Of a stretch of DNA of 64,000 nucleotides, positions 1-64,000 are shown one piece after another. Both the position numbers and the translations under genes were made by a program. The notes below the pieces were generated by a model. The model searched no databases. It saw only the letters and a program-made list of their open reading frames with translations, and was not told where the DNA came from. Each line of letters starts with the position of its first letter. The first letter of the stretch is position 1. This stretch comes from Melioribacteraceae bacterium (GTDB lineage: Bacteria; Bacteroidota; Ignavibacteria; Ignavibacteriales; Melioribacteraceae): the NCBI GenBank assembly GCA_026417375.1, contig JAOADJ010000036.1, positions 124,001 through 188,000 on the forward strand, in the 5' to 3' direction.

Positions 1-120
1 ACCGGAGTTCTAAAACAATTAACTCATTCAATTTTAAAAACTCATAGCGGAATTAAAAATTATTATTTTGCACCAATAGAAAGTGGTGGTGACGGAATAA
101 CAATTGTAGAATTAAAATGA
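1..120 (+). CDS. mutS2: MutS2 C-terminal end (Smr domain), partial
   Basis: Only the last 39 residues are present; the gene begins outside the window. The frame reads TGVLKQLTHSILKT..., then GGDGITIVELK and TGA. This matches the end of an Smr domain, where a glycine-rich loop (GxGxGxL) leads to a helix and the protein finishes with GGxGxTIVEL. MutS2 is an MutS-family ATPase with a C-terminal Smr nuclease domain, linked to suppression of recombination and to ribosome rescue. The TGA overlaps the ATG of the next gene (ATGA), so the two are probably translationally coupled. A stand-alone Smr protein is the alternative, since the ATPase part cannot be seen. Confidence 0.75.
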   Translation, partial: TGVLKQLTHSILKTHSGIKNYYFAPIESGGDGITIVELK

Positions 121-1613
121 TAAAAAGAATACTTATTGCAAATCGTGGTGAAATAGCTCATCGAATAATAAAAGCATGCAGAGAGTTAAATATCACATCT
201 ATTGCAATTTATTCAGAAGCTGATAAAAATGCACTTCATGTTCGAAGAGCTGATGAAGCATACTTAATTGGAAATTCACCAGCAAATGAATCATACCTTA
301 ATAAAGAAAAAATAATTGAATTAGCTAAAAAAGTTAATGCTGATGCAATTCATCCCGGTTATGGTTTTTTATCCGAAAATTCTGAATTCATCGAAATGGT
401 TGAAAATTCCGGAATTAATTTTATAGGTCCTTCATCAAAATCTGTAAAATTAATGGGTGGAAAAACCGATGCAAGAGATCTGATGATGAAAAATAATGTT
501 CCCATTGTACCAGGAACAACAGAACCAATTTATACAATTGAAGAAGGGAAAAAAATTGCAAAGGAAATTGGTTATCCCATAATGTTAAAAGCTGTTGCAG
601 GTGGTGGTGGAAAAGGAATGCGAAAAATTTATAACGATGATGAATTTGAAACCGCATTTCAACTTGCTTCAAGTGAATCAAAAAAAGCTTTTGGTAACAG
701 TTCTGTTTACATAGAAAAATATATTGAGAATCCAAAACATATTGAAGTTCAGATTTTAGCAGATAAACATGGAAATTATATCCATCTTTTTGAAAGAGAA
801 TGTTCTGTACAAAGAAGACATCAAAAAGTAATTGAAGAAGCACCATCTATTTCAATTGATGAAAGTATAAGAGAACGTATAACTCAAACATCAATTCAGG
901 CGGCAAAAGCTTGTAATTATTTTAACGCAGGAACTATTGAATTTCTATTAGATAAAAATAAAAATTTTTATTTCCTGGAAATGAATACAAGACTACAAGT
1001 AGAACATCCCGTTACAGAAATGATTACAGGTTTTGATATTGTAAAAGAACAAATAAAAATTGCTGAAGGAAATAAGTTAAGTATTAAACAAGATGATTTG
1101 AAAATTAATGGTCATGCAATTGAATGCAGAGTTTATGCCGAAGATATTGATAATAATTTTTCACCATCAATTGGTAAAATAACTTTACATAGATTAACAT
1201 CGGGTCCGGGAATTCGAATTGATAGAGGAATAGATATTTCAAGTGATGTCCCGATTTATTATGATCCAATGCTTGCTAAAGTTATTGCATGGGGAAGAAC
1301 ACGTGAAGAATCAATTGAAAGAATGAAAAGAGCTTTAAGTGAATATCAAATTTGTGGTGTAACTACCAATATGCCAGTATTTAAATGGATATTAAATCAA
1401 GATGAGTTTTTAGATGGAAGTTTTGATATAAATTTCTTAGAACAAAAGTTAATGCCATTAATTCCAAATAAATGGAGAGAAAATCTACCTGAAGAACTTG
1501 AAAATGTAATTACTGTTGTAACTGCATTATTAAAAAACGAAAAAAAATATTTTAACTCTTCATCAAATTCAAAAGAAGTAAAAAATAAATGGAGAGACCT
1601 TCTTTATGAATGA
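117..1613 (+). CDS. accC: acyl-CoA (acetyl/propionyl-CoA) carboxylase, biotin carboxylase subunit
   Basis: ATP-dependent carboxylation of biotin on a carrier protein, the first half-reaction of acetyl-, propionyl- or other acyl-CoA carboxylases in the cytoplasm. The N-terminus (KRILIANRGEIAHRI) is the family signature. The ATP-grasp glycine loop GGGGKGM lies near residue 164, followed by ERECSVQRRHQK and EMNTRLQVEHPVTE. At 498 aa it is longer than AccC of fatty-acid synthesis (about 450 aa) and closer to PccA-type alpha chains without their biotin domain. The biotin carrier is the next gene, overlapping by 8 bp. No carboxyltransferase subunit is nearby, so the acyl-CoA substrate cannot be decided here; the symbol denotes the family only. 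Confidence 0.93.
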   Translation: MIKRILIANRGEIAHRIIKACRELNITSIAIYSEADKNALHVRRADEAYLIGNSPANESYLNKEKIIELAKKVNADAIHPGYGFLSENSEFIEMVENSGINFIGPSSKSVKLMGGKTDARDLMMKNNVPIVPGTTEPIYTIEEGKKIAKEIGYPIMLKAVAGGGGKGMRKIYNDDEFETAFQLASSESKKAFGNSSVYIEKYIENPKHIEVQILADKHGNYIHLFERECSVQRRHQKVIEEAPSISIDESIRERITQTSIQAAKACNYFNAGTIEFLLDKNKNFYFLEMNTRLQVEHPVTEMITGFDIVKEQIKIAEGNKLSIKQDDLKINGHAIECRVYAEDIDNNFSPSIGKITLHRLTSGPGIRIDRGIDISSDVPIYYDPMLAKVIAWGRTREESIERMKRALSEYQICGVTTNMPVFKWILNQDEFLDGSFDINFLEQKLMPLIPNKWRENLPEELENVITVVTALLKNEKKYFNSSSNSKEVKNKWRDLLYE

Positions 1614-2106
1614 ATTCATTGTAACTGTCAATAACAAAAAAAAGTTGGTTAAAATTCTTGAAGAAAATAAAGTTGATATTGATGGAAAAGTTATTCAAAC
1701 ATCACTTCAAAAAATTAGTAATAATTTAATTTCATTTTTATTTGGCAATAAAGTTTACGAAATAGCAATCAATAAAAATGAAAATGAAAAAACAAGGTTT
1801 TTAATTGATGGTTGGTATATTGACTCTGTTGCAAGAACAAAAATTGAAGAAACAGCATTTGAACTACAAAGAAATATTGAAAAACAAAAACATCATTCAG
1901 AAATAAAAGCACCGATGCCCGGATTAATACTAAAAATAAAGAAGAAAGTCGGGGAGAAAGTTGAAATTGGTGAACCAGTTTTAATTCTTGAAGCAATGAA
2001 AATGGAAAATGAAATTCATTCTCCGGCAACAGGAATAGTAAAAACAATAAATTTTAAAGAAGGAGATTCAGTAGAAAAAAATTCAATTATAATGGTAATT
2101 GAATAA
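1606..2106 (+). CDS. biotin carboxyl carrier protein of acyl-CoA carboxylase
   Basis: Small carrier that shuttles carboxybiotin between the biotin carboxylase encoded just upstream and a carboxyltransferase. The C-terminal 70 residues form a biotinyl/lipoyl domain with the motif EAMKMEN; Lys132 is the expected biotinylation site. The N-terminal 90 residues resemble the linker/BT region of PccA-type alpha chains rather than the Pro/Ala-rich linker of AccB. This fits a split acyl-CoA carboxylase alpha chain. The start overlaps the end of the preceding gene by 8 bp, and no further gene follows in this unit. Decarboxylase gamma-type carriers are a less likely alternative because no membrane decarboxylase subunit is adjacent. 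Confidence 0.88.
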   Translation: MNEFIVTVNNKKKLVKILEENKVDIDGKVIQTSLQKISNNLISFLFGNKVYEIAINKNENEKTRFLIDGWYIDSVARTKIEETAFELQRNIEKQKHHSEIKAPMPGLILKIKKKVGEKVEIGEPVLILEAMKMENEIHSPATGIVKTINFKEGDSVEKNSIIMVIE

Positions 2107-2114
2107 ATTTAATT

Positions 2115-2146
2115 TTTGCTTTTTTAAATCATTTATTTATTTTTCG
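2115..2146 (+). promoter_or_regulatory. candidate Bacteroidota-type promoter for the FadL-like pair
   Basis: TTTG at 2115-2118 is followed after 19 nt by TATTTTTC at 2138-2145. This is one mismatch from the Bacteroidota -7 element TAnnTTTG, and the spacing is within the known range. Initiation a few bases downstream would leave a leader of about 27 nt containing the strong GAGGAGG ribosome-binding site at 2167-2173. Pattern match only. Confidence 0.4.
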
Positions 2147-2177
2147 AACAAATTTCAATAACCAAAGAGGAGGTTGT

Positions 2178-3443
2178 GTGAAGAAACTACTTACTTTACT
2201 ATTTGCTTGTTCAATTCTTACAAGCGTTTCATTTGCTGGTGGATTTCAAATTAATGAACATGGTGCACGTGCAATGGCATTAGGTGGTGCTTTTGCAGGT
2301 TTAGCCAATGATCCATCTGCGATTTATTTTAACCCTGCAGGTATTGTTCAATTAAAAGGAACAAAATTCTATTTTGGAACAACAACTATTTCTCCTATGG
2401 CATCATTTACATTAGGCGAAAATGAAAAAGCAAGAGATTATGAAATGAAAGGTCAGTTATTTACACCAATAAATTTTTATGTTACTCAGGAATTAACAAA
2501 TAAATTATTTGTTGGTTTAGGTGTAAATAATCCTTATGGATTAGGAACTAAATGGGACCAAAATTGGGTAGGAAGATATTTAGCTGTTAATACTGAAATC
2601 AGAACTTTCTTTTTTACTCCAGTTGTTGCATATAAATTATTTGACAACTTAGCTTTAAGTGTGGGTGGTTCTTTTGCCTATGCTGATGTAACAATCGATA
2701 GAAAATCTTCAAATCCAAATCCAGCTCAACAAGAACCAATGATTGAAATGGAAGGAAATACAACCGGTTTTGGTTTTACTGCTGGTTTATTGTTCAATGC
2801 TACTGAAAATTTACAACTTGGCTTAAGTTACAGAAGTCAGGTTCAGTTTGATTTTTCTGGTACTGCTACAAGCACACCAGCTACTTTTACTCATCCTGTA
2901 TTAAAAGTAAATTTACCTTTCCCAAATGGTGATATTACTGCTCCATTGACAACTCCACAAAATATTACATTTGGTTTGGCTTATATGCCTAAAAAAGATT
3001 TGACTGTTACAGCTGATTTTCAATATGTCGGCTGGTCAAGTTATGATAAATTAGAAGTTACCTTTGCTACATATGATTTGGATCTTAATCCTGCTAACGG
3101 TCAACAAAATGTATCTACAGCAAAAAGAGAATATCAAAATACATTCATCGTTCGTGGTGGAATGGAATACACAATGACAGATAATTTACAATTACGTTGT
3201 GGTTTGTTCTACGATAAAAATCCTGTAAAAACAGAATTTGTTGAACCAACATTACCAGATGCTGACAGAGTTGGATTTAATGTTGGATTCGGTGGAAAAT
3301 TAACTGATAAATTAGGTATTGATTTCTCTTATCTTTTCCTCTCATTTAAAGATAGAAAAGTTACTGGATCTATCTATAACTTTAATGGAACTTATTCAAG
3401 TTCTGCTCACTTATTTGGATTCAATCTTTCATACTCACTATAA
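2178..3443 (+). CDS. FadL/OmpP1-type outer-membrane transport protein, copy 1
   Basis: Outer-membrane beta-barrel of the FadL/TodX (OmpP1) family, which takes up long-chain fatty acids or other hydrophobic compounds. A signal peptide (MKKLLTLLFACSILTSVSFA) precedes GGFQINEHGARAMALGGAFA, the N-terminal hatch region typical of the family, with NDPSAIYFNPAG following. The remaining residues alternate polar and hydrophobic stretches as in barrel strands, ending in an aromatic-rich strand (FGFNLSYSL). GTG is chosen as start because GAGGAGG lies 4 nt upstream. A paralogue follows directly, and a terminator hairpin separates the two. The substrate is unknown; together with the SGNH lipoprotein downstream, a lipid is plausible. 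Confidence 0.88.
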   Translation: MKKLLTLLFACSILTSVSFAGGFQINEHGARAMALGGAFAGLANDPSAIYFNPAGIVQLKGTKFYFGTTTISPMASFTLGENEKARDYEMKGQLFTPINFYVTQELTNKLFVGLGVNNPYGLGTKWDQNWVGRYLAVNTEIRTFFFTPVVAYKLFDNLALSVGGSFAYADVTIDRKSSNPNPAQQEPMIEMEGNTTGFGFTAGLLFNATENLQLGLSYRSQVQFDFSGTATSTPATFTHPVLKVNLPFPNGDITAPLTTPQNITFGLAYMPKKDLTVTADFQYVGWSSYDKLEVTFATYDLDLNPANGQQNVSTAKREYQNTFIVRGGMEYTMTDNLQLRCGLFYDKNPVKTEFVEPTLPDADRVGFNVGFGGKLTDKLGIDFSYLFLSFKDRKVTGSIYNFNGTYSSSAHLFGFNLSYSL

Positions 3444-3449
3444 TTTGTT

Positions 3450-3490
3450 AAAATGTCAGTCTAATTTTTTAGGCTGACATTTTTTATTTT
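3450..3490 (+). terminator. intrinsic terminator between the two FadL-like genes
   Basis: Inverted repeat 3450-3462 / 3471-3483 (core TGTCAGTCT / AGGCTGACA, one G-T pair, extended by A-T pairs), an 8-nt loop, then a T-rich tail. Good rho-independent shape immediately after the first FadL-like gene. The second copy therefore depends on readthrough or on a promoter not seen here. Confidence 0.75.
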
Positions 3491-3508
3491 AAAAAATTCG
3501 GAGAATAA

Positions 3509-4744
3509 ATGATTAAAAAAATAATTTTTATTTCTATGGTTTTATTGTTAAATAGGACATTTGGTGGCGGTTTCCAAATTAATGAACATGGAGCCAGAGC
3601 AATGGGTTTAGCTGGTGCGTTTACAGCTTTAGCCAACGATCCTTCGGCATTATATTTTAATGGTGCTGGTATTACTCAACTTAAAGGCATGCATTTAATG
3701 TTTGGAACTACTCTTATTAAACCAAATGCCGGATTCAGAGGACCTTTACCAAGTATTAAAGAATATAAAATGGTGGATCAATTATTTCATCCTATAAATT
3801 TTTATCTAACTTATCAAACAAATGACTTTTTATTTCTTGGTTTTTCAGTAAATAATCAATATGGACTTGGCACTGAATGGGAAAATAACTGGCCAGGTAG
3901 ATTTCTTGCAGTGAAAACTGATCTAAAAACTTTTTATTTTACACCAACAATGGCAATTAAATTTTATGATAATTTCTCTATGAGCTTTAGTTTAGTATAT
4001 GCTTATGGTGAAGTTTTAATTAATCGCAATGCAGAAATTACTCCTTTCACTGGTGAAGCTAATGTTAATTTAGAAGGTAATGGTTCAGCTTTCGGATTTA
4101 ACCTTGGAATGTTATACAAGCCAACTGAAAATTTATCTTTAGGATTATCAGTAAGAAGTGAAAGTACATTTTTGTTGAATGGAACAGCTACATCAACCGG
4201 TCCGAATGCAATACTTCCTTTATTGCCTAAAGGAGATATTTCTTCGAAATTAACTACACCATTGAATGTTACAATCGGAGCAGCATTTAAACCCTATTGC
4301 GGTTTAACTTTATCATCAGATTTTCAATATGTTGGCTGGTCAAGTTATGATAAATTAACCGTTGATTTCAAAGATGAAAAATTAACCGATTTATCGGCTG
4401 ACAGAAATTATCAAAACACATTTATTGCAAGATTAGGAGCTGAATATAATTTATTCTACGGTTTTGATCTCAGAGCAGGAATTTTCTTTGATAAAAATCC
4501 AGTGAAAGATGAAATGGTTGAACCAACTTTACCAGATGCAAATAGGATAGGGTTTAATGTTGGTTTAGGTTATAAAATCACCGAAAATATTAATGTTGAT
4601 GTAGCTTATTTGTTTTTAAGATTTAATGAAAGAACAATTAGTAATTCTCAAGTTAGTTATACAAAAGGATTTGCTCCTTTCAATGGCACTTATAATTCAA
4701 GTGCTAATCTTTTCGGAATAAATTTTTCATATAATTTAAATTGA
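3509..4744 (+). CDS. FadL/OmpP1-type outer-membrane transport protein, copy 2
   Basis: Clear tandem paralogue of the preceding gene. After a short hydrophobic signal (MIKKIIFISMVLLLNRTFG) it shares GGFQINEHGARAMGLAGAF, then NDPSALYFNGAG where copy 1 has NPAG. The internal block FQYVGWSSYDKL and the late segment VEPTLPDA are shared as well. Its 411 aa is normal for the family. The start is an ATG with GGAG 7 nt upstream. It is predicted to be an outer-membrane uptake channel for hydrophobic substrate. Only 9 bp separate it from the SGNH-hydrolase lipoprotein, which suggests co-transcription and a joint role in capturing and hydrolysing lipids. Divergence outside the conserved blocks suggests an old duplication. 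Confidence 0.87.
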   Translation: MIKKIIFISMVLLLNRTFGGGFQINEHGARAMGLAGAFTALANDPSALYFNGAGITQLKGMHLMFGTTLIKPNAGFRGPLPSIKEYKMVDQLFHPINFYLTYQTNDFLFLGFSVNNQYGLGTEWENNWPGRFLAVKTDLKTFYFTPTMAIKFYDNFSMSFSLVYAYGEVLINRNAEITPFTGEANVNLEGNGSAFGFNLGMLYKPTENLSLGLSVRSESTFLLNGTATSTGPNAILPLLPKGDISSKLTTPLNVTIGAAFKPYCGLTLSSDFQYVGWSSYDKLTVDFKDEKLTDLSADRNYQNTFIARLGAEYNLFYGFDLRAGIFFDKNPVKDEMVEPTLPDANRIGFNVGLGYKITENINVDVAYLFLRFNERTISNSQVSYTKGFAPFNGTYNSSANLFGINFSYNLN

Positions 4745-4753
4745 GAGGACAAA

Positions 4754-6061
4754 ATGAAATCAATTTTTAAAATAATTTTATTTAACATAATCTTAATAAT
4801 ATTTTTTGGATGTGCGGATCGTTCTGAACTTACTGAAAATCAATCACCTTTAAATAATCAGGTTAGCTTTGAACGATTTGTTGTACTTGGAAATAGTTTA
4901 ACAGCTGGTTATCAATCTGGTTCATTATATAAAAGTGCGCAAGATTATAGCTTTGGAAAGCAAATAGCTAATATTGTAAAAGCTAATTTTGAACAACCAT
5001 ATGCATCAGATCCGGGTTTAGGTTCAAGAATTGAAATTTCCTCTCTATCACCATTTACATTAAAGGTAAATTCAAATCAAGGTGTACCAACTAATTTAAA
5101 TTATTCAGCACCATATAATAATCTTGCAGTTCCGGGTGCTTTTACATACGATATATTAAATGCAACTAAAACATCTGATAGTTATTCAGCAAAAGGTGGA
5201 AAGCCAAATCCTTTATTTGATGTTGTTTTACGTGGACTTGGTTCACCTTTCAAACAAGCAAAAACATTAAAACCAACTTTAGTTTTTTGTTGGATAGGGA
5301 ACAATGATATTTTAGGGCATGCAACAAATGGTGGAACAATTCCTTATACAGATCCCACACAATTTGCTTCGATGTGGAAACAATTAGCTGATAGTTTAGC
5401 TTCGTTAAAAACAAAAGTTGTAATTGCTAACATTCCATCAGTTACTGCAATTCCATTTTTTACCACAGTTCCGCCGGTAACAAAAAATCCAGCAACAGGT
5501 CAAATTATTCCTCTTTATGGTCAAACAAAAACCGGAATAAGGCAATTAATTTTAGGTCAAGATTTAGTTACTCTTCAAGCAACTAGTGTTTTGACTGATG
5601 CAAGTGGTAATGCTACAGGAATTGGTTTAAGTTCTTCAAGACCATTACCAGATGCTGTTGTTTTAGATAAAGATGAAATTGCAACAATTCAAAATGTAAT
5701 TTCTTCTTATAATTCAACTTTGGCATCATTAGCTAATTCAAATGGATTTGCAATTGTTGACTTTAATACATTTTTTAACAACATAGCAAAAAATGGAATA
5801 ACGGCTGATGGAATAAAATTTACTACTGAATTTGTAAATGGAGGTTTATTTAGTCTTGATGGAGTTCATCCAACTAGTCAAGGTTATTCTATAGTTGCAA
5901 ATGAATTTATTAAAGTTATAAATCAGAAATGGGGAAGTAACATACCTTTGATAAATGTATCAACTGTTCCCGGTAGTTTAATCTTATCTAAAAAAATTCA
6001 ACAAAGCCAATTAGGAACACCAATAATTCCAAAAGGTGCTTTAGATAATCTTTTGTTTTAG
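4754..6061 (+). CDS. SGNH/GDSL-family hydrolase, predicted lipoprotein
   Basis: Predicted esterase or lipase of the SGNH superfamily, exported as a lipoprotein: residues 1-20 form a type II signal with Cys20 in a FFGC lipobox. Block I is GNSLTAG with Ser48 as likely nucleophile; block III is IGNNDILG (182-188); the C-terminal DGVH (369-372) supplies the Asp/His pair. At 435 aa it is long for the family, with insertions in the middle. It lies 9 bp after the second FadL-like porin and is followed by a terminator. The pairing suggests hydrolysis of a lipid ester before or after uptake; this is inference from context. The actual substrate could be a polysaccharide ester instead. Confidence 0.8.
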   Translation: MKSIFKIILFNIILIIFFGCADRSELTENQSPLNNQVSFERFVVLGNSLTAGYQSGSLYKSAQDYSFGKQIANIVKANFEQPYASDPGLGSRIEISSLSPFTLKVNSNQGVPTNLNYSAPYNNLAVPGAFTYDILNATKTSDSYSAKGGKPNPLFDVVLRGLGSPFKQAKTLKPTLVFCWIGNNDILGHATNGGTIPYTDPTQFASMWKQLADSLASLKTKVVIANIPSVTAIPFFTTVPPVTKNPATGQIIPLYGQTKTGIRQLILGQDLVTLQATSVLTDASGNATGIGLSSSRPLPDAVVLDKDEIATIQNVISSYNSTLASLANSNGFAIVDFNTFFNNIAKNGITADGIKFTTEFVNGGLFSLDGVHPTSQGYSIVANEFIKVINQKWGSNIPLINVSTVPGSLILSKKIQQSQLGTPIIPKGALDNLLF

Positions 6062-6067
6062 TATTTT

Positions 6068-6120
6068 AAAGAGTGGTTTTAAAAATGATTTTTTATATTA
6101 AAGCCACTCTTTAATTTTTT
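6068..6120 (+). terminator. intrinsic terminator after the SGNH lipoprotein
   Basis: A 15-bp inverted repeat, 6068-6082 / 6098-6112 (core AAAGAGTGG / CCACTCTTT, one G-T pair), is followed by AATTTTTTTT. It marks the end of the FadL-SGNH unit. Confidence 0.8.
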
Positions 6121-6133
6121 TTTGGATTTGCAG

Positions 6134-6589
6134 ATGAAAACAAAGATTTATTTGTTGATGACAACATTAATTTTCTTTTCCTGTGTTTCAAGTGAATATG
6201 TTACTGAAGATAACAATAGTAAAGAAAAAGAAATTTATGTATTTGATGATGTAAGTAACGTTGATACAACTAAAATACAACCTGAAGAAAAAAAACCTGA
6301 ACAAATTTATAAAAAAGAAGAAGTCATTCCTGTAGAAAAAACTAAAACAGAAATTAAATTTACCGTTCAGGTTGGTGCTTTTACTTCAAAAGAAAGAGCT
6401 GAACAATTTATTAATCAAAATCAAAATAAAACTTCTTTTCCTTTGAAAATTTTTTATAATCAAAATACAAAATTATATTCTGTTCAAATTCCACCATACT
6501 CAACAAAAGAAGAAGCTGATAAAATCCGTGATATATTAAAAAATTTCCCTCCTTTTAAAGAAGCTTTCACAATTCAAATTGAAAAATAA
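6134..6589 (+). CDS. SPOR-domain lipoprotein
   Basis: Short exported protein with a lipoprotein signal (MKTKIYLLMTTLIFFSCVSS, Cys in a FFSC lipobox), a Lys/Glu-rich linker, and a C-terminal SPOR domain of about 70 residues starting at FTVQVGAFTSKERAEQF. SPOR domains bind denuded peptidoglycan glycan strands, often at the septum, so the protein probably sits in the envelope at sites of wall turnover. The ATG at 6134 is chosen over an in-frame TTG 12 nt upstream because it gives a normal lipoprotein signal. The stop codon abuts the ATG of the next gene (TAAATG). No partner is obvious. Confidence 0.8.
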   Translation: MKTKIYLLMTTLIFFSCVSSEYVTEDNNSKEKEIYVFDDVSNVDTTKIQPEEKKPEQIYKKEEVIPVEKTKTEIKFTVQVGAFTSKERAEQFINQNQNKTSFPLKIFYNQNTKLYSVQIPPYSTKEEADKIRDILKNFPPFKEAFTIQIEK

Positions 6590-7270
6590 ATGAATCCGTT
6601 ATTACAAAATATTTTAGTTACAATTTTTGCATTTATATATGTTTTTGGAATTGTTGCATTAATGGATTTTTTTGTAAAGAAGGGATTTCCGCAAGATTTA
6701 TCTAGAAAAGTGGTTCATATTGCAGCTGGTTCTTGGTTAATTTTTTGGCTGTTGTATGATTCAAGTCATTGGACGAAATATTTAAATATTTCACCAGCAT
6801 TACTTTGGACATTTTTACTTTTACAAAAAGGATTTTTTGCCAAAGCTGATGATCAGGCAGTAAAAACAATGACAAGAACCGGAGATAAAAAAGAACTTTT
6901 AAAAGGTCCGCTTTATTTTACAATTGTTATGAATATTTTTGGAACATTATTTTATGGTTCGAATTTATCTTTTTATGCAATGGGATTTTTAACGTGGGGA
7001 GATGGATTAGCTCCTGTTATTGGAACTAGATTTGGTAAACATAAATTTAGAATTTTATCTGAAAAATCTATTGAGGGTAGTTTTGCATTCTTTATTTTTG
7101 GAATAATTGGCACAATGATTTTTCATCTTATTTTTAATATAGAAATTAATTGGTACTTTTTATTTTTATGTGCAATTACTTCAACAATTATTGAAGCAAT
7201 AAGTCCAAAAGATTTTGATAACATTTTAATACCTATATTTATTACAATTTTATTTTTAATATATTTTTAA
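6590..7270 (+). CDS. dolichol kinase / phytol kinase-like membrane protein
   Basis: Integral membrane protein with about seven hydrophobic segments. RKVVHIAAG near residue 39 and GDGLAPVIGTRFGKHKF...EKSIEGS near residues 136-165 are signatures of the polyprenol/phytol kinase branch, which is related to CDP-diacylglycerol synthase. These enzymes transfer phosphate from a nucleotide (often CTP) to an isoprenoid alcohol. The 226-aa length fits VTE5/SEC59-like bacterial members and is shorter than CdsA. The start follows the previous stop directly. Substrate could be phytol, dolichol/undecaprenol or another lipid alcohol; nothing nearby decides this. Confidence 0.7.
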   Translation: MNPLLQNILVTIFAFIYVFGIVALMDFFVKKGFPQDLSRKVVHIAAGSWLIFWLLYDSSHWTKYLNISPALLWTFLLLQKGFFAKADDQAVKTMTRTGDKKELLKGPLYFTIVMNIFGTLFYGSNLSFYAMGFLTWGDGLAPVIGTRFGKHKFRILSEKSIEGSFAFFIFGIIGTMIFHLIFNIEINWYFLFLCAITSTIIEAISPKDFDNILIPIFITILFLIYF

Positions 7271-7277
7271 CGATATC

Positions 7278-7285
7278 TATTTTTG
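7278..7285 (+). promoter_or_regulatory. candidate -7 promoter element upstream of ssb
   Basis: TATTTTTG matches TAnnTTTG exactly and would give a leader of about 40 nt with the AAGGAGAGG ribosome-binding site just before the ssb ATG. The -33 region is only TTT-rich, so this is weak. Confidence 0.3.
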
Positions 7286-7329
7286 TATATCATATTTTTA
7301 TTTTAATTTTAACAAAAAAAGGAGAGGTT

Positions 7330-7743
7330 ATGGCTTTCTCATTAAACAAAGTGATGTTGATTGGAAATTTAGGGCAGGATGCCGAAAATCGTTTTACTAC
7401 AAATAATATTTCTGTTACTACTTTTTCAATTGCTACTTCAAGAAGTTATAAAACAAAGGATGATAATTGGGCAAATGAAACTACCTGGCATAATATAGTA
7501 GCTTACAATTTATCTGATTATTACAAAGAAAAACTAAAAAAAGGTAAAAAAGTTTATGTTGAAGGTAGAATTTCTAAAAGAGAATATACAGATAAAGAAA
7601 ATATTAAAAGAAATATTACTGAAATAGTTTCAGAAAATATTATCCTTCTTGATTCAAGTGAAACAAATGATAAAAATTTTGAAAATAAAAAACCAGATGA
7701 ACCCGAAGTAGAAAATACTGATAACTCAGATTTACCATTTTGA
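7330..7743 (+). CDS. ssb: single-stranded DNA-binding protein
   Basis: Binds single-stranded DNA during replication, repair and recombination. An OB-fold occupies about residues 1-105 (LNKVMLIGNLGQDAENRF, then TTWHNIVAY, then GKKVYVEGRISKREY). It is followed by a short acidic tail ending DNSDLPF, the conserved C-terminal tip that recruits partner proteins. The 137-aa length is on the short side because the linker is short. The start is supported by AAGGAGAGG 6 nt upstream. It is followed after 27 nt by a CBS-domain membrane protein, a neighbour pair also seen in Bacteroidota, where the second gene is the gldE-like family. Confidence 0.95.
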   Translation: MAFSLNKVMLIGNLGQDAENRFTTNNISVTTFSIATSRSYKTKDDNWANETTWHNIVAYNLSDYYKEKLKKGKKVYVEGRISKREYTDKENIKRNITEIVSENIILLDSSETNDKNFENKKPDEPEVENTDNSDLPF

Positions 7744-7770
7744 TTTTAAAATAATTGAGGATTTTTTTAA

Positions 7771-9051
7771 TTGGATATAAGTTGGTCTGTTGATTTATTT
7801 ACAATTCTAGTTTGCATATTATTATCAGCATTATTTTCGGCATCGGAAATTGCAATATTTTCGTTTGATAAAAAGAGCTTAAATGATTACAAAAAAAATC
7901 ATCCAATTCTTGGAAAATATTTAAATGAATTATTAAGCAACTCAAAAAAAGTTCTTATAACAATTTTACTTTCAAATACCATAGTTGCAGTTTGGGCTTC
8001 AATAATAAGTGTACAATTAACTTTTTTAATTGCTGAAAAATATAATTATCAAAAAGATGTAGCTATTTTTTTCCAAATTGTTGTTTTGACAATTTTATTA
8101 TTAACAATTGGAGAAATAACTCCAAAAATTTGGTCTAATAAATATCAAAAATCAGCATTAAGAATTGTAATTATACCAATCTATTCATTTTATATTCTTT
8201 TCTATCCAATTTCTTTTATTATATCTAACATTATAAATTATTTTTCAAAAAATATAAGTGATAAAAAATCCAGGACTGCATTAATCGAAAGTGAAATAAA
8301 AGATTTAGCTGATTTAAGCGTTGAAAAAGGGACAATAGAAGTTGATGAACATGAATTAATTAATGGTATAGTTTCTTTTAAAACTGTTACCGCGCGCGAA
8401 ATTATGACACCTCGCGTTGATATTGCCGCAATTTCTGTTGATGCTTCCTTCGAAGATTTATTAACAGTTATTAATAGTTCCGGACATAGTCGAATTCCTC
8501 TTTATGAAAAAGATTTGGATAATATAAAAGGAATTATTATTGCCAAAGACCTATTACCATTTATCAAGGATAAAGAAAAAGCAAAAAATATAAACCTGTT
8601 GAAAATAGCAAGAGAAGCAATCTTTGTTCCTTCATCAAAACATATAAATGATTTACTACATGAATTCCAGGAAAAGAAAATTCATTTAGCAATTGTTGTT
8701 GATGAATATGGTGGTACGGCTGGAATAATTTCACTTGAAGATATTTTAGAAGAAATTGTTGGTGAAATAAGGGATGAACATGATAAGGAAGAAAATGGAA
8801 TTATTAAATTATCAGAAGGATGTTACCAGATAATTGGTAAATTATCTATTGATGAATTAAATGAACTACTCAATGAAAATTTTTCTTCCGAAAATGATGA
8901 TTATGATACTGTCGGTGGATTCGTTTTTAATCATGCCGGAAAAATTCCTTCAAAAGATTATTCTTTTGTTTTTAATAATTATAAGTTTACTGTTAAAGAA
9001 GTAATTAATAACAGAATTAATAAAGTATTAATTGAAAAGGTTAATAATTGA
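7771..9051 (+). CDS. CNNM/GldE-like membrane protein (DUF21, CBS pair, CorC-HlyC domain)
   Basis: N-terminal DUF21 membrane domain (about residues 1-165, several hydrophobic helices, with LFSASEIAIFSF typical of the family), then two CBS domains (TAREIMTPRVDIAAIS and HLAIVVDEYGGTAGII regions), then a C-terminal CorC_HlyC domain. The family is linked to Mg/Co homeostasis; in Bacteroidota one branch is the gliding protein GldE. No other gliding gene is seen, so an ion-transport role is the safer call. The start is TTG, supported by TTGAGG about 10 nt upstream and by no better ATG before the first helix. The stop overlaps the next TTG start (TTGA). Confidence 0.85.
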   Translation: MDISWSVDLFTILVCILLSALFSASEIAIFSFDKKSLNDYKKNHPILGKYLNELLSNSKKVLITILLSNTIVAVWASIISVQLTFLIAEKYNYQKDVAIFFQIVVLTILLLTIGEITPKIWSNKYQKSALRIVIIPIYSFYILFYPISFIISNIINYFSKNISDKKSRTALIESEIKDLADLSVEKGTIEVDEHELINGIVSFKTVTAREIMTPRVDIAAISVDASFEDLLTVINSSGHSRIPLYEKDLDNIKGIIIAKDLLPFIKDKEKAKNINLLKIAREAIFVPSSKHINDLLHEFQEKKIHLAIVVDEYGGTAGIISLEDILEEIVGEIRDEHDKEENGIIKLSEGCYQIIGKLSIDELNELLNENFSSENDDYDTVGGFVFNHAGKIPSKDYSFVFNNYKFTVKEVINNRINKVLIEKVNN

Positions 9052-9422
9052 AAAAAGGATGCTTTTTTATTTTTGTTTTAATAATTACAGTAATTGTTGC
9101 TGTTTCAATTTACCTTTTTAAAAATGATGGTGAAATTTTTAAAAAAGTTAGTAAAGAAAAAATCCTTGATTTTGCTTACAGTAAATTTGAAGATAAATTT
9201 GATTCAACTTTTATAAAAAGTTCATATAAAGATTCTATCAAAATTTTATTAAATGATAAAATAAACAGATTAAAAAATGAAGAATTTAATTTAGCAATGA
9301 AAAATTTTGGTGAAATTAGTGATTTAATAAATAAATTAACAAAAGATGGTAAAATTGATTCACTCGATTTTATTGAAATTAAAAAATTGGTAATCAACGA
9401 TGAAAGATCAAAGAAAAACTGA
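9048..9422 (+). CDS. small membrane-anchored protein of unknown function
   Basis: I do not recognise a family. The 124-residue product starts with one strong hydrophobic segment (CFFIFVLIITVIVAVSIYLF, about residues 5-24), then a highly charged, probably helical Lys/Asp/Glu-rich region without Cys or obvious catalytic motif. The start is a TTG overlapping the upstream stop by 4 bp, and the end overlaps the MCE-domain gene by 23 bp. Tight packing between the CNNM-like and MCE genes suggests translational coupling and possibly a role at the same membrane. It would be an inner-membrane protein with its charged domain probably outside. Confidence 0.6.
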   Translation: MKKGCFFIFVLIITVIVAVSIYLFKNDGEIFKKVSKEKILDFAYSKFEDKFDSTFIKSSYKDSIKILLNDKINRLKNEEFNLAMKNFGEISDLINKLTKDGKIDSLDFIEIKKLVINDERSKKN

Positions 9423-10308
9423 AATTAAAGTTGGTATTACAGTATTTATAGCACTAATTATTTTTGTTTGGGTTTTTGGATGGGCAAAAAATTTAACACT
9501 ATCTTCTCATAAAAAAGAAATACATGTTGAATTTTCTTCTGTTGCTGGACTTGAAATTGGTGATCCGGTAACAATTAACGGTGTTAGAAAAGGTTATGTA
9601 AAAGATATTTACCTTAAAAAAAATAAAGTAATAACATTTTTACAATTAGATGGTGATGTTGAATTAAAAAAAGATTCTAAATTTTCTGTAATGATGCTTG
9701 ATTTAATGGGTGGTAAAAAAATTGAAATTTATCCCGGTGAAATGCAAGAAGAAATAGATTATAATAAAACTCAATATGGAGAATTTGTTGGTGATATTGC
9801 TTCAGCTATGGCAATGTTAGGTAGTGTTCAAACAGATTTAGTTGATGTTATTAAAGATATTAAAATAACACTTTCTAATATAAACAATATCCTAACAGAC
9901 AAAGATTTTAATTCAAATCTTAAAACATCTCTCGAAAACTTGGTTGATATTTCAAATAAACTTGATAAACTGATAAATCAAAATTCTGATGAAATAAACA
10001 GATTACTCAAATCCGGTAACGAACTTACTTCTCAAGTAAATGATTTTATCAAGTCAAACAAAGATTCTTTATCTCAAACAATTTCTTCAGTCAAATCAAC
10101 ATTAAATGAAACTAAGAGTTTAGTTATAAAAGTAAATCAATTAATTGATCAGACAAACAATAACGAAAATAACTTAGGAAAAATTTTAAATGATAAAGAA
10201 CTTTTAAATGATGTTAAAACATCAATTTCACAATTGAAAGAACTAACAAAAATTTTAATTGAACAATTAAAAGGAAAAGGAATAGAAGTTAAAACAAATA
10301 TATTTTAA
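9400..10308 (+). CDS. MlaD-type MCE-domain protein
   Basis: One N-terminal membrane helix (VGITVFIALIIFVWVFGWA) is followed by a single MCE domain at about residues 38-115 (VEFSSVAGLEIGDPVTINGVRKGYV), then a long Ser/Asn/Lys-rich helical tail. MCE proteins form rings that move lipids between the inner and outer membranes. Usually they work with an MlaE permease and MlaF ATPase, but neither is adjacent here, so those subunits must lie elsewhere. The tail resembles the coiled stalks of larger MCE proteins. The gene overlaps the preceding small membrane protein by 23 bp and is 4 bp from acpS. Substrate unknown, probably phospholipid. Confidence 0.85.
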   Translation: MKDQRKTEIKVGITVFIALIIFVWVFGWAKNLTLSSHKKEIHVEFSSVAGLEIGDPVTINGVRKGYVKDIYLKKNKVITFLQLDGDVELKKDSKFSVMMLDLMGGKKIEIYPGEMQEEIDYNKTQYGEFVGDIASAMAMLGSVQTDLVDVIKDIKITLSNINNILTDKDFNSNLKTSLENLVDISNKLDKLINQNSDEINRLLKSGNELTSQVNDFIKSNKDSLSQTISSVKSTLNETKSLVIKVNQLIDQTNNNENNLGKILNDKELLNDVKTSISQLKELTKILIEQLKGKGIEVKTNIF

Positions 10309-10312
10309 TAGT

Positions 10313-10702
10313 ATGATTTTAGGATTAGGTATAGACATAATAGAAATAGAAAGAATAAAAAAAAGTATTGAAGAATATGGTGATAAATTTTTAAATAAAA
10401 TTTTCACTAAAGAAGAAATTAATTATTCAATAAATAAACCAAATAAATATCAGCATTTTGCAGCAAGGTTTGCAGCAAAAGAAGCTATTTATAAAGCACT
10501 ATCTTCTGATACAAATAAAATTTATAGCTGGCAAGATGTTGAAATCTATAACGAAGCAAATGGATTACCAAATGTAAAATTTTATGGTGCATTAAAAGAT
10601 TATTTGAACGACAAAAAGCAAATTAAAATTTCAATGAGTCACTCCGAAAATTATGTAACATGTATTGCTATCCTTTTTCAAACTAACAATTCCAATATCT
10701 AA
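10313..10702 (+). CDS. acpS: holo-[acyl-carrier-protein] synthase
   Basis: Transfers 4'-phosphopantetheine from CoA to the serine of apo-ACP, activating fatty-acid synthesis. The N-terminus ILGLGIDIIEIERIK carries the Mg-binding Asp, and ARFAAKEAIYKAL carries the conserved Glu and Lys. MSHSENYVTCIAI near the C-terminus is also typical. The 129-aa length is normal for the AcpS-type trimeric enzymes. The start is the ATG 4 bp after the MCE gene; no ribosome-binding site is obvious, which suggests coupling. mnmA follows after 46 bp. Confidence 0.93.
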   Translation: MILGLGIDIIEIERIKKSIEEYGDKFLNKIFTKEEINYSINKPNKYQHFAARFAAKEAIYKALSSDTNKIYSWQDVEIYNEANGLPNVKFYGALKDYLNDKKQIKISMSHSENYVTCIAILFQTNNSNI

Positions 10703-10748
10703 ACTTTTTTTGACTTATTTTTGTTTTTGTAAAAAAGAAAGGTTTAAA

Positions 10749-11846
10749 TTGAACGATAAAAGAGTTATAGTTGCAATGAGTGGCGGAGTAGATTCATCAG
10801 TTGCAGCTGCTTTACTTCATCAACAAGGATACGATGTAATTGGAATTACTATGAAAACATGGGGATTTATGGAGGTCGGCGGTGCACCAAAACATGAATC
10901 GGGTTGTTGCTCTTTAGATGCAATTTTTGATGCTAAAAATGTTGCTAATTCATTTGGAATACCTCATTACACTGTTGATTTTACAAAAGCTTTCGAGAAA
11001 GAAGTAATTGATAATTTTGTTGATGAATATTTAAATGGTAGAACACCAAATCCTTGTGTGGTTTGTAATAGAAAAATCAAATGGGAAGAATTATTAAAAA
11101 AAGCAGATCAACTTGATGCAAAATATGTTGCCACTGGTCACTATGCAAAAGTAATTTATAATGAAAAAACAAATCGATTCCAATTAAAATCTTCTTCTGA
11201 TAATAAAAAAGATCAAACTTATGCTCTTTGGGGTTTAACACAAAAAAGTTTAAGTAGAACAATTTTCCCGTTAGGTGACTTTACAAAAGATGAAGTAAGA
11301 GAATTAGCTGTTAAGTTTAATTTAAAAACTGCTAAAAAACCTGATAGTCAGGAAATTTGTTTTGTTGCTGATGACAATTATGAACGATTTTTACGTGAAA
11401 GAGTTCCGGATTTAATAAACAATGTTCCGAAAGGTGATTTTGTATATCATGGAAAAATTGTAGGTCAACATAAAGGAATTCCATTTTATACTGTTGGTCA
11501 AAGAAGGGGATTAGGTGTAGCAGTTGGAAAACCTGTTTACGTTAAAAAAATTAATGCAGAAAATGGAATTGTTGAATTGGGTGATAAAGAAGAATTATAT
11601 GATAATTTAGTTACTGCAATTGATATAAATTATGTATCTGTTGAAAAGTTAAATGAAAATGAAATTGTTTACGCAAAAATCAGATATTCAGATAGTGCTG
11701 ACATTGCAACTGTAATTGAAGCAAATGAAAAATTTATAAAAATTATTTTTCATAATAAAAAAAGTGCAATCACGCCGGGGCAATCTTTAGTTTTATATGA
11801 TGAAAAAGGATTAGTTTTGGCAGGCGGAATAATTTCAAAAAATTGA
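10749..11846 (+). CDS. mnmA: tRNA-specific 2-thiouridylase MnmA
   Basis: Adds sulfur to the wobble uridine (s2U34) of tRNA Lys, Glu and Gln using ATP and a persulfide relay. The PP-loop motif SGGVDSS lies near residue 12. The catalytic cysteines are in NPCVVCNRKIKW and in PDSQEICF, and the C-terminal part has the usual beta-barrel. I chose TTG at 10749 because it gives VIVAMSGGVDSS at the usual distance from the start, 365 aa, and GAAAGG 6 nt upstream. An earlier in-frame TTG would lie inside acpS and add residues unlike the family. It is cytoplasmic and stands at the end of the acpS unit. Confidence 0.93.
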   Translation: MNDKRVIVAMSGGVDSSVAAALLHQQGYDVIGITMKTWGFMEVGGAPKHESGCCSLDAIFDAKNVANSFGIPHYTVDFTKAFEKEVIDNFVDEYLNGRTPNPCVVCNRKIKWEELLKKADQLDAKYVATGHYAKVIYNEKTNRFQLKSSSDNKKDQTYALWGLTQKSLSRTIFPLGDFTKDEVRELAVKFNLKTAKKPDSQEICFVADDNYERFLRERVPDLINNVPKGDFVYHGKIVGQHKGIPFYTVGQRRGLGVAVGKPVYVKKINAENGIVELGDKEELYDNLVTAIDINYVSVEKLNENEIVYAKIRYSDSADIATVIEANEKFIKIIFHNKKSAITPGQSLVLYDEKGLVLAGGIISKN

Positions 11847-11921
11847 AATATCTAATTTCTTTCATAAAACAATTCTTTTATAGATATTTGCGACGAGAAA
11901 AAATAAAAACTTTGGAGGAAC

Positions 11922-12458
11922 ATCTTCGAACATCTTAATAATACAAATGGCGCTTTAAATGCGAGAGTATTATTATTAAATCAAAGTTATGAACCACTTA
12001 CAATTTGTAGTGTAAAGAAAGCAATAATTTTGATGCTTTTAGGAAAAGCTGAATTGTTAATACCAAACGAGAAAAGAAAAATCAGAACTGTATCTAAAGT
12101 TTTTGAATGGCCTAGTGTAATTCGTTTAAGTGGTTATAGAAAAGTCCCTTACAAAAGAATAATATTAACAAGAAAAAATATATTAAAAAGAGATAATCAT
12201 AAATGTATGTATTGCGGAAGAAGTGATTTACCTTTAACAATTGATCATATCATTCCAAAATCAAAAGGTGGAGATGACAGCTGGGAAAATCTTGTTGCAG
12301 CTTGTATGCCTTGCAACAATAAGAAAGGTGATAGAACTCCTGATGAAGCTGACATGAAACTGCGTTCTAAACCATACGCACCAAATCATATCATGTTCAT
12401 CAAACACAATGTTGGCAGATTAGAAGAAAGCTGGAAACCTTTTCTTTTTCAATCTTAA
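11922..12458 (+). CDS. HNH endonuclease-like protein, possibly with a rare ATC start
   Basis: HNH nuclease fold: CMYCGRSD, then LTIDHIIPKSKGG, then ENLVAACMPCNNKKG supplies the two CxxC zinc knuckles and the His-Asn-His type metal site. Small stand-alone HNH proteins of this type are common in Bacteroidota, but their role is unknown. Homologues begin with a stretch like RVLLLNQSYEPLTICSVKKA, and that frame is open here from 11907, upstream of the first TTG/ATG codons at 12030-12035. The only usable upstream codon is ATC at 11922, 3 nt after a strong GGAGG (11914-11918). The start is therefore uncertain. trpS follows after 31 bp. Confidence 0.75.
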   Translation: MFEHLNNTNGALNARVLLLNQSYEPLTICSVKKAIILMLLGKAELLIPNEKRKIRTVSKVFEWPSVIRLSGYRKVPYKRIILTRKNILKRDNHKCMYCGRSDLPLTIDHIIPKSKGGDDSWENLVAACMPCNNKKGDRTPDEADMKLRSKPYAPNHIMFIKHNVGRLEESWKPFLFQS

Positions 12459-12489
12459 CAAACTAATTTTTAAATAAAAATAATTCATT

Positions 12490-13470
12490 ATGCAGAAAAA
12501 AAGAATTTTAAGCGGAATGCGTCCAACTGGTAAACTTCATATTGGTCACTATGTTGGTGCTTTAGAAAACTGGATTAAACTTCAAGATGATTATGAAAGT
12601 TATCATCTTATAGCAGACTATCATGTATTAACTACTAATTTATCAACTGATGATATTTATGAAAATTCAATTGAAATGTTAATTGATTGGCTTGCAGCAG
12701 GATTAAACCCTGAAAAAAGTCCTATGTTTCGTCAATCGCAAATAAAGGAACATGCTGAACTATTTTTAGTTTTTTCAATGTTGATTACAACTTCCAGATT
12801 AGAAAGAAATCCAACTTTAAAAGAACAGGTGAGAGATTTAAACATCGAAAATGTAATTTATGGTCATTTAGGTTATCCCGTTTTGCAATCTGCAGATATA
12901 TTACTTTATAAAGGAGATGCAGTTCCTGTTGGTGAAGATCAAGTTCCACATATTGAAATAACAAGAGAAATTGCAAGAAGATTTAATAATCAATATGGAG
13001 AAGTTTTTCCTGAACCTGAAGCTTTACTTACAAATTTTGCGCGATTACCCGGCTTAGATGGTGATGCAAAAATGAGTAAGTCATTAAATAATACAATTTT
13101 ACTTTCTGATGATGCAGAAACAGTTAAACAAAAATTAAGAAAAGCTGTAACAGATCCTCAAAAGGTAAGAAAAAATGATCCGGGGCGTCCCGAAGTTTGT
13201 TTAATATTTACATATCACAAAAAATTTAATCCAAATGAAGTACAGGAAATTGAAATTAATTGTAAAAATGGTAGTTTAGGTTGTGTTGATTGTAAACTAA
13301 AATGTGCAACTAAAATAAATGAATGGCTTACTCCAATAATTGATAAAAGAAAATTTTATGAATCAAATTTAGATTTAGTGAAAAATATTCTTAATGATGG
13401 TGAAGAGAAAGCAAAAAAAGTTGCTCGTCAAACAATGTTTGAAGTTCGTGAAAAAATGAAGTTAGGTTAA
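12490..13470 (+). CDS. trpS: tryptophan--tRNA ligase
   Basis: Class I aminoacyl-tRNA synthetase charging tRNA-Trp. The signature HIGH appears as TGKLHIGHYVGAL near residue 12-24 and the KMSKS loop as DAKMSKSLNN near 193. GEDQVPHIEITREIARRFN is typical of bacterial TrpRS. The 326-aa length is normal. A four-cysteine patch (CKNGSLGCVDCKLKC) lies in the C-terminal region; similar patches that may bind metal are known in some TrpRS. The gene is one base from scpA, so the two are probably co-transcribed. Confidence 0.96.
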   Translation: MQKKRILSGMRPTGKLHIGHYVGALENWIKLQDDYESYHLIADYHVLTTNLSTDDIYENSIEMLIDWLAAGLNPEKSPMFRQSQIKEHAELFLVFSMLITTSRLERNPTLKEQVRDLNIENVIYGHLGYPVLQSADILLYKGDAVPVGEDQVPHIEITREIARRFNNQYGEVFPEPEALLTNFARLPGLDGDAKMSKSLNNTILLSDDAETVKQKLRKAVTDPQKVRKNDPGRPEVCLIFTYHKKFNPNEVQEIEINCKNGSLGCVDCKLKCATKINEWLTPIIDKRKFYESNLDLVKNILNDGEEKAKKVARQTMFEVREKMKLG

Positions 13471-13471
13471 G

Positions 13472-14191
13472 ATGTATAAAATAAAATTACAGCATTTTGA
13501 AGGTCCACTTGATCTGCTTCTCTTTTTTATTAAAAGAGATGAGCTTGATATTTATGATATTCCAATATCAAGAATTACCAAAGAGTTTATCGATTATTTA
13601 CATCTTCTTGAACAATTAGATTTGGATGTTGCAAGTGATTTTATTTTGATGGCTGCTACATTAATGCAAATAAAAGTTAAAATGCTTTTACCTCGCGAAG
13701 TTGATGAAAAAGGAGAAGAAATTGATCCCCGTGCTGATTTAGTTAAAGCTTTATTGGAATATAAAAGATATAAAGAAATGTCTGAAGAGCTTTCTTTCAT
13801 GGAAGCAAATCAAAGAAATTATAATTATCGCGGAAACTTCGATTCTGATTACAAAGAAACGCCCCCTGATTATGAAGTTCTTCTTAAAAATATTTCAATA
13901 TATGATTTGATAAAAGCCTTCAAAAAAGTTTTGATGAGTAAACAAGAAGAACCTGTTCATCAAATAAGGAAATGGAATATTACAATTGATGACCAAATTG
14001 AATACATTAAAAACAAATTAAACGAAAATTTTGAAATGAATTTTTACGATCTGATGAAAGATCTTAATGATAAAGTAAAAATAGTAGTTACATTTATTGC
14101 AATGCTCGAAATGGTAAAATCCGGAACAATCGGTTTAAGAGAAACAGGAATAATTAACGATTTTTCAATCTACTTAATACAAAATGGATAG
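13472..14191 (+). CDS. scpA: segregation and condensation protein A
   Basis: Kleisin subunit of the SMC-ScpAB condensin, which bridges SMC heads and organises the chromosome. The N-terminus (FEGPLDLLLFFIKRDELDI) is the family signature, followed by YLHLLEQLDLDVASDFILMAA, and the C-terminal winged helix is present. The 239-aa length is typical. The gene overlaps scpB by 8 bp, and rluB follows, so this is the classic scpA-scpB-rluB order. The start is an ATG right after the trpS stop. smc itself is not in the window. Confidence 0.94.
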   Translation: MYKIKLQHFEGPLDLLLFFIKRDELDIYDIPISRITKEFIDYLHLLEQLDLDVASDFILMAATLMQIKVKMLLPREVDEKGEEIDPRADLVKALLEYKRYKEMSEELSFMEANQRNYNYRGNFDSDYKETPPDYEVLLKNISIYDLIKAFKKVLMSKQEEPVHQIRKWNITIDDQIEYIKNKLNENFEMNFYDLMKDLNDKVKIVVTFIAMLEMVKSGTIGLRETGIINDFSIYLIQNG

Positions 14192-14888
14192 TATATATAA
14201 CTCTGTTATTGAAGCATTAATTTTTGCTTCCGATGAACCTTTGACACCAAATGAAATAATTAATGCCATAAAAGGCATTGATGGTGTTGATACAGAAATT
14301 ACAACTGAAGAAATTGATAATGTTGTAAATGAATTAAATAAAAAATATGATGAAAATGAAAGTGCATTTACAATTTTAAAAATTGCACATGGATATTCTT
14401 TTGCTACAAAACCTAATCATGCAAAATATGTTGGTTTTCTTTCTTCAGAAAAAAGTAAAAGAAGATTAAGCAATGCAGCATTGGAAACTTTAGCTATTAT
14501 TGCCTACAAACAACCAATTACAAAACCAGAATTAGAAATGATTCGAGGAGTAAATTCCGATTACACCTTAAATACATTACTCGAAAAAAATTTGGTTACA
14601 ATTTCTGGCAGAGCAGATTCTGTTGGAAGACCATTGCTTTATGTAACTACCGATGAATTTCTGAAATATTTTGGATTACACTCAATTAATGATTTACCTA
14701 AACCAAGAGAAATAGAAGAAATTATGAAAGATGAAGATTTTCTTGAACAAAAAAGAAAAATAATGATGGGCGATATTGAAGAAGAAGCTGAAAAACAACT
14801 TGATGAAAATTTCTCAGACTTAGAACAAACTATTGATTTAGATGTAGAACAAGATAGAAAAAATGAAGAATTAGATTATGAAAATTAG
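14184..14888 (+). CDS. scpB: segregation and condensation protein B
   Basis: Winged-helix partner of ScpA in the SMC complex. The first half has EALIFASDEPLTPNEI and the second has AALETLAIIAYKQPITKPELE followed by IRGVNSDYTLNTLLEKNLV, all characteristic of ScpB. The last 55 residues are an acidic, low-complexity tail (Glu/Asp-rich), which is common in this family and probably disordered. It overlaps scpA by 8 bp and rluB by 11 bp. Confidence 0.94.
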   Translation: MDSIYNSVIEALIFASDEPLTPNEIINAIKGIDGVDTEITTEEIDNVVNELNKKYDENESAFTILKIAHGYSFATKPNHAKYVGFLSSEKSKRRLSNAALETLAIIAYKQPITKPELEMIRGVNSDYTLNTLLEKNLVTISGRADSVGRPLLYVTTDEFLKYFGLHSINDLPKPREIEEIMKDEDFLEQKRKIMMGDIEEEAEKQLDENFSDLEQTIDLDVEQDRKNEELDYEN

Positions 14889-15588
14889 ATTAAACAGATT
14901 TTTAGCAGAGTCCGGAGTAGCTTCCCGTAGAAAAGCAGAAGAATTTATAAAAGAAGGCAGAGTAACAATTAACAATAAAGTTGTAGTAGAATTAGCAACT
15001 TTAATTGATGATGAAAATGATATTGTAAAAGTAGATGGTGAAATTGTTAAGCCAGAAAAAAAAGTTTATTATTTATTAAATAAACCTAAAGGTTACATAA
15101 CAACTACTGATGATGAAAAAGGAAGAAAAAAAGTAACCGATTTAATAAATACTAAACAAAAAATATTTCCAGTTGGAAGATTAGATTTTGACACAACAGG
15201 TGTATTAATATTAACTAATGATGGTGACTTTGCAAATTTTTTGATGCACCCCAAAAATAAAATAATTCGTGAATATAAAGTTATGCTCGATAAACCAATT
15301 ACCGATGAAGATAAATCAAGATTAGTCAAAGGAATTACTCTCGATGGTAAAAAAAGTAAATTTGAAAAACTTTATTATCCCAATAAAGATTATAAAGAAA
15401 GTTTAATAGCAACTGTTACCGAAGGAAGAAATCATTTTGTTAAAAGAATGTTTTCAGCTCTTGGATACAATGTAAAAAAACTTGAACGAATCAGTTATGC
15501 AAACTTCAATGTAAAAGGAATGCCTTTAGGTTCATACAGAATAATATCTAAAGAAGAAATTAAAAAAGTTTATGAAGATTTTTCTTAA
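14878..15588 (+). CDS. rluB: 23S rRNA pseudouridine synthase, RluB/RsuA type
   Basis: An N-terminal S4 RNA-binding domain (IRLNRFLAESGVASRRKAEE) is followed by an RsuA-type synthase domain. The catalytic motif is PVGRLDFDTTGVLILTNDG, with the Asp of RLD as nucleophile. These enzymes isomerise a uridine in rRNA; the scpAB-linked member in most bacteria is RluB, acting on 23S U2605. Site specificity cannot be proved from sequence, and an RsuA/RluE-like specificity remains possible. The 236-aa length is standard. The end overlaps the next gene by 17 bp. Confidence 0.9.
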   Translation: MKIRLNRFLAESGVASRRKAEEFIKEGRVTINNKVVVELATLIDDENDIVKVDGEIVKPEKKVYYLLNKPKGYITTTDDEKGRKKVTDLINTKQKIFPVGRLDFDTTGVLILTNDGDFANFLMHPKNKIIREYKVMLDKPITDEDKSRLVKGITLDGKKSKFEKLYYPNKDYKESLIATVTEGRNHFVKRMFSALGYNVKKLERISYANFNVKGMPLGSYRIISKEEIKKVYEDFS

Positions 15589-17068
15589 ATCAATTTTTTT
15601 GTTACTAATTATTAGTTCAATAAATTTTTCGCAAGTTGTAAAAAAAGATTCTTTACAAAAGAATATAAATACTCTTCAAGAGTTACGAGATCAACTTGAT
15701 GATTTTTTTGGAGAACAAAATTTCTCAAATGCTTTTTGGGGTGTAATGGTAAAATCATTAAAGACAGGTGAAATAATTTATAAAAGAAATGCCGATAAAC
15801 TTTTTATACCAGCTTCTAATATTAAATTATTTACAAGTGCTGCAGCATTAATTATTCTTGGTTCTAAATACAAATATCAAACTGATTTATTAGCAAATGG
15901 AATTTTATTACGTGGAACTTTGAAAGGGGATTTAATAATTCAAGGAAGTGGCGACCCAACAATTTCAAACCGTTTTATTGAAGGTAGTGTAACAAAAATT
16001 TTTGAAAATTGGGCTGATTCATTAAAAGCAAAAGGAATTTATGAAATTACCGGTAACATTTATGGTGACGATTCTTTTTTTGATAACAACGATTATGGAC
16101 GTGGTTGGTTATCAGATTACGAAAATAATTGGTATGCTGCACCTTCAAGTGCATTATCTTTTAACAATAATACTATCCAAGTTGTAATTGAACCAACACA
16201 AATAAATTTTCCTGCAAAAATATATACCATTCCGAACACAAATTTTGTTTCTATTATTTCAAGTGTTTTTACTAAAGATCAAACAAAAGAATCAAATATT
16301 TCAATTAACAGAATAAAAGGTACAAACATAATTCAAGTTAAAGGTAATATATCGATTACTGATAAATCAATTTTAAAAAATGTCCCAATTTCAAATCCAT
16401 CTCAATATTTTTTAACAGTGTTAAAAGAAACTTTTGAAAGAAAGGGAATCATTATTCGTGGAAGAACCGGTGTTATCAGTGAAGATAAAATTAATATTGA
16501 TCATAATAATTTAATTCCACTTTTATCTCATTATTCAGTTCAAATGAAATACATCCTTAAAGAAATGAATAAAAACAGTAATAATTTTTATGCTGAACAA
16601 ATTTTAAAAACTATTGGTCTTGAAGAAAATGATTACGGAACAATTCAAAATGGAGTTGATGCATGTGTAAAATATTTTAATCAAATGGGAATAAATATGG
16701 AGAACTTAGTATTGGCAGATGGCTCTGGTTTATCTCGTTTGAATTTAGTTACTCCAAGACAAATAGTAAACCTTTTGACTTTTATGTACAAACATGAAGA
16801 GTTTGAAAAATTTTATGATTCACTACCAATAGCCGGTGTTGATGGAACTTTAATTGACAGAATGCAAAGAACAATTGCAGAAAATAATGTAAGAGCAAAA
16901 CCAGGTTACATAGATAACGTTTCAGCATTATCAGGTTATTTAAAAACAATATCAGGTGAAACATTAGCTTTCTCAATGATTGCAAATAATTTTTTAGCTC
17001 CACCAGTATTAGCCAATTACATTCAGGATAGTGTTTGTCAAAGATTAATAAATTTTAATAGAAATTAA
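15572..17068 (+). CDS. dacB: PBP4-type D-alanyl-D-alanine carboxypeptidase/endopeptidase (S13)
   Basis: Periplasmic low-molecular-weight penicillin-binding protein that trims or cleaves peptidoglycan cross-links. A signal peptide occupies residues 1-20 (ending SSINFSQ). The SxxK motif is ASNIKLF (Ser82, Lys85), the SxN motif is NSNNFYAEQ (Ser336-Asn338), and the third motif reads KPG (443-445) where S13 enzymes normally have KTG. The family insertion between motifs one and two is present. The 498-aa length fits S13. The Thr-to-Pro change could lower activity. The gene overlaps rluB by 17 bp and is followed after 21 bp by lysS with its own GGAGG site. Confidence 0.88.
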   Translation: MKIFLKSIFLLLIISSINFSQVVKKDSLQKNINTLQELRDQLDDFFGEQNFSNAFWGVMVKSLKTGEIIYKRNADKLFIPASNIKLFTSAAALIILGSKYKYQTDLLANGILLRGTLKGDLIIQGSGDPTISNRFIEGSVTKIFENWADSLKAKGIYEITGNIYGDDSFFDNNDYGRGWLSDYENNWYAAPSSALSFNNNTIQVVIEPTQINFPAKIYTIPNTNFVSIISSVFTKDQTKESNISINRIKGTNIIQVKGNISITDKSILKNVPISNPSQYFLTVLKETFERKGIIIRGRTGVISEDKINIDHNNLIPLLSHYSVQMKYILKEMNKNSNNFYAEQILKTIGLEENDYGTIQNGVDACVKYFNQMGINMENLVLADGSGLSRLNLVTPRQIVNLLTFMYKHEEFEKFYDSLPIAGVDGTLIDRMQRTIAENNVRAKPGYIDNVSALSGYLKTISGETLAFSMIANNFLAPPVLANYIQDSVCQRLINFNRN

Positions 17069-17089
17069 TAGTAGAAATAGGAGGACAAT

Positions 17090-18598
17090 TTGGAAAATTT
17101 AAATTATGAACAAGAATTAAATTCATTAATGCAAAGAAGATTTGAAGAGTTAGATGAATTAAATAAAAAAGGTATTCTTCCGTACGCATATAATTATGAT
17201 GTCAATGCTTATTCAAACGATATAAAAAGTAATTATGAAACTTATGAAGGCAAAGATGTTAAAATTGCCGGAAGAATTATGACAATGAGAAGAATGGGTA
17301 AAGCATCTTTTGCACACATTCAAGATAATCAGGGTAAAATTCAAATATATCTCAAAAAAGATGATATTGGTGAATATTACGATATCTTTAGATTACTGGA
17401 TATTGGAGACATTATTGGTGTTGAAGGTTATGTTTTTAAAACTAAGACTGGAGAAATTTCTGTTCATGCAAAATCATTTCAACTTTTAGCTAAATCAATA
17501 AGACCAATTCCGATTGCAAAAGAAGTAATAGATGAAAATGGAAATAAAATTGTTTACGACCAATTTGCAGATAAAGAATTACGCTATCGTCAACGTTATG
17601 TTGATTTAATTGTTAATCCAGAAGTAAAAGAAGTTTTTATTCAACGTTCAAAAATTATCACTGAAATAAGAAAATATTTAGATGATAATGGTTTGCTTGA
17701 AGTTGAAACTCCAATTCTTCAACCATTATATGGCGGAGCAAGTGCGCGTCCATTTGTAACTCATCATAATGCTCTTGATATTGATTTATATTTAAGAATT
17801 GCTGATGAACTTTACTTAAAAAGATTAATTGTTGGTGGTTTTGATGGTGTTTACGAAATTTCAAAAGATTTTAGAAATGAAGGAATGGATAGAACTCATA
17901 ACCCAGAATTTACAATGTTAGAACTTTATGTTGCATATAAAGATTATTTCTGGATGATGGAATTTGTTGAAAATATGATTGCTACAATTGCAAAAAAAGT
18001 TTTTGGAAAAACTGAATTTGAAATAGAAGGTAGCATTGTTAATTTTAATCCACCATGGAAAAGAATTTCGATGGTTGATGAATTAAAAAACTATACCGGA
18101 ATTGATGTACTTCAAGCTACAAATGATGAATTAAAGAAAGTTTTGAAATCTAAAAATGTTGATTTAGAAGGTGGTGAAAGCAAAGGAAAATTAATTGATT
18201 TATTATTTGAAGCAACAATTCAACCAACATTAATTCAACCAACATTTGTAATGGATTATCCTGTTGAACTTTCACCACTAGCAAAAAAACATCGCTCACG
18301 CGAAGGATTGGTTGAAAGATTTGAAGGTTTTGTTTTAGGAAGAGAAATTTGTAATGCATTTAGCGAACTAAATGATCCGCTGGATCAAAAACAAAGATTT
18401 ATTGACCAATCAAAAATGCGTGATGAAGGAGATGAAGAAGCTCATCAAATTGATGAAGATTATGTTCGTGCTTTGGAATATGGTATGCCACCTACGGCTG
18501 GTTTAGGTATTGGTATTGATAGATTAGTAATGTTATTAACTAATCAATCATCAATAAGAGATGTTTTATTATTTCCACAAATGAAACCACAAAAATGA
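17090..18598 (+). CDS. lysS: lysine--tRNA ligase (class II)
   Basis: Charges tRNA-Lys. An N-terminal OB-fold anticodon-binding domain (about residues 55-150, [20 protein letters not shown]) is followed by a class II catalytic core with [14 protein letters not shown] (motif 2) and [13 protein letters not shown] (motif 3). The 502-aa length is normal. The start is TTG, chosen because AGGAGG lies 6 nt upstream and the [16 protein letters not shown] helix begins immediately, as in other LysRS. The stop overlaps the next ATG (ATGA). Confidence 0.95.
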
Positions 18599-20205
18599 TT
18601 AAATACTTTAAAAATATTCCATTACTAACTCTTGCTATTATCATTGGTGTTTATCTTGGTTTAAAATTATCGAGATATATTTCAATTGATGAAAATCAAA
18701 GAGAAGCAAATAAAATATCTCAGATACTAGATTACACTGAGAAATATTATGTTGATTCGGTAAACTCAAAAAAACTAGTTGAAGATGCAATAAACGGAAT
18801 GTTCTCTTCATTAGATCCACATACTTCATATATTGATGCTGAAGAACAAAAATTAAGTGAAGTTGAATTCAGAGGTAACTTTGAAGGTATTGGTGTTGAA
18901 TTTCAGATTATTGATGATACTATCACAGTTGTTTCTCCAATTACTGGTGGACCTAGTGAATTAGTTGGAATTTTTTCTGGTGATAGAATTATTAAAATTA
19001 ATGGCATCAGTTGTATTGGATGGAAAAATGATAAAGTAATTAAAACATTACGAGGTTCTAAAGGAACTAAAGTTAATTTAACTGTTTTTAGACCTTCAAA
19101 TAAAAAAGAGATTGAATTTGTTGTTACAAGAGATAAAATAAATTTAAATTCTGTTGATATTTCATTAATGACTGATAATGAAACCGGATATATTTATCTA
19201 ACACGATTTGCAGAAACATCTCTAGATGAAATTATTGATGCTTTAGATAAACTACAAAAAAAAGGGATGAAAAAATTAATTCTTGATTTAAGAAATAATC
19301 CCGGTGGTTTGTTAAATCAAGCATTTTATATTTCAGATTTATTTATTGATGGAAATAAAATGATTGTTTATACAAAATCACGAATTAAAAATTTTAATGA
19401 AGAATTCCGTGCAGAAAAAACATATCCATATGAAAAAATTCCTATTGTTGTTTTGGTTAATTCAGGTTCAGCTTCTGCAAGTGAAATTGTTGCTGGTGCA
19501 ATTCAAGATTGGGATCGTGGTTTAATTGTTGGTGAAACTACTTTCGGTAAAGGTTTAGTACAAAGACCATTTGAATTGAATGATGGTTCTGCAGTAAGAA
19601 TTACTATTGCAAAATATTTCACTCCAAGTGGAAGACAAATTCAAAGAAATTATACAGATAAAGAAAAATATTATCTTCAAGCATTTACAAGAAATGAAAA
19701 TGAACAAGATAATTTGAATCATCAAGCTGAAAAAGATTCATCAAGACCAAAGTATAAAACAAATTCTGGACGTATTGTTTATGGTGGTGGTGGAATTACG
19801 CCTGATTATATAATTGATGCCGGTCGCTTAACCAATTTTTCAGTAGAGTTAAGAAAAAATAATATTTTTTATTTATTCGTAAGAAAATTAATGGATGCAA
19901 ATGGTAACGTAATAAGAAATAAATTTTCAAATGATATTGATAAATTTGTTAATGAGTTTACTTTCTCTGAAAATCAAATAAATGAGTTTATTAAATTTGC
20001 CGAAAACCATAAAGTTAAATTTAATTCCAAAGAATTCAATTTAGATAAAAAATATATTTTGAACATTTTAAAAGCATTTCTTGCACGCGATTTATTTAAA
20101 AGAGAAGGTTGGTATTTAACAATGTTAAAAAATGATAACCAATATCAAAAAGCTTTTTCTTTATTAAAAAACAATCAAGAAATGAAAGGACTTTTAATTA
20201 AATGA
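18595..20205 (+). CDS. C-terminal processing peptidase (S41 family)
   Basis: Periplasmic serine protease of the CtpA/Prc family that cleaves near protein C-termini. One N-terminal signal-anchor helix (about residues 6-25) precedes the S41 N-terminal helical region, a PDZ domain (about 95-175), and a catalytic domain. In the latter, [15 protein letters not shown] carries the nucleophilic Ser and [12 protein letters not shown] carries the general-base Lys about 25 residues later. At 536 aa it is somewhat longer than average through a C-terminal helical extension. It is translationally coupled to lysS by a 4-bp overlap, and the next gene overlaps it the same way. Substrates are not predictable. 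Confidence 0.92.
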
Positions 20206-20789
20206 CTCTTATTCATAAAATTAATTTTGTAAATAAATTAAATAACGAATTAAAATTAATTCCATATGAAAACAAACTTCCAAAAATTGATGAATCGGTA
20301 TTTTTAGCTTCCGGTTCAAAAATAATTGGTGATACTGAAATAGGTGAAAAATCTTCTGTCTGGTATAATACAGTTATTCGAGGTGATGTTAATTTTATTA
20401 AAATCGGAAGTCTTACAAATGTTCAAGATAATTCCATGCTTCATGTTACAAATCAAAAGTATCCTTTAATAATTGGCAACAAAGTTACAATAGGTCATTC
20501 TGTTACACTTCATGGATGTATAATTAATGATTTAACATTAATTGGAATCGGATCAGTAATTTTAGATGGAGCAATTGTTGAAGAATATTCAATGGTTGCA
20601 GCTGGATCTGTTGTTAAACCAGGATTTGTTGTGCCTTCTAAAAAATTAGTTGCTGGCGTTCCTGCTAAAGTTGTTAGAGATTTAACCGAGACGGAATTGC
20701 AAGAATTTGAATTATCTGCTAATAGATATTTTAGCTATGTTGAAAAAACTGTTGAATCAATTTATAATTATTTTCAGGGAAATGAATGA
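20202..20789 (+). CDS. gamma-carbonic anhydrase-like hexapeptide-repeat protein
   Basis: Left-handed beta-helix protein of the gamma-class carbonic anhydrase / YrdA-PaaY family. GDTEIGEKSSVWYNTVIRGDVN and following hexapeptide repeats form the helix. The three zinc-binding histidines appear as SMLHVTN and IGHSVTLHGC. VAGVPAKVVRDLTE marks the C-terminal helix. The 195-aa length includes about 25 N-terminal residues beyond the usual start. Many such proteins bind metal without measurable anhydrase activity, so the reaction is not certain. It overlaps the peptidase upstream and ybeY downstream by 4 bp each. Confidence 0.85.
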   Translation: MTLIHKINFVNKLNNELKLIPYENKLPKIDESVFLASGSKIIGDTEIGEKSSVWYNTVIRGDVNFIKIGSLTNVQDNSMLHVTNQKYPLIIGNKVTIGHSVTLHGCIINDLTLIGIGSVILDGAIVEEYSMVAAGSVVKPGFVVPSKKLVAGVPAKVVRDLTETELQEFELSANRYFSYVEKTVESIYNYFQGNE

Positions 20790-21226
20790 AAGGATTAAAG
20801 ATATTTACTGAAAAAGGAATAAGAGTAAATAAGAAAAAGATTGATCTTATAATTCAAAAATTAAAAGACGAAATTGAATTTAAAATAGAAAGCTTTGAAT
20901 TAAACTTTGTTAATTCAGAAACAATTTCAGAAATAAATAAAAAATTTCTTAATCATAATGGTTCTACAGATATAATAACTTTTAATTATTCAGAAGAAAA
21001 ATATAGATTTGACGCCGAAATTTTTATTTCTATTCCAGATGCTATTGAAAATTCTAAAAAATATAAAGTTAAATCCGATAATGAAATTGGAAGATTAATA
21101 ATACATGGAGTTTTACATTTACTTGGCTATGATGATACAACTCCGAACAAAAAGAAAACGATGAAAAAATATGAAAATTATTTTGTTAACAAATTAGATA
21201 AAATTTTTAAAGGAATATTATTGTAA
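20786..21226 (+). CDS. ybeY: endoribonuclease YbeY
   Basis: Zn-dependent RNase required for 16S rRNA 3' maturation and ribosome quality control. The metal-binding signature is IIHGVLHLLGYDD (HGxLHLxGYDD), preceded by STDIITFNYSE, which matches the conserved TDVLSFP-like segment. The usual third histidine of the HxxxHxxGxxH pattern appears to be replaced here: the residues after GYDD are TTPNKKKTMKKYE, with no His. The 146-aa length is normal. Overlaps of 4 bp upstream and 1 bp downstream indicate an operon. Confidence 0.87.
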   Translation: MKGLKIFTEKGIRVNKKKIDLIIQKLKDEIEFKIESFELNFVNSETISEINKKFLNHNGSTDIITFNYSEEKYRFDAEIFISIPDAIENSKKYKVKSDNEIGRLIIHGVLHLLGYDDTTPNKKKTMKKYENYFVNKLDKIFKGILL

Positions 21227-21678
21227 TGACATCAAAAATTGTTGAAGTATTAACAAAAATTTTAGAAGCAATTAATAAAAATAAAACTCTTGAAGAAGTT
21301 GGTAAAAACTTAAAAAAATCTAAAGAATATGATGAAAAAATTATTAATGTAGCTTTTGCATTATTATATGATAAAATTATTTTAAATAAATCTTCAGATG
21401 TTTTGGAAAATGATTCTAAAAGTTTTAGAATTTTTTCTGATGAAGAAATTGAAATTATTGGAATTGATAATCAAAATTATTTAATTCATTTATTGAACCT
21501 TGGTTTAATTGATAGAATAAACCTTGAAAAAATATTGTATCAAATTACTTTGTTCCCTGAATTAAAAATTTCTAAAAATGATATTAACTGGATGATTATT
21601 TTATCATTAATGGAAAACAATAATAACCTATTACCGGGAAGTAGATTTTTATTAAACTCTTCAGATATCGTTAATTAA
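21226..21678 (+). CDS. DUF494 (Smg-like) family protein
   Basis: 150-residue cytoplasmic protein that looks like the Smg/DUF494 family. SKIVEVLTKILEAINKNKTL at the start, an ISDEEIEIIG-like middle (RIFSDEEIEIIGIDNQNYL) and a C-terminal FPELKISKNDINWMIILSLM fit the family. Smg neighbours topA and dprA in many Proteobacteria, and here too it sits 9 bp before topA, which supports the assignment. Its biochemical function is unknown. It starts with TAATG overlap after ybeY. Confidence 0.8.
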   Translation: MTSKIVEVLTKILEAINKNKTLEEVGKNLKKSKEYDEKIINVAFALLYDKIILNKSSDVLENDSKSFRIFSDEEIEIIGIDNQNYLIHLLNLGLIDRINLEKILYQITLFPELKISKNDINWMIILSLMENNNNLLPGSRFLLNSSDIVN

Positions 21679-21687
21679 GGAAAATAC

Positions 21688-23922
21688 ATGTCAAAAAATT
21701 TAATTCTGGTAGAATCACCTTCGAAAGCAAAAACAATAAATAAGTACGTTGGAAGAAATTATATTGTTGAAGCAACAATTGGTCATATTAAAAATTTACC
21801 TAAAACTAAACTTGGTGTTGATATAGAAAATGGATTTACACCAACTTTATTAAATATTCGTGGTAAAGGAGATTTAATAAAAAAAATAAAAAATCTTGCT
21901 TCTAAATCTGAAAAAATTTTTATAGCAACCGACCCTGATAGAGAAGGTGAAGCAATTGCACAAGATGTTGCCGATATTTTAGATAAAAATGAAAAAGAAA
22001 AAATTTCAAGAGTATTATTTAATGAAATTACTAAGAAAGCAGTCAATGAAGCTTTAAAAAATCCAATTAAAATTGATGATAAATTAGTTGAATCCCAACG
22101 GGCAAGAAGAGTAATGGATAGAATTATTGGTTACAAAGTAAGTCCATTTCTTTGGCGTGCCGTTCTTGATTCTTACGGAAGCTCATTATCTGCTGGTCGG
22201 GTTCAATCTGTTGCTTTACGTCTTATTTGTGAACGTGAAGATGAAATTGATAAATTTATACCAACTGAATATTGGTCAATAGTTGCAGATTTCAAAACAG
22301 AAAATGGTGAAACTTTTTCTGCAAAGTTATTCGAAGTTGATGGAAAGCAAATTAAAATTCCTCCTAAACCACAAATGTCAAATAAAGACTGGGAAGAATT
22401 TTTAAAATCTAATTTTGCAATATCTTCAAAAGAAATAGCTGATAAAATTTTAAATGAATTAAAAAATAAAACGAATTATTTTATCAGCGATATTGTTAAA
22501 AAAGAAAGTAAAAAAAATCCATATCCGCCATTTATTACAAGCACACTTCAAGCTGAAGCATCAAAAAAATTCAGAATGCGTCCACGAAAAACGATGATGA
22601 TTGCTCAACAACTTTACGAAGGTATTGATTTAGGTAAAGAAGGCACTACTGGTTTAATAACTTATATGAGAACAGATTCAACAAGATTAAGTAATGATAT
22701 TGTTAATGATGCAAGAGATTTTATAAACGATAAATTTGGAAATAATTATCTGCCCGAAAATCCAAAATCATATGAATCAAAAAACAAGAAAAATGTTCAG
22801 GATGCTCATGAAGCAATTCGTCCAACTTCACTTAAATATACTCCCGATTTTGTAAAAGAATTTTTAAGTGACGATCAATTTAAAATTTATGACTTAATTT
22901 GGAAAAGATTTATTGCATGTCAAATGGAATCTGCTAAAGTTGAAACTACTTCAATAATTGTTTCTGCAGATGAATATAATTTCAGAGCATCTGGTACTGC
23001 AATCTTATTTGATGGATTTCTCAAATTATATGATGAAGATATTGAAGAGACAGAAAAATCGGAAAATGGTAATGGTAATTCACAAATTCCAGCTGGTTTA
23101 TTAAAAAATCAAAAACTTAATTTATTATCAATAAACTCAAATCAACATTTTACTAAACCTCCTGCACGTTATACCGAAAGTTCACTTATAAAAGAATTAG
23201 AAAGTAATGGAATAGGAAGACCTAGCACTTATGCCATGATATTAGGTACTATTGTTGACCGTAAATATGTAGAATTAATTGATAGAAAAATAATTCCGAC
23301 TCCATTAGGAAGAAAAGTAAATTCTATTTTAGTAAATAATTTTCCGGATATAGTAAATGTAAACTTCACTGCAAAAATGGAAGATGAACTTGATTTAATT
23401 GCAAATGGAGAAATTGAATACTTAAAAGTTTTAAATGATTTTTATGAACCATTTATAAAAGATTTGAAAGAAGTTGAATCTAATCTTGAAAAAATAATTT
23501 GTGAAAAATGTGGTTCAGAAATGGAATTAAAAATTGGAAGATTCGGAAAATTTTTTGCTTGTACAAATTATCCGACATGTAAAAATATTAAGTCATTAAA
23601 AGAAATTTCTGGAGTTAGTTTAGAACCCGAATACACTGGAGACTCTTGTCCAAAATGTGGTTCAAAAACAGTTTATCGTGAAGGTAAATTTGGAAAATTT
23701 ATTGGTTGTGAAAAATATCCCGACTGCGATTTTACAAAAGTAATTACTCTTGGTTTAACTTGTCCAAAATGTAACGAAGGTGAAATAATTACTAAAAGAA
23801 CAAAACGTGGAAGAACATTCTACGGTTGTAATCGTTATCCCGATTGCGATTATGCAAGCTGGACTTTGCCGAAACCAAAAACAGAAGATGATGAAGTTAT
23901 AACCGAAGAAGATGAATACTAA
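21688..23922 (+). CDS. topA: DNA topoisomerase I
   Basis: Type IA topoisomerase that relaxes negative supercoils. The Toprim domain starts at NLILVESPSKAKTINKY, with ATDPDREGEAIAQDV as its acidic metal site. The active-site tyrosine is in GLITYMRTDSTRLS (about residue 320). Three C-terminal four-cysteine zinc ribbons follow (CEKCGSEM, CPKCGSKT, CPKCNEGE), then an acidic tail (EDDEVITEEDEY). The 744-aa length is normal. The TAA is directly followed by the ATG of the recombinase, sharing one base. Confidence 0.96.
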   Translation: MSKNLILVESPSKAKTINKYVGRNYIVEATIGHIKNLPKTKLGVDIENGFTPTLLNIRGKGDLIKKIKNLASKSEKIFIATDPDREGEAIAQDVADILDKNEKEKISRVLFNEITKKAVNEALKNPIKIDDKLVESQRARRVMDRIIGYKVSPFLWRAVLDSYGSSLSAGRVQSVALRLICEREDEIDKFIPTEYWSIVADFKTENGETFSAKLFEVDGKQIKIPPKPQMSNKDWEEFLKSNFAISSKEIADKILNELKNKTNYFISDIVKKESKKNPYPPFITSTLQAEASKKFRMRPRKTMMIAQQLYEGIDLGKEGTTGLITYMRTDSTRLSNDIVNDARDFINDKFGNNYLPENPKSYESKNKKNVQDAHEAIRPTSLKYTPDFVKEFLSDDQFKIYDLIWKRFIACQMESAKVETTSIIVSADEYNFRASGTAILFDGFLKLYDEDIEETEKSENGNGNSQIPAGLLKNQKLNLLSINSNQHFTKPPARYTESSLIKELESNGIGRPSTYAMILGTIVDRKYVELIDRKIIPTPLGRKVNSILVNNFPDIVNVNFTAKMEDELDLIANGEIEYLKVLNDFYEPFIKDLKEVESNLEKIICEKCGSEMELKIGRFGKFFACTNYPTCKNIKSLKEISGVSLEPEYTGDSCPKCGSKTVYREGKFGKFIGCEKYPDCDFTKVITLGLTCPKCNEGEIITKRTKRGRTFYGCNRYPDCDYASWTLPKPKTEDDEVITEEDEY

Positions 23923-24818
23923 TGGAATACAAAAAATTAAATGATGTTTTAGATGAATTATTAACTGAATTGAGTGGTGTTAATCGTGCATCAAATAATA
24001 CTGTACAAGCCTACAAAAAAGATATAGAACAATTTATTTCTTTTTGTAATGAAAAAGGAATTATTTACTTAAGTGATGTAAAAGAAAAGACAATCAAAAA
24101 TTTTATAATGTTTTTAAGTTCGGAAAAATCAGAAAAAACAACAATCTCACGAAAACTTTCATCATTAAGAAAATTATTTGAATATGCAATAAAAAATAAT
24201 TTTATCGATTTTAATCCTATTATGAAAATTCAAAACCCTAAAGTAAAAAGAAAACTTCCAAGCACTTTAAACCTTGATTCTTATCTGGAAATTTATAAAT
24301 TGATAACCAAAGAAAATGAAAATTTAGAAGCAAAAAAATTAATTGCAATTTTTGAGTTACTTTATGGTTGTGCTTTACGTGTTTCAGAACTTTGCTCTCT
24401 TAATATCGAAAATTTAGATATGCCAAATGAAACTTTAAGAGTAATTGGAAAAGGTTCTAAAACAAGAATTGTCCCAATTGGTAAAAAATCAATTGAAGTA
24501 TTAAAAGAATATTTGAATACAATTGAAATAACTAATAATAAACAACCTTTGTTTACAAAAAATAATAATACCCGCATTGATAGATTTTACGTTTACGAAA
24601 AAGTCAAAAAATATATTAGTCAGGTTTCTGATATTGAGAAAAAAAGTCCTCATATATTAAGACACAGTGCAGCAACACATATGCTTGACAACGAAGCAGA
24701 TATACTTGCTGTAAAAGAAATTTTAGGTCACGAAAATCTTTCAACTACTCAAATTTACACACATGTAAGTATTGAAAGATTAAAACGCTCATATAAAAAA
24801 GCACATCCAAAATCCTAA
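23922..24818 (+). CDS. XerC/XerD-type tyrosine recombinase
   Basis: Site-specific recombinase that most likely resolves chromosome dimers at dif. An N-terminal SAM-like DNA-binding domain (about residues 1-95) is followed by the catalytic domain. There, Arg is in LYGCALRVSELCSL, His-x-x-Arg in HILRHSAATHML, a second His in LGHENLSTTQIY, and Tyr in QIYTHVS. The 298-aa length is exactly that of XerC/XerD. The position next to topA and hpf fits a housekeeping copy rather than an integron or phage integrase. XerC and XerD cannot be separated by eye, so no symbol is given. Confidence 0.92.
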   Translation: MEYKKLNDVLDELLTELSGVNRASNNTVQAYKKDIEQFISFCNEKGIIYLSDVKEKTIKNFIMFLSSEKSEKTTISRKLSSLRKLFEYAIKNNFIDFNPIMKIQNPKVKRKLPSTLNLDSYLEIYKLITKENENLEAKKLIAIFELLYGCALRVSELCSLNIENLDMPNETLRVIGKGSKTRIVPIGKKSIEVLKEYLNTIEITNNKQPLFTKNNNTRIDRFYVYEKVKKYISQVSDIEKKSPHILRHSAATHMLDNEADILAVKEILGHENLSTTQIYTHVSIERLKRSYKKAHPKS

Positions 24819-24831
24819 AAGGAGGAAAGCT

Positions 24832-25176
24832 ATGAATATTAGAATCACTTCACGTAAATTCAAAGCAAAAGATTCATTGAAAGATTTTATTAAAGATGAA
24901 GTTAAATCTCTTGAAAGATATTTCGATGAAATTCTTGATTGCAATGTAATTCTTAGCTTCACACACATGAAAGATAGCATTAAAACTGCTGAAATTATTG
25001 TTAAACTACCGGGGCATACAATTTCAGTTGAAGTTTCAACAGATGAATTTGAGAAATCTGTTTCACAAGCTGTTGAAAAAATTCAAAAACAATTAATTAA
25101 AATAAAAACTAAACGAGTTGATAAGAAAAAAGTTGCCTCAAAAAGATTAAAAGTTAAGGAAATCAATGAAGATTGA
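24832..25176 (+). CDS. hpf: ribosome hibernation-promoting factor, short form
   Basis: Binds the 30S decoding region and inactivates ribosomes in stationary phase. The sequence starts NIRITSRKFKAKDSLKDFIK and continues with a Lys-rich helix and VEVSTDEFEKSVSQAVEKIQKQL, the second conserved helix of the HPF/RaiA fold. At 114 aa it is the short form, lacking the C-terminal dimerisation domain of long HPF. A strong AAGGAGG lies 6 nt before the ATG. It overlaps hprK by 11 bp, a neighbour pair seen in other bacteria in the rpoN/PTS-Ntr region. Confidence 0.9.
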   Translation: MNIRITSRKFKAKDSLKDFIKDEVKSLERYFDEILDCNVILSFTHMKDSIKTAEIIVKLPGHTISVEVSTDEFEKSVSQAVEKIQKQLIKIKTKRVDKKKVASKRLKVKEINED

Positions 25177-26176
25177 TGAAAAAAATATTACAAAAAAAGA
25201 AAGCATTACAGTTGATTTCTTTTATAAAAATGTAAAAGATAGATTTGATATAAAATTATTGAATGAAGAAGTTAGTTTAAATAGATTAATCTACGAACAA
25301 AATCTTCATAGACCAGGCTTACCCTTAGCTGGTTTTTTAGAATTATTTTCTAAGAATCGCATTCAGGTTTTTGGCAATACAGAAATGCGGTTCTTAGAAA
25401 ATCAACCCATTGAAGAAAGGAAATTAGCTTGTGAAAGAATATTTAAATTTAATGTCCCATGCATAATAATAACTAATGGTATTCAACCACCAAATGAAAT
25501 GCTTGAACTTGCTAATAAATATTCTATTCCAATTTTCTCATCAAAATATGAAACAACTAAAATTGCATACTTAATAAGTGATTTTTTGGAAGATCAATTT
25601 TCCCCAAGAATATCTCTACACGGTTCTTTTGTAGATGTTTATGGTGTAGGAATGCTTTTTATGGGTAAATCCGGAATTGGGAAAAGTGAAGTTGCTTTAG
25701 ATTTAGTTGAACGAGGTCATAGATTAGTTGCTGATGATGTTGTTATTTTAACCAAAAAAGGGGAAGGCATTCTCATTGGATCTGGAACTGAATTAGTTAA
25801 ACATTTTATGGAAGTGCGTGGAATTGGAATAATAGACATTAGAAGTATGTTTGGCGTTCGTGCTATTCGTTATCAAAAAAGATTGGAAATTATTATTGAA
25901 CTTGAAATTTGGGACGAAAACTTTGAATATACACGTACCGGATTAGATGACAAATTTGTAAATGTAATGGGTGTTGAAATTCCTTATGTCAAACTACCAA
26001 TTCTACCGGGTAAAAATATAACTGTAATTTCTGAAATTATTTCTTTGAACTATCTCCTTAAACACTATGGATATGATGCTGCTAAAATTATGCAACAAAA
26101 ATTAATTGACAAAATTCGCCAAAAACAAAGTAATTTGAACAGAGCAGTTGACTATTTTGAACATGATTTTGAGTAA
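25166..26176 (+). CDS. hprK: HPr kinase/phosphorylase
   Basis: Phosphorylates and dephosphorylates a regulatory serine of HPr or related proteins. The N-terminal domain (about residues 1-130) is followed by a kinase domain with a Walker A motif GKSGIGKSEVALDL. The family signature is VRGIGIIDIRSMFGVRA, with VADDVV between them. The 336-aa length is normal. No HPr or EI gene is in the window, so its partner lies elsewhere; in non-Firmicutes HprK often serves a regulatory PTS rather than sugar uptake. It overlaps hpf, suggesting joint expression. Confidence 0.93.
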   Translation: MKIDEKNITKKESITVDFFYKNVKDRFDIKLLNEEVSLNRLIYEQNLHRPGLPLAGFLELFSKNRIQVFGNTEMRFLENQPIEERKLACERIFKFNVPCIIITNGIQPPNEMLELANKYSIPIFSSKYETTKIAYLISDFLEDQFSPRISLHGSFVDVYGVGMLFMGKSGIGKSEVALDLVERGHRLVADDVVILTKKGEGILIGSGTELVKHFMEVRGIGIIDIRSMFGVRAIRYQKRLEIIIELEIWDENFEYTRTGLDDKFVNVMGVEIPYVKLPILPGKNITVISEIISLNYLLKHYGYDAAKIMQQKLIDKIRQKQSNLNRAVDYFEHDFE

Positions 26177-26196
26177 TATTTTACTTAAAAAATTAC

Positions 26197-26225
26197 TTGA
26201 CTACTCAAAAGTCATTTGTTATCTT
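26197..26225 (+). promoter_or_regulatory. promoter of the M23 peptidase gene
   Basis: TTGACT (26197-26202), 17 nt, TATCTT (26220-26225) is a good sigma70-like promoter; TATCTTCG also approaches the Bacteroidota -7 element TAnnTTTG. The predicted start site is about 5 nt before the ATG at 26237, and no ribosome-binding site exists, so the mRNA would be nearly leaderless. Confidence 0.55.
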
Positions 26226-26236
26226 CGCAACGCGAT

Positions 26237-27169
26237 ATGAAAAAATTTTATTACTTCTCAAAATCTAAGCTTCAATTTGTCGAAATAAGAAATTTCTACA
26301 AGAAATTTATATTTCTTGTAGGTTTTTTTTCTATTCTTATTTCTTTTCTAATTTTAGGTACATTTACTGTATTCAACGAATTTCTTAACCCCGATTCCGA
26401 AATAAAATCCTTGAAGAAGGACAATAAATTATTAAGATCTAAATTAGAAAATTTAGTTAAGAAATATGAAGAGTTGAATGACGTTGTTATAAATCTTAAC
26501 CAACAAAGTAAAGATTTAAGACTAAAAGCAAATTTAGAAACAGAAAATAACGATGAACTATTTGGTATTGGTGGTAATGTTTTTACTCCAATAACTTCAT
26601 TAAACAGAAATGAAATAACCAGCTTTGTAGATGAAATTGATAATTATATTGATGCAATATCATTAAAAGTGAAGTTGACAAAAAATAACTATGAAGAAAT
26701 TTCATCAACATTAAAACAAAACGAATTATTATACGATGCATTACCAGCTATCCGACCATGTGAAGGAAGAATTGCCGATGATTTTGGAATGAGATTACAT
26801 CCAATTTTGAAATTTGTAAGAATGCATAACGGAATTGATATTATTACAGATGTTGGAACTAAAGTTTACGCACCTGGTGCAGGTACAATAACTGATATAA
26901 GTTGGAAAAGCGGTTATGGTTTAACATTAGAAATTGATCATGGTTTTGGTTATAAAACAATATATGCACACTTAGATAAAACATCTTCAAAAGTAGGGCA
27001 GAAAGTCAAACGTGGGGATTTAATAGCATACTCAGGAAATTCTGGAAGACTATCTTCCGGACCGCATTTACATTATGAAGTTCATCATAATGGTGTTGCT
27101 CTTGATCCAATTAATTTTATTTATGATGATGTTTCATTATTCGAAGTTCTAAATTCAAAAACAAAATAA
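26237..27169 (+). CDS. M23-family peptidoglycan endopeptidase, membrane anchored
   Basis: A membrane helix (about residues 22-45, FIFLVGFFSILISFLILGTF) is followed by a coiled coil (SEIKSLKKDNKLLRSKLENL) and a C-terminal LytM domain. The zinc ligands are in MHNGIDIITD and GPHLHYEVHHNG, preceded by DDFGMRLHPI. Such proteins cleave peptide cross-bridges or act as regulators of amidases at the division site. The ATG at 26237 is preferred to an in-frame TTG 21 nt earlier, because MKKFYYFSKSK begins the conserved N-terminal block and a promoter lies just upstream. 310 aa. Both HxxxD and HxH are intact, so enzymatic activity is plausible. Confidence 0.9.
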   Translation: MKKFYYFSKSKLQFVEIRNFYKKFIFLVGFFSILISFLILGTFTVFNEFLNPDSEIKSLKKDNKLLRSKLENLVKKYEELNDVVINLNQQSKDLRLKANLETENNDELFGIGGNVFTPITSLNRNEITSFVDEIDNYIDAISLKVKLTKNNYEEISSTLKQNELLYDALPAIRPCEGRIADDFGMRLHPILKFVRMHNGIDIITDVGTKVYAPGAGTITDISWKSGYGLTLEIDHGFGYKTIYAHLDKTSSKVGQKVKRGDLIAYSGNSGRLSSGPHLHYEVHHNGVALDPINFIYDDVSLFEVLNSKTK

Positions 27170-27181
27170 GGAGTTTCTTTT

Positions 27182-27412
27182 ATGATATGGACCGTCGAAC
27201 TTGCTTCTTATCTTGATGACGCTCCTTGGCCAGCAACTAAAGAAGAGTTAATTGATTATGCTGAAAGAATCGGAGCACCTTTAGAAGTAGTTGAAAATCT
27301 TCAAGAACTAGAGGATTCTGATGAACCTTATGAATCAATTGAAGATATTTGGCCAGACTATCCAACAGATGAAGATTTCTTTTATAACGATGACGATGAA
27401 TTCAAATCTTAA
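27182..27412 (+). CDS. small acidic DUF2795-type protein
   Basis: 76 residues, strongly acidic towards the C-terminus. The first 40 residues (YLDDAPWPATKEELIDYAER, then IGAPLEVVENLQEL) match the short DUF2795 family, which is found in many bacteria without known function. A GGAG site precedes the ATG. It lies between the M23 peptidase (12 bp) and holB (5 bp), so it is probably in the same transcript. Confidence 0.75.
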   Translation: MIWTVELASYLDDAPWPATKEELIDYAERIGAPLEVVENLQELEDSDEPYESIEDIWPDYPTDEDFFYNDDDEFKS

Positions 27413-27417
27413 TAAAA

Positions 27418-28524
27418 ATGAATTCTTTTCGTGAAAAAGTAATTGAACAAAACAAAGTAAAATCTGAATTAGAAAAAATAATTTTATCAAGGCGTGTTCC
27501 TCACGCCTTTATTTTTAATGGACAAGAGGGTGTTGGAAAATTTAATACTGCAATCCAATTTATTAAAGAATTTATTACTAATTATAATGACGAATCTATT
27601 CTAAAGAAATATGAAGAATTGCAGGAACCATATATTAAATTAATTTTTCCAATGCCCAGAGCTAAAAATGAACAAGCAGATGATTCACCCCTGGATAAAT
27701 TATCTAAAGAACAATTAAAAGAATTACAAGAAAAAATCTTTGAAAAATCCAAAAATCCATACATTCCTTTTTTAATTGAAAATGCAAATCAAATAAGAAT
27801 TAATAGTATTAGAGATATAAAAAAGTTTTCAAACCTCTCTTCAAAAGATTTACCAAGATTTGTAATTATTATAGATGCTCATTTAATGAATGAACAAGCT
27901 CAAAATGCTTTACTTAAAACATTAGAAGAACCACCTTCGGATATTTATTTAATCTTAATTACAACTAATTTAGAATCACTTTTAACAACCGTTCAATCAA
28001 GATGTAGAATAATTAATTTCGAACCACTTTCAGAACATGCAGTATCTGAAATATTAATTAAATATTTTGAAATATCTGATAAATTAGCAAAAAATGTTTC
28101 TAAATTTTCATTTGGTTCTTTTACACAAGCATTAAAACTTGCAAATTATGAATTAGATAAAATGCTTGAATTAACTATCGACTTTCTAAGAAATGCATTT
28201 ACTATGAACAGATATTTTAGTGCTTCAAATAATTTGAAAATATTTTTAGAAGAATTTGGAGAAGAGCAAATTCCTTTTTTCATCAATTTAGTTAAACTTT
28301 GGTTAATTGATGCTATTCGAAATAAAAAGGGAATTAACAATTATTCGTTCGAAAAGTATTCAGAAACTTTTAAAAAATTCAATACAAAATATCCGAATGC
28401 TAATCTTGATAAATTAATTTATTCATTAGACACATTAGAAAACTATTACAAGAGAAATTTGAACTTGAATGTCTTTTTTCTTAGTCTTATATTTGAAATA
28501 AATTCTGTAGTAAAAAGGATATAA
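27418..28524 (+). CDS. holB: DNA polymerase III subunit delta'
   Basis: Clamp-loader AAA+ subunit. VIEQNKVKSELEKIILSRRV and PHAFIFNGQEGVGKFNTA carry the modified Walker A, followed by QAQNALLKTLEEPPSDIYLILITT and TTVQSRCRIINF (sensor 1 and the SRC motif), all typical of HolB/DnaX. The N-terminal zinc-binding cysteines of DnaX are absent, and 368 aa is right for delta' rather than gamma/tau. The adjacent PSP1-family gene gives the holB-ricT pair seen in many bacteria. Confidence 0.88.
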   Translation: MNSFREKVIEQNKVKSELEKIILSRRVPHAFIFNGQEGVGKFNTAIQFIKEFITNYNDESILKKYEELQEPYIKLIFPMPRAKNEQADDSPLDKLSKEQLKELQEKIFEKSKNPYIPFLIENANQIRINSIRDIKKFSNLSSKDLPRFVIIIDAHLMNEQAQNALLKTLEEPPSDIYLILITTNLESLLTTVQSRCRIINFEPLSEHAVSEILIKYFEISDKLAKNVSKFSFGSFTQALKLANYELDKMLELTIDFLRNAFTMNRYFSASNNLKIFLEEFGEEQIPFFINLVKLWLIDAIRNKKGINNYSFEKYSETFKKFNTKYPNANLDKLIYSLDTLENYYKRNLNLNVFFLSLIFEINSVVKRI

Positions 28525-28525
28525 A

Positions 28526-29353
28526 ATGAACAATATAGAAATCAAAAACATAGATCAAAATTTAATCCCTTCAGAAAAAAACATCACATCAAATTCATTA
28601 GAAAAACTAATTTTAAATAATTATTATCGAAATCATTCAAAACTTGGTTGCTGTAATTGTGAATCAAAAAAATTTTATGATGTACCATTTGATAATAGAA
28701 ATATTATTGAGATAACCTGCAATGGTCTTTTACCAACTAATTATATTGAGATACCTCAAAATTTCGATGAACCGATTTATCCAGATGATTTTATTATTGT
28801 TCAAAATGAAGATTCATACGAAATAGCTCAAGTAAAATTGTTAGGTGATTTGGTTAAAATTAAAAGACAAAATCAAGCACTTTTCAATGAAATTTTACCA
28901 ATAATTGTTAGAAAAGCAACAAATGAAGACCTTTCCAAAATAAGAACAAACATATTAGATGAAGAAAAAGCAGTCGTAGTTTTTAAACAATTAATTTCTA
29001 AGCTAAACCTTGAAATGAAATTGATTAGCACTCATTTTCAATTTGACCGGAAAAAATTATTCTTTTTTTATACTGCTGATGGAAGAATTGATTTTAGAGA
29101 ATTAGCTAAAGAATTAGCAGCCGAGTTCAAAACAAGAATTGAACTAAGACAAATAGGAGTAAGAGACGAAGCTAAAAAAATTGGTGGTTTAGGTTCATGT
29201 GGTCGAGAATTTTGCTGTATTTCTTTTCTTAATAGCTTTAAGAAAATATCTACACAAATTGCCGCAGATCAAAATCTTGCTTCTAATATCAATAAATTAA
29301 GTGGTCCATGTAATAAACTTAAATGTTGTTTATCTTTCGAATCAGATCAATAA
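28526..29353 (+). CDS. PSP1-domain protein, RicT/YaaT-like
   Basis: PSP1 C-terminal domain protein. FKQLISKLNLEMKLISTHFQ and KKLFFFYTADGRIDFRELAK, then IELRQIGVRDEAKKIGGLG, are diagnostic, followed by CGREFCC and CNKLKCCLSFE cysteine clusters. In Bacillus the homologue RicT (YaaT) forms an Fe-S-containing complex that promotes RNase Y-dependent RNA processing. Here the cluster cysteines are conserved (CGREFCC, GPCNKLKCC) and a further CCNC lies near residue 32. RicA and RicF partners are not seen. It starts one base after holB, supporting an operon. Confidence 0.87.
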   Translation: MNNIEIKNIDQNLIPSEKNITSNSLEKLILNNYYRNHSKLGCCNCESKKFYDVPFDNRNIIEITCNGLLPTNYIEIPQNFDEPIYPDDFIIVQNEDSYEIAQVKLLGDLVKIKRQNQALFNEILPIIVRKATNEDLSKIRTNILDEEKAVVVFKQLISKLNLEMKLISTHFQFDRKKLFFFYTADGRIDFRELAKELAAEFKTRIELRQIGVRDEAKKIGGLGSCGREFCCISFLNSFKKISTQIAADQNLASNINKLSGPCNKLKCCLSFESDQ

Positions 29354-29366
29354 AATTGGAGAATAA

Positions 29367-30539
29367 ATGAAAAGAGTATTTATTGTTGATGCAAAAAGAA
29401 CGCCTATAGGCTCTTTTTTAGGTAGTCTTTCAAATTTATCAGCTCCAATGTTGGGAGCAGAAGTTATAAAAGATATTATGAAGAGAAATAATCTTGCTCC
29501 CAATACTATTGATGAAGTAATTATGGGTAATGTGTTAAGCGCAGGAATAGGGCAAGCTCCGGCAAGGCAAACAGCTATTTTCGCAGGTTTATCAGATAAA
29601 ACTGAAACTTTGACAATTAACAAAATGTGTGGTAGTGGATTAAAAGCTGTGATGTTAGCTCAACAAGCAATCTCTGTTGGTGATGCCAATTTAATTATAG
29701 CTGGAGGAATTGAAAGTATGTCTAATGCACCATTTTTGTTGCCTAATGTAAGAAATGGTTTGAGATTAGGACATTCAAAACTTTATGATTCAATGATTTA
29801 TGATGGATTATGGGATGTTTATAATAATATCCACATGGGAAATTGTGCAGAAATCACAGCAAGAGAATTTGGATTTTCAAGAACAGATCTTGATGAATTT
29901 GCAATTGAATCATATAAAAGAGCAATTAAAGCTCAGGAAGAAGGTAAATTCAATGATGAAATTACAAAAATTGAAATTAATGATAAAACAAAAAAAATAG
30001 TTGATAAAGATGAAGAACCATCAAAAGTTAATTTCGAAAAAATACCTTCTTTAAAACCAGCATTTGAAAAAGATGGAATTATTACAGCAGCAAATGCTTC
30101 TAAAATTAATGATGGAGCAGCAGCAGTTTTAATTTCAAATGAAGATAAAATTAAAGAATTTGGACTAAAACCACGTTTTGAAATTATTGCTCAAGCATCT
30201 GCAGCAAAAGATCCGATTCATTTCACTACAGCTCCAGCAGATGCTATCTCAAAATTACTTTCGAAAACAAATTTAACTATTTCTGATATTGATATTTTTG
30301 AAATAAATGAAGCATTTGCAGTTGTATCTTTAGCCATTAATAAATTGCTAAATCTTGATATTAATAAAGTAAATCAAAATGGTGGAGCAATTGCTTTAGG
30401 GCATCCAATTGGAGCAAGTGGTGCTAGAATTTTAACAACATTGATTTATGAAATGGAAAGAAAGAATTTAGAATATGGCATTGCATCTTTATGTATTGGT
30501 GGTGGTGAAGCATCAGCAATTCTAATTAAAAAATTATAG
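29367..30539 (+). CDS. acetyl-CoA C-acyltransferase (thiolase)
   Basis: Condenses or cleaves acyl-CoA at the beta-keto step. The nucleophilic Cys is in NKMCGSGLKAVMLAQQ (about residue 88). The catalytic His is in GGAIALGHPIGASGAR and the second Cys in ASLCIGGGEASAI. The 390-aa length and the sequence are typical of AtoB/PhaA-type biosynthetic thiolases, but FadA-type degradation cannot be excluded. It lies 8 bp before a 3-hydroxyacyl-CoA dehydrogenase gene, so together they could serve acetoacetyl-CoA/3-hydroxybutyryl-CoA interconversion. SD GGAG precedes the ATG. Confidence 0.9.
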   Translation: MKRVFIVDAKRTPIGSFLGSLSNLSAPMLGAEVIKDIMKRNNLAPNTIDEVIMGNVLSAGIGQAPARQTAIFAGLSDKTETLTINKMCGSGLKAVMLAQQAISVGDANLIIAGGIESMSNAPFLLPNVRNGLRLGHSKLYDSMIYDGLWDVYNNIHMGNCAEITAREFGFSRTDLDEFAIESYKRAIKAQEEGKFNDEITKIEINDKTKKIVDKDEEPSKVNFEKIPSLKPAFEKDGIITAANASKINDGAAAVLISNEDKIKEFGLKPRFEIIAQASAAKDPIHFTTAPADAISKLLSKTNLTISDIDIFEINEAFAVVSLAINKLLNLDINKVNQNGGAIALGHPIGASGARILTTLIYEMERKNLEYGIASLCIGGGEASAILIKKL

Positions 30540-30547
30540 GTTTAATT

Positions 30548-31402
30548 ATGCAAATAAACAAGATAGCTGTAATTGGTTCAGGTACAATGGGCAATGGAAT
30601 TGCTCATGTTTGTGCTTTAAATAATTTTAATACTTTATTATATGATAATAATTTAGAATCTTTAAATAAAGCTAAAAATATTATAAGTCAAAACTTAGAT
30701 AAACAAATCAAAAAGGGAATAATTACAGAAGATACTAAAAAAAATACCCTTGATAATATTTTATTCAAAAACAACCTTGATGATGATTTAAATAATTGTG
30801 AATTAATTATCGAAGCAATATTTGAAAATAAAGAATCAAAAATAAATTTATATAGTCAGATATTAGATTTTATTAATGATAAAAATAATTTTATTCTAGC
30901 TTCAAATACATCATCAATTTCTATTACAGAACTTGCTCCTAAAATTATTCAAAAAAATTTTATCGGTATGCATTTTATGAATCCAGTTCCAATTATGGAA
31001 TTAGTTGAAATTGTCAAAGGTTATTCTACATCTGAAGAGACTTTTAATACAATATACGACTTAACATTAAAATTAAGGAAAAAACCTGTTTCAGTTAATG
31101 ACTATCCAGGTTTCATATCAAATCGTGTTTTAATGCCTATGATTAATGAAGCAATTTTTGCTTTATATGAAGGTGTAGCTTCTAAAGAAGATATAGATCA
31201 AGTTATGAAATTAGGAATGAATCATCCAATGGGACCTTTAACTTTAGCCGATTTTATTGGTTTAGATGTATGTCTGAATATAATGGACGTATTATATCAT
31301 GGATTTAATGATTCAAAATATCGGGCATGTCCATTACTTAGAAATATGGTAAATGCTGGTAAATTAGGTAGAAAAACTGGTGAAGGTTTTTATAAATATT
31401 AA
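30548..31402 (+). CDS. 3-hydroxybutyryl-CoA dehydrogenase
   Basis: NAD(P)-dependent oxidoreductase interconverting acetoacetyl-CoA and 3-hydroxybutyryl-CoA. A Rossmann motif IAVIGSGTMGNGIAHVCA starts at residue 5. The catalytic region reads FIGMHFMNPVPIMELVEI (His and Asn), then YPGFISNRVLMPMINEA, and the C-terminal domain ends GRKTGEGFYKY. The 284-aa length is that of single-domain Hbd/PaaH enzymes, without enoyl-CoA hydratase fusion. Paired with the thiolase upstream; no crotonase or acyl-CoA dehydrogenase is adjacent, so the pathway (butyrate/beta-oxidation versus other) is open. Confidence 0.92.
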   Translation: MQINKIAVIGSGTMGNGIAHVCALNNFNTLLYDNNLESLNKAKNIISQNLDKQIKKGIITEDTKKNTLDNILFKNNLDDDLNNCELIIEAIFENKESKINLYSQILDFINDKNNFILASNTSSISITELAPKIIQKNFIGMHFMNPVPIMELVEIVKGYSTSEETFNTIYDLTLKLRKKPVSVNDYPGFISNRVLMPMINEAIFALYEGVASKEDIDQVMKLGMNHPMGPLTLADFIGLDVCLNIMDVLYHGFNDSKYRACPLLRNMVNAGKLGRKTGEGFYKY

Positions 31403-31410
31403 TTATTTTA

Positions 31411-31432
31411 TTACATAATGTATATTATGTAA
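31411..31432. terminator. bidirectional hairpin between convergent genes
   Basis: TTACATAAT (31411-31419), loop GTAT, ATTATGTAA (31424-31432): a perfect 9-bp palindrome in the 37-bp gap between the dehydrogenase gene (+) and ftsY (-), with AT-rich flanks on both sides. Likely shared terminator; the stem is AT-rich and therefore only moderately stable. Confidence 0.5.
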
Positions 31433-31439
31433 AGTAATT

Positions 31440-32336
31440 TTATTCTAATATTGAATCAATATATTCTTCAGCATTAAATTCAACAATGTTTTCTTTGCTT
31501 TCACCTACTCCTAAAAACAATATAGGAATTTTGTTATTAACTGATATTTGAAAAACAGAACCACCTTTAGAAGTTCCATCTAATTTTGTAATTATGATCC
31601 CATCAATTCTTACATATTTTGAAAATTCATTATATTGATTGTTAGCATTCTGTCCAGAATTTCCATCAACAATTAACCAATTATAACTTTTTACATTTTC
31701 ATTGACATTTTTTTCGACAATATTACTAATTTTCTGTAATTCAAGCATTAAATTTTTATTTGTATGAAGTCTTCCTGCAGTATCTATAAATAGTAAATCA
31801 AATTTTTCATTTTGAGCTGTTTTAATTGCTTCAAATGCAACTGCAGCTGGGTCTTTTGAAAAATCTTCAATTATTCTTACATCTGAAGTTAGTGCCCATC
31901 TTTTTAATTGTTCATTTGCAGCGGCTCTAAATGTATCACAAGATGCCACTATTATATTTTTCCCTTTTAATTTATAATAATTTACAAGCTTTCCAATTGT
32001 TGTTGTTTTTCCGGAACCATTAACGCCAATTATTTGAATTATTGTCAATTTGTTATTTTCATGTTTAGATTGATTATCATAAAAATTTAACTTATTTAAT
32101 AAAATTTCTTTTAATGATTTAATTAAATCTTCACTTTTACTAATATTATTTTTCTTTTTTAATTCAAAAATAATTTCTTCTGTAAATTCTGCTCCGAAAT
32201 CGTTTTTAATTAATACTTCTTCTAATTCATCCAAATTAATATCTTTTTTAGTAAAAATTGTTTGAATTGAATTCAGAATATTGTTTTTAGTTTTGTTAAA
32301 AGTTTCTTTTAGAAGTTCTTTGAAAATATTAGCCAT
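31440..32336 (-). CDS. ftsY: signal recognition particle receptor FtsY
   Basis: GTPase receptor that docks SRP-ribosome complexes at the membrane. The helical N domain (about residues 1-85) is followed by the G domain: GVNGSGKTTTIGKL (G1), DTFRAAANEQLKRWA, DTAGRLHTNKNLM (G3), and TKLDGTSKGGSVF (G4). There is no methionine-rich M domain, so it is FtsY and not Ffh. It lacks the acidic A domain of the E. coli protein. The position after pgsA, 1 bp apart, makes it the last gene of a long minus-strand unit and fits a membrane-biogenesis context. Confidence 0.93.
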   Translation of the reverse strand: MANIFKELLKETFNKTKNNILNSIQTIFTKKDINLDELEEVLIKNDFGAEFTEEIIFELKKKNNISKSEDLIKSLKEILLNKLNFYDNQSKHENNKLTIIQIIGVNGSGKTTTIGKLVNYYKLKGKNIIVASCDTFRAAANEQLKRWALTSDVRIIEDFSKDPAAVAFEAIKTAQNEKFDLLFIDTAGRLHTNKNLMLELQKISNIVEKNVNENVKSYNWLIVDGNSGQNANNQYNEFSKYVRIDGIIITKLDGTSKGGSVFQISVNNKIPILFLGVGESKENIVEFNAEEYIDSILE

Positions 32337-32337
32337 A

Positions 32338-32895
32338 TTATTTTTTGATTAATTTATAAGATTTTATTGAATAGTTAATGAAAGAAACAAAAATCATAAT
32401 TGTTGTAAAATATAGTAAAATATCATAAAAAATTGAATTTAAATCTCCAATTGTTAAAATTACTATAAAGAAAACACCAATCGAAAAGACAGTTAATTTA
32501 CCTATGTAATCTGACATAACAATATTATTTATTTTTTTTGAGATTAAAATGCCACCAATTAAGATCAATAAATCTCGGAGCAAAATTATTAAAATATAAA
32601 ATGTTGGTAAATAATTTAACTTCCAAAAATAAAAGACAAAAATTGCTACTAATATTTTGTCTGCAAAAGGATCAATTATTTTTCCTAATTCTGATATCTG
32701 ATTAAATTTTCTAGCTATAAATCCATCCGAAATATCACTTAAGAAAGCTATAAAAATTAATATTAATAATAAATTATTTCGATAAAATGGATTTGTTACA
32801 TATTCGAAAATAATAATTAAAGGTACTAAAAGTAATAATCTAAAAGTACTTATAATATTTGGAATTAATTTAATTTCTTTAAAGTTAATTATCAT
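32338..32895 (-). CDS. pgsA: CDP-alcohol phosphatidyltransferase, PgsA-like
   Basis: Membrane enzyme that most likely makes phosphatidylglycerophosphate from CDP-diacylglycerol and glycerol-3-phosphate. The signature DGFIARKFNQISELGKIIDP conforms to D-G-x2-A-R-x8-G-x3-D-x3-D. Several hydrophobic helices are visible. I place the start at the ATG at 32895 (MIINFKEIKLIPNIISTFRL), which overlaps the purF stop by 11 bp; upstream ATGs at 32919 and 32940 would lie deeper in purF and add Lys/Ile-rich residues unlike the family. About 185 aa. A related phosphatidylserine or cardiolipin-type specificity is possible. Confidence 0.82.
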   Translation of the reverse strand: MIINFKEIKLIPNIISTFRLLLLVPLIIIFEYVTNPFYRNNLLLILIFIAFLSDISDGFIARKFNQISELGKIIDPFADKILVAIFVFYFWKLNYLPTFYILIILLRDLLILIGGILISKKINNIVMSDYIGKLTVFSIGVFFIVILTIGDLNSIFYDILLYFTTIMIFVSFINYSIKSYKLIKK

Positions 32896-34324
32896 ATTTA
32901 TTTTTACTAAAATTTTCATCAATATTGGTCGGATATTCACCTGAAAAACATGCAGTGCAAAAGTTTTGCGGTTCTATATCTGAAACACATTGTAGTAATT
33001 CTTCAATCGTTAAATATTCTAGTGAATCCACTTCTAAATATTTTCTTATTTCTTCTATATTATTATCTAATTTATGCGCTATTAACTCTTCTTTAGAAGG
33101 AAAATCCATTCCGTAATAACATGGAAATTGAATTGTTGGTGATGCTATTCTTAAATGTATTGATTTTGGATTAGCTTCTCTTATCAATTTTATTAATAAT
33201 TTTGATGTAGTTCCTCTAACAATTGAATCATCAATAACAACTACATTTTTATTTTCTAAAACCCCTTTAACAATATTAAATTTTATCTTTACTCCTACTT
33301 CCCTTTTCCCTTGCTCCGGAGAAATAAAAGTTCTTCCAATATAATGACTTCTTATTAATCCTATATCAAGTTTGGATTTTATATTATTCTTCATTAATTG
33401 TGATTGAAATCCAATGGCAATAGTATTAGAACTATCAGGTACACTTATAACTACTAATTTTTCATTTTCGTCTAATAAAACCGGGTGTTTTTCAGCTAAT
33501 TTTTTACCGAGTTTTCGTCTAATTTTATCAACATTTACATTAAATATTTGGCTATCGGGTCTGGAAAAATAAATGAATTCAAAAATACAATGTTTATAAT
33601 CTTTGTTATTTTTTAATAAAATAGATTTTGGATTATGAATGTCATTTTCATCAAATATTAATATTTCGCCTGGCAAAACATCACGAATATATTGAGCAGA
33701 ATTAATATCTAAAGCACATGTTTCAGAAGTGATAATTATTGAATCTCCAGTTTTTCCAAAACATAAAGGTCTGAATCCTAATTTATCGCGTGCAGCAATT
33801 AATTTTCCATCAATTAAAATTAATAATGAATATGCTCCTTCAATTTTAGAAAGTGCATATTTTATTTGTTCAATCTGATTATCAAATGGACTGGTTGCTA
33901 TTAAATGTAAAATAACTTCCGTATCACTGGAAGTTTGGAAAATTGCTCCCTTTTTAATTAATTCATCTCTTAATTTTGAAGCATTTGTAATATTTCCGTT
34001 ATGAACAACAGCCAAATTTCCATTTTTATATTGAACATAAAATGGTTGTATATTTTTACGTGAATCTGATGAACCAGAAGTAGAATACCTAGTATGACCG
34101 ATTGAAATATTTCCAATTAATTCATTAAAAAATAATGAATTATCTGAGAAAACTTCAGAAACTAATCCAATACCTTTATGATATGAAAAATTAAATTTAT
34201 TTTTATTAAAATAAGAAGTTAAAATACCACAGGCTTCTTGTCCTCTATGTTGAAGCGCATGAAGCCCATAATATGATTGCAAAGCAGAGGTATTGCTCCC
34301 TATAACACCAATAATTCCACACAT
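32885..34324 (-). CDS. purF: amidophosphoribosyltransferase
   Basis: First committed step of purine synthesis: PRPP plus glutamine to phosphoribosylamine. The start is MCGIIGVIGSN: Cys2 is the N-terminal nucleophile after Met removal. A longer reading back to 34384 would run through the tRNA gene and is rejected. NTn glutaminase residues follow (GHTRYSTSG, HNGNITNASKLRDEL), then the PRPP-binding VVVIDDSIVRGTTSKLLIKL. The cysteines in the C-terminal part (CYYGMDFPSKEELIAH, then NFCTACFSGEYP) fit the Fe-S-type enzymes. 479 aa. It lies directly after tRNA-Pro and overlaps pgsA. Confidence 0.94.
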   Translation of the reverse strand: MCGIIGVIGSNTSALQSYYGLHALQHRGQEACGILTSYFNKNKFNFSYHKGIGLVSEVFSDNSLFFNELIGNISIGHTRYSTSGSSDSRKNIQPFYVQYKNGNLAVVHNGNITNASKLRDELIKKGAIFQTSSDTEVILHLIATSPFDNQIEQIKYALSKIEGAYSLLILIDGKLIAARDKLGFRPLCFGKTGDSIIITSETCALDINSAQYIRDVLPGEILIFDENDIHNPKSILLKNNKDYKHCIFEFIYFSRPDSQIFNVNVDKIRRKLGKKLAEKHPVLLDENEKLVVISVPDSSNTIAIGFQSQLMKNNIKSKLDIGLIRSHYIGRTFISPEQGKREVGVKIKFNIVKGVLENKNVVVIDDSIVRGTTSKLLIKLIREANPKSIHLRIASPTIQFPCYYGMDFPSKEELIAHKLDNNIEEIRKYLEVDSLEYLTIEELLQCVSDIEPQNFCTACFSGEYPTNIDENFSKNKYDN

Positions 34325-34342
34325 GATTAAATAAAATTGTTG

Positions 34343-34417
34343 TCGGAACGGCGGGATTTGAACCCGCGACCCCTTGAACCCCATTCAAATGCGCCAGCCG
34401 GGCTGCGCTACGTTCCG
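34343..34417 (-). tRNA. tRNA-Pro (anticodon GGG)
   Basis: On the minus strand the acceptor stem CGGAACG pairs with CGTTCCG. The D arm is GCGC...GCGC; the anticodon stem TTTGA/TCAAG encloses the loop ATGGGGT with anticodon GGG. The T arm is GCGGG-TTCAAAT-CCCGC. The 75-nt length includes an A discriminator; CCA is not encoded (the sequence continues ACAACAA). It would read CCC and, by wobble, CCT. The 5' end lies one base after the merR-like stop and the 3' end 18 nt before the purF ATG, so it must be processed out of a protein-coding transcript unless it has an internal promoter. Confidence 0.96.
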
Positions 34418-34418
34418 A

Positions 34419-34802
34419 TTAAATTAATGAATTCAAATATTGTAAAAATTCTTTTATTTCTTGAAGATCTTTTTTTATTGAGTGTGATTGTAGATTAATT
34501 TTATTTTCACTTTGTGTCTCATTTTTAATATTTTTGGTCTGAACAGGAATCTCTAAATTTGTTTCTTCAAGTATTTTTTTTGCTCCTTCAATCGTATATT
34601 TTTCTTCTCTTAATAATTGTTTAATCTGAAGAATTAACTTAATATCTTTATTAGTATAAATTCTATTTCCAGCGTTATTTTTTGCAGGTTTTAGCTGTTC
34701 AAACTCTGTTTCCCAATATCTCAAAATATACTGTTCTAATCCAGTTAATTTACTAACCTCGCTAATTGAGTAGTATAATTTTTTTAATTCAAAATCTTTC
34801 AT
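34419..34802 (-). CDS. MerR-family transcriptional regulator
   Basis: An N-terminal MerR-type winged helix (LYYSISEVSKLTGLEQYILR, then YWETEFEQLKPAKNNAGNRI) is followed by a helix and a short C-terminal coiled region without conserved effector cysteines. This subgroup (YWEREF-type) is common in Bacteroidota/Chlorobi and its target is unknown; it is not a metal or drug sensor type by cysteine content. I use the ATG at 34802 rather than TTG at 34814, because it gives the usual short N-terminus. 127 aa. The gene follows aroQ and immediately precedes the tRNA. Confidence 0.85.
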   Translation of the reverse strand: MKDFELKKLYYSISEVSKLTGLEQYILRYWETEFEQLKPAKNNAGNRIYTNKDIKLILQIKQLLREEKYTIEGAKKILEETNLEIPVQTKNIKNETQSENKINLQSHSIKKDLQEIKEFLQYLNSLI

Positions 34803-34815
34803 TTTTAAACTCAAT

Positions 34816-35244
34816 TTATTTTAGGTGTTTTTGCATTAAATAACATGCTGCAAAATAACTATTTTGTTTAAATCCAGATATATAACCTATTGTATTTGCT
34901 GTTGTTATATTAATTTTTCTAAAATTTTCTCTATTAGATATATTTGAAAGATGAACTTCAATTACAGGTATTTTTAATAATCCTAAACAATCTCTTAATG
35001 TAATTGAACTATGTGTTAAAGCACCTGGATTTATTATCAATCCTGAAATTGATTTATCAAAATTATTTATAAAATCACAAATTTCACCTTCAACATTTGA
35101 CTGAAAATAAAGAAAAGAAAAGTTATTAAATTCATTTTTTAATTCTTCTAAAATTTTATTAAAACTAATGCCACCATAAAATTCAGGTTCTCTTTTTTCT
35201 AATATATCTAAGTTGGGTCCATTTATTATACAAATTTTCTTCAT
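34816..35244 (-). CDS. aroQ: 3-dehydroquinate dehydratase, type II
   Basis: Third step of the shikimate pathway. Conserved pieces: CIINGPNLDILEKREPEFYG (with the catalytic Tyr of the flexible loop), FQSNVEGEICDFI, NPGALTHSSITLRD, and IPVIEVHLSNISNRENFR (catalytic His of EVHLSN). The 142-aa length is normal for the dodecameric type II enzyme. It overlaps the small upstream gene by 4 bp (ATGA). No other shikimate gene is nearby. Confidence 0.95.
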   Translation of the reverse strand: MKKICIINGPNLDILEKREPEFYGGISFNKILEELKNEFNNFSFLYFQSNVEGEICDFINNFDKSISGLIINPGALTHSSITLRDCLGLLKIPVIEVHLSNISNRENFRKINITTANTIGYISGFKQNSYFAACYLMQKHLK

Positions 35245-35513
35245 GATACTTCACTTATTTCTTCTATAACTTCTCTCAATTTAGGTGGCAAGTATATTTC
35301 ATTGACACCAAGTTCTTTTAAAGCAGTTGTTAAAATTATTATTTTTTTTTGAAGAGAAGATAATTTATTAATTACTATTGTTTTATCTGTTTTAACTATA
35401 CAATAACCACCTTGAAAATCTCCCCTTTCAAATCTAACCTTTGCTCCCAATTGATTTGCAATTTCTTTCAAGTCATTTAAAATATTTTCTAACTCTTTTT
35501 CTTTTAATTTCAT
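35241..35513 (-). CDS. conserved small protein of unknown function
   Basis: 90 residues without a family I can name. An N-terminal helix (LENILNDLKEIANQLGAKVR) precedes RFERGDFQGGYCIVKTDKTI, which looks like a small beta-structured unit, and the C-terminal half contains IILTTALKELGVNEIYLPPK. Comparable small proteins with an ERGDFxGGYC motif occur beside aroQ or xerD in FCB-group genomes, as far as I recall. The gene overlaps both neighbours by 4 bp, so it is certainly part of the operon and likely real. Confidence 0.65.
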   Translation of the reverse strand: MKLKEKELENILNDLKEIANQLGAKVRFERGDFQGGYCIVKTDKTIVINKLSSLQKKIIILTTALKELGVNEIYLPPKLREVIEEISEVS

Positions 35514-36028
35514 ATTGATTTTTGCAGTGGTTTAAAAATTACTAAATAAATGATGAAGAAATATGAAAAAATTTCAATAATTGAGAAATTGCTTAAAATA
35601 ATTAAACGTTCTTTAATTAGTTTTATTAATTCTAATGATTCTTTATTATTTAACTCTAAAATTTTTTGTGCAATTAAATAGTCTTTTAATAACAGAAATA
35701 TTTCAAATGGTAGTGTTGCGAAAATAATTATTGTTATTATAAGTAACCATCCATTATTCTTAAGTTTTAAATCAGATAAAAATAAAAAAGTGATGAATAA
35801 TAGAATAAACAATAAATACAAAATTATATTTGAAAGTATTAAAGGATAAAATGAATAAAAGAAAGGTGCTAAATCTATATTGTTGAATAAACTTTTTAGT
35901 TCCATTGTTTCAGCATCAAACAGTTGAAATACAACTAAATGTCTTGCAACATAAGTACCCAACCAAAGAATAAAACTAATAACTAAAAATAACTGGACTA
36001 TATTAAATATTAATTTTTTCTTAAACAT
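35510..36028 (-). CDS. four-helix integral membrane protein of unknown function
   Basis: 172 residues with about four long hydrophobic segments: near residues 8-30 (FNIVQLFLVISFILWLGTYV), 60-85, 93-113 and 150-168. Charged residues lie between them, and no catalytic motif or cysteine is visible. The ATGA overlap with the small upstream-facing gene and its place in the minus-strand run suggest co-expression. I cannot assign a family or function. It may be a DUF-type membrane protein restricted to this lineage. Confidence 0.6.
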   Translation of the reverse strand: MFKKKLIFNIVQLFLVISFILWLGTYVARHLVVFQLFDAETMELKSLFNNIDLAPFFYSFYPLILSNIILYLLFILLFITFLFLSDLKLKNNGWLLIITIIIFATLPFEIFLLLKDYLIAQKILELNNKESLELIKLIKERLIILSNFSIIEIFSYFFIIYLVIFKPLQKSI

Positions 36029-36084
36029 AGATTTTCATTTTATTTAGTTTAAAGATAATAAAAAGTTTAAAATCATTTAAATTA

Positions 36085-36774
36085 TTAATTTATTAATATC
36101 ATAATTAAAGTAATTAATAAAATAAATGATAAAAATATTGATAAAAGAAGTTTACTTGATTGAGTATATATAGAAATAATTATTAAAAAGATTGACCAAA
36201 TAATAAAACTTAACTCAATAATATAGAATATTATGCTTTGCAATGGTTTAATAATTAATGGACTGGGATTAAAAGTAAACCAATATAATCCAAAAAGTGC
36301 AATTTGAAATGGTAATAGAAAAATTGATGAAATTACATTTGGCAAAAATGAAAAAGCAAGAATTGTAAAATTATCTTTAGGTCTTGTTTGTATTTTGATT
36401 AATTTTAAAACATATGTTAATAAATATGAAAAGAGTGTTATAGTTAATATTATAAAAGTACCTTTCAAAAGAGATAAATTAAATGTGGCTTCATTTGTGT
36501 GATAAATTGATGCTTTAATATTTGTAATAATGTAATCTAAAAATGAAAATCTAATTAATATTAAAAATGAGATTAATATTAAATAATTTTTTTTATCTGC
36601 TTGAATTATTTTTTGAAATGTTAGAACAGGTTCATATAAAATTTTCCATGCAATATCCCAAAAATCTATGTTTGCAATTTTACTTCTTAGGAATGATTGA
36701 CAATTAATACAATTTAATGAATATAATGGATTTTCTTTTTTACAAATGTTACATGTTAAAGTATTTTTAATCAT
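36085..36774 (-). CDS. membrane protein with N-terminal zinc ribbon and Yip1-like domain
   Basis: The first 27 residues carry a four-cysteine zinc ribbon (CNICKKENPLYSLNCINC). Then comes FWDIAWKILYEPVLTFQKII, typical of the segment preceding a Yip1-type membrane domain, followed by about five hydrophobic helices through residue 229. In bacteria such Yip1-domain proteins have no established role. It overlaps the DUF5683 gene by 4 bp. The hydrophobic profile and segment order support the family call, but function cannot be stated. Confidence 0.65.
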   Translation of the reverse strand: MIKNTLTCNICKKENPLYSLNCINCQSFLRSKIANIDFWDIAWKILYEPVLTFQKIIQADKKNYLILISFLILIRFSFLDYIITNIKASIYHTNEATFNLSLLKGTFIILTITLFSYLLTYVLKLIKIQTRPKDNFTILAFSFLPNVISSIFLLPFQIALFGLYWFTFNPSPLIIKPLQSIIFYIIELSFIIWSIFLIIISIYTQSSKLLLSIFLSFILLITLIMILIN

Positions 36775-37310
36775 AATTTTATTCTTATAGCTATACTCAA
36801 GTTTTTATACAATGTATTTTCTTCTACATTAAAATCATATAAATGTGCATCAACATAAGCATCAAATAAGTTCAACAAATAAGCCAACCCAATATATATT
36901 GCAAATAAATCTCTTTGATCTCTATAAAATTCTCTAAGTTTATAGTAACTTAAATTTCCCTGATTATTATTTATACTTTTGTAATATAAATCCCTATACT
37001 TTTTGTATAAATTATCATTATTATTCCATTGATAACCAAGGTAACCAAACGCTCCAATAATAACTGGAATTTTCCAATATGATTCATTATAAAATTGTCC
37101 TAATCCGGGTATCAAAGCACTTCTAACTAATGCACCAATAGGAGATTTTTTCATTTCAAACTTTAAAGAATCAACGGATTTAAATTTATAAGTTGTATCA
37201 GCCTGTAACTGAAATGAAAATATAAAACTAAAAGTGAATAGTAAAAATGATAATGTAAAAAATAAAAATTGTTTATTTAATTTATTTTCCAAGCGATTCA
37301 AATAACTCAT
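36771..37310 (-). CDS. DUF5683-type predicted membrane protein
   Basis: An N-terminal hydrophobic signal or anchor (FLFFTLSFLLFTFSFIFSFQ) is followed by the block SPIGALVRSALIPGLGQFYN, which is characteristic of DUF5683, a family common in Bacteroidota and Ignavibacteria, often near parB. Here too it lies directly after parB. Later helices include IPVIIGAFGYLGYQW. The ATG at 37310 overlaps the parB end by 29 bp; an in-frame TTG at 37322 is the alternative. About 179 aa. Function unknown. Confidence 0.72.
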   Translation of the reverse strand: MSYLNRLENKLNKQFLFFTLSFLLFTFSFIFSFQLQADTTYKFKSVDSLKFEMKKSPIGALVRSALIPGLGQFYNESYWKIPVIIGAFGYLGYQWNNNDNLYKKYRDLYYKSINNNQGNLSYYKLREFYRDQRDLFAIYIGLAYLLNLFDAYVDAHLYDFNVEENTLYKNLSIAIRIKL

Positions 37311-38220
37311 AAAGTCTTTCAAATTCAGCTAATGAATAAAATTCTATTATAATTTCTCCTTTTCCTTCTTTAGATTGATTCATTAAAACTTTGGTACCAA
37401 ATATTCTTTGTAATCTTTCTTCAATTTCTTTTTTCATTGGAGAAGTGATTGAACCATTGTTAGTAAGTTTTTTTAATTTCTTTTTGGATGGTGGGTTAAA
37501 AAATGCTCTTACTAAATCTTCAACTTTTCTTACTGATAGACTTTGTTTAATTATTTTTTCATAAAAATCTAATTGAGTTATTTCATTTGGTAAATTAATT
37601 AATGCGCGTGCGTGCCCAGTTGTAATAATATTTTTAGCTAATCCTTCCTGTATTTTTTGAGGTAACTTTAATAAACGTAATGTATTGGTTATTGTTGTTC
37701 TATCTTTTCCAACTTTTGTTGCAATTTCTTCCTGAGATAAATTACACTCATCAATCAATTTTTTATATGCTAAAGCAATTTCTATCGGATTGAGTTCTTC
37801 CCTTTGAATATTCTCGATAAGAGAAAGTTCAATCATTGCTTCTTTAGAATCAACTTTAATTATGTATGCAGGTATTTCTTTTAATCCAATTTCTTTACAA
37901 GAACGTAATCTTCTTTCACCAGAAATTAATTCATAATTATCTTTAGAAATTCTTCTTACTGTAATTGGTTGTATTAATCCATTTTCGAGTATTGATTTTT
38001 TTAATTCTTCTAAAGCTTCGGTATTGAATTCAGTTCTTGGCTGATAAGGATTTGGAATTATTTTATCAAGAGGAATTTTTACAAGTACGTCAAAAGATTC
38101 TCCATCATCATTTTTAATTTCATTAGAAGATAACGCAACCGGAGAATCAAGTTTATCTTTTACTTTTGGATTTATTAAAGCTTCTAATCCTCTTCCTAAA
38201 CCTGGTTTTATGTTATTCAC
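37282..38220 (-). CDS. parB: chromosome-partitioning protein ParB
   Basis: CTPase/DNA-binding partition protein that loads at parS. Start [12 protein letters not shown], then the ParB N-domain [15 protein letters not shown] and [20 protein letters not shown]. The helix-turn-helix is in [20 protein letters not shown], and the C-terminal dimerisation domain ends ELFESLGK. The GTG start overlaps the parA stop (GTGA). 312 aa. This is the chromosomal type by gene pairing and length. I saw no perfect parS (TGTTTCACGTGAAACA) in the window. Confidence 0.94.
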
Positions 38221-38996
38221 AATTCAACCTTTTTTTCTAAATTATTTCTTTGAATTAATTCTGAGGCTAATGAAATATAATTTTGAGCACCAACTGAACT
38301 AGCATCATAAAGTATTACTGGCTTAGAATGGCTTGGTGCTTCTGATAATCTTACATTTCTATGAATTAAAGTTTCATATACTTTATTTCCAAAATATTTC
38401 TTAACCTCTTCAACAACTTGATGAGATAATCTTAATCGTGTATCGAACATTGTTAATAATACACCTTCAATTGTTAATTCTTCATTCAAGTTTTTCTTTA
38501 CAATATTTATTGTATTTAATAATTGTCCTAATCCTTCTAAAGCAAAATATTCACATTGAACAGGTATTAAAACAGAGTTTGCAGATGTCAAAGCATTAAG
38601 TGTCAATAAACCTAAAGAAGGAGGACAATCAATAAAAATAAAATCATATTTATCATTAATCCGACTAATTGCATTTTTTAATAAATATTCTCTTTGTTCA
38701 AGAGAAACCATTTCCACTTCAGCACCAACTAAATTTATATTTGATGGTAAAATATCAAGAAATGGCATGTAAGTATTTTTAATACAATTTTCAATTGGTT
38801 CCTGACCAATTAAAACTTGATATACAGATAAGTCATTATTGTCAATACCAATTCCGGAAGTTGAATTTGCTTGGGGATCGATGTCAATTAATAAAGTTCT
38901 GAATTCGGCGGCGGCAACAGAAGCAGACAAATTTATTGCTGTTGTTGTTTTTCCTACTCCACCTTTTTGATTTGCTATTACTATTGTTTTTGCCAT
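38217..38996 (-). CDS. parA: chromosome-partitioning ATPase ParA (Soj)
   Basis: Deviant Walker ATPase that drives origin segregation with Par[21 protein letters not shown] (deviant Walker A with the signature first Lys), [30 protein letters not shown]. The 259-aa length is typical for chromosomal ParA without an N-terminal helix-turn-helix. It is coupled to parB by a 4-bp overlap and preceded by a metallo-hydrolase gene 13 bp upstream. ParAB often mark the origin region, but no dnaA or oriC is seen here. Confidence 0.95.
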
Positions 38997-39009
38997 AATG
39001 AGAATGTTT

Positions 39010-39687
39010 TTAAAGTTCTATTTCTTCACCAAAATTCATTACAATTGATTTTTTACCAAGTGCTTCTATTTTTTTCTTAAATTCAAAAGGATCAGCTTGA
39101 ATAATTGGGAATGTATTATAATGCATTGGAATTGCAATTTCTGGATTAGTTAATTCGACAGCTTTTACTGCATCATCTATTCCCATAGTAAAATTATCAC
39201 CGATTGGTAAAAGCATGTAATCAATTTTTGTCATTTCGCCAATTAATTTCATATCGTAAAATAAACCAGTATCACCAGTGTGATAAATAGATTTTCCATC
39301 AATTGTTAAAACAACGCCGCTTGGTTCACCTGCATAATAATTATCAGGTGTCATCGAACCATGATGAGCAATTGTTAATTTTACTTTTCCAAAATCAAAA
39401 TTAAATGCTCCACCAATATGCATATTATGAGCCTTGAATCCTTTTGATGAACAATAATTAGCAAGTTCATTCAAACAAATAAATAATGAATCGCATCTTT
39501 TAGCAATTTTAAATGCATCACCTAAATGATCTCCATGTCCATGTGTTAAAATAATATAATCAGCATCTACTTCATTAGATTTAACCAGTGATATCGGATT
39601 ATCATCTAAGAAAGGATCAATTAAAATTTTCTTTCCACTATTTGATGTTATTAAAAATGCTGAATGTGAGAAATATCTTAGTTTCAT
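39010..39687 (-). CDS. UPF0173-type metal-dependent hydrolase
   Basis: Metallo-beta-lactamase fold protein. The metal ligands are in [17 protein letters not shown] (HxHxDH), then HHGSMTP and [13 protein letters not shown], and MHYNTFP near the C-terminus. The family is widespread (UPF0173/YtkL) with no established substrate. 225 aa. The N-terminus [15 protein letters not shown] is conserved. It lies between the CHAD gene (7 bp) and parA (13 bp) and is probably co-transcribed. Cytoplasmic. Confidence 0.88.
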
Positions 39688-39694
39688 AAGAACC

Positions 39695-40144
39695 TCACTT
39701 TTTATTAATTAAAAAATTAAATTCATTTTTTTCTTCTACAAATTTAATTAATTCTTTTTTTATAGTTTGACGAATATTTTCTTTTTCGATTTCAAATTTT
39801 TCTTTAATTGTATTAAAATTTATTTCATTTAAGGATTTCAATTTTTCAATTAACACATCATAATCTCTTCCTTTACCTAATTCATCCTGAAGAAATTTCA
39901 CTTTTTTATAAGCTTTAATAAATTCTTTTTTATTGTAACAACCTGAAAATATTTCCATAACGTAACGTAATTTTCTCACAGCTATTCTTAACTGATGTAA
40001 ATTTTCGATTGATTCTTCTTTTAAATATTTTTTTACAAGCTTAAGAACAATTTTTAATTTATTTTCTAAAACAATATAAGAGCATTTATAATATTTTTTA
40101 TTTATGTCTAAATTTTTTATGTAAAACTTGTTTTTATTATTCAT
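39695..40144 (-). CDS. short CHAD-domain protein
   Basis: CHAD domains are helical, His-rich polyphosphate-binding modules. Here ESIENLHQLRIAVRKLRYVM and LQDELGKGRDYDVLIEKL match the first conserved repeat. The 149-aa length is about half of usual CHAD proteins (250-300 aa), so this may be a single-repeat form. Two bases separate its ATG from the cdaA stop. A link to polyphosphate is a family-level inference; no ppk or cyclase-type CYTH domain is nearby. Confidence 0.8.
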   Translation of the reverse strand: MNNKNKFYIKNLDINKKYYKCSYIVLENKLKIVLKLVKKYLKEESIENLHQLRIAVRKLRYVMEIFSGCYNKKEFIKAYKKVKFLQDELGKGRDYDVLIEKLKSLNEINFNTIKEKFEIEKENIRQTIKKELIKFVEEKNEFNFLINKK

Positions 40145-40145
40145 A

Positions 40146-40961
40146 TTAAATTGTGTTTTTTGATTTTAAAATACTTCTAAAACTTTTATCTGATGATTTT
40201 TTTAAAGATTCATTTAAATAATTACGTAAAGTTTCTTTAGAAATTCCAACTTTAAGCATCCCATTTTCAGCAATTGAAATACTTCCGGTTTCCTCAGAAA
40301 CAATTACACTTATTACATCAGCAATCTCTGAAATACCAAGCCCGGCTCTGTGCCTCATTCCTAAAATTCTTCCTTCTTTTTTTGTTTCACCAGATAAAGG
40401 TAATGTACATCTTGCTGCTTCGACAATATCATTTCTAACTATTACAGCTCCATCATGTAAAGGAGAACGAGGGAAAAAAATTGATTTAATCAAATTTTTT
40501 GTCAACGTTGCTTCTATAATTTCTCCGGTTTCAACTACACCACGAATTCCGCCGGATTTCACTATTACAATTAAAGCTCCATGTTGATTTTGTGCAAGCT
40601 CATATGCGGATTCGCTTATTATATCAGCAATATTTGAATTATAATTTTTTAAAAATATTCTAATAATTGGTGTTCTACCAATAATTACTAACATTCTTCT
40701 TATTTCCGGTTGGAATAAAATAATAAATGCTAATACCCAAATATCTGATAATAATTTTAATAACCAACCGAGTGCAATAAAATTTACAGCTTGTGCAACA
40801 AAAGAAAGAAACAAAAGGAAAATCAATCCATAAAATATTTGAACAGCAATTGTTCCTCTGATAATAGAATAAACTTTATAAAAAATTGCTGTTACTAATA
40901 TTATATCTATAATATCTAGTACAGTAACTGGTAAGAATGATATTTTGAATAGTTCAATCAT
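40146..40961 (-). CDS. cdaA: diadenylate cyclase CdaA
   Basis: Makes c-di-AMP from two ATP. Three N-terminal membrane helices (about residues 10-90) precede the DAC domain. Active-site motifs are FPRSPLHDGAVIVRND (DGA) and GMRHRAGLGISE (RHR), both intact. GALIVIVKSGGIRGVVETGE lies before them. The 271-aa length is normal for CdaA. The upstream neighbour is folP (8-bp overlap), so the usual cdaR and glmM partners are not adjacent. c-di-AMP suggests control of potassium/osmotic or wall homeostasis. Confidence 0.93.
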   Translation of the reverse strand: MIELFKISFLPVTVLDIIDIILVTAIFYKVYSIIRGTIAVQIFYGLIFLLFLSFVAQAVNFIALGWLLKLLSDIWVLAFIILFQPEIRRMLVIIGRTPIIRIFLKNYNSNIADIISESAYELAQNQHGALIVIVKSGGIRGVVETGEIIEATLTKNLIKSIFFPRSPLHDGAVIVRNDIVEAARCTLPLSGETKKEGRILGMRHRAGLGISEIADVISVIVSEETGSISIAENGMLKVGISKETLRNYLNESLKKSSDKSFRSILKSKNTI

Positions 40962-42132
40962 TTAATGTTTCAAAATTTTCAATTAAGTAATTTATTTCAT
41001 TTGTAAGTTTAGAATTTTTGGGGTTATGTGTTCTAATAAAACGAGCCCCATTTTTAATTGCAATTGATTCAGCAATTAATGTCGGTATTTCTCTTTCTTC
41101 TACATTTAAGTTTAATGATTTACCTAAAAATGATTTTCTTGATACTCCAATAAGTATTGGTTTCCCTATTCCATTAAATTCATTCAATCTTTTTAATATT
41201 TCATAATTATCTTTAACTCTTTTTCCAAATCCAATACCTGGATCAATTATTATATTATTTATACCAAACTTTTTAAGATCTTCAACTTTGGAATATAATT
41301 GGTCATAAATTTCTGAAACAACATCATCATAATATGGATTTTGTTGCATTGTTTTTGGATTACCTTTAATATGCATTATTACACATGGAATATCTTTTTC
41401 TTTTATCAAATCTTTCATTTTGGGATCGAAAGATAAACCACTAATGTCATTAATAATTTTGGCACCATTTTCAATTGCAATCCTTGCAACTTCAGATTTT
41501 GTAGTATCAATTGAAATTATTGCATCAGGTTTAAGTTCAATTATTTTTTTAATGACAGGTATTACACGTTGAATTTCTTCTTCTGCTGAAATTTGTTCAG
41601 CTCCGGGCCGTGTAGATTCTCCACCAATGTCTAAAATATCAGCACCATTTTCTAATAGAAATAATCCATGTTCAACTGCTTTTTCAGTATTAAAAAATTT
41701 ACCTCCATCAGAAAATGAATCTGGTGTTACATTTAATATTCCAAAAGTGTAAGATTTATTTAGTTTAAATTCTTTTTGATTTATTAAAATAGTTTTTTTA
41801 TTAAATGAACTTACGTTTTGAATAACTTTTAAAATTTTAAATCCAAGTTCTTCTTTTCCTAATGCGGTTATTTCTTTGGATAAGTCTTTGAAAATTGAAA
41901 AATTTCCAAGTACCAATAAATTGCATAAATCGTTTTCAAATTTCTCAGTTAGAAAACAAATTTCTTTGTTATTTAAAATAATTTTTTTTACTTTTTTTGC
42001 AGTTTGATAATCTAAATTTCTAATTTCTAAACCAAGTAAATCGTATTCATACAAATCTCTAAATATTTTATATTTATCAGAATATCTTTTGAATATTTCC
42101 TGATAAAATAAATTTATTATTTGTATAATCAA
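40954..42132 (-). CDS. folP: dihydropteroate synthase with long N-terminal extension
   Basis: Condenses pABA with dihydropterin pyrophosphate in folate synthesis. The DHPS TIM barrel starts near residue 130 with FGILNVTPDSFSDGGKFF, followed by DILDIGGESTRPGAE, INDISGLSFDPKM, and FGINNIIIDPGIGFGKRVKD; GVSRKSFLG follows near the end. The first 128 residues (starting MIIQIINLFYQEIFKRYSDK) are not in short DHPS (270-280 aa). Longer forms of about 390 aa with such an extension are known in other phyla, so the extension is probably genuine rather than a wrong start. Its role is unclear. Confidence 0.9.
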   Translation of the reverse strand: MIIQIINLFYQEIFKRYSDKYKIFRDLYEYDLLGLEIRNLDYQTAKKVKKIILNNKEICFLTEKFENDLCNLLVLGNFSIFKDLSKEITALGKEELGFKILKVIQNVSSFNKKTILINQKEFKLNKSYTFGILNVTPDSFSDGGKFFNTEKAVEHGLFLLENGADILDIGGESTRPGAEQISAEEEIQRVIPVIKKIIELKPDAIISIDTTKSEVARIAIENGAKIINDISGLSFDPKMKDLIKEKDIPCVIMHIKGNPKTMQQNPYYDDVVSEIYDQLYSKVEDLKKFGINNIIIDPGIGFGKRVKDNYEILKRLNEFNGIGKPILIGVSRKSFLGKSLNLNVEEREIPTLIAESIAIKNGARFIRTHNPKNSKLTNEINYLIENFETLND

Positions 42133-42150
42133 TTTTGCCTCAATTTATTA

Positions 42151-42173
42151 TTTCTTAATTATAAATTAAGAAA
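42151..42173. terminator. hairpin between rpe and folP
   Basis: TTTCTTAATT (42151-42160), 3-nt loop, AATTAAGAAA (42164-42173): a perfect 10-bp palindrome in the 63-bp gap downstream of rpe on the minus strand. It lacks a long T tract in the direction of transcription, so it may attenuate or only punctuate the run rather than end it. Confidence 0.35.
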
Positions 42174-42195
42174 AATATTTGAAATGAATTTTCAG

Positions 42196-42852
42196 TTAAG
42201 AAATGAGATTTTTAAGTTCAATTGTTGAAGCTGTTATGTTATCGGATTTAAAAATTGATTGACCAACAACAAAAACATCACAACCAGCATCAGAAACAGA
42301 TTTTATATTTTCTTTATTTATTCCACCATCAACCTGAATTAAATAATTCAAATTATTTTCTTTTCTAAAAGAATCTAATTGATGAATTTTCTTTAAAGAA
42401 TTTAATAAAAATTTTTGTCCACCAAATCCTGGATTGACAGACATAACTAAAACTAAATCAACAATTTCTAAAACTTCAAATAAAAGATTAACAGGTGTTG
42501 ATGGATTTATCGAGACACCTGCTTTAACACCAAATTCCTTAATTCTATTTAATGTTCTATCTAAGTGAATTACAGCTTCCTGATGTACAGTAATAAAATC
42601 AGAACCTGCTTCAACAAAATTTTCAATTAGTGAATCGGGATTATTAATCATCAAATGTGAATCAACAATTAATTTAGTTGATTTTTTTATTGCATTTACA
42701 ACATATGGTCCAAAGGTTAAATTAGGTACAAAATTTCCATCCATAATATCACAGTGAATCCAATCAGCACCACCTAATTCTACATATCTAATTTGTTGTG
42801 CGATGTTTGAAAAATCGGCATTAAGTATTGATGGTGCTAAATATTTTTTCAT
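42196..42852 (-). CDS. rpe: ribulose-phosphate 3-epimerase
   Basis: Pentose-phosphate pathway enzyme. APSILNADFSNIAQQIRYVE at the start, then DWIHCDIMDGNFVPNLTFGP, HLMINNPDSLI, VLVMSVNPGFGGQKFL and QVDGGINKENIKSVSDAGCD are all family signatures, including metal-binding His and Asp. 218 aa. It overlaps the PASTA-protein gene upstream by 4 bp. This rpe-PASTA pairing echoes the rpe location after the PASTA kinase/phosphatase genes in Firmicutes. Confidence 0.95.
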   Translation of the reverse strand: MKKYLAPSILNADFSNIAQQIRYVELGGADWIHCDIMDGNFVPNLTFGPYVVNAIKKSTKLIVDSHLMINNPDSLIENFVEAGSDFITVHQEAVIHLDRTLNRIKEFGVKAGVSINPSTPVNLLFEVLEIVDLVLVMSVNPGFGGQKFLLNSLKKIHQLDSFRKENNLNYLIQVDGGINKENIKSVSDAGCDVFVVGQSIFKSDNITASTIELKNLIS

Positions 42853-43592
42853 CTTATTTCACCAATTTTATTAGTAGTTAATACTACATTTATACTATCA
42901 CCAACTTTTAAAAGATTTCCTTCACTTGGTTGTTGATCAACAATTGTGTTGGGAAGTAATTTATTTGAATGAATAAATGATTTATGACCAACAACTAATG
43001 ATAATGACTTTAAAATTGCTTCAGCTTCGGTTAATGATTTACCAATTAAACCGGGAACACGGATCATTCCTTCTTGTGGGCCTAAACTAATTTTCACATT
43101 AACATAAGATCCTTTTGGTAATTCTCTACCTTGAAAATATTGTTGTTCAACTATTAAGTTGGCTGGTAATTCTGATTCAATAGAATCAATTTGACCAAGT
43201 TTTAATCCAACATTTTCTAATGTTAATTGTGCATCTCTCAAAGTTTTATTTACAATAAAAGGGACTCTTACCAAAGGTTCACCGCCACTTATAGTCAAAT
43301 AAACTCTTCTTCCCTCTTTAACTACACTACCATTATTAGGTTTTTGAAAAATTACTTTATCTTTTCCAAACTTATCATCAAATCTGGTAGTTTGAATTAC
43401 GGGCGTCAAATTATTTTTTTCAAGTAAGCTAATTGCTTGGTTTTTATCTAATCCAATTACTTTTGGTACTATTGTTTCATTTCCTTTTACAAAAAGAGGT
43501 AATAAGATTGAATCCAGAATTATTAATATTCCAACGAATAAAATAAAAATTGCAATTGCAGGTTTCCATATTTTAATAATTGTCTTTTTCAT
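42849..43592 (-). CDS. membrane-anchored PASTA-domain protein
   Basis: An N-terminal membrane helix (about residues 11-36, AIAIFILFVGILIILDSILL) is followed by three PASTA domains: near 42-105 (VPKVIGLDKNQAISLLEKNN), 110-172 and 178-245 (VPGLIGKSLTEAEAILKSLS). PASTA modules bind peptidoglycan or beta-lactams. Unlike PknB-type kinases there is no kinase domain, so this is a stand-alone sensor or scaffold, a form also seen in Bacteroidota. A promoter of Bacteroidota type ends 4 nt before the ATG and no ribosome-binding site is present, so translation may be leaderless. Confidence 0.85.
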   Translation of the reverse strand: MKKTIIKIWKPAIAIFILFVGILIILDSILLPLFVKGNETIVPKVIGLDKNQAISLLEKNNLTPVIQTTRFDDKFGKDKVIFQKPNNGSVVKEGRRVYLTISGGEPLVRVPFIVNKTLRDAQLTLENVGLKLGQIDSIESELPANLIVEQQYFQGRELPKGSYVNVKISLGPQEGMIRVPGLIGKSLTEAEAILKSLSLVVGHKSFIHSNKLLPNTIVDQQPSEGNLLKVGDSINVVLTTNKIGEIR

Positions 43593-43596
43593 GCTT

Positions 43597-43628
43597 CAAA
43601 TATAAACACGTTGTAATTCTTACTCAAA
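43597..43628 (-). promoter_or_regulatory. Bacteroidota-type promoter for the PASTA-rpe unit
   Basis: Reading on the minus strand: TTTG (43628-43625), 20-nt spacer, TATATTTG (43604-43597), an exact match to TAnnTTTG. The -7 box ends 4 nt before the ATG at 43592, so the transcript start should fall at or very near the start codon. Confidence 0.5.
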
Positions 43629-43693
43629 ATTATTTTATGTTAATACATTAAAGATATTTTTTACTATTTTTCAACAAAAATTTTTAATAAAAA

Positions 43694-44935
43694 ATGAAAA
43701 AAACGATTTGCATTTTTGAAGATAATGGATTTGAAAATTTATATCCTTTAACTTATCTAAGACCAATATATGAACTTAAATGTGGTATCTATTCTTTATT
43801 GGATAAAATTAAAATTTATTTAGGTGATAATAAATATTATCATCATTCCAGAAATGTTTTGTCTTCTGTTCTTGATGAAAAGTATGAAAGTATAATTACA
43901 AGTAATTTTCCTGATGAAGATATAATTTTTATAAATGGTAAAGTTTTATTTAATGATAAATTTAAGTTCGATGTTCTTAACTTAAAACCAAATGAAGCAC
44001 TTGTTAATAATGATGATTTACTTGCAGCATTTATATCTAAGGACAATATTCAAAAATTAATTTTTGATGAAAATGGGTTGCTGGATTTTAATAAAATAAA
44101 TTTAACAAAAATTGAATACGATACTATAACTATTAAATTTCCATGGGACTTAGTAAACAATAACTCAAATGAAATAATAAATGATTTCAAATTGTTTAAT
44201 AAAAGTAATAATCTTAATAAGAAACTTGATTATGTATCAATAAAAAATAAAAAAGATATTTTCATTTCCTCTTCGGCTGATATTTCTCCATTCGTTTATT
44301 TTGATGCTTCTGAAGGACCAATTATAATTGATTCTAATGTAAAAATCTTATCTCATACTTATTTGAAAGGTCCAATATATATTGGCAAAAATAGTTTAGT
44401 AAAAGCCAACACATCAATTTATCATGGAACTTCAATTGGACAATTTTGCAAAGTTGGTGGTGAGATTGAAGAATCAATTATTCATTCTTATTCAAATAAA
44501 CAGCATGATGGATTTTTAGGTCATTCATATTTAGCAGAATGGATTAATTTAGGTGCTGGGACAAATAACAGTGATTTAAAAAATAATTACTCTAAAATTT
44601 CGGTGTTGTTAAATGGTAAAAATGTTTTCACAAATTCTCAATTTGTTGGTGTTGTAATTGGTGATCACACAAAAACTGCTATTAACACTAAGATAAACAC
44701 AGGTTCAATATTTGGTATTGGTTGTAATATTTATGGTGATGGGTTTCCTCCAAAATATTTACCCTCTTTTTCTTGGGGTGGCTCTGATGAAATTATTAAT
44801 TATGAATTCGATAAATTTATAGAGACTGCAAATATTGTAATGAAAAGGAGAAATGTAGAGTTGAAAGATACTTATACTAAATTGTTAAAATTAATTTATG
44901 ATAAATCTTTAGCAGAAAAACAAAAAGTTAAATAA
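43694..44935 (+). CDS. GlmU-like sugar-phosphate nucleotidyltransferase/acyltransferase family protein
   Basis: Matches the alternative GlmU-like family found in Bacteroidota and relatives. A short, divergent N-terminal half (ICIFEDNGFENLYPLTYLRP at the start) is followed by a hexapeptide beta-helix in the second half (SSADISPFVYFDASEGPIII, then ILSHTYLKGPIYIGKNSLVK). The C-terminal part has LGAGTNNSDLKNNY, which resembles the acetyltransferase site. 413 aa. It would supply UDP-GlcNAc for peptidoglycan and LPS; the nucleotidyltransferase G-rich loop of true GlmU is not obvious. It is followed directly by an NFACT gene. Confidence 0.78.
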   Translation: MKKTICIFEDNGFENLYPLTYLRPIYELKCGIYSLLDKIKIYLGDNKYYHHSRNVLSSVLDEKYESIITSNFPDEDIIFINGKVLFNDKFKFDVLNLKPNEALVNNDDLLAAFISKDNIQKLIFDENGLLDFNKINLTKIEYDTITIKFPWDLVNNNSNEIINDFKLFNKSNNLNKKLDYVSIKNKKDIFISSSADISPFVYFDASEGPIIIDSNVKILSHTYLKGPIYIGKNSLVKANTSIYHGTSIGQFCKVGGEIEESIIHSYSNKQHDGFLGHSYLAEWINLGAGTNNSDLKNNYSKISVLLNGKNVFTNSQFVGVVIGDHTKTAINTKINTGSIFGIGCNIYGDGFPPKYLPSFSWGGSDEIINYEFDKFIETANIVMKRRNVELKDTYTKLLKLIYDKSLAEKQKVK

Positions 44936-46528
44936 ATGTATAAAAACTATCTTTACCTTTTCAGACTTGTTCTTGAATTAAAAAATATTATAAAAGATAA
45001 ATTAGTTCTTGATTGTTTTACTCAAGAAAAAGATAAACTATTTATTCATTTAGTTGATAAAAGTAACGAGAACAATTTTTTAGTAATTGATACCAATAAT
45101 TTATTCATAACAATAAAAACTAATTTCAAAAAAGCTAAAAAAAATGTTATTTCTTTTTTTGATGATTTTATCGAATCAAAAATTTTAGATATTAACATAG
45201 TTTTCAATGAAAGAATTATTAAACTTGATACCAATAAAGGTTTTCTCATTATTTCTCTGACAGGTAAAAATTCAAATTGTTATTATTTATTTAATGAAAA
45301 AATATTTCCATTTAAAAAAACCGACGACACCTTTTTAAATAATTTTTATTCTGAATTCCAAAACAAAATATTAATTAATTCATTTAATGATTACATTAAA
45401 AAAATAAAATCACTATCATTCGAAGAAATTTATAATCTTCCATTTATATCAAAACATGTTAAAGAAAAAATAAAATCATTTAATTCAATTGATTATTTCT
45501 TAAACTTGGTAGAAGAAATAATTTATGAAAAAATAGCCGTAGGAATTAATAATTCTAAAAATGAATTAATTTTCTCTCCACTTTCTTTAATAAATCAAAA
45601 TGATGAAACAGAAGTTGAATTATTTGATTCATACATTGAAGCAGTTGAAAAATATTTTCAAATTGAATTTAAAAGTGATTCTTATAATTCAATAAAAAAA
45701 ATGTTAGTAAAAAATATTAATAATGAATTAGAAAGAATCTCTAATAAACTTAATAATTTAAAATCAAGAATTGAAAATGGTTCTAGAGAGAAAGAATATA
45801 ATCATCATGGTGAGTTACTCCTTTCAAATATCAATTTAATAAAAAAAGGGATGAAAGAAATTCAAGTTTTTGATTGGTTATATGATAAAGAAACAACAAT
45901 TAAATTAGATCCCAAATTATCACCGCAGCAAAATATTAATTATTATTTCGATAAATCACGTTCAGAAAAAGTTGATTATGAAAAATCAAATCAAATTTTT
46001 AATGAAACTAAAAACAAATATGATTTATTGGTAAATCTTAAAAATGAAATTGAAAATGAAATTACATTTGAGAGATTAAACGAAATTAAAAATGAACTTA
46101 AAATAAAATCAAACCAAAAAATGAATGAAGAAAAAAAAGAAAAATTGCCGTTTAGACATTTTTTAATTCAGGATAAATATCATTTTTATATTGGTAGAGA
46201 TAGTAAGAGTAATGATTTATTAACAACTAAATTTGCCAAACAAAATGATTATTGGTTTCATGCTCGTTCTGTAGCCGGTTCTCATGGTGTATTACGTGTT
46301 GAAAATACAAAAGAAGCTATACCCAAAAATATTTTAGAAAAAGCAGCATCAATAACAGCATTTTATAGTAAAGCTAAAACATCAAAGCTTGCATCTGTAA
46401 CATATACACTAAAAAAATATGTAGTAAAAAATTCGAAACATGAACCGGGACAGGTTTCTGTTTTAAAAGAAAAAGTATTACTTGTAAAACCCGAAATCCC
46501 CGATGATTGTGTATATATTGAAGATTAA
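44936..46528 (+). CDS. NFACT-family protein (RqcH/Rqc2-like, fibronectin-binding domain)
   Basis: NFACT proteins recognise stalled 60S/50S-tRNA complexes and add alanine tails (RqcH). Here an NFACT-N region (about residues 1-215), a coiled-coil middle (280-390) and a C-terminal NFACT-R domain (about 410-530: HFLIQDKYHFYIGRDSKSND, then DYWFHARSVAGSHGVLRV) are visible. The NFACT-R core differs from the consensus D-x-W-x-H-x-x-x-x-P-G-S-H in having AGSH. The 530-aa length is normal. The ATG abuts the previous stop (TAAATG). It converges on the SDR gene with 4-bp overlap. The N-terminal catalytic Asp-Arg pair cannot be verified by eye. Confidence 0.83.
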   Translation: MYKNYLYLFRLVLELKNIIKDKLVLDCFTQEKDKLFIHLVDKSNENNFLVIDTNNLFITIKTNFKKAKKNVISFFDDFIESKILDINIVFNERIIKLDTNKGFLIISLTGKNSNCYYLFNEKIFPFKKTDDTFLNNFYSEFQNKILINSFNDYIKKIKSLSFEEIYNLPFISKHVKEKIKSFNSIDYFLNLVEEIIYEKIAVGINNSKNELIFSPLSLINQNDETEVELFDSYIEAVEKYFQIEFKSDSYNSIKKMLVKNINNELERISNKLNNLKSRIENGSREKEYNHHGELLLSNINLIKKGMKEIQVFDWLYDKETTIKLDPKLSPQQNINYYFDKSRSEKVDYEKSNQIFNETKNKYDLLVNLKNEIENEITFERLNEIKNELKIKSNQKMNEEKKEKLPFRHFLIQDKYHFYIGRDSKSNDLLTTKFAKQNDYWFHARSVAGSHGVLRVENTKEAIPKNILEKAASITAFYSKAKTSKLASVTYTLKKYVVKNSKHEPGQVSVLKEKVLLVKPEIPDDCVYIED

Positions 46529-47349
46529 TTTTCTCTTCCTTTAAATTGATTCATACTATTATGAACACCCATTAATAAAACAATTTTTTGGAAAAGAAAA
46601 TCCGGTAACAACCCACGCAAAATAATAGCTAATCTTAAACTTCGAGGTCTTCTTACACAATACTTTTCTTTTTTCAATGCATCTTCAACAATTGCTTTTG
46701 CAATTACATCATGACTTTTAACAAGTGGCACAATAAGATTTCCTAAAAAGTTGAGCTTAGCTCCTTCGAATAATCCTTTTGCCAAATAACTTGGATGAAT
46801 TGAAGTCCATTTAATATTTTTATTCGCATTCATTGTTTCAAATCGCATCGATTCTGTCAATCCCCAAACTGCCCACTTAGTTGCTGCATAAACTGAAAGT
46901 CCGGCAACTCCTAATAATCCGGATGCCGAAGAAATATTCACAATATGACCAAAATTTTTTTCATACATTTTTGGTAAAACTGAATGAATAATATAGATCA
47001 TAGATGTTAAATTGATATCAATTGTTTTATCCCATACTTCAAAAGAATTTTCTATTAAATTTCCTTTTTTGACAAAACCAGCATTATTAATTAATATATC
47101 AATGCTTCCCATATCCTTAATTGCTTGTTCAACTAATTCATTAATTCTTTTTCTATCGGTTACATCAGCAACATAAAGAAAAAATTTGTTTGATATTTTT
47201 TCAAATTCATTTTTTGCATTTAATAACTCTTTTTCATTTAAATCCCAAACAGTTACAATACAACCTTCTTTCAACAACATTTTTGCAGTTGCAAATCCAA
47301 TGCCCATTGCAGCTCCAGTTATTATTACTTTTTTACCTTCAAGATTCAT
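46525..47349 (-). CDS. short-chain dehydrogenase/reductase
   Basis: NAD(P)-dependent SDR. The cofactor motif is VIITGAAMGIGFATAKMLLK (TGxxxGxG), then INNAGFVKKG, ISSASGLLGVAG, and the catalytic YAATKWAVWG (YxxxK). The sequence DVTDRKRI after the third strand suggests NAD or NADP; substrate unknown. 274 aa, with a C-terminal extension that may be membrane-associated (RLAIILRGLLPDFLFQKIVL). The ATG at 47349 is preferred to GTG 6 nt upstream because GAGGTG acts as its ribosome-binding site. The stop codon overlaps that of the convergent NFACT gene. Confidence 0.85.
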   Translation of the reverse strand: MNLEGKKVIITGAAMGIGFATAKMLLKEGCIVTVWDLNEKELLNAKNEFEKISNKFFLYVADVTDRKRINELVEQAIKDMGSIDILINNAGFVKKGNLIENSFEVWDKTIDINLTSMIYIIHSVLPKMYEKNFGHIVNISSASGLLGVAGLSVYAATKWAVWGLTESMRFETMNANKNIKWTSIHPSYLAKGLFEGAKLNFLGNLIVPLVKSHDVIAKAIVEDALKKEKYCVRRPRSLRLAIILRGLLPDFLFQKIVLLMGVHNSMNQFKGREN

Positions 47350-47380
47350 TTTCACCTCAATTAATTGTTATCTAAATTTG
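47350..47380 (+). promoter_or_regulatory. candidate Bacteroidota-type promoter for the GT9 gene
   Basis: TTTC (47350-47353), 19-nt spacer, TAAATTTG (47373-47380), an exact match to TAnnTTTG with a one-mismatch -33. It lies in the divergent gap between the SDR and glycosyltransferase genes and would give a leader of about 35 nt. Confidence 0.4.
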
Positions 47381-47419
47381 CAATCAAATTAATAAAAAAA
47401 TTTTATTAAGAGAAAGACT

Positions 47420-48466
47420 TTGAAAACTGAACAAATAAAAAAAGAGAATATTAAAAAGATTTTAGTAGTAAAACTAAGAGGCATAGGAGACGTTATTTGT
47501 TCAACAATTGTTATTGATAATTTAAGAGAAGATTTTCCAACTGCACAAATAGATTATCTTGTTGAAAAACCATCTTCATTTGGTTTAATTGGTTTAAAAC
47601 AAATTAACAATGTATTAATATTTGATAAAAAAAGTTTATTAAGAAGAATTAAACTTGCATTGAAAATCAGAAAAGAGAAATATGATTTAGTATTTGATTT
47701 TTTTGGAAATCCAAGTTCAGCACAAATTACTTTTTTTTCAAATGCAAAATTTAGAATTGGTTTTCCCTTTCGTGGAAGAAAATATGCTTACAATTATTTT
47801 GGACCATCGGAAAGAGCTAAATGGCATAATGCAATTTTACATCTAAAAGTTTTAGAGAAATTTGGATTTTCAACACATCATAAAAATTTATTATTTGCAT
47901 TAGATAATGAAGCTAAAATATTTGCAGAAGAATATTTTAAAAATACTTTTGATGAAAATGATTTTGTAGTTGGAATTTCAACAACTGGAAGCTGGCAATC
48001 TAAAAAATGTGACCCGGAAATATTTGCTGATATTGCTGAAAATGTTATCAATAAGTATAGTGCTAAAATATTAATAATTTGGGGTAAAGGTGATGAAGAA
48101 GATTCTAAAAAACTATTTGACCTATTAAAAGGCAAATCTATTTTAGCACCAGAAACTTCAATTCAACAAATGGCGGGTTTAATTTCAAAATGTAAATTTA
48201 TAATTGCGAATGATAGTGGACCAATGCACATTTCAACTGCAATTGGAACTCCTGTATTAAGTATTCACGGTCCTACTGCTCCACAACTACAAGGACCTTT
48301 TGGTGAAAAACATGAGTGGATAAATCTTCCTGATTTAGATTGTATTGTTTGTAATTTATTAGTTTGTCCTAAACAACATGAATGTTTTAGAAATTTACCA
48401 ATCGAAAATATTTTAATTAAGATTGATTCTTTAATTAAAAAAAATTTTTTATTAAAAAATGAATAA
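47420..48466 (+). CDS. glycosyltransferase family 9 (LPS heptosyltransferase-like)
   Basis: Transfers a heptose or other sugar from a nucleotide donor in LPS or glycan assembly. ILVVKLRGIGDVICSTIVID at the start is the family signature. The C-terminal donor-binding part reads IIANDSGPMHISTAIGTPVL, then SIHGPTAPQLQGPF. A CxxCxxxxC-like patch (CIVCNLLVCPKQHEC) follows, a common metal-like element in the family. 348 aa. The start is TTG, the only in-frame choice near the promoter. It overlaps the next gene by 8 bp. Sugar specificity is not resolved. Confidence 0.87.
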   Translation: MKTEQIKKENIKKILVVKLRGIGDVICSTIVIDNLREDFPTAQIDYLVEKPSSFGLIGLKQINNVLIFDKKSLLRRIKLALKIRKEKYDLVFDFFGNPSSAQITFFSNAKFRIGFPFRGRKYAYNYFGPSERAKWHNAILHLKVLEKFGFSTHHKNLLFALDNEAKIFAEEYFKNTFDENDFVVGISTTGSWQSKKCDPEIFADIAENVINKYSAKILIIWGKGDEEDSKKLFDLLKGKSILAPETSIQQMAGLISKCKFIIANDSGPMHISTAIGTPVLSIHGPTAPQLQGPFGEKHEWINLPDLDCIVCNLLVCPKQHECFRNLPIENILIKIDSLIKKNFLLKNE

Positions 48467-49340
48467 TAAATCTATCATTGAATTTTATAATTCAATAAAA
48501 AAACCATTTTTGCTTGATGGTGCTTTAGGAACTTTCTTCCAAGAAAAAGGATTTTCACCTGATAAAAATCTTTGGTTTTCTTATTTGAATATTATTCATC
48601 CTGAAATTGTTGAAGAAGTTCACAACGATTATATAAATGCTGGTGCTGATATTATTACAACAAATACATTTAGAACCAACCCAATTGCAAAAAAGAAAAG
48701 TAATTTAGAAATAACAAATTCAGAACTTGTTAAAAAAAGCGTACAACTAGTTAAAAATCTTTCTCAACAAAAAAATATAATAATTGCTGGTTCAAATGCT
48801 CCTGCCGAAGATTGTTATCAAAAAGAAAGAACTGTTACAAAATTTGATCTTGAATACAATCACAAAAAACATATTGAGTTATTATATGATTCCGGTGTAG
48901 ATATTATTTGGAATGAAACTCAATCACATTTTGATGAAATAGAAATAATATCAAGATTTTGTAGTGATAATAATATTCCCTTTTCGATCAATATTTTTTT
49001 TAATGACAATAATAAAATATTAAGTGGTGAATCGATAAATGATGTAATTGATATTTTAAAATCATATAATCCAGATGTAATTGGTTTTAATTGTATTAAA
49101 CCAGATATTTTTTTAAACAATATTGATAAAATAAATTTACCATCTAATTGGGGTTTTTATTTTAATTGTGGTCTTGGAGATTATAAAGAAGAAAAAATAT
49201 TTTGTAGTATCAACCCAACTGAATACAAAAAGATTGTTTCACCTTTATTTAAATTAAATCCTACTTTTGTTGGTGCATGTTGTGGTTCTAATCCCAATCA
49301 TATAAAAGAATTACGAGGATTAATAGATGCTTTACATTGA
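48459..49340 (+). CDS. homocysteine S-methyltransferase family protein
   Basis: TIM-barrel methyltransferase of the Hcy-binding (BHMT/MmuM) fold that methylates homocysteine. Start: FLLDGALGTFFQEKGF, then ADIITTNTFRTNPIA; the zinc site is made by FNCIKPDIF and GACCGSNPNHIKEL (CC pair). 293 aa, with no cobalamin or folate domains, so it is not a full MetH; the methyl donor may be S-methylmethionine, betaine or another compound. It overlaps the GT9 gene by 8 bp and ispE by 14 bp. Confidence 0.87.
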   Translation: MNNKSIIEFYNSIKKPFLLDGALGTFFQEKGFSPDKNLWFSYLNIIHPEIVEEVHNDYINAGADIITTNTFRTNPIAKKKSNLEITNSELVKKSVQLVKNLSQQKNIIIAGSNAPAEDCYQKERTVTKFDLEYNHKKHIELLYDSGVDIIWNETQSHFDEIEIISRFCSDNNIPFSINIFFNDNNKILSGESINDVIDILKSYNPDVIGFNCIKPDIFLNNIDKINLPSNWGFYFNCGLGDYKEEKIFCSINPTEYKKIVSPLFKLNPTFVGACCGSNPNHIKELRGLIDALH

Positions 49341-50169
49341 AATTAAAGCTCCGGCTAAAATTAACATTGGATTAAAAGTTGTTTCAAAACGTGAAGATGG
49401 ATATCATAATTTATCTACTTTGTTCTACCCAATTTATGATTTATATGATATTTTGATTTTTGAAATAGCTGATAATTTTTCTTTTTTGTGTAATGATAAA
49501 AGTATTCCTTCGGATGATAAGAATCTAGTAATAAAAGCAAAAAATATTTTAGAGAAAGAGACAAATAAAAAATTTAATGTTAGAATCGAATTAATTAAAA
49601 ATATTCCATCTGAAGCAGGATTAGGTGGCGGAAGTTCCGATGCTGCCGCAACATTGATTTCTTTATGCGAATTATTTTCCTTGAATATTACTAATGAAAA
49701 ATTAATGTCACTTGCATTAGATTTAGGAAGTGATGTCCCATTTTTTATTAAATCTAAACCTGCTATTGGAAAATCGCGTGGTGAAATATTAGAACATATT
49801 GATTTTGAAATCAACTACCCTATTCTGATTGTTAATCCTAAAATAAAAATTTCTACTAAGGAAGCCTTTGAAAAAATAATTCCTACTAATGAAGAACTTG
49901 AAATAAAAAGCTTTTTAGAAAAACAAAAAAATAATTTATATGATTATAAAAACTTTTTTATTAATGATTTTGAATTTTCAGTTTTTGAAAAATTTCCTGA
50001 AATAAAAAGAATTAAGGAAATTATGTATGAGAATAATGCACTATTTTCATCAATGTCAGGTACTGGCTCTACAGTTTATGGTATTTTTAATAACGAAGAA
50101 GAAATAAAAAATGTTATAAGTAAATTACCTGATAATTACTTTTCTTTTATTTCTAAAAATGATTCTTAA
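49327..50169 (+). CDS. ispE: 4-diphosphocytidyl-2-C-methyl-D-erythritol kinase
   Basis: GHMP kinase of the non-mevalonate isoprenoid pathway. EIKAPAKINIGLKVVSKRED then GYHNLSTLFYPI is the conserved N-terminus. The ATP loop is IPSEAGLGGGSSDAAATLIS and the C-terminal motif is FSSMSGTGSTVYGIF. 280 aa. It overlaps the methyltransferase by 14 bp and converges on the sensor kinase gene, with overlapping stop codons. Isoprenoid precursors fit the phytol/dolichol-kinase-like gene elsewhere in the window. Confidence 0.95.
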   Translation: MLYIEIKAPAKINIGLKVVSKREDGYHNLSTLFYPIYDLYDILIFEIADNFSFLCNDKSIPSDDKNLVIKAKNILEKETNKKFNVRIELIKNIPSEAGLGGGSSDAAATLISLCELFSLNITNEKLMSLALDLGSDVPFFIKSKPAIGKSRGEILEHIDFEINYPILIVNPKIKISTKEAFEKIIPTNEELEIKSFLEKQKNNLYDYKNFFINDFEFSVFEKFPEIKRIKEIMYENNALFSSMSGTGSTVYGIFNNEEEIKNVISKLPDNYFSFISKNDS

Positions 50170-51548
50170 ATGGAATATTTTGGAAGAGTTATTAATACAG
50201 TTGTTCCGGGAGATAAATGATTCCCGATTTTTGATGGACTTAAAATATTAATAGTGCCTGAATGCTTTTCAATAATTTCTTTTACGATTGATAAACCCAT
50301 TCCGCTTCCTTCAATACCAATTTTTTTAGCATTTGAAGCTCGATATAATTGACTAAATATTTTATCAATCTCATTTTGAGGAATACCAATTCCATCATCA
50401 CTTATTTCCAAATCAATAGTTCTTTCATTTTCCTTGATGATTATAAAAATATTACCATTTTCATTTGTAAACTTGACTGAATTTGAAATTAAATTTGATA
50501 AAGCTAATTCAATTAATGTCTTATCCCCTTTAATTAATTTTTCACTGTTATTTATATTTCTTACAATTAGATTAATTTTTTTGTTTTTTAATTCTTCCAA
50601 ATGTTGATCATGAATTTTATTTATTAATTCAATAAGATTAATTTTTTCTGTTAACTGAACTTCAAGAAGTTTTATTTTTGAAAATTTTAACACATCATTA
50701 ATTAAATCAATTGCTTCTTCACTTCTTTCTTTAGCACGAATAATTTTTTCTTCAAGCTGCGGTTCTAATGGTGAAATAAACTTTCCTAATATTAATTCCA
50801 ATATCGATTTTACAGCAACAATTGGAGATTTAATCTCATGTACAATTCCTAAAGTATATTTTTGTTTTGCAATTTCTGCTTCGTTTAATTTATCCAATGA
50901 AACTTTTAATTCCTGTTCTCTTTGATATAATTCCTTTGCAATATTATTTGCTAAATAAACAATTGTAATCAATACAAATGAAAAAACAATCGAAAATAAA
51001 ATTTCAAAACCAATCGTATGATCATGCATATGTTCATATATACCTTTAATATTAAAAATTGGTATAAATGAATAATGACCTAAAAATGATAGAACTGTAT
51101 TAGTTAAAGATAAAATAACTGCATAGACATAAACTAAACTACCAGGAAGAATTAAACTTCCAATAATCATATGAAATACATATAAAAGGAATAAAGGAGA
51201 AAAATAGATTCCGGTTATGTAGACTAAGATCGTAAGGAAAAATAAATCCGAAGTCATCATAATTATTGAAATTTGCATACATCCCAATTTGGTAGAATGG
51301 TAGTCAGTTTTTTTATTTATTACATCAAACACAATATTGAAGGCTAATATGAGAAATGCAATTGCAATGAAAACCTGCATTTGAAAAATTGTTAATTGAA
51401 AATTGAGGAACAATTGACCGAGAATAATAAATAATATTAATAATATAACGGCAAAATATCTAAGTTTAATAAACCATATATTTCTATTTTTAATTGCTTT
51501 CCAAAATTCATCATAATGCTCTGCCCAAGCTGGTATCAAATCAAGCAT
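50166..51548 (-). CDS. membrane histidine kinase downstream of the hydrogenase operon
   Basis: Sensor kinase with about six hydrophobic segments over residues 29-203, no large periplasmic domain and no PAS. The kinase core follows: HisKA with YTLGIVHEIKSPIVAVKSIL (phospho-acceptor His237), and an HATPase domain with NLISNSVKFTNENGN, DDGIGIPQNEIDKIF and GSGMGLSIVKEIIEKHSGT. 460 aa. Membrane-embedded input suggests sensing of redox, quinone or a small molecule, but this is only inference. It has its own sigma70-like promoter right after the hydrogenase-operon hairpin. No response regulator is fused or adjacent other than those inside the hydrogenase operon. Confidence 0.88.
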   Translation of the reverse strand: MLDLIPAWAEHYDEFWKAIKNRNIWFIKLRYFAVILLILFIILGQLFLNFQLTIFQMQVFIAIAFLILAFNIVFDVINKKTDYHSTKLGCMQISIIMMTSDLFFLTILVYITGIYFSPLFLLYVFHMIIGSLILPGSLVYVYAVILSLTNTVLSFLGHYSFIPIFNIKGIYEHMHDHTIGFEILFSIVFSFVLITIVYLANNIAKELYQREQELKVSLDKLNEAEIAKQKYTLGIVHEIKSPIVAVKSILELILGKFISPLEPQLEEKIIRAKERSEEAIDLINDVLKFSKIKLLEVQLTEKINLIELINKIHDQHLEELKNKKINLIVRNINNSEKLIKGDKTLIELALSNLISNSVKFTNENGNIFIIIKENERTIDLEISDDGIGIPQNEIDKIFSQLYRASNAKKIGIEGSGMGLSIVKEIIEKHSGTINILSPSKIGNHLSPGTTVLITLPKYSI

Positions 51549-51563
51549 AAAATTTTCACTTTT

Positions 51564-51592
51564 GTATTAAAGATATTCTAATAATTTGACAA
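51564..51592 (-). promoter_or_regulatory. sigma70-like promoter of the membrane histidine kinase
   Basis: On the minus strand: TTGTCA (51592-51587), 17 nt, TAATAC (51569-51564). Initiation would fall about 9 nt before the ATG at 51548, giving a very short leader. It begins only a few bases after the terminator hairpin. Confidence 0.5.
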
Positions 51593-51596
51593 ATAA

Positions 51597-51633
51597 TGAG
51601 CTGCAAATGGTTTATAATTTCATTTGCAGCTCA
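51597..51633 (-). terminator. strong hairpin ending the hydrogenase operon
   Basis: A perfect 13-bp inverted repeat, 51597-51609 / 51621-51633 (core GAGCTGCAAATG / CATTTGCAGCTC), with an 11-nt loop, beginning 10 nt after the hydA1 stop. The T tract that follows on the minus strand is short (ATTATTTGTC), so it could also act as an mRNA-stabilising structure. Confidence 0.65.
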
Positions 51634-51643
51634 AATAAATTAC

Positions 51644-53560
51644 TTACACAATATATCTTCCACGTTTTGTATAATGAGTATGTAATAATTTATGCGATGT
51701 ATGTCCACAAGGTCCATCAGTTAAAAATTCTTCATAAAGACGAATAACATTAGGATTATCATGAGATTTTCTCATTTCAAGGGATTCATCTTCGGCATAA
51801 ATTGCCTGAGCACGTTTTTTTCTTATTTCGGGTGTAGTTGGAATTGGTTGACCACCACCGCCTAAACAACCGCCGGGGCAAGCCATAAACTCTATAAAAT
51901 GACATTCACTAAATTTTCCACCTGCTTTAATATCATCCATAATCTTTTTAGCATTGGCAGTACCGTGTGCAATTGCAACTTTAAGAGTAACACCTTTTAA
52001 CCAATCCCAATTTGGAATTAAATGCTTTAATATATCAGGCACTGGTCCAAATTTATCACCAAGTGGAATTTCAACATATCTGATTCCTTCAAATCCTCTT
52101 ACAGGAGTAACATTTGCATTTTCAAAAGCATCTTCAGTTTTATTACCTGTTATAAACTCATAAACGCTTCTGATAGCAGCTTCCATTACACCACCAGTTG
52201 CACCAAAAATTAATCCTGCACCGGATGCTTCACCAAATGGTGAATCAAAATCACTCTTTGGCATTTCTGGTAAATTAATTCCAGCTTCTTTAATCATTCT
52301 TGCTAATTCTCGTGTTGTCAATCCATAATCAACATCTTTATAACCACTGCTATTCATTTCTGGTCGGTTACATTCATATTTTTTTGCAGAGCAAGGCATA
52401 ACTGCAACCGAAACAATATTAGCAGGATCTATTCCTACTTTTTGTGCATAAAATGTTTTTATCAATGCACCAAACATTTGTTGAGGTGATTTTGCTGATG
52501 ATAAATTATCAATATATTCCGGGTAATAATGTTCTAAAAATTTTACCCATCCTGGTGAACATGAAGTAAATTGTGGTAATGCAACTTCTTCTTTTTTAAC
52601 CAATGCTTTATATAATCTCAATAATAATTCTGTGCCTTCTTCAAATATTGTTAAATCTGCTGTTGTATTTGTATCAAATACTTTATCAAATCCAATTCTT
52701 CTTAAAGCTGTATTTAATTCTTTGGTTAAAGAATGACCAGCTTCCATTCCAAATTCCTCGCAAATTGCTGCTCTTGGAGATGGAGCTGTTTGAATTACAA
52801 CATGTTTATTAGGATCATCAATAGCTGCCCAAATTTCATCTGAAGGATCATTTGCTCGTAATGCTGCTGTTGGACAACGATTAATACATTGACCACAATT
52901 AATACAAATTACATCTAAAAGTGGTTTATCTAAAAATGTACTTATCATTGTTTCATGACCACGATTGACAGCTTCTAAAACACCAACTTCTTGTAAATCA
53001 ATACAAGTTCTTACACAGCGTTTACATAAAACACATTTACTCATATCTCTTATAACTGAATATGAAGAATTATCAACTTCATATCTTGGCTCGGTAACGT
53101 GTCCGAATGTATATGTATCCACACCATATTCTTTTGCAAGATTTTGAAGTTCACATTTTCCATTTCTAAAACATGAATAACATTCTCCGTAATGTTCACT
53201 TAAAAGCAAATCTATAATATGTCTTCTTGCTTTACGAACCATTGGTGATGAAGTTTTAATTTTTATTGGATTTGTAATTGGGAAAGCACAAGAAGCCTGA
53301 AGAGTTCTCATTCCTTCAACTTCTACAACACAAATACGGCAAACACCAGCAACACATAAATCTTCGTGATGACAAAGAGTTGGAACAGAAATACCATTCA
53401 TTTTGCAAGCTTCTAGTATTGTTGTACCAAAAGGAACAGATACTTTCTTTTCATTTATTTCGATTGTAACAGTTCCACCAATTGTTGTTATATCTTTTGG
53501 TTTTTCAATAACGTGAGCTTGTTGACTGACAGGTGACCTTAAATTTGATTTACTTTCCAT
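51644..53560 (-). CDS. hydA: [FeFe]-hydrogenase catalytic subunit, set 1 (HydA, TSCSP variant)
   Basis: NADH/ferredoxin-linked [FeFe]-hydrogenase. Domains in order: [2Fe-2S] (Cys63, 74, 77, 91), His-Cys [4Fe-4S] (HYGECYSCFRNGKC, about 123-136), 2x[4Fe-4S] (CVLCKRCVRTC; CINCGQCINRC), H-cluster domain (motifs at 332-338, 388-395 and 557-565), and small-subunit domain. L1 reads TSCSPGW: the second Cys, a ligand to the [4Fe-4S] of the H-cluster in TSCCP enzymes, is Ser335. L2 is MPCSAKKYE and L3 ACPGGCLGGGGQP. The ATG at 53560 is chosen because GGAGG lies 5 nt upstream; an earlier in-frame start would overlap hydB. It overlaps hydB1 by 11 bp. Confidence 0.92.
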   Translation of the reverse strand: MESKSNLRSPVSQQAHVIEKPKDITTIGGTVTIEINEKKVSVPFGTTILEACKMNGISVPTLCHHEDLCVAGVCRICVVEVEGMRTLQASCAFPITNPIKIKTSSPMVRKARRHIIDLLLSEHYGECYSCFRNGKCELQNLAKEYGVDTYTFGHVTEPRYEVDNSSYSVIRDMSKCVLCKRCVRTCIDLQEVGVLEAVNRGHETMISTFLDKPLLDVICINCGQCINRCPTAALRANDPSDEIWAAIDDPNKHVVIQTAPSPRAAICEEFGMEAGHSLTKELNTALRRIGFDKVFDTNTTADLTIFEEGTELLLRLYKALVKKEEVALPQFTSCSPGWVKFLEHYYPEYIDNLSSAKSPQQMFGALIKTFYAQKVGIDPANIVSVAVMPCSAKKYECNRPEMNSSGYKDVDYGLTTRELARMIKEAGINLPEMPKSDFDSPFGEASGAGLIFGATGGVMEAAIRSVYEFITGNKTEDAFENANVTPVRGFEGIRYVEIPLGDKFGPVPDILKHLIPNWDWLKGVTLKVAIAHGTANAKKIMDDIKAGGKFSECHFIEFMACPGGCLGGGGQPIPTTPEIRKKRAQAIYAEDESLEMRKSHDNPNVIRLYEEFLTDGPCGHTSHKLLHTHYTKRGRYIV

Positions 53561-54746
53561 TTTTACCTCCGTTATTGAAAATTTCATCTTTAAAGTTTTC
53601 TATAATTGAAAGAAATGCATTCGGGCTCGATTGACCTAATCCACATTTAGAAGCAACTTGCATTGTTTTACCTAATTCCTTTAAATGATTTAGGTAATTA
53701 AATGTGAAATTGCTATTTTCAATCATTTCAACACCTTCAAGTAATTTAACATTTCCAATTCTACAGGGAGTGCATTGCCCGCATGATTCTTCAACAAAAA
53801 ATTCCATAAAGTTTTTTAGAACATGCAACATATTTCTTGATTCATTAAAAATTATTATAGAACCACCAGTCGGTGCATCTTCATAACCAAGTTTTCTATC
53901 AAATTGATTTTTAGGAATGCAAATTCCGGAAGCACCACCAACCTGAACTGCTTTTGTATTTTTTGCTCCAACAATCTCAAGTAATTCATTAATAGATGTA
54001 CCCCATGGTAATTCATAAACACCCGGTTTTTCACAATCACCTGAAACAGAAAATAGTTTAGCCCCGGTTGATTTATCAGTTCCGAATTTTGCAAACCAAG
54101 AACCACCTTTTGTAATAATGTGAGAAACAGCTGCAAATGTTTCAACATTATTTACAGTTGTTGGTTTTCCTAAATAACCTGTATTAACCGGATATGGTGG
54201 ACGGTTGCGTGCTTCACCGCGTTGTCCTTCTAATGATTCAATTAATGCAGTTTCTTCACCACATACATATGCACCACTTCCTAATCTTATAGAAATATCA
54301 AAATCAAATCCATCTTTTCCACAAATATTTTTCCCTAACAAATTATCTTTTCTCATTGATTCAAGATAATCTTCTAAAGATTTTAACATATATTCATATT
54401 CACCACGCAGATAAACAATTCCTTTTTTTGCACCAATTGTATATCCAGCTACAACCATTCCATCAAAAATTAATTCAGGATATTCTAAAAGTAACACACG
54501 ATCTTTAAAAGTTCCCGGTTCACCTTCATCTGCATTACAAACAACATATTTTTCATCAGAAATTGCAGCTGAAACTAATGTCCACTTTGTTGCAGTAGGA
54601 AATCCGGCTCCTCCTCTTCCTTTAAGTTTTGATTCACGAATTTCAAACAGAACATCTTCACGAGAAATAGTTACAACTTTTTTAATTGCTTCACCTCTGT
54701 TATATGGTGAAAATATTACACTTCCTTCACGTTTTTTATTTTCCAT
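53550..54746 (-). CDS. hydB: NADH-binding hydrogenase subunit, set 1 (HydB/NuoF-like, short form)
   Basis: Flavin (FMN) and NAD(H)-binding subunit that passes electrons to HydA. FMN/NAD motifs: LKGRGGAGFPTATKW (about 41-55) and CNADEGEPGTFKDR (70-83). The [4Fe-4S] ligands are SCGQCTPCRIG (Cys322, 325, 328) and KCGLGQ (Cys368). The 398-aa length equals complex I NuoF: both the N-terminal thioredoxin-like [2Fe-2S] domain and the C-terminal 2x[4Fe-4S] domain of bifurcating HydB are absent. The start at 54746 has GAGGT overlapping the hydC1 stop. The structure suggests a simpler electron route than set 2. Confidence 0.92.
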   Translation of the reverse strand: MENKKREGSVIFSPYNRGEAIKKVVTISREDVLFEIRESKLKGRGGAGFPTATKWTLVSAAISDEKYVVCNADEGEPGTFKDRVLLLEYPELIFDGMVVAGYTIGAKKGIVYLRGEYEYMLKSLEDYLESMRKDNLLGKNICGKDGFDFDISIRLGSGAYVCGEETALIESLEGQRGEARNRPPYPVNTGYLGKPTTVNNVETFAAVSHIITKGGSWFAKFGTDKSTGAKLFSVSGDCEKPGVYELPWGTSINELLEIVGAKNTKAVQVGGASGICIPKNQFDRKLGYEDAPTGGSIIIFNESRNMLHVLKNFMEFFVEESCGQCTPCRIGNVKLLEGVEMIENSNFTFNYLNHLKELGKTMQVASKCGLGQSSPNAFLSIIENFKDEIFNNGGKNGK

Positions 54747-54753
54747 AATTACC

Positions 54754-55227
54754 TCACTTAATCTCATTCAAAATTTGGATAGCTTTTTCGGGAGTAACTT
54801 TTGAGTAAACTCTTTCATTTACTAAAAGTGCCGGACCTTGGTCACACATTCCTAAACAGTTAACATATTCAAGAGTAATTTTATTGTCTTTTGTAGTTTC
54901 GCCAAATTTAATTCCCAATTCTCTTTCAATTGCTTTTGCAATGTTTTCTTTGCCTGCTAAATCGCAAGTTATTGTTTGACATAAACGAATTATATTTCTT
55001 CCTTTGGGTTTAGTGTTTAGAAATGAATAAAATGTTATTACACTATAAACTTCAACCGGGTGAATGTCTAATAATCTTGCTACTTCCTGTTGAGCAAAAT
55101 CGGGAATGAATTTATGTTTTCTTTGAATATCTTGAAGAATTGGTAAAAGTGAAGATCTTGATTTTCCATATTTGTTTACCAATTGTTCAATTTCGTCTGT
55201 CATATTATTTTTTTCAAATACTAACAT
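54754..55227 (-). CDS. hydC: [2Fe-2S] hydrogenase subunit, set 1 (HydC/NuoE-like)
   Basis: Thioredoxin-like [2Fe-2S] protein of the NuoE family, partner of HydB. A helical N-terminus (SLLPILQDIQRKHKFIPDFA) leads to the cluster ligands: LCQTITCDLA (two Cys) and NCLGMCDQGP (two Cys). 157 aa. The ATG at 55227 is preferred because AGGAG lies 8 nt upstream and TAATG overlaps the preceding REC gene, although an ATG at 55203 also fits. It is followed by hydB1 after 7 bp. The order hydC-hydB-hydA is the same as in set 2. Confidence 0.92.
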   Translation of the reverse strand: MLVFEKNNMTDEIEQLVNKYGKSRSSLLPILQDIQRKHKFIPDFAQQEVARLLDIHPVEVYSVITFYSFLNTKPKGRNIIRLCQTITCDLAGKENIAKAIERELGIKFGETTKDNKITLEYVNCLGMCDQGPALLVNERVYSKVTPEKAIQILNEIK

Positions 55228-55610
55228 TAGATACTCTCCTTCACTTTGTTAAGTAAAGCATCAACTTTATTAATTAATTGTTCGGGAGAAATTGGTTTTT
55301 CGACAAAATCATCAACCGGAACCATTTCGCTTTTGTTAAAATCCATTCCAACAGCTTTAGAAATTGAAGTGTACATTAGTATCGGGGTTGTAATTTTTTC
55401 TCTTCTAAATTTTTGAGCAAGGTAAAAACCATCGTCCGGTTCATCCATCATTACATCAAGAATAATTAAATCAGGATTATTTTCTGTAACTATTTTGTAA
55501 CCATCATTTGGATTTGATGCGGTGATAATACTATGTCCTTTAGACTTGAGAACAATTGAACTTGCATCAATAATATCTGGATCATCATCGATAATAGCAA
55601 TTAGTGCCAT
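55227..55610 (-). CDS. REC-only response regulator between the hydrogenase sets (second)
   Basis: A single receiver domain of 127 aa, with no output domain. Acidic pocket IIDDDPDIID (residues 7-13), phospho-acceptor Asp52 in LIILDVMMDEPD, and a conserved Lys in DFVEKPISPEQL. Between them lies a stretch typical of stand-alone CheY-like proteins. The start has GGAGAA 4 nt upstream. It shares the TAATG overlap with hydC1, so its level is tied to the set 1 hydrogenase. It could act as a phosphorelay shuttle or control hydrogenase or another protein by binding; no DNA-binding domain is present. Confidence 0.88.
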   Translation of the reverse strand: MALIAIIDDDPDIIDASSIVLKSKGHSIITASNPNDGYKIVTENNPDLIILDVMMDEPDDGFYLAQKFRREKITTPILMYTSISKAVGMDFNKSEMVPVDDFVEKPISPEQLINKVDALLNKVKESI

Positions 55611-55625
55611 ATCTTTCTCCTTTAT

Positions 55626-57113
55626 TTAGTTTTGATTTATTGGTAAGTGAATTGTAAAAGTTGTTCCATATCCAAAAACTGAATCAACTTCAATTTTTCC
55701 ATAATATGATTCAACAATTTTTTTCACTATTGATAATCCTAATCCAGTTCCGCTTATGTTTCTTGTTTTTTCATTTTTAGCACGGTAAAATTCATTAAAT
55801 AATTTTTCTTTTTCTTCTGGTTTCATACCGATGCCTGTATCGCGAACTTTTATTATTAAAAAATTATTTTCCTGATGCGAAGTAATGTAAATTGAACCAT
55901 CATCTTTGTTATATTTTATTGCGTTGCTTAGAAGATTTGTAAAAACTCTTGTTATTTCATTTATGTCAGCTTTTATTGATGGTAAATTTTCTTGAATATT
56001 TTTATCAATTGTAATATTCTTTTTCTTTATCTCTAATTCTAAAAATTGAATTGTTGAGTTAATTACATCTGAAATGTTAACATTTTCAATTTCTCTTTGT
56101 TTGGTTTTTAATTCCATTCGTGAAATATCTAAAAGGTCATTCACTAAATCTGTTAAGCTTTTTAATCTTACACTTGATCTTTGAAGATATTCTTTCTTTT
56201 GTTCATCAGAAATATTTAGAGATTCATCCAGAATAATATTAATAAAACCCTGAACTGCTGCAATTGGGGTTTTTAATTCGTGAGCTACCATTGAAACAAA
56301 TTGAGATTTAATTAGCTCAATCTTTTTAAATTGTGTAATGTTACTAAGAATAATAACAATTCCTGCAAGACTACCATCAGGATTTGCAATTGGTGTAACT
56401 GCTGCTTCAATTACTAATTCGTTATTTGGTAGGATTTCAATTTGCTTAGTATATGTTTTGATAAGAAATTTTTCAGAAGAAATTATTTTATCATAGAGTT
56501 CAATTATTTCATTTGGAAGTTTTTGAATTACTTTATCACCAATTTTAAAATCTAAAATATTTAAATAACGTAATGCTGCATAGTTAAAATAGGTAAGTTG
56601 TCCGTCAAGATTTATTACAAGAACACCATCATTAATTGTTTTAAGAATGGTATTTAATCTTGATTTTTCATTTGCTATTTCTAAGAGTCTTTCTTCCCGT
56701 TCTTTTTTAAGACGTTCTGCTTCGAGAACTAGATTTCTTTGTTTAATTCCTTGTTCAATGTTATAGATTAATTCTTCAGGAGAGAATGGTTTTGGAATAT
56801 AACCAAAAGCACCTTTACGTGTTGCTTCAATTGCAGTTTCATAACTTGCATAAGCAGTTGCAATAAAACAGATTGTATTTGGAAACTTTGATTTGATATT
56901 GGATAAAACTTCTATTCCATCAACATCTGGCATTTTTAAATCAATGACAGCAATATCAAATTCATTTGATGTTCCAATTTCAATTCCAGTTGTACCACAA
57001 TCTGCAGAAACAACAGAGTAACCTTCTTCTTCTAAAAGAAGTTGGGTTGCTGCTCTTAGACTTTTTTCATCATCTACAATTAAAATATTTTTTTTCTGTA
57101 AATCTACAGACAT
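55626..57113 (-). CDS. REC-PAS-histidine kinase
   Basis: Hybrid signalling protein with the receiver first: REC (about residues 8-120; Asp58, Lys108 of GYIPKPFSPEEL), a short coiled linker (127-150), PAS (about 150-262; ILKTINDGVLVINLDGQLTY), HisKA with SQFVSMVAHELKTPIAAVQG (His278), and HATPase (LSNAIKYNKDDG, DTGIGMKPEEKEKLF, GTGLGLSIVKKIVESYYGK). It is cytoplasmic, with no membrane helix. The N-terminal REC probably receives phosphate from another kinase and controls this one; the PAS domain might bind a small ligand. Its place directly upstream of REC and hydC1 suggests one phosphorelay. 495 aa. Confidence 0.9.
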   Translation of the reverse strand: MSVDLQKKNILIVDDEKSLRAATQLLLEEEGYSVVSADCGTTGIEIGTSNEFDIAVIDLKMPDVDGIEVLSNIKSKFPNTICFIATAYASYETAIEATRKGAFGYIPKPFSPEELIYNIEQGIKQRNLVLEAERLKKEREERLLEIANEKSRLNTILKTINDGVLVINLDGQLTYFNYAALRYLNILDFKIGDKVIQKLPNEIIELYDKIISSEKFLIKTYTKQIEILPNNELVIEAAVTPIANPDGSLAGIVIILSNITQFKKIELIKSQFVSMVAHELKTPIAAVQGFINIILDESLNISDEQKKEYLQRSSVRLKSLTDLVNDLLDISRMELKTKQREIENVNISDVINSTIQFLELEIKKKNITIDKNIQENLPSIKADINEITRVFTNLLSNAIKYNKDDGSIYITSHQENNFLIIKVRDTGIGMKPEEKEKLFNEFYRAKNEKTRNISGTGLGLSIVKKIVESYYGKIEVDSVFGYGTTFTIHLPINQN

Positions 57114-57140
57114 TTATATAATTAACACTTAGTGTCAATC

Positions 57141-57542
57141 TTATGAATTAAAGCTTTCTATTTTAGCAATTAATTCATCAACAACAACGGGTTTGTTCAA
57201 TACTCCATCACATTTAAGCCATTCTTTTTCTTCATCTGTTGCTGCACTAAATTTGTATCCGGTTTCATAAGTAGCAGATGTTAAAATAAATACTGGAATT
57301 TTTTTTCCATGTTCAGTTTTTTTAATCTTATATGAAAGAATAAAACCAGCATCCATTTGCTCCATAATCAAATCGAGAATAGCAGCATCTGGTAATTCTT
57401 TTTGAAACAGTTTAAATCCATCTTCAGAATTTTCTGCTGTAATTACCTGAAATCCTTTTGATTCTAATAAAAGTTTGTTTTGTTCAAGTAGATCAATATC
57501 GTCATCAACTAATAATATTTTTTTAATTTCTTTTGGATCCAT
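57141..57542 (-). CDS. REC-only response regulator downstream of the hydrogenase-like sensor kinase
   Basis: A single receiver domain, 133 aa. Acidic pocket LLVDDDIDLLE (residues 10-20), Asp57 phospho-acceptor (AAILDLIMEQMDAG), Lys in DGVLNKPVVVDEL. The insert YETGYKFSAATDEEKEWLKC between beta-4 and beta-5 is longer than in CheY. It starts 10 bp after the stop of the sensor kinase gene, so it is the best candidate for that kinase's direct partner. A Cys in the insert region is notable but may be chance. No output domain. Confidence 0.87.
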   Translation of the reverse strand: MDPKEIKKILLVDDDIDLLEQNKLLLESKGFQVITAENSEDGFKLFQKELPDAAILDLIMEQMDAGFILSYKIKKTEHGKKIPVFILTSATYETGYKFSAATDEEKEWLKCDGVLNKPVVVDELIAKIESFNS

Positions 57543-57552
57543 TTTTATGTCC

Positions 57553-59544
57553 TTAATTCATTATTACATTTTTATTTTGATTAATTGGTAATTTAATTGT
57601 AAATGTTGTACCTAAATTTAAAGTACTTTTAACTTTAATATCACCTTTATGCATTTTAATAATTCCATAAGATATTGCTAATCCAAGTCCAGTTCCTTTT
57701 CCGATTTTTTTAGTTGTAAAAAAAGGTGTGAATATTTTTGAAATATTCTCATTGGAAATTCCACACCCTGTATCAGAAATTTCAATAATGAATTCGTTCG
57801 AGTTATTTTTAATTGTAATAGACACTTCTTTCTTGTTTGAATTTTCTAATGATTCAACAGCATTATTAATCACATTAATAAACACTTGTTTTATCTGATC
57901 TTCATCTCCTTCAATTATTGTATTTTCAATTTCATTTTTAATAATTAGTTCAACATCATAATAATCTGGATTTATTTTAATCGTATCGGCAACGCTTTTA
58001 ATTGTTTCATACAAATTAAATTTTGATAACCTTAATTTATTTTGACGAGCAAAATTTAATAAGTTTGAAACAATAGATTTACATCTATTTGCTTCATCAA
58101 CAATTGTTTGAATTTCTAAATTTTGTTCAGCACTACAATTTGCTTTTTCAAGTTTTCTTTTCAATAAAGAAGCATAAAGTATAATTGAACCAAGTGGATT
58201 GTTAATTTCGTGAGCAACTCCGGCGGCTAATTGACCAATTGAAGCAAGTTTTTCTGCACTATGAAGTTGTTCATGTGCATCTTGTATTTCTTGATTTGCT
58301 TTTTCAAGTTTATCAATTAAATATGGTAAACACATGTCATCTTCAGCTAAACCTTTAGCAATTGCAATCGCATAATCCCGGCAAGTATTGTAACCACATG
58401 AACCACAATTTAATTCATCACTTTTAGAATATTTATTTGTTCTTGCTAAAATTGTTTTAATCTCATCTTCGGTTGGAGTTGGTTTTCTTTGTGGTTTATA
58501 AGTGAATTTTCTATTCAGGTCTAAAAAACGAGAATTAAAAATATTACTTTGCCATTCTCTTTTATCAAATGAATTTATGTTTTCATTGATAAATGTAATC
58601 ACTTTTTCTCTTTTGGAATAATAATTCAAATCGGAATCAATTGCTGGTCCATTGATACAACCTTCGCAGAATAAAATATCAACAAATTTTGATTTAATAT
58701 TGCCTGCATAAATTTCTTCAAGAATTTCTTTTACTTTGTTTTTACCCTCTACAACAATTATATCTTTTTCAAGAACATCTTCTGAAATATTTGCAGTTTT
58801 TAATAACCCTCCAACTAATGGAAAAGATTTACCTATAAATGCATGTGGCGGATCAAAGTTTGAATCATCTAAATTTTCAAGGTTAATATTTTTTGCTTCA
58901 AATAATTCTTTTATTTCATTGAAAGTTAAAACTGCATCAACAGCATCATTTACTTCTTCGTCAACATATTCACTCTTTTTTGCAACACATGGTCCAATAA
59001 AAACAACCTTTGAATCATTTCCATAATTACTTTTAAGATATCTTCCCATTGCAATCATAGGAGAAACTATAGTTGCAAGTTGATTAACAAGTGGTTCATA
59101 ATACTTTTCAATTAAATTATAAATTGCGGGACATGGAGAACTTATAATAGTTTGTTTATCAGAATTTTGATATAAATCTTTGTAATAATTACTTATCAAA
59201 TCTGCACCAAAAGCAGCTTCTGTTACTAATTTGAATCCTAACAATTTTAGTCCAGAAACAACTTTTGAGTAGTTGTTTGGGAAAGAAGCTGGAAATGATG
59301 GAGCTATCATTGCAATTGCTTTATTAGAATTTAATATTTCATTCAAAACAATTGAAACATCACTTTTAACAGATTTTGCATTTTGTGAACATACTTTTAC
59401 ACAATGACCACAATTTATACATCTTTCATTTATTACAACTGCTTGCCCTTCAACAACTTTAATTGCAATAGCAGGACATTCTCTTACACAAGAGTAACAT
59501 CTTTTACATTTTTGTCCTATCGTTGTAACTATTGCAAGTGACAT
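57553..59544 (-). CDS. hydrogenase-like iron-sulfur sensor fused to histidine kinase (HydS-like)
   Basis: 663 aa. Order: 2x[4Fe-4S] ferredoxin (Cys13-16-19-23 and 42-45-48-52); a [FeFe]-hydrogenase-like large-subunit domain (about 70-320); a [4Fe-4S] ARF-type motif (Cys380, 383, 388, 405: CGSCGYNTC); a coiled linker; HisKA with SIGQLAAGVAHEINNPLGSI (His445); HATPase (GTGLGLAISYGIIKMH). The H-domain motifs deviate: SSPCPA (135-140, Cys138 kept, proton-relay Cys replaced by Pro137), GPCVAKKSE (Cys186), and CEGCINGP (Cys293, 296, spacing one shorter than in catalytic enzymes). I infer a redox or H2 sensor rather than an enzyme. It lies between the two hydrogenase sets, with a REC partner downstream. 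Confidence 0.9.
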   Translation of the reverse strand: MSLAIVTTIGQKCKRCYSCVRECPAIAIKVVEGQAVVINERCINCGHCVKVCSQNAKSVKSDVSIVLNEILNSNKAIAMIAPSFPASFPNNYSKVVSGLKLLGFKLVTEAAFGADLISNYYKDLYQNSDKQTIISSPCPAIYNLIEKYYEPLVNQLATIVSPMIAMGRYLKSNYGNDSKVVFIGPCVAKKSEYVDEEVNDAVDAVLTFNEIKELFEAKNINLENLDDSNFDPPHAFIGKSFPLVGGLLKTANISEDVLEKDIIVVEGKNKVKEILEEIYAGNIKSKFVDILFCEGCINGPAIDSDLNYYSKREKVITFINENINSFDKREWQSNIFNSRFLDLNRKFTYKPQRKPTPTEDEIKTILARTNKYSKSDELNCGSCGYNTCRDYAIAIAKGLAEDDMCLPYLIDKLEKANQEIQDAHEQLHSAEKLASIGQLAAGVAHEINNPLGSIILYASLLKRKLEKANCSAEQNLEIQTIVDEANRCKSIVSNLLNFARQNKLRLSKFNLYETIKSVADTIKINPDYYDVELIIKNEIENTIIEGDEDQIKQVFINVINNAVESLENSNKKEVSITIKNNSNEFIIEISDTGCGISNENISKIFTPFFTTKKIGKGTGLGLAISYGIIKMHKGDIKVKSTLNLGTTFTIKLPINQNKNVIMN

Positions 59545-59552
59545 AATTTTAA

Positions 59553-61283
59553 TTAGTTATTATTTAATAATTTTTTTCTATCAACATAATGAGTATGAAG
59601 AATTTCATGTGCAGTATTTCCGTTCGGTTCGCCTAAAAATTCTTTATATAATTTTTTTACAGACTCATTTTCATGAGATTTACGATTTTTCATTTTAGAA
59701 TCTATATCATATAATGTTTGAACACGTTTTTTAACTTTTTCCGGTTTTTGATGAATTGGTTGACCACCTCCATTAATACAACCACCGGGACAAGCCATAA
59801 CTTCAATGAAATGATATTTAGATTCCCCTTTTTCAATTTCATCAAGAATTTTTGAAACGTTTCCAATTCCATTTACAACAGCAACATTTACATTCAACCC
59901 ATTAATAGGAATTGATGCAGATTTAATTCCTTCCAAACCACGAACTTGTTGAAAATCAAGAGTATCTAATTCCTTTCCAGATAATTTTTCATAAGCAGTT
60001 CTTAACGCTGCTTCCATAACTCCGCCGCTGGTTCCAAAGATTGCTGCAGCACCAGTTGATTCACCAAGTGGATTATCAAAATTATCTTCCGGTAAATCGT
60101 TAAAATCAATTCCAAACATTTTAAACATTCTTACTAATTCTCTTGTTGTTAAAACAGCATCAACATCTTGCAAATGATTTTCTGATAATTCTGGTCTATC
60201 AGATTCAAATTTTTTAACTGTACATGGCATTATTGAAACAACAAAAATATTTTTAGGATCAATTCCCATTTTCTTTGCATAATATGTTTTGAGAATTGCT
60301 CCTTCCATTTCATGAGGAGATTTACAAGTTGAAACATGTTTTAATAAGTGAGGTCTGTTTTGTTCAATATATTTTACCCAACCCGGACAACAACTTGTAA
60401 ACATTGGTAAATCACCATTTTCTTTTACTCTGTTTATCAATTCAGTTGCTTCTTCAATTATTGTTAGGTCTGCTGCAAAATTTGTATCAAATACTTTTTT
60501 GAATCCTAATCTTCTTAATCCTGTAACTAACTGACCAGTTGCGTTTGTGCCTAAAGGTAAATTGTATTCTTCACCAATACTTGCTCTTACAGCAGGAGCA
60601 ACCTGAGCAATTACAAATTTGGATTTATCTTTAATTGCATTTATAACTTCTTTCGAATGACTTTTTTCGCGTAATGCAGCAGTAGGGCAAACCAAAATAC
60701 ATTGACCACAAAGAATACAATCGCTTACATTTAATCCTTTGTTAAAAGGAGTTGTAACAGTGCTTTGAAATCCTCTGTAAGTAAAATCAATAGCACCAAC
60801 TTTTTGAATTTCATTACAAGTTCTAACACATCTGCCACATAAAATACATTTAGCAGGGTCTCTTTCCATTGAAGCACTGGAAATATCAATTGCATGTTCT
60901 TTCTTTTCACCTAAATAACGATGTTCGCGAATATTATATCTTTCTGAAAGATCTTGTAATTCACAATTTTTATTTCTAACACAAATCAAACAATCTTGTG
61001 GATGATTTTCTATTAATAATTCAACAATTGTTTTTCTAGCTGTTCTTACTCTTTGAGAATTTGTTTCTACTTTCATACCGTTTGCAACCGGATAAGCACA
61101 AGATGGTGTAAGTCCTCTCATACCATCAACTTCTACAACACAAATTCTACAAGCACCAGTTGGGAACATATCTTTCATATGACATAAAGTTGGAATATGA
61201 ATTCCAACAGATTTTGCAGCATCAAGGATTGTCATTCCTTCTTCTGCTTTAACTTTTATATTATTTATTGTCAATTCAACCAT
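59553..61283 (-). CDS. hydA: [FeFe]-hydrogenase catalytic subunit, set 2 (HydA, canonical)
   Basis: 576 aa. Domains: [2Fe-2S] (Cys34, 45, 48, 62), His-Cys [4Fe-4S] (His94, Cys98, 101, 107), 2x[4Fe-4S] (Cys146-149-152-156; 189-192-195-199), H-cluster domain, small-subunit domain ending AHEILHTHYVDRKK. The H-cluster motifs are all canonical: TSCCPGW (296-302), MPCTVKKFE (Cys354), ACPGGCINGGGQP (Cys498, 502). This is the M3-type subunit of trimeric HydABC, which oxidises or evolves H2 with NAD and, if bifurcating, ferredoxin. SD AAGGAG precedes the ATG. It is followed after 8 bp by the sensor kinase. Confidence 0.94.
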   Translation of the reverse strand: MVELTINNIKVKAEEGMTILDAAKSVGIHIPTLCHMKDMFPTGACRICVVEVDGMRGLTPSCAYPVANGMKVETNSQRVRTARKTIVELLIENHPQDCLICVRNKNCELQDLSERYNIREHRYLGEKKEHAIDISSASMERDPAKCILCGRCVRTCNEIQKVGAIDFTYRGFQSTVTTPFNKGLNVSDCILCGQCILVCPTAALREKSHSKEVINAIKDKSKFVIAQVAPAVRASIGEEYNLPLGTNATGQLVTGLRRLGFKKVFDTNFAADLTIIEEATELINRVKENGDLPMFTSCCPGWVKYIEQNRPHLLKHVSTCKSPHEMEGAILKTYYAKKMGIDPKNIFVVSIMPCTVKKFESDRPELSENHLQDVDAVLTTRELVRMFKMFGIDFNDLPEDNFDNPLGESTGAAAIFGTSGGVMEAALRTAYEKLSGKELDTLDFQQVRGLEGIKSASIPINGLNVNVAVVNGIGNVSKILDEIEKGESKYHFIEVMACPGGCINGGGQPIHQKPEKVKKRVQTLYDIDSKMKNRKSHENESVKKLYKEFLGEPNGNTAHEILHTHYVDRKKLLNNN

Positions 61284-61294
61284 TTTTAAACTCC

Positions 61295-63280
61295 TTAATT
61301 AACTTGAACTGCATCTAAACGACATGTTTCAAAACACATTCCACATTTAGAGCATTTAATTTCAATAATTTGATGTGGTTGTTTTTTATCACCAATAATT
61401 GCTTCAGTTGGACATTTTTTAGCACACAAACCACAACCTGTACAAGCTTCGGGATCGATAGTAAATGTTAAAATATCTTTACAAACTTTTGCTTCACATT
61501 TTCTTTCAAATAAATGTTCTTCATATTCTTCCCTGAAATATTTTAAACCAGATAAAACAGGATTTGGGGCGCTTTGTCCTAATCCGCAAAGTGATGTATC
61601 CTTTATAACTTCAGCTAATCTTTGTAAATGAATAATTCCTTTAAACCTTTGCAAAGGTTCATATTGAATTTTATGATGATTATAACTAACAGGAATTCGT
61701 TCAATAATTTCAAGCATTCTTTTTGTACCTTCACGACATGGAACACATTTTCCACAAGATTCATTTTGAATGAAAGTGAGAAAATATTTTGCAACGTCAA
61801 CCATACAAGTATCTTCATCCATTACAACAAATCCACCAGAACCCATCATTGCACCGATACTTTTTAATGAATCATAATCAACCTCAGTATCCATTACCTC
61901 CATTGGTAAACAACCGCCTGAAGGACCGCCTATTTGTACAGCTTTAAATTTTTTATCATTTGGAATTCCGCCACCAATATCAAAAACAACATCTTTTAAT
62001 TTTATACCCATCGGAACTTCAACCAACCCACTATTTTTAATTTTACCAGAAAGTGCAAAAACTTTTGTTCCCTTACTATTTTTTGTACCTATTGATGAAA
62101 ACCATTGTGAACCTTTATTTATAATAGAAGGAACGTTCGCAAAAGTTTCAACGTTATTAATTACAGATGGTTTTCCCCATAATCCAGAATCGCTTGGATA
62201 AGGTGGACGAGGTCTTGGCATTCCACGTTTTCCTTCAATAGATGCTATCAATGCAGTTTCTTCTCCACAAACAAAAGCACCTGCACCTTTTTTAATTCTA
62301 ATATCAAAATCAAAATCACTGTTTAATATATTTTTACCAAGTAAGCCATAATCACGGCATTTATTAATTGCATTTGTTAATCTTTCAATTGCTAATGGAT
62401 ATTCAGCCCGGCAATAAATAAATCCCATTGAAGCACCAATAGCATAAGCACCAATTAACATTCCTTCAATTACACGGAAAGGATCACTTTCAAGAACGGA
62501 GCGATCCATAAATGCACCCGGGTCACCTTCATCTGCGTTACAAATAATATATTTTTGATCAGCAACTTTCTTTTGAGCTATTTCCCATTTTAGTCCTGTA
62601 AGAAATCCTCCACCACCTCTTCCCTTTAATCCACTTTCTTTGACTTCTTTTACTACATCTTCCGGACTCATTAATCTAATTGCTTTATCTAATCCTTTGA
62701 ATCCTCCTGCAGCAATATATTCATCAATTGATGTTGGATTTATTATACCGCTATTTTCAAGAACTATTTTAAGTTGTCTTTTAAAGAATGGGGTTTCATT
62801 TATGTTAGGAATTTTATCTGTTGATTTGCCAAAAGAGCCAAGCAACTTTTTATCATAAATATTGTTTTTGATAATATGAGTTTCAATTAAAGAAGGAACA
62901 TCTTTAGGAGTAATTTCGCAATAAGAAATTCTATCTTTACCAGGAAGTTTTATATCAACTATTGGTTCTTTTGCACAAAATCCAATACAACCAGTTGGGA
63001 CAATTTCTGCTATAATGTTTTTTTGTTTTAACTCATTTTCAATTGCCTGCTTAACTTTATCAGCGCCAGATGCTAAACCACAAGTTCCCATTCCAATAAA
63101 AATAATCGGAACCTGGCTATTAACATATTTCAACTCATTATAAAGATTTAAATATTTTTCTTTACAATTTTCATTTTGGTGACAAAGTGGCCCTTCAAGT
63201 GAACAAGTTACAAATAAATCACAAGGGTTATCTTTTGAATGCCAACATTGGTCACAACATTTATCAATGTAAGTTTTCAT
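61295..63280 (-). CDS. hydB: NADH-binding hydrogenase subunit, set 2 (HydB, full-length bifurcating type)
   Basis: 661 aa. N-terminal Cys-rich patch (Cys8, 9, 12, 20, 26, 33, 39), then a thioredoxin-like [2Fe-2S] domain (Cys67, 98, 102; a fourth ligand is not evident). Next is the NuoF core with the FMN loop KGRGGGGFLTGLKWE (about 219-233), CNADEGDPGAFMDRS and SCGKCVPCREGTKR. A C-terminal 2x[4Fe-4S] domain ends the protein (Cys613-616-619-623; 643-646-649-653). This is the architecture of electron-bifurcating HydB/HndC. Start ATG with AGGTG upstream; it overlaps the hydC2 stop by 4 bp. FMN and NAD(H) binding are family knowledge. Confidence 0.94.
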   Translation of the reverse strand: MKTYIDKCCDQCWHSKDNPCDLFVTCSLEGPLCHQNENCKEKYLNLYNELKYVNSQVPIIFIGMGTCGLASGADKVKQAIENELKQKNIIAEIVPTGCIGFCAKEPIVDIKLPGKDRISYCEITPKDVPSLIETHIIKNNIYDKKLLGSFGKSTDKIPNINETPFFKRQLKIVLENSGIINPTSIDEYIAAGGFKGLDKAIRLMSPEDVVKEVKESGLKGRGGGGFLTGLKWEIAQKKVADQKYIICNADEGDPGAFMDRSVLESDPFRVIEGMLIGAYAIGASMGFIYCRAEYPLAIERLTNAINKCRDYGLLGKNILNSDFDFDIRIKKGAGAFVCGEETALIASIEGKRGMPRPRPPYPSDSGLWGKPSVINNVETFANVPSIINKGSQWFSSIGTKNSKGTKVFALSGKIKNSGLVEVPMGIKLKDVVFDIGGGIPNDKKFKAVQIGGPSGGCLPMEVMDTEVDYDSLKSIGAMMGSGGFVVMDEDTCMVDVAKYFLTFIQNESCGKCVPCREGTKRMLEIIERIPVSYNHHKIQYEPLQRFKGIIHLQRLAEVIKDTSLCGLGQSAPNPVLSGLKYFREEYEEHLFERKCEAKVCKDILTFTIDPEACTGCGLCAKKCPTEAIIGDKKQPHQIIEIKCSKCGMCFETCRLDAVQVN

Positions 63281-63762
63281 TCAACACCTACAGTTTGTTC
63301 AATTTTTGATTTTTCTTCTTTTTTATACTTACTTAAAATTTTTGGAATTTCTTTTACAGTAATTCTTCCATAATATTCTTCGTTAATATTAATAACAGGT
63401 GCAATGCTACAAGCACCAATACAAGCAACAGTTTCGAGTGTAAATAATTTATCTCGTGTCGTTTGACCAGCTTTTATACCTAATTCAGTTTCAAGTGCTG
63501 TTAAAATATTTGCAGAATTTTTAACGTGACAAGCTGTGCCACGACAAACACGAATAACATTTTTACCGAGTGGTGTTAATCTAAATTGATTATAAAATGT
63601 AGCAACTCCGTAAACAGTAACAAATGGAATTCCAACATATTCAGCAATTTGTTTTAATTGATCTTCTGGTAGATATCCAAATTCATCTTGAACATCCTGA
63701 AGTAAAGGTATTAAATAACTTCTGTCTCTTTCTGGGTACTTTGTCAAAATATGATTTTCCAT
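63277..63762 (-). CDS. hydC: [2Fe-2S] hydrogenase subunit, set 2 (HydC/NuoE-like)
   Basis: 161-aa NuoE-type thioredoxin-fold [2Fe-2S] protein, first gene of the operon. Helical N-terminus SYLIPLLQDVQDEFGYLPED, then IPFVTVYGVATFYNQFRLTP; cluster ligands RVCRGTACHVKN (two Cys) and ACIGACSIAPV (two Cys). ATGA overlap with hydB2. No strong ribosome-binding site precedes the ATG (only AGAG). It partners HydB2 and HydA2; the set 1 copy is a paralogue of similar length. Confidence 0.94.
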   Translation of the reverse strand: MENHILTKYPERDRSYLIPLLQDVQDEFGYLPEDQLKQIAEYVGIPFVTVYGVATFYNQFRLTPLGKNVIRVCRGTACHVKNSANILTALETELGIKAGQTTRDKLFTLETVACIGACSIAPVININEEYYGRITVKEIPKILSKYKKEEKSKIEQTVGVE

Positions 63763-64000
63763 CTTTTTCTCTTATTTGTTTCAAATGCTTATCTATAAAT
63801 TCATTTTTAATGCCAATAAAATCTCGATTTTTAGGTCTTTTTTAAGGGTTTTATTTTATACTTTTCTTATTGAATAGAAATTTTTTATTAATGATTATTA
63901 AAGTTAAGAGTGAAATTTATTGTGATTATATCAAAATAACCTATTTTTACTTATAAAATTTTCGGGTTTTTAATGGAATTTGAAAACAACTTTTTGATAA
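63763..64000. other. AT-rich leader region upstream of the hydrogenase operon
   Basis: 238 bp without a convincing gene up to the window end. It must hold the operon's promoter (reading leftwards). TATAAT occurs on the minus strand at 63931-63926, but no good -35 pairs with it, so I do not assign a promoter. A near-palindrome at 63921-63937 is listed separately. The gene further upstream is outside the window. Confidence 0.6.
63921..63937. promoter_or_regulatory. candidate operator (Rex/FNR/CRP-like imperfect palindrome)
   Basis: TTGTGATTATATCAAAA is an odd-spaced imperfect palindrome (6 of 8 symmetric pairs), built from GTGAT / ATCA half-sites about 160 bp before hydC2. Half-sites resemble Rex (TTGTGA) or FNR/CRP motifs, but the spacing is one base short of each. 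It overlaps the candidate TATAAT. Weak evidence. Confidence 0.25.

Follow-up and report, generated by a model that had tools for sequence, protein, structure and literature searches.

Sensory [FeFe]-hydrogenases (HydS) linked to a histidine kinase (HK) are already known. BfuT, the group C3 protein of sub-type V BfuTABC from Hydrogenedentota and Caldithrix, is a HydS with a kinase domain, and the sub-type V clusters agree with the Caldithrix abyssi cluster (PMC11406978). The bifurcating-type HydABC of C. abyssi is encoded in the Rex-HydCBA operon Cabys_3675-3679, which is said to be controlled by Rex through a predicted operator (PMC5317091); if the gene order of locus L118 is a guide, the C. 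abyssi gene after HydA would be a HydS-HK as defined below. The RH-HoxJ-HoxA system of Cupriavidus necator combines a low-activity [NiFe] regulatory hydrogenase as H2 sensor with a histidine kinase and sigma-54 hydrogenase promoters (PMC10073562). In the parts of the HydS literature available to us the role of HydS is called putative or presumed, the downstream pathway is left unnamed, and we found no description of the relay and promoter reported here. The signalling route of [FeFe] HydS proteins is the question that the present gene cassette addresses.

The window, a stretch of 64,000 nt from a Melioribacteraceae bacterium (GCA_026417375.1, contig JAOADJ010000036.1), encodes two REC-only proteins (RECa and RECb) and one REC-PAS-HK between two [FeFe]-hydrogenase sets. 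The ORF list gives these three genes exactly where the first-pass annotation had placed them, and Pfam agrees with its view that the block lacks an output domain, finding no helix-turn-helix, AAA+ or GGDEF domain in the three proteins; the membrane histidine kinase (memHK) that it had pointed to is also real by the ORF list and Pfam. It had overlooked the neighbouring gene, HydS-HK, which lies between HydA1 and RECa with gaps of 8 and 10 bp, respectively, and which likely encodes the sensor of the relay. The features are as follows.

63864..63879, minus strand: enhancer-like dyad, 16 bp (PWM score 11.5; family consensus TTCYTA-N4-TARGAA)
63802..63815, minus strand: candidate sigma-54 type -24/-12 promoter, TGGCATTAAAAATG, 53 nt upstream of the HydC1 start
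63277..63762, minus strand: HydC1 (NuoE-like), hydrogenase set 1 (ORF list; order conserved)
61295..63280, minus strand: HydB1, 661 aa, with C-terminal 2x[4Fe-4S] domain, bifurcating type (domain searches)
59553..61283, minus strand: HydA1, [FeFe]-hydrogenase group A6, TSCCPGW (897.8 bits, cut-off 765)
57553..59544, minus strand: HydS-HK, sensory [FeFe]-hydrogenase domain, C-terminal 4Fe-4S domain and histidine kinase (Pfam)
57141..57542, minus strand: RECa, REC-only, 133 aa, member of the HydS-HK trio (Pfam REC alone)
55626..57113, minus strand: REC-PAS-HK, 495 aa, second kinase of the trio (Pfam REC-PAS-HisKA-HATPase)
55227..55610, minus strand: RECb, REC-only, 127 aa, first gene of the set-2 module (Pfam REC alone)
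54754..55227, minus strand: HydC2, hydrogenase set 2 (ORF list; conserved order)
53550..54767, minus strand: HydB2, 405 aa, without the C-terminal 2x[4Fe-4S] domain (motif count)
51644..53587, minus strand: HydA2, [FeFe]-hydrogenase group A6, TSCSPGW replacing TSCCPGW
50166..51548, minus strand: memHK, membrane histidine kinase, last gene of the set-2 module (ORF list, Pfam)

The operon thus carries three kinases (HydS-HK, REC-PAS-HK and memHK) and three receivers (RECa, RECb and the REC domain of REC-PAS-HK). In the reading that we prefer, the 11 genes would form one operon of two modules with the REC/kinase block as its regulatory part. Module 1 would consist of the bifurcating-type HydC1B1A1 with a sensor relay of its own (HydS-HK, RECa and REC-PAS-HK); module 2 would join RECb and memHK with a second HydCBA set, this one of non-bifurcating type. 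The C-terminal 2x[4Fe-4S] motif is present in 39 of 39 HydB1 and 0 of 48 HydB2 sequences.

In HydS-HK Pfam detects 4Fe-4S sites, Fe_hyd_lg_C (E 8.9e-55), the PF04060 Fe-S domain, HisKA and HATPase. The features of an HK-linked sensory [FeFe]-hydrogenase, a fused histidine kinase and a gene beside bifurcating HydABC, are both found, and judged by domains, residues and gene context the predicted protein matches the HK-linked type (group C3, BfuT sub-type V). It resembles BfuT in being a HydS with a histidine-kinase domain beside bifurcating HydABC, but the BfuT report leaves REC-only and REC-HK partners and a sigma-54 promoter unmentioned in its main text, where 'response regulator' occurs 0 times (PMC11406978). 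All 78 HydS-HK sequences (including three duplicates, L103, L104 and L108, which were kept in residue alignments and dropped before covariation analysis) share sixteen Fe-S cysteines, the phospho-His (residue 445) and the Asn of the ATP site. The cluster-ligating Cys138, 186, 293 and 296 are kept in 78/78; Cys293 and Cys296 form C-x2-C, as against C-x3-C in HydA1, and the H-cluster is putative. Residue 137, at the Cys299 position, is P, S, A, T, D or F in 77/78 sequences, and residue 184, at the Met353 position, is Gly in 75 and Thr in 3 of 78; both positions were assigned by comparison with TmHydS, where the H-cluster cysteines are likewise kept and the same two positions replaced (PMC10055695). 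The C-terminal 4Fe-4S domain is shared with TmHydS and TamHydS, of groups C and D (PMC13104023). TmHydS has a PAS domain and TamHydS has none, and the available parts of the two reports mention a kinase domain for neither (PMC10055695, PMC13104023), whereas the window protein carries a full kinase. In a predicted structure (mean pLDDT 86, but 59-75 in the blocks of residues 421-500), for which the input was the window HydS-HK and proteins of related loci only, one helix (residues 406-467) begins after Cys405 and bears His445. The kinase domain is ZraS/AtoS-like, a class that normally drives NtrC-type regulators.

Gene order was compared across 58 related genomes. In every one of the 36 readable loci the trio HydS-HK, RECa, REC-PAS-HK is uninterrupted, and it goes with set 1: by our own typing of HydA1, a HydA1-type gene is present in 37 of the 38 HydS-HK genomes (the 38th, G027, has only an untyped partial), and none of the 16 genomes without such a gene has HydS-HK. 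Two genomes (G016 and G023) keep RECa and REC-PAS-HK while HydS-HK is absent. Wherever set 2 follows the trio (32 loci), RECb stands immediately upstream of HydC2, and it precedes 14/14 close separate or trio-less set-2 units with a readable start. The three receivers, which the first-pass annotation had treated as one relay, therefore fall apart: RECa and REC-PAS-HK track HydS-HK and set 1, and RECb tracks set 2 or memHK. Antisense ORFs had masked RECb in L057, L064, L067 and L068 and REC-PAS-HK in L065, where tblastn recovered them; L061 and L069 are cut by contig ends and were excluded from some counts. In L040, HydC2 is fused to HydB2. In L059 a small ORF lies between HydA1 and the trio, with no promoter there.

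Upstream of HydC1, the pattern TGGCAY-N6-TG occurs in 36 of 38 loci (mean in shuffles 0.065, maximum 1), a count that is not independent for the seven regions whose alignment led us to this looser pattern. A strict sigma-54 scan, with GC at -12, gave a score of at least 9 in only 9/38 loci and missed the window's own site. Independent of the pattern choice are a control set of other ORFs, 4 of 347 of which have the pattern, and the scan of trio units that do not follow HydA1, where, with C allowed to stand as first base, the promoter precedes all six readable units (for L065 there are only 66 bp). It also precedes 8 of 13 separate RECb units, and it is absent in the in-operon controls (0/12 for HydS-HK, 0/32 for RECb). 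One genome (G049) has the sigma-54 site before set 1 and no trio.

The dyad lies upstream of the promoter in 35/38 loci at a leave-one-out score of at least 9, a level reached by 3.2% of shuffled regions. The window copy, TTCTATTCAATAAGAA, differs from the family consensus at two positions. A joint search for dyad and TGGCA gave 24 sites, as against nine for the backwards control; taken alone, the dyad showed no genome-wide enrichment, most genomes having more matches to the backwards control, and the genome of the window holds no exact copy. In L075 a dyad/promoter pair is situated ∼430 nt before RECb, beyond the 300 nt tested. GAGAA-N-TTCTC palindromes (L034, L046 and L048) were less convincing as a lead than this dyad. 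RpoN is present, and the operon is probably sigma-54-dependent, as judged from the promoter pattern. Sigma-54 promoters require an AAA+ activator, and one encoded outside the operon should therefore be at work.

The operon itself carries no NtrC-type regulator by the ORF list, Pfam and gene order in relatives. Three orphan NtrC-type regulators (no kinase by local profile in the neighbouring ORFs fetched) were compared by their distribution over the relatives, and no activator was pinned down among them. C17:66623, at a contig end and hence of uncertain orphan state, and C19:50561 are unlikely activators because they are missing from 7 and 12 of the 38 trio genomes, respectively; C10:70131 occurs in 58/58 relatives, hydrogenase or not, and is compatible but unspecific. 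The suggestion of the first-pass annotation that the relay feeds a distant regulator gains indirect support from the conserved promoter and dyad. Rex was rejected for the window's genome, because PF06971 (the Rex DNA-binding domain) had no match and because, with up to 3 mismatches allowed, no Rex-type site lies in the region upstream of HydC1 in the window. Sites of this type with 2 or 3 mismatches do precede HydC1 in a few relatives.

The sequence shows which genes are present and in what order, how they are inherited together, which residues are conserved, and the promoter and the dyad; on this basis we propose a two-module, probably sigma-54-dependent operon whose relay sets an NtrC-type activator encoded elsewhere, a proposal to which, taken whole, we would give about an even chance. 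The H-cluster domain of HydS-HK would read H2 or the ferredoxin/NADH redox state, and the long helix from the C-terminal 4Fe-4S domain to the phospho-His would carry the change to the kinase. Phosphoryl groups would then pass to RECa and the receiver of REC-PAS-HK, which may combine the HydS-HK signal with a second (PAS) input. The net signal, together with that of memHK and RECb, would set the presumed NtrC-type AAA+ activator, which would bind the upstream dyad and open the promoter. By analogy, the relay probably feeds this activator as RH-HoxJ feeds HoxA in [NiFe] systems. The window sensor is an [FeFe] domain fused to a kinase rather than a [NiFe] regulatory hydrogenase, REC-only proteins and a second kinase intervene, and the operon has no HoxA-like activator. 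We would therefore not count HydS-HK among systems of RH-HoxJ-HoxA type; at most it works like them. In this cassette HydS comes with an explicit kinase, two partners that are conserved, a candidate promoter and a candidate enhancer, which opens H2 sensing through an [FeFe] domain to direct in vitro tests.

The two modules could also be independent systems that are neighbours by chance, memHK and RECb serving set 2 and the HydS-HK trio serving set 1, each with its own output; we regard this as a real possibility, though one short of an even chance. The modules do separate cleanly in evolution, and RECb and memHK bracket set 2 in 13/13 separate or trio-less units, memHK being kept in every one. 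On the other hand, promoter and dyad are often common to the separate units, which therefore look co-regulated, and in 12 of 31 in-operon loci memHK is absent beside set 2 (Fisher p 0.009, with kinship left uncorrected), which looks as if the trio were able to replace it, although these genomes may carry memHK at another place. The idea of the first-pass annotation that memHK serves these receivers finds support for RECb in the bracketing, but not in covariation. The specificity-residue analysis that it had suggested was run on nine kinase-receiver pairs, at positions that we take to be those of HK853/RR468, and gave z from -0.67 to 3.49. The highest value was that of HydS-HK/RECb (3.49, n 32, with RECb columns nearly invariant), followed by REC-PAS-HK/RECa (2.17, n 67, with shared ancestry and nine tests); under the same shared ancestry and nine tests, the remaining seven pairs ranged from -0.67 to 0.79, including HydS-HK/RECa (0.16) and memHK/RECb (-0.13).

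Another alternative to the proposed activator route, which we think unlikely, is that the REC-only proteins act directly: phosphorylated RECa and RECb would tune H2 turnover by binding to hydrogenase complexes or to kinases, with transcription controlled separately (sigma-54 here, Rex elsewhere). The constant place of RECb directly before HydC2 is in line with this, but co-transcription could also explain the conserved order; moreover, in G016 RECb adjoins memHK, set 2 being absent from between them, and RECb is missing from a more distantly related set in G049 (L082, 46-57% identity). Also in its favour is the retention of the relay across lineages of differing local transcription control. 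A wider search gave 80 loci, 44 of them annotated (L131 and L132 being one MAG). Of 32 loci whose titles name other lineages, 23 have both a REC-only gene and a REC-HK gene (the counterpart of REC-PAS-HK) adjoining HydS-HK; Rex is near the relay in 14 of the 32, two confirmed by Pfam. In these lineages none of the 19 HydC starts that could be tested has the sigma-54 pattern, nor does it precede any of the 8 Rex genes for which the sequence was long enough; the relay thus has no general tie to sigma-54. At the HydS-HK loci a local AAA+ profile found one regulator, a REC-AAA+-FIS gene two genes upstream of HydC in L128, and Pfam scans of chosen neighbours found one GerE regulator, in L129. In L146, HydS is fused directly to a sigma-54 AAA+-FIS activator, which, like the gene in L128, speaks for the activator route. 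Against direct action, the sigma-54 promoter and conserved dyad on the same operon need an input.

A broader form of this idea would make HydS-HK, REC-only and REC-HK an undescribed [FeFe]-hydrogenase-based relay of many phyla, whose REC-only proteins directly gate bifurcating hydrogenases and whose adjacent transcription factor is interchangeable (Rex in some lineages, sigma-54 with AAA+ in Ignavibacteria); we consider it doubtful.

All aligned relatives of RECa (73/73), of the REC domain of REC-PAS-HK (74/74) and of RECb (33/33) share the phospho-acceptor Asp and the Lys and keep Thr or Ser (up to three rows of the RECa and REC-PAS-HK alignments duplicate others). With a REC domain only and Asp, Thr/Ser and Lys intact, RECa and RECb fit the definition of single-domain response regulators. 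REC-only proteins with intact sites beside kinases can serve as phosphate sinks or timers, but that the receivers here are such, with no output of their own, is very improbable, as it leaves unexplained why a full second kinase is kept in REC-PAS-HK (His in 74/74, ATP-site Asn in 73/74 aligned sequences).

In Melioribacter roseus the hydrogenase genes are Mros2480-2482 and Mros2487 (fused)-2488 (PMC3534657). This order fits that of L040, the two sets being separated by four genes that are not named, and by this mapping M. roseus very probably has the same operon. Hydrogenase proteins encoded in this region of M. roseus belong to the proteins that were detected only under fermentative conditions (PMC5492636).

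The three receiver proteins that the first-pass annotation placed between the two hydrogenase sets are real, and ORF calls returned the same coordinates; overlooked there was the adjacent HydS-HK, a sensory [FeFe]-hydrogenase joined to a histidine kinase. Domain content (Pfam) is as follows:

57553-59544, minus strand, HydS-HK: 4Fe-4S sites, Fe_hyd_lg_C, an Fe-S domain (PF04060) and all parts of a histidine kinase
57141-57542, minus strand, RECa: REC alone
55626-57113, minus strand, REC-PAS-HK: REC-PAS-HisKA-HATPase
55227-55610, minus strand, RECb: REC alone

These genes belong to a single run of 11 in the window (minus strand, 63762 to 50166) in the order HydC1, HydB1, HydA1, HydS-HK, RECa, REC-PAS-HK, RECb, HydC2, HydB2, HydA2 and memHK, a membrane histidine kinase. 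Neighbors overlap or are separated by ≤27 bp, except for 95 bp ahead of memHK, the last gene. The observation of the annotation is thus confirmed; its interpretation, a relay acting by direct protein binding or feeding a distant regulator, proved half right.

Gene order among 58 relatives (including the window genome) indicates that the three-gene block is a junction, with RECa and REC-PAS-HK ending one module and RECb starting a second, because the trio (HydS-HK, RECa and REC-PAS-HK) goes with set 1 (HydC1/HydB1/HydA1) and RECb with set 2. By our own reading of the search, HydS-HK is present in 38/58 genomes at 54 to 100% identity, two copies being cut by contig ends; G002 has an additional 70-residue HydS-HK start at a contig end. 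RECa and REC-PAS-HK directly follow HydS-HK in all 36 readable loci (L061 is cut off), and RECb is found in 32 of the 36, there ahead of set 2. Trio loci L054, L058, L059 and L063 have neither RECb nor set 2, and in their genomes RECb heads set 2 elsewhere (L085 to L088). RECb also heads HydC2-HydB2-HydA2, with memHK behind, in trio-less genomes (L070, L072 to L078; L084 is cut off). Genome G016 has RECb and memHK side by side with no set 2, and G049 a more distant set (46-57% identity) without RECb. By HydA typing, HydS-HK occurs in none of the 16 genomes lacking a HydA1-type gene, while three genomes have HydA1 without HydS-HK: G016 and G023, which keep RECa and REC-PAS-HK nonetheless, and G049, where no trio member adjoins HydA1. 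The hydrogenase genes of Melioribacter roseus are given in PMC3534657 as Mros2480-2482 and 2487 (fused)-2488; the four genes lying between Mros2482 and 2487 presumably correspond to HydS-HK, RECa, REC-PAS-HK and RECb, a mapping that fits the gene order of L040, where HydC2 and HydB2 share one ORF.

The suggestion that memHK might serve the receivers gains from its distribution as far as RECb is concerned. It is kept in 13/13 separate or trio-less set-2 units versus 19/31 in-operon units (Fisher p 0.009, uncorrected for kinship), which fits a kinase for RECb partly replaceable by the trio; specificity-residue covariation of the memHK/RECb pair gave no support.

A sigma-54 pattern, TGGCAY-N6-TG, lies 40 to 66 nt 5′ of the HydC1 start in 36/38 loci, versus a mean of 0.065 (maximum 1) in shuffled upstream copies and 4/347 other ORFs of the same loci. 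It occurs once in the 64-kb window, before HydC1, where 2 matches are expected by chance; the promoter claim therefore rests on conservation and not on the window alone. An enhancer-like dyad, TTCYTA-N4-TARGAA, is located mostly at −116 to −160 of HydC1, scoring ≥9 in 35/38 loci (leave-one-out matrix) versus 3.2% of shuffled regions; with the full matrix, a score of 9 is reached before 15/347 other ORFs. Trio and RECb units were scanned with this full matrix, for which HydC1 regions were the sole source. Six trio units not preceded by HydA1 (L054, L062, L064, L066, L067 and L068) carry the sigma-54 site, with best dyad scores of 9.2 to 18.3; upstream sequence at L065 is limited to 66 bp, and at L059, where a small ORF separates HydA1 from the trio, neither element is present. 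Separate RECb units have the site in 8/13 cases (one at −260) and a dyad scoring ≥9 in 10/13. None of the 12 in-operon HydS-HK controls had a sigma-54 site, and none had a dyad scoring more than 5.6. Genome-wide, the joint dyad and TGGCA pattern gave 24 sites in 23/58 genomes versus nine when the control pattern was read backwards. Judged by position, 17 of the 24 precede HydC1, RECb or HydS-HK, among them the G016 site, whose place was confirmed, and seven lie elsewhere. The exact dyad alone was not enriched genome-wide. One of the seven joint sites elsewhere, L244:1794-1809 (G006:C159; dyad 18.9, TGGCA at the joint spacing, no full −24/−12 match), precedes the gene of a MerR-like regulator that belongs to no hydrogenase locus.

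Given this conserved promoter, and the RpoN and 14 strong AAA+ activators encoded by the window genome, the operon should be under the control of an AAA+ activator whose gene lies elsewhere. One of three candidate orphan NtrC-type regulators is universal (58/58 genomes); the other two are missing from 7/38 and 12/38 trio genomes. At L242 (G000:C6:69000-75000) an AAA+ activator gene has a sigma-54-like site nearby and apparently adjoins glnB/amtB-type nitrogen genes, named by eye from sequence.

Wider genome contigs were scanned with the HydS-HK alignment and the best 80 loci kept; 44 of them were annotated, 32 of which are not Ignavibacteria by record title (L104 bears the title Bacteroidetes but belongs to relative G025 and went into the Ignavibacteria count). 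REC, HK and Rex were recognized there with profiles built in this analysis. REC-only and REC-HK genes both adjoin HydS-HK in 23/32 of these other-lineage loci among the best 80, the REC-only gene coming first in L119, L125 and L130; of the rest, three have REC-HK only, three REC only (one cut off) and three neither (two cut off). Record titles of the 23, MAG contigs for which misbinning is possible, include Hydrogenedentota, Calditrichota, Holophagaceae, Deltaproteobacteria, Bacteroidales, Elusimicrobium, Thermoleophilia, Neomarinimicrobiota and Planctomycetes (Kuenenia, Phycisphaerae). All 78 aligned HydS-HK sequences (three rows are duplicates) share 16 Fe-S cysteines, His445 and Asn557; RECa likewise keeps Asp57 and Lys117 throughout (73/73), and the second kinase, REC-PAS-HK or REC-HK, keeps Asp58, Thr86, Lys108 and His278 (74/74). 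HydB of L119:4511-7762 and L130:3021-6071 is extended by Fer4_20 and a pyridine nucleotide-disulphide oxidoreductase domain.

Rex lies near the cassette in 14/32 other-lineage loci (two confirmed by Pfam), and the sigma-54 pattern was found at 0/19 testable HydC starts in these lineages and before 0/8 Rex genes with enough upstream sequence. A relay that persists under different local transcription factors may possess its own output, with the REC-only proteins acting directly on proteins; we consider this reading unlikely. L129 carries a GerE-type response regulator gene ahead of the cassette. Signaling from the sensor to a sigma-54 activator is supported by two loci: L146:9941-12268 (contig titled Deltaproteobacteria), where a HydS domain is fused directly to sigma-54 AAA+ and FIS helix-turn-helix domains in what would be a one-protein hydrogenase-sensor activator, and L128, with a REC-AAA+-FIS gene two genes ahead of HydC.

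HK-linked HydS (PMC11406978) and a Rex-controlled Caldithrix operon (PMC5317091) are already described. Passages of open-licence PMC texts yielded no account of REC/REC-HK partners of HydS, and none of [FeFe]-hydrogenase operons with a sigma-54 promoter. The system appears, from sequence, to set a known kind of sensor within a new, widely conserved relay, and sigma-54 control is apparently unreported for this class in those texts.

The H-cluster loops of HydS-HK depart from HydA1 as those of known sensory enzymes do (PMC10055695): the Cys299 position is P, S, A, T, D or F in 77/78 sequences and the Met353 position Gly in 75/78. The third loop is C-x2-C in 36/37 (the 37th, L069, is cut before it) and C-x3-C in HydA1 (40/40) and in the five HydS-like proteins that accompany a third hydrogenase set. 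That HydCBA set (L098 to L102, five relatives) comes with a Rex gene and its own HydS-like gene, whose match to HydS-HK of the window is confined to the front part. The AlphaFold2 model of HydS-HK (mean pLDDT 86, pTM 0.66) has a single helix, 406 to 467, that carries His445 (pLDDT 59 to 75 in blocks 421-500) and starts beside Cys405, with which the cysteines of the C-terminal Fe-S domain end; in the Foldseek list, [FeFe]-hydrogenases match the front part, and ZraS is one of the kinases. A redox signal via the C-terminal cluster is only one possibility, because that of TamHydS is not reduced by H2 (PMC13104023).

Set 2 is conserved despite a Ser (TSCSPGW) for the proton-transfer Cys299 of HydA2 (51644-53587) in 48/49 sequences, the exception being the L084 fragment; for characterized enzymes, PMC10055695 states that replacing Cys299 by any residue but Asp eliminates activity or strongly reduces it. 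The C-terminal 2x[4Fe-4S] motifs are present in 0/48 HydB2 (53550-54767 in the window) versus 39/39 HydB1, a lack that HydB2 shares with non-bifurcating 'sub-type II' BfuB as described in PMC11406978.
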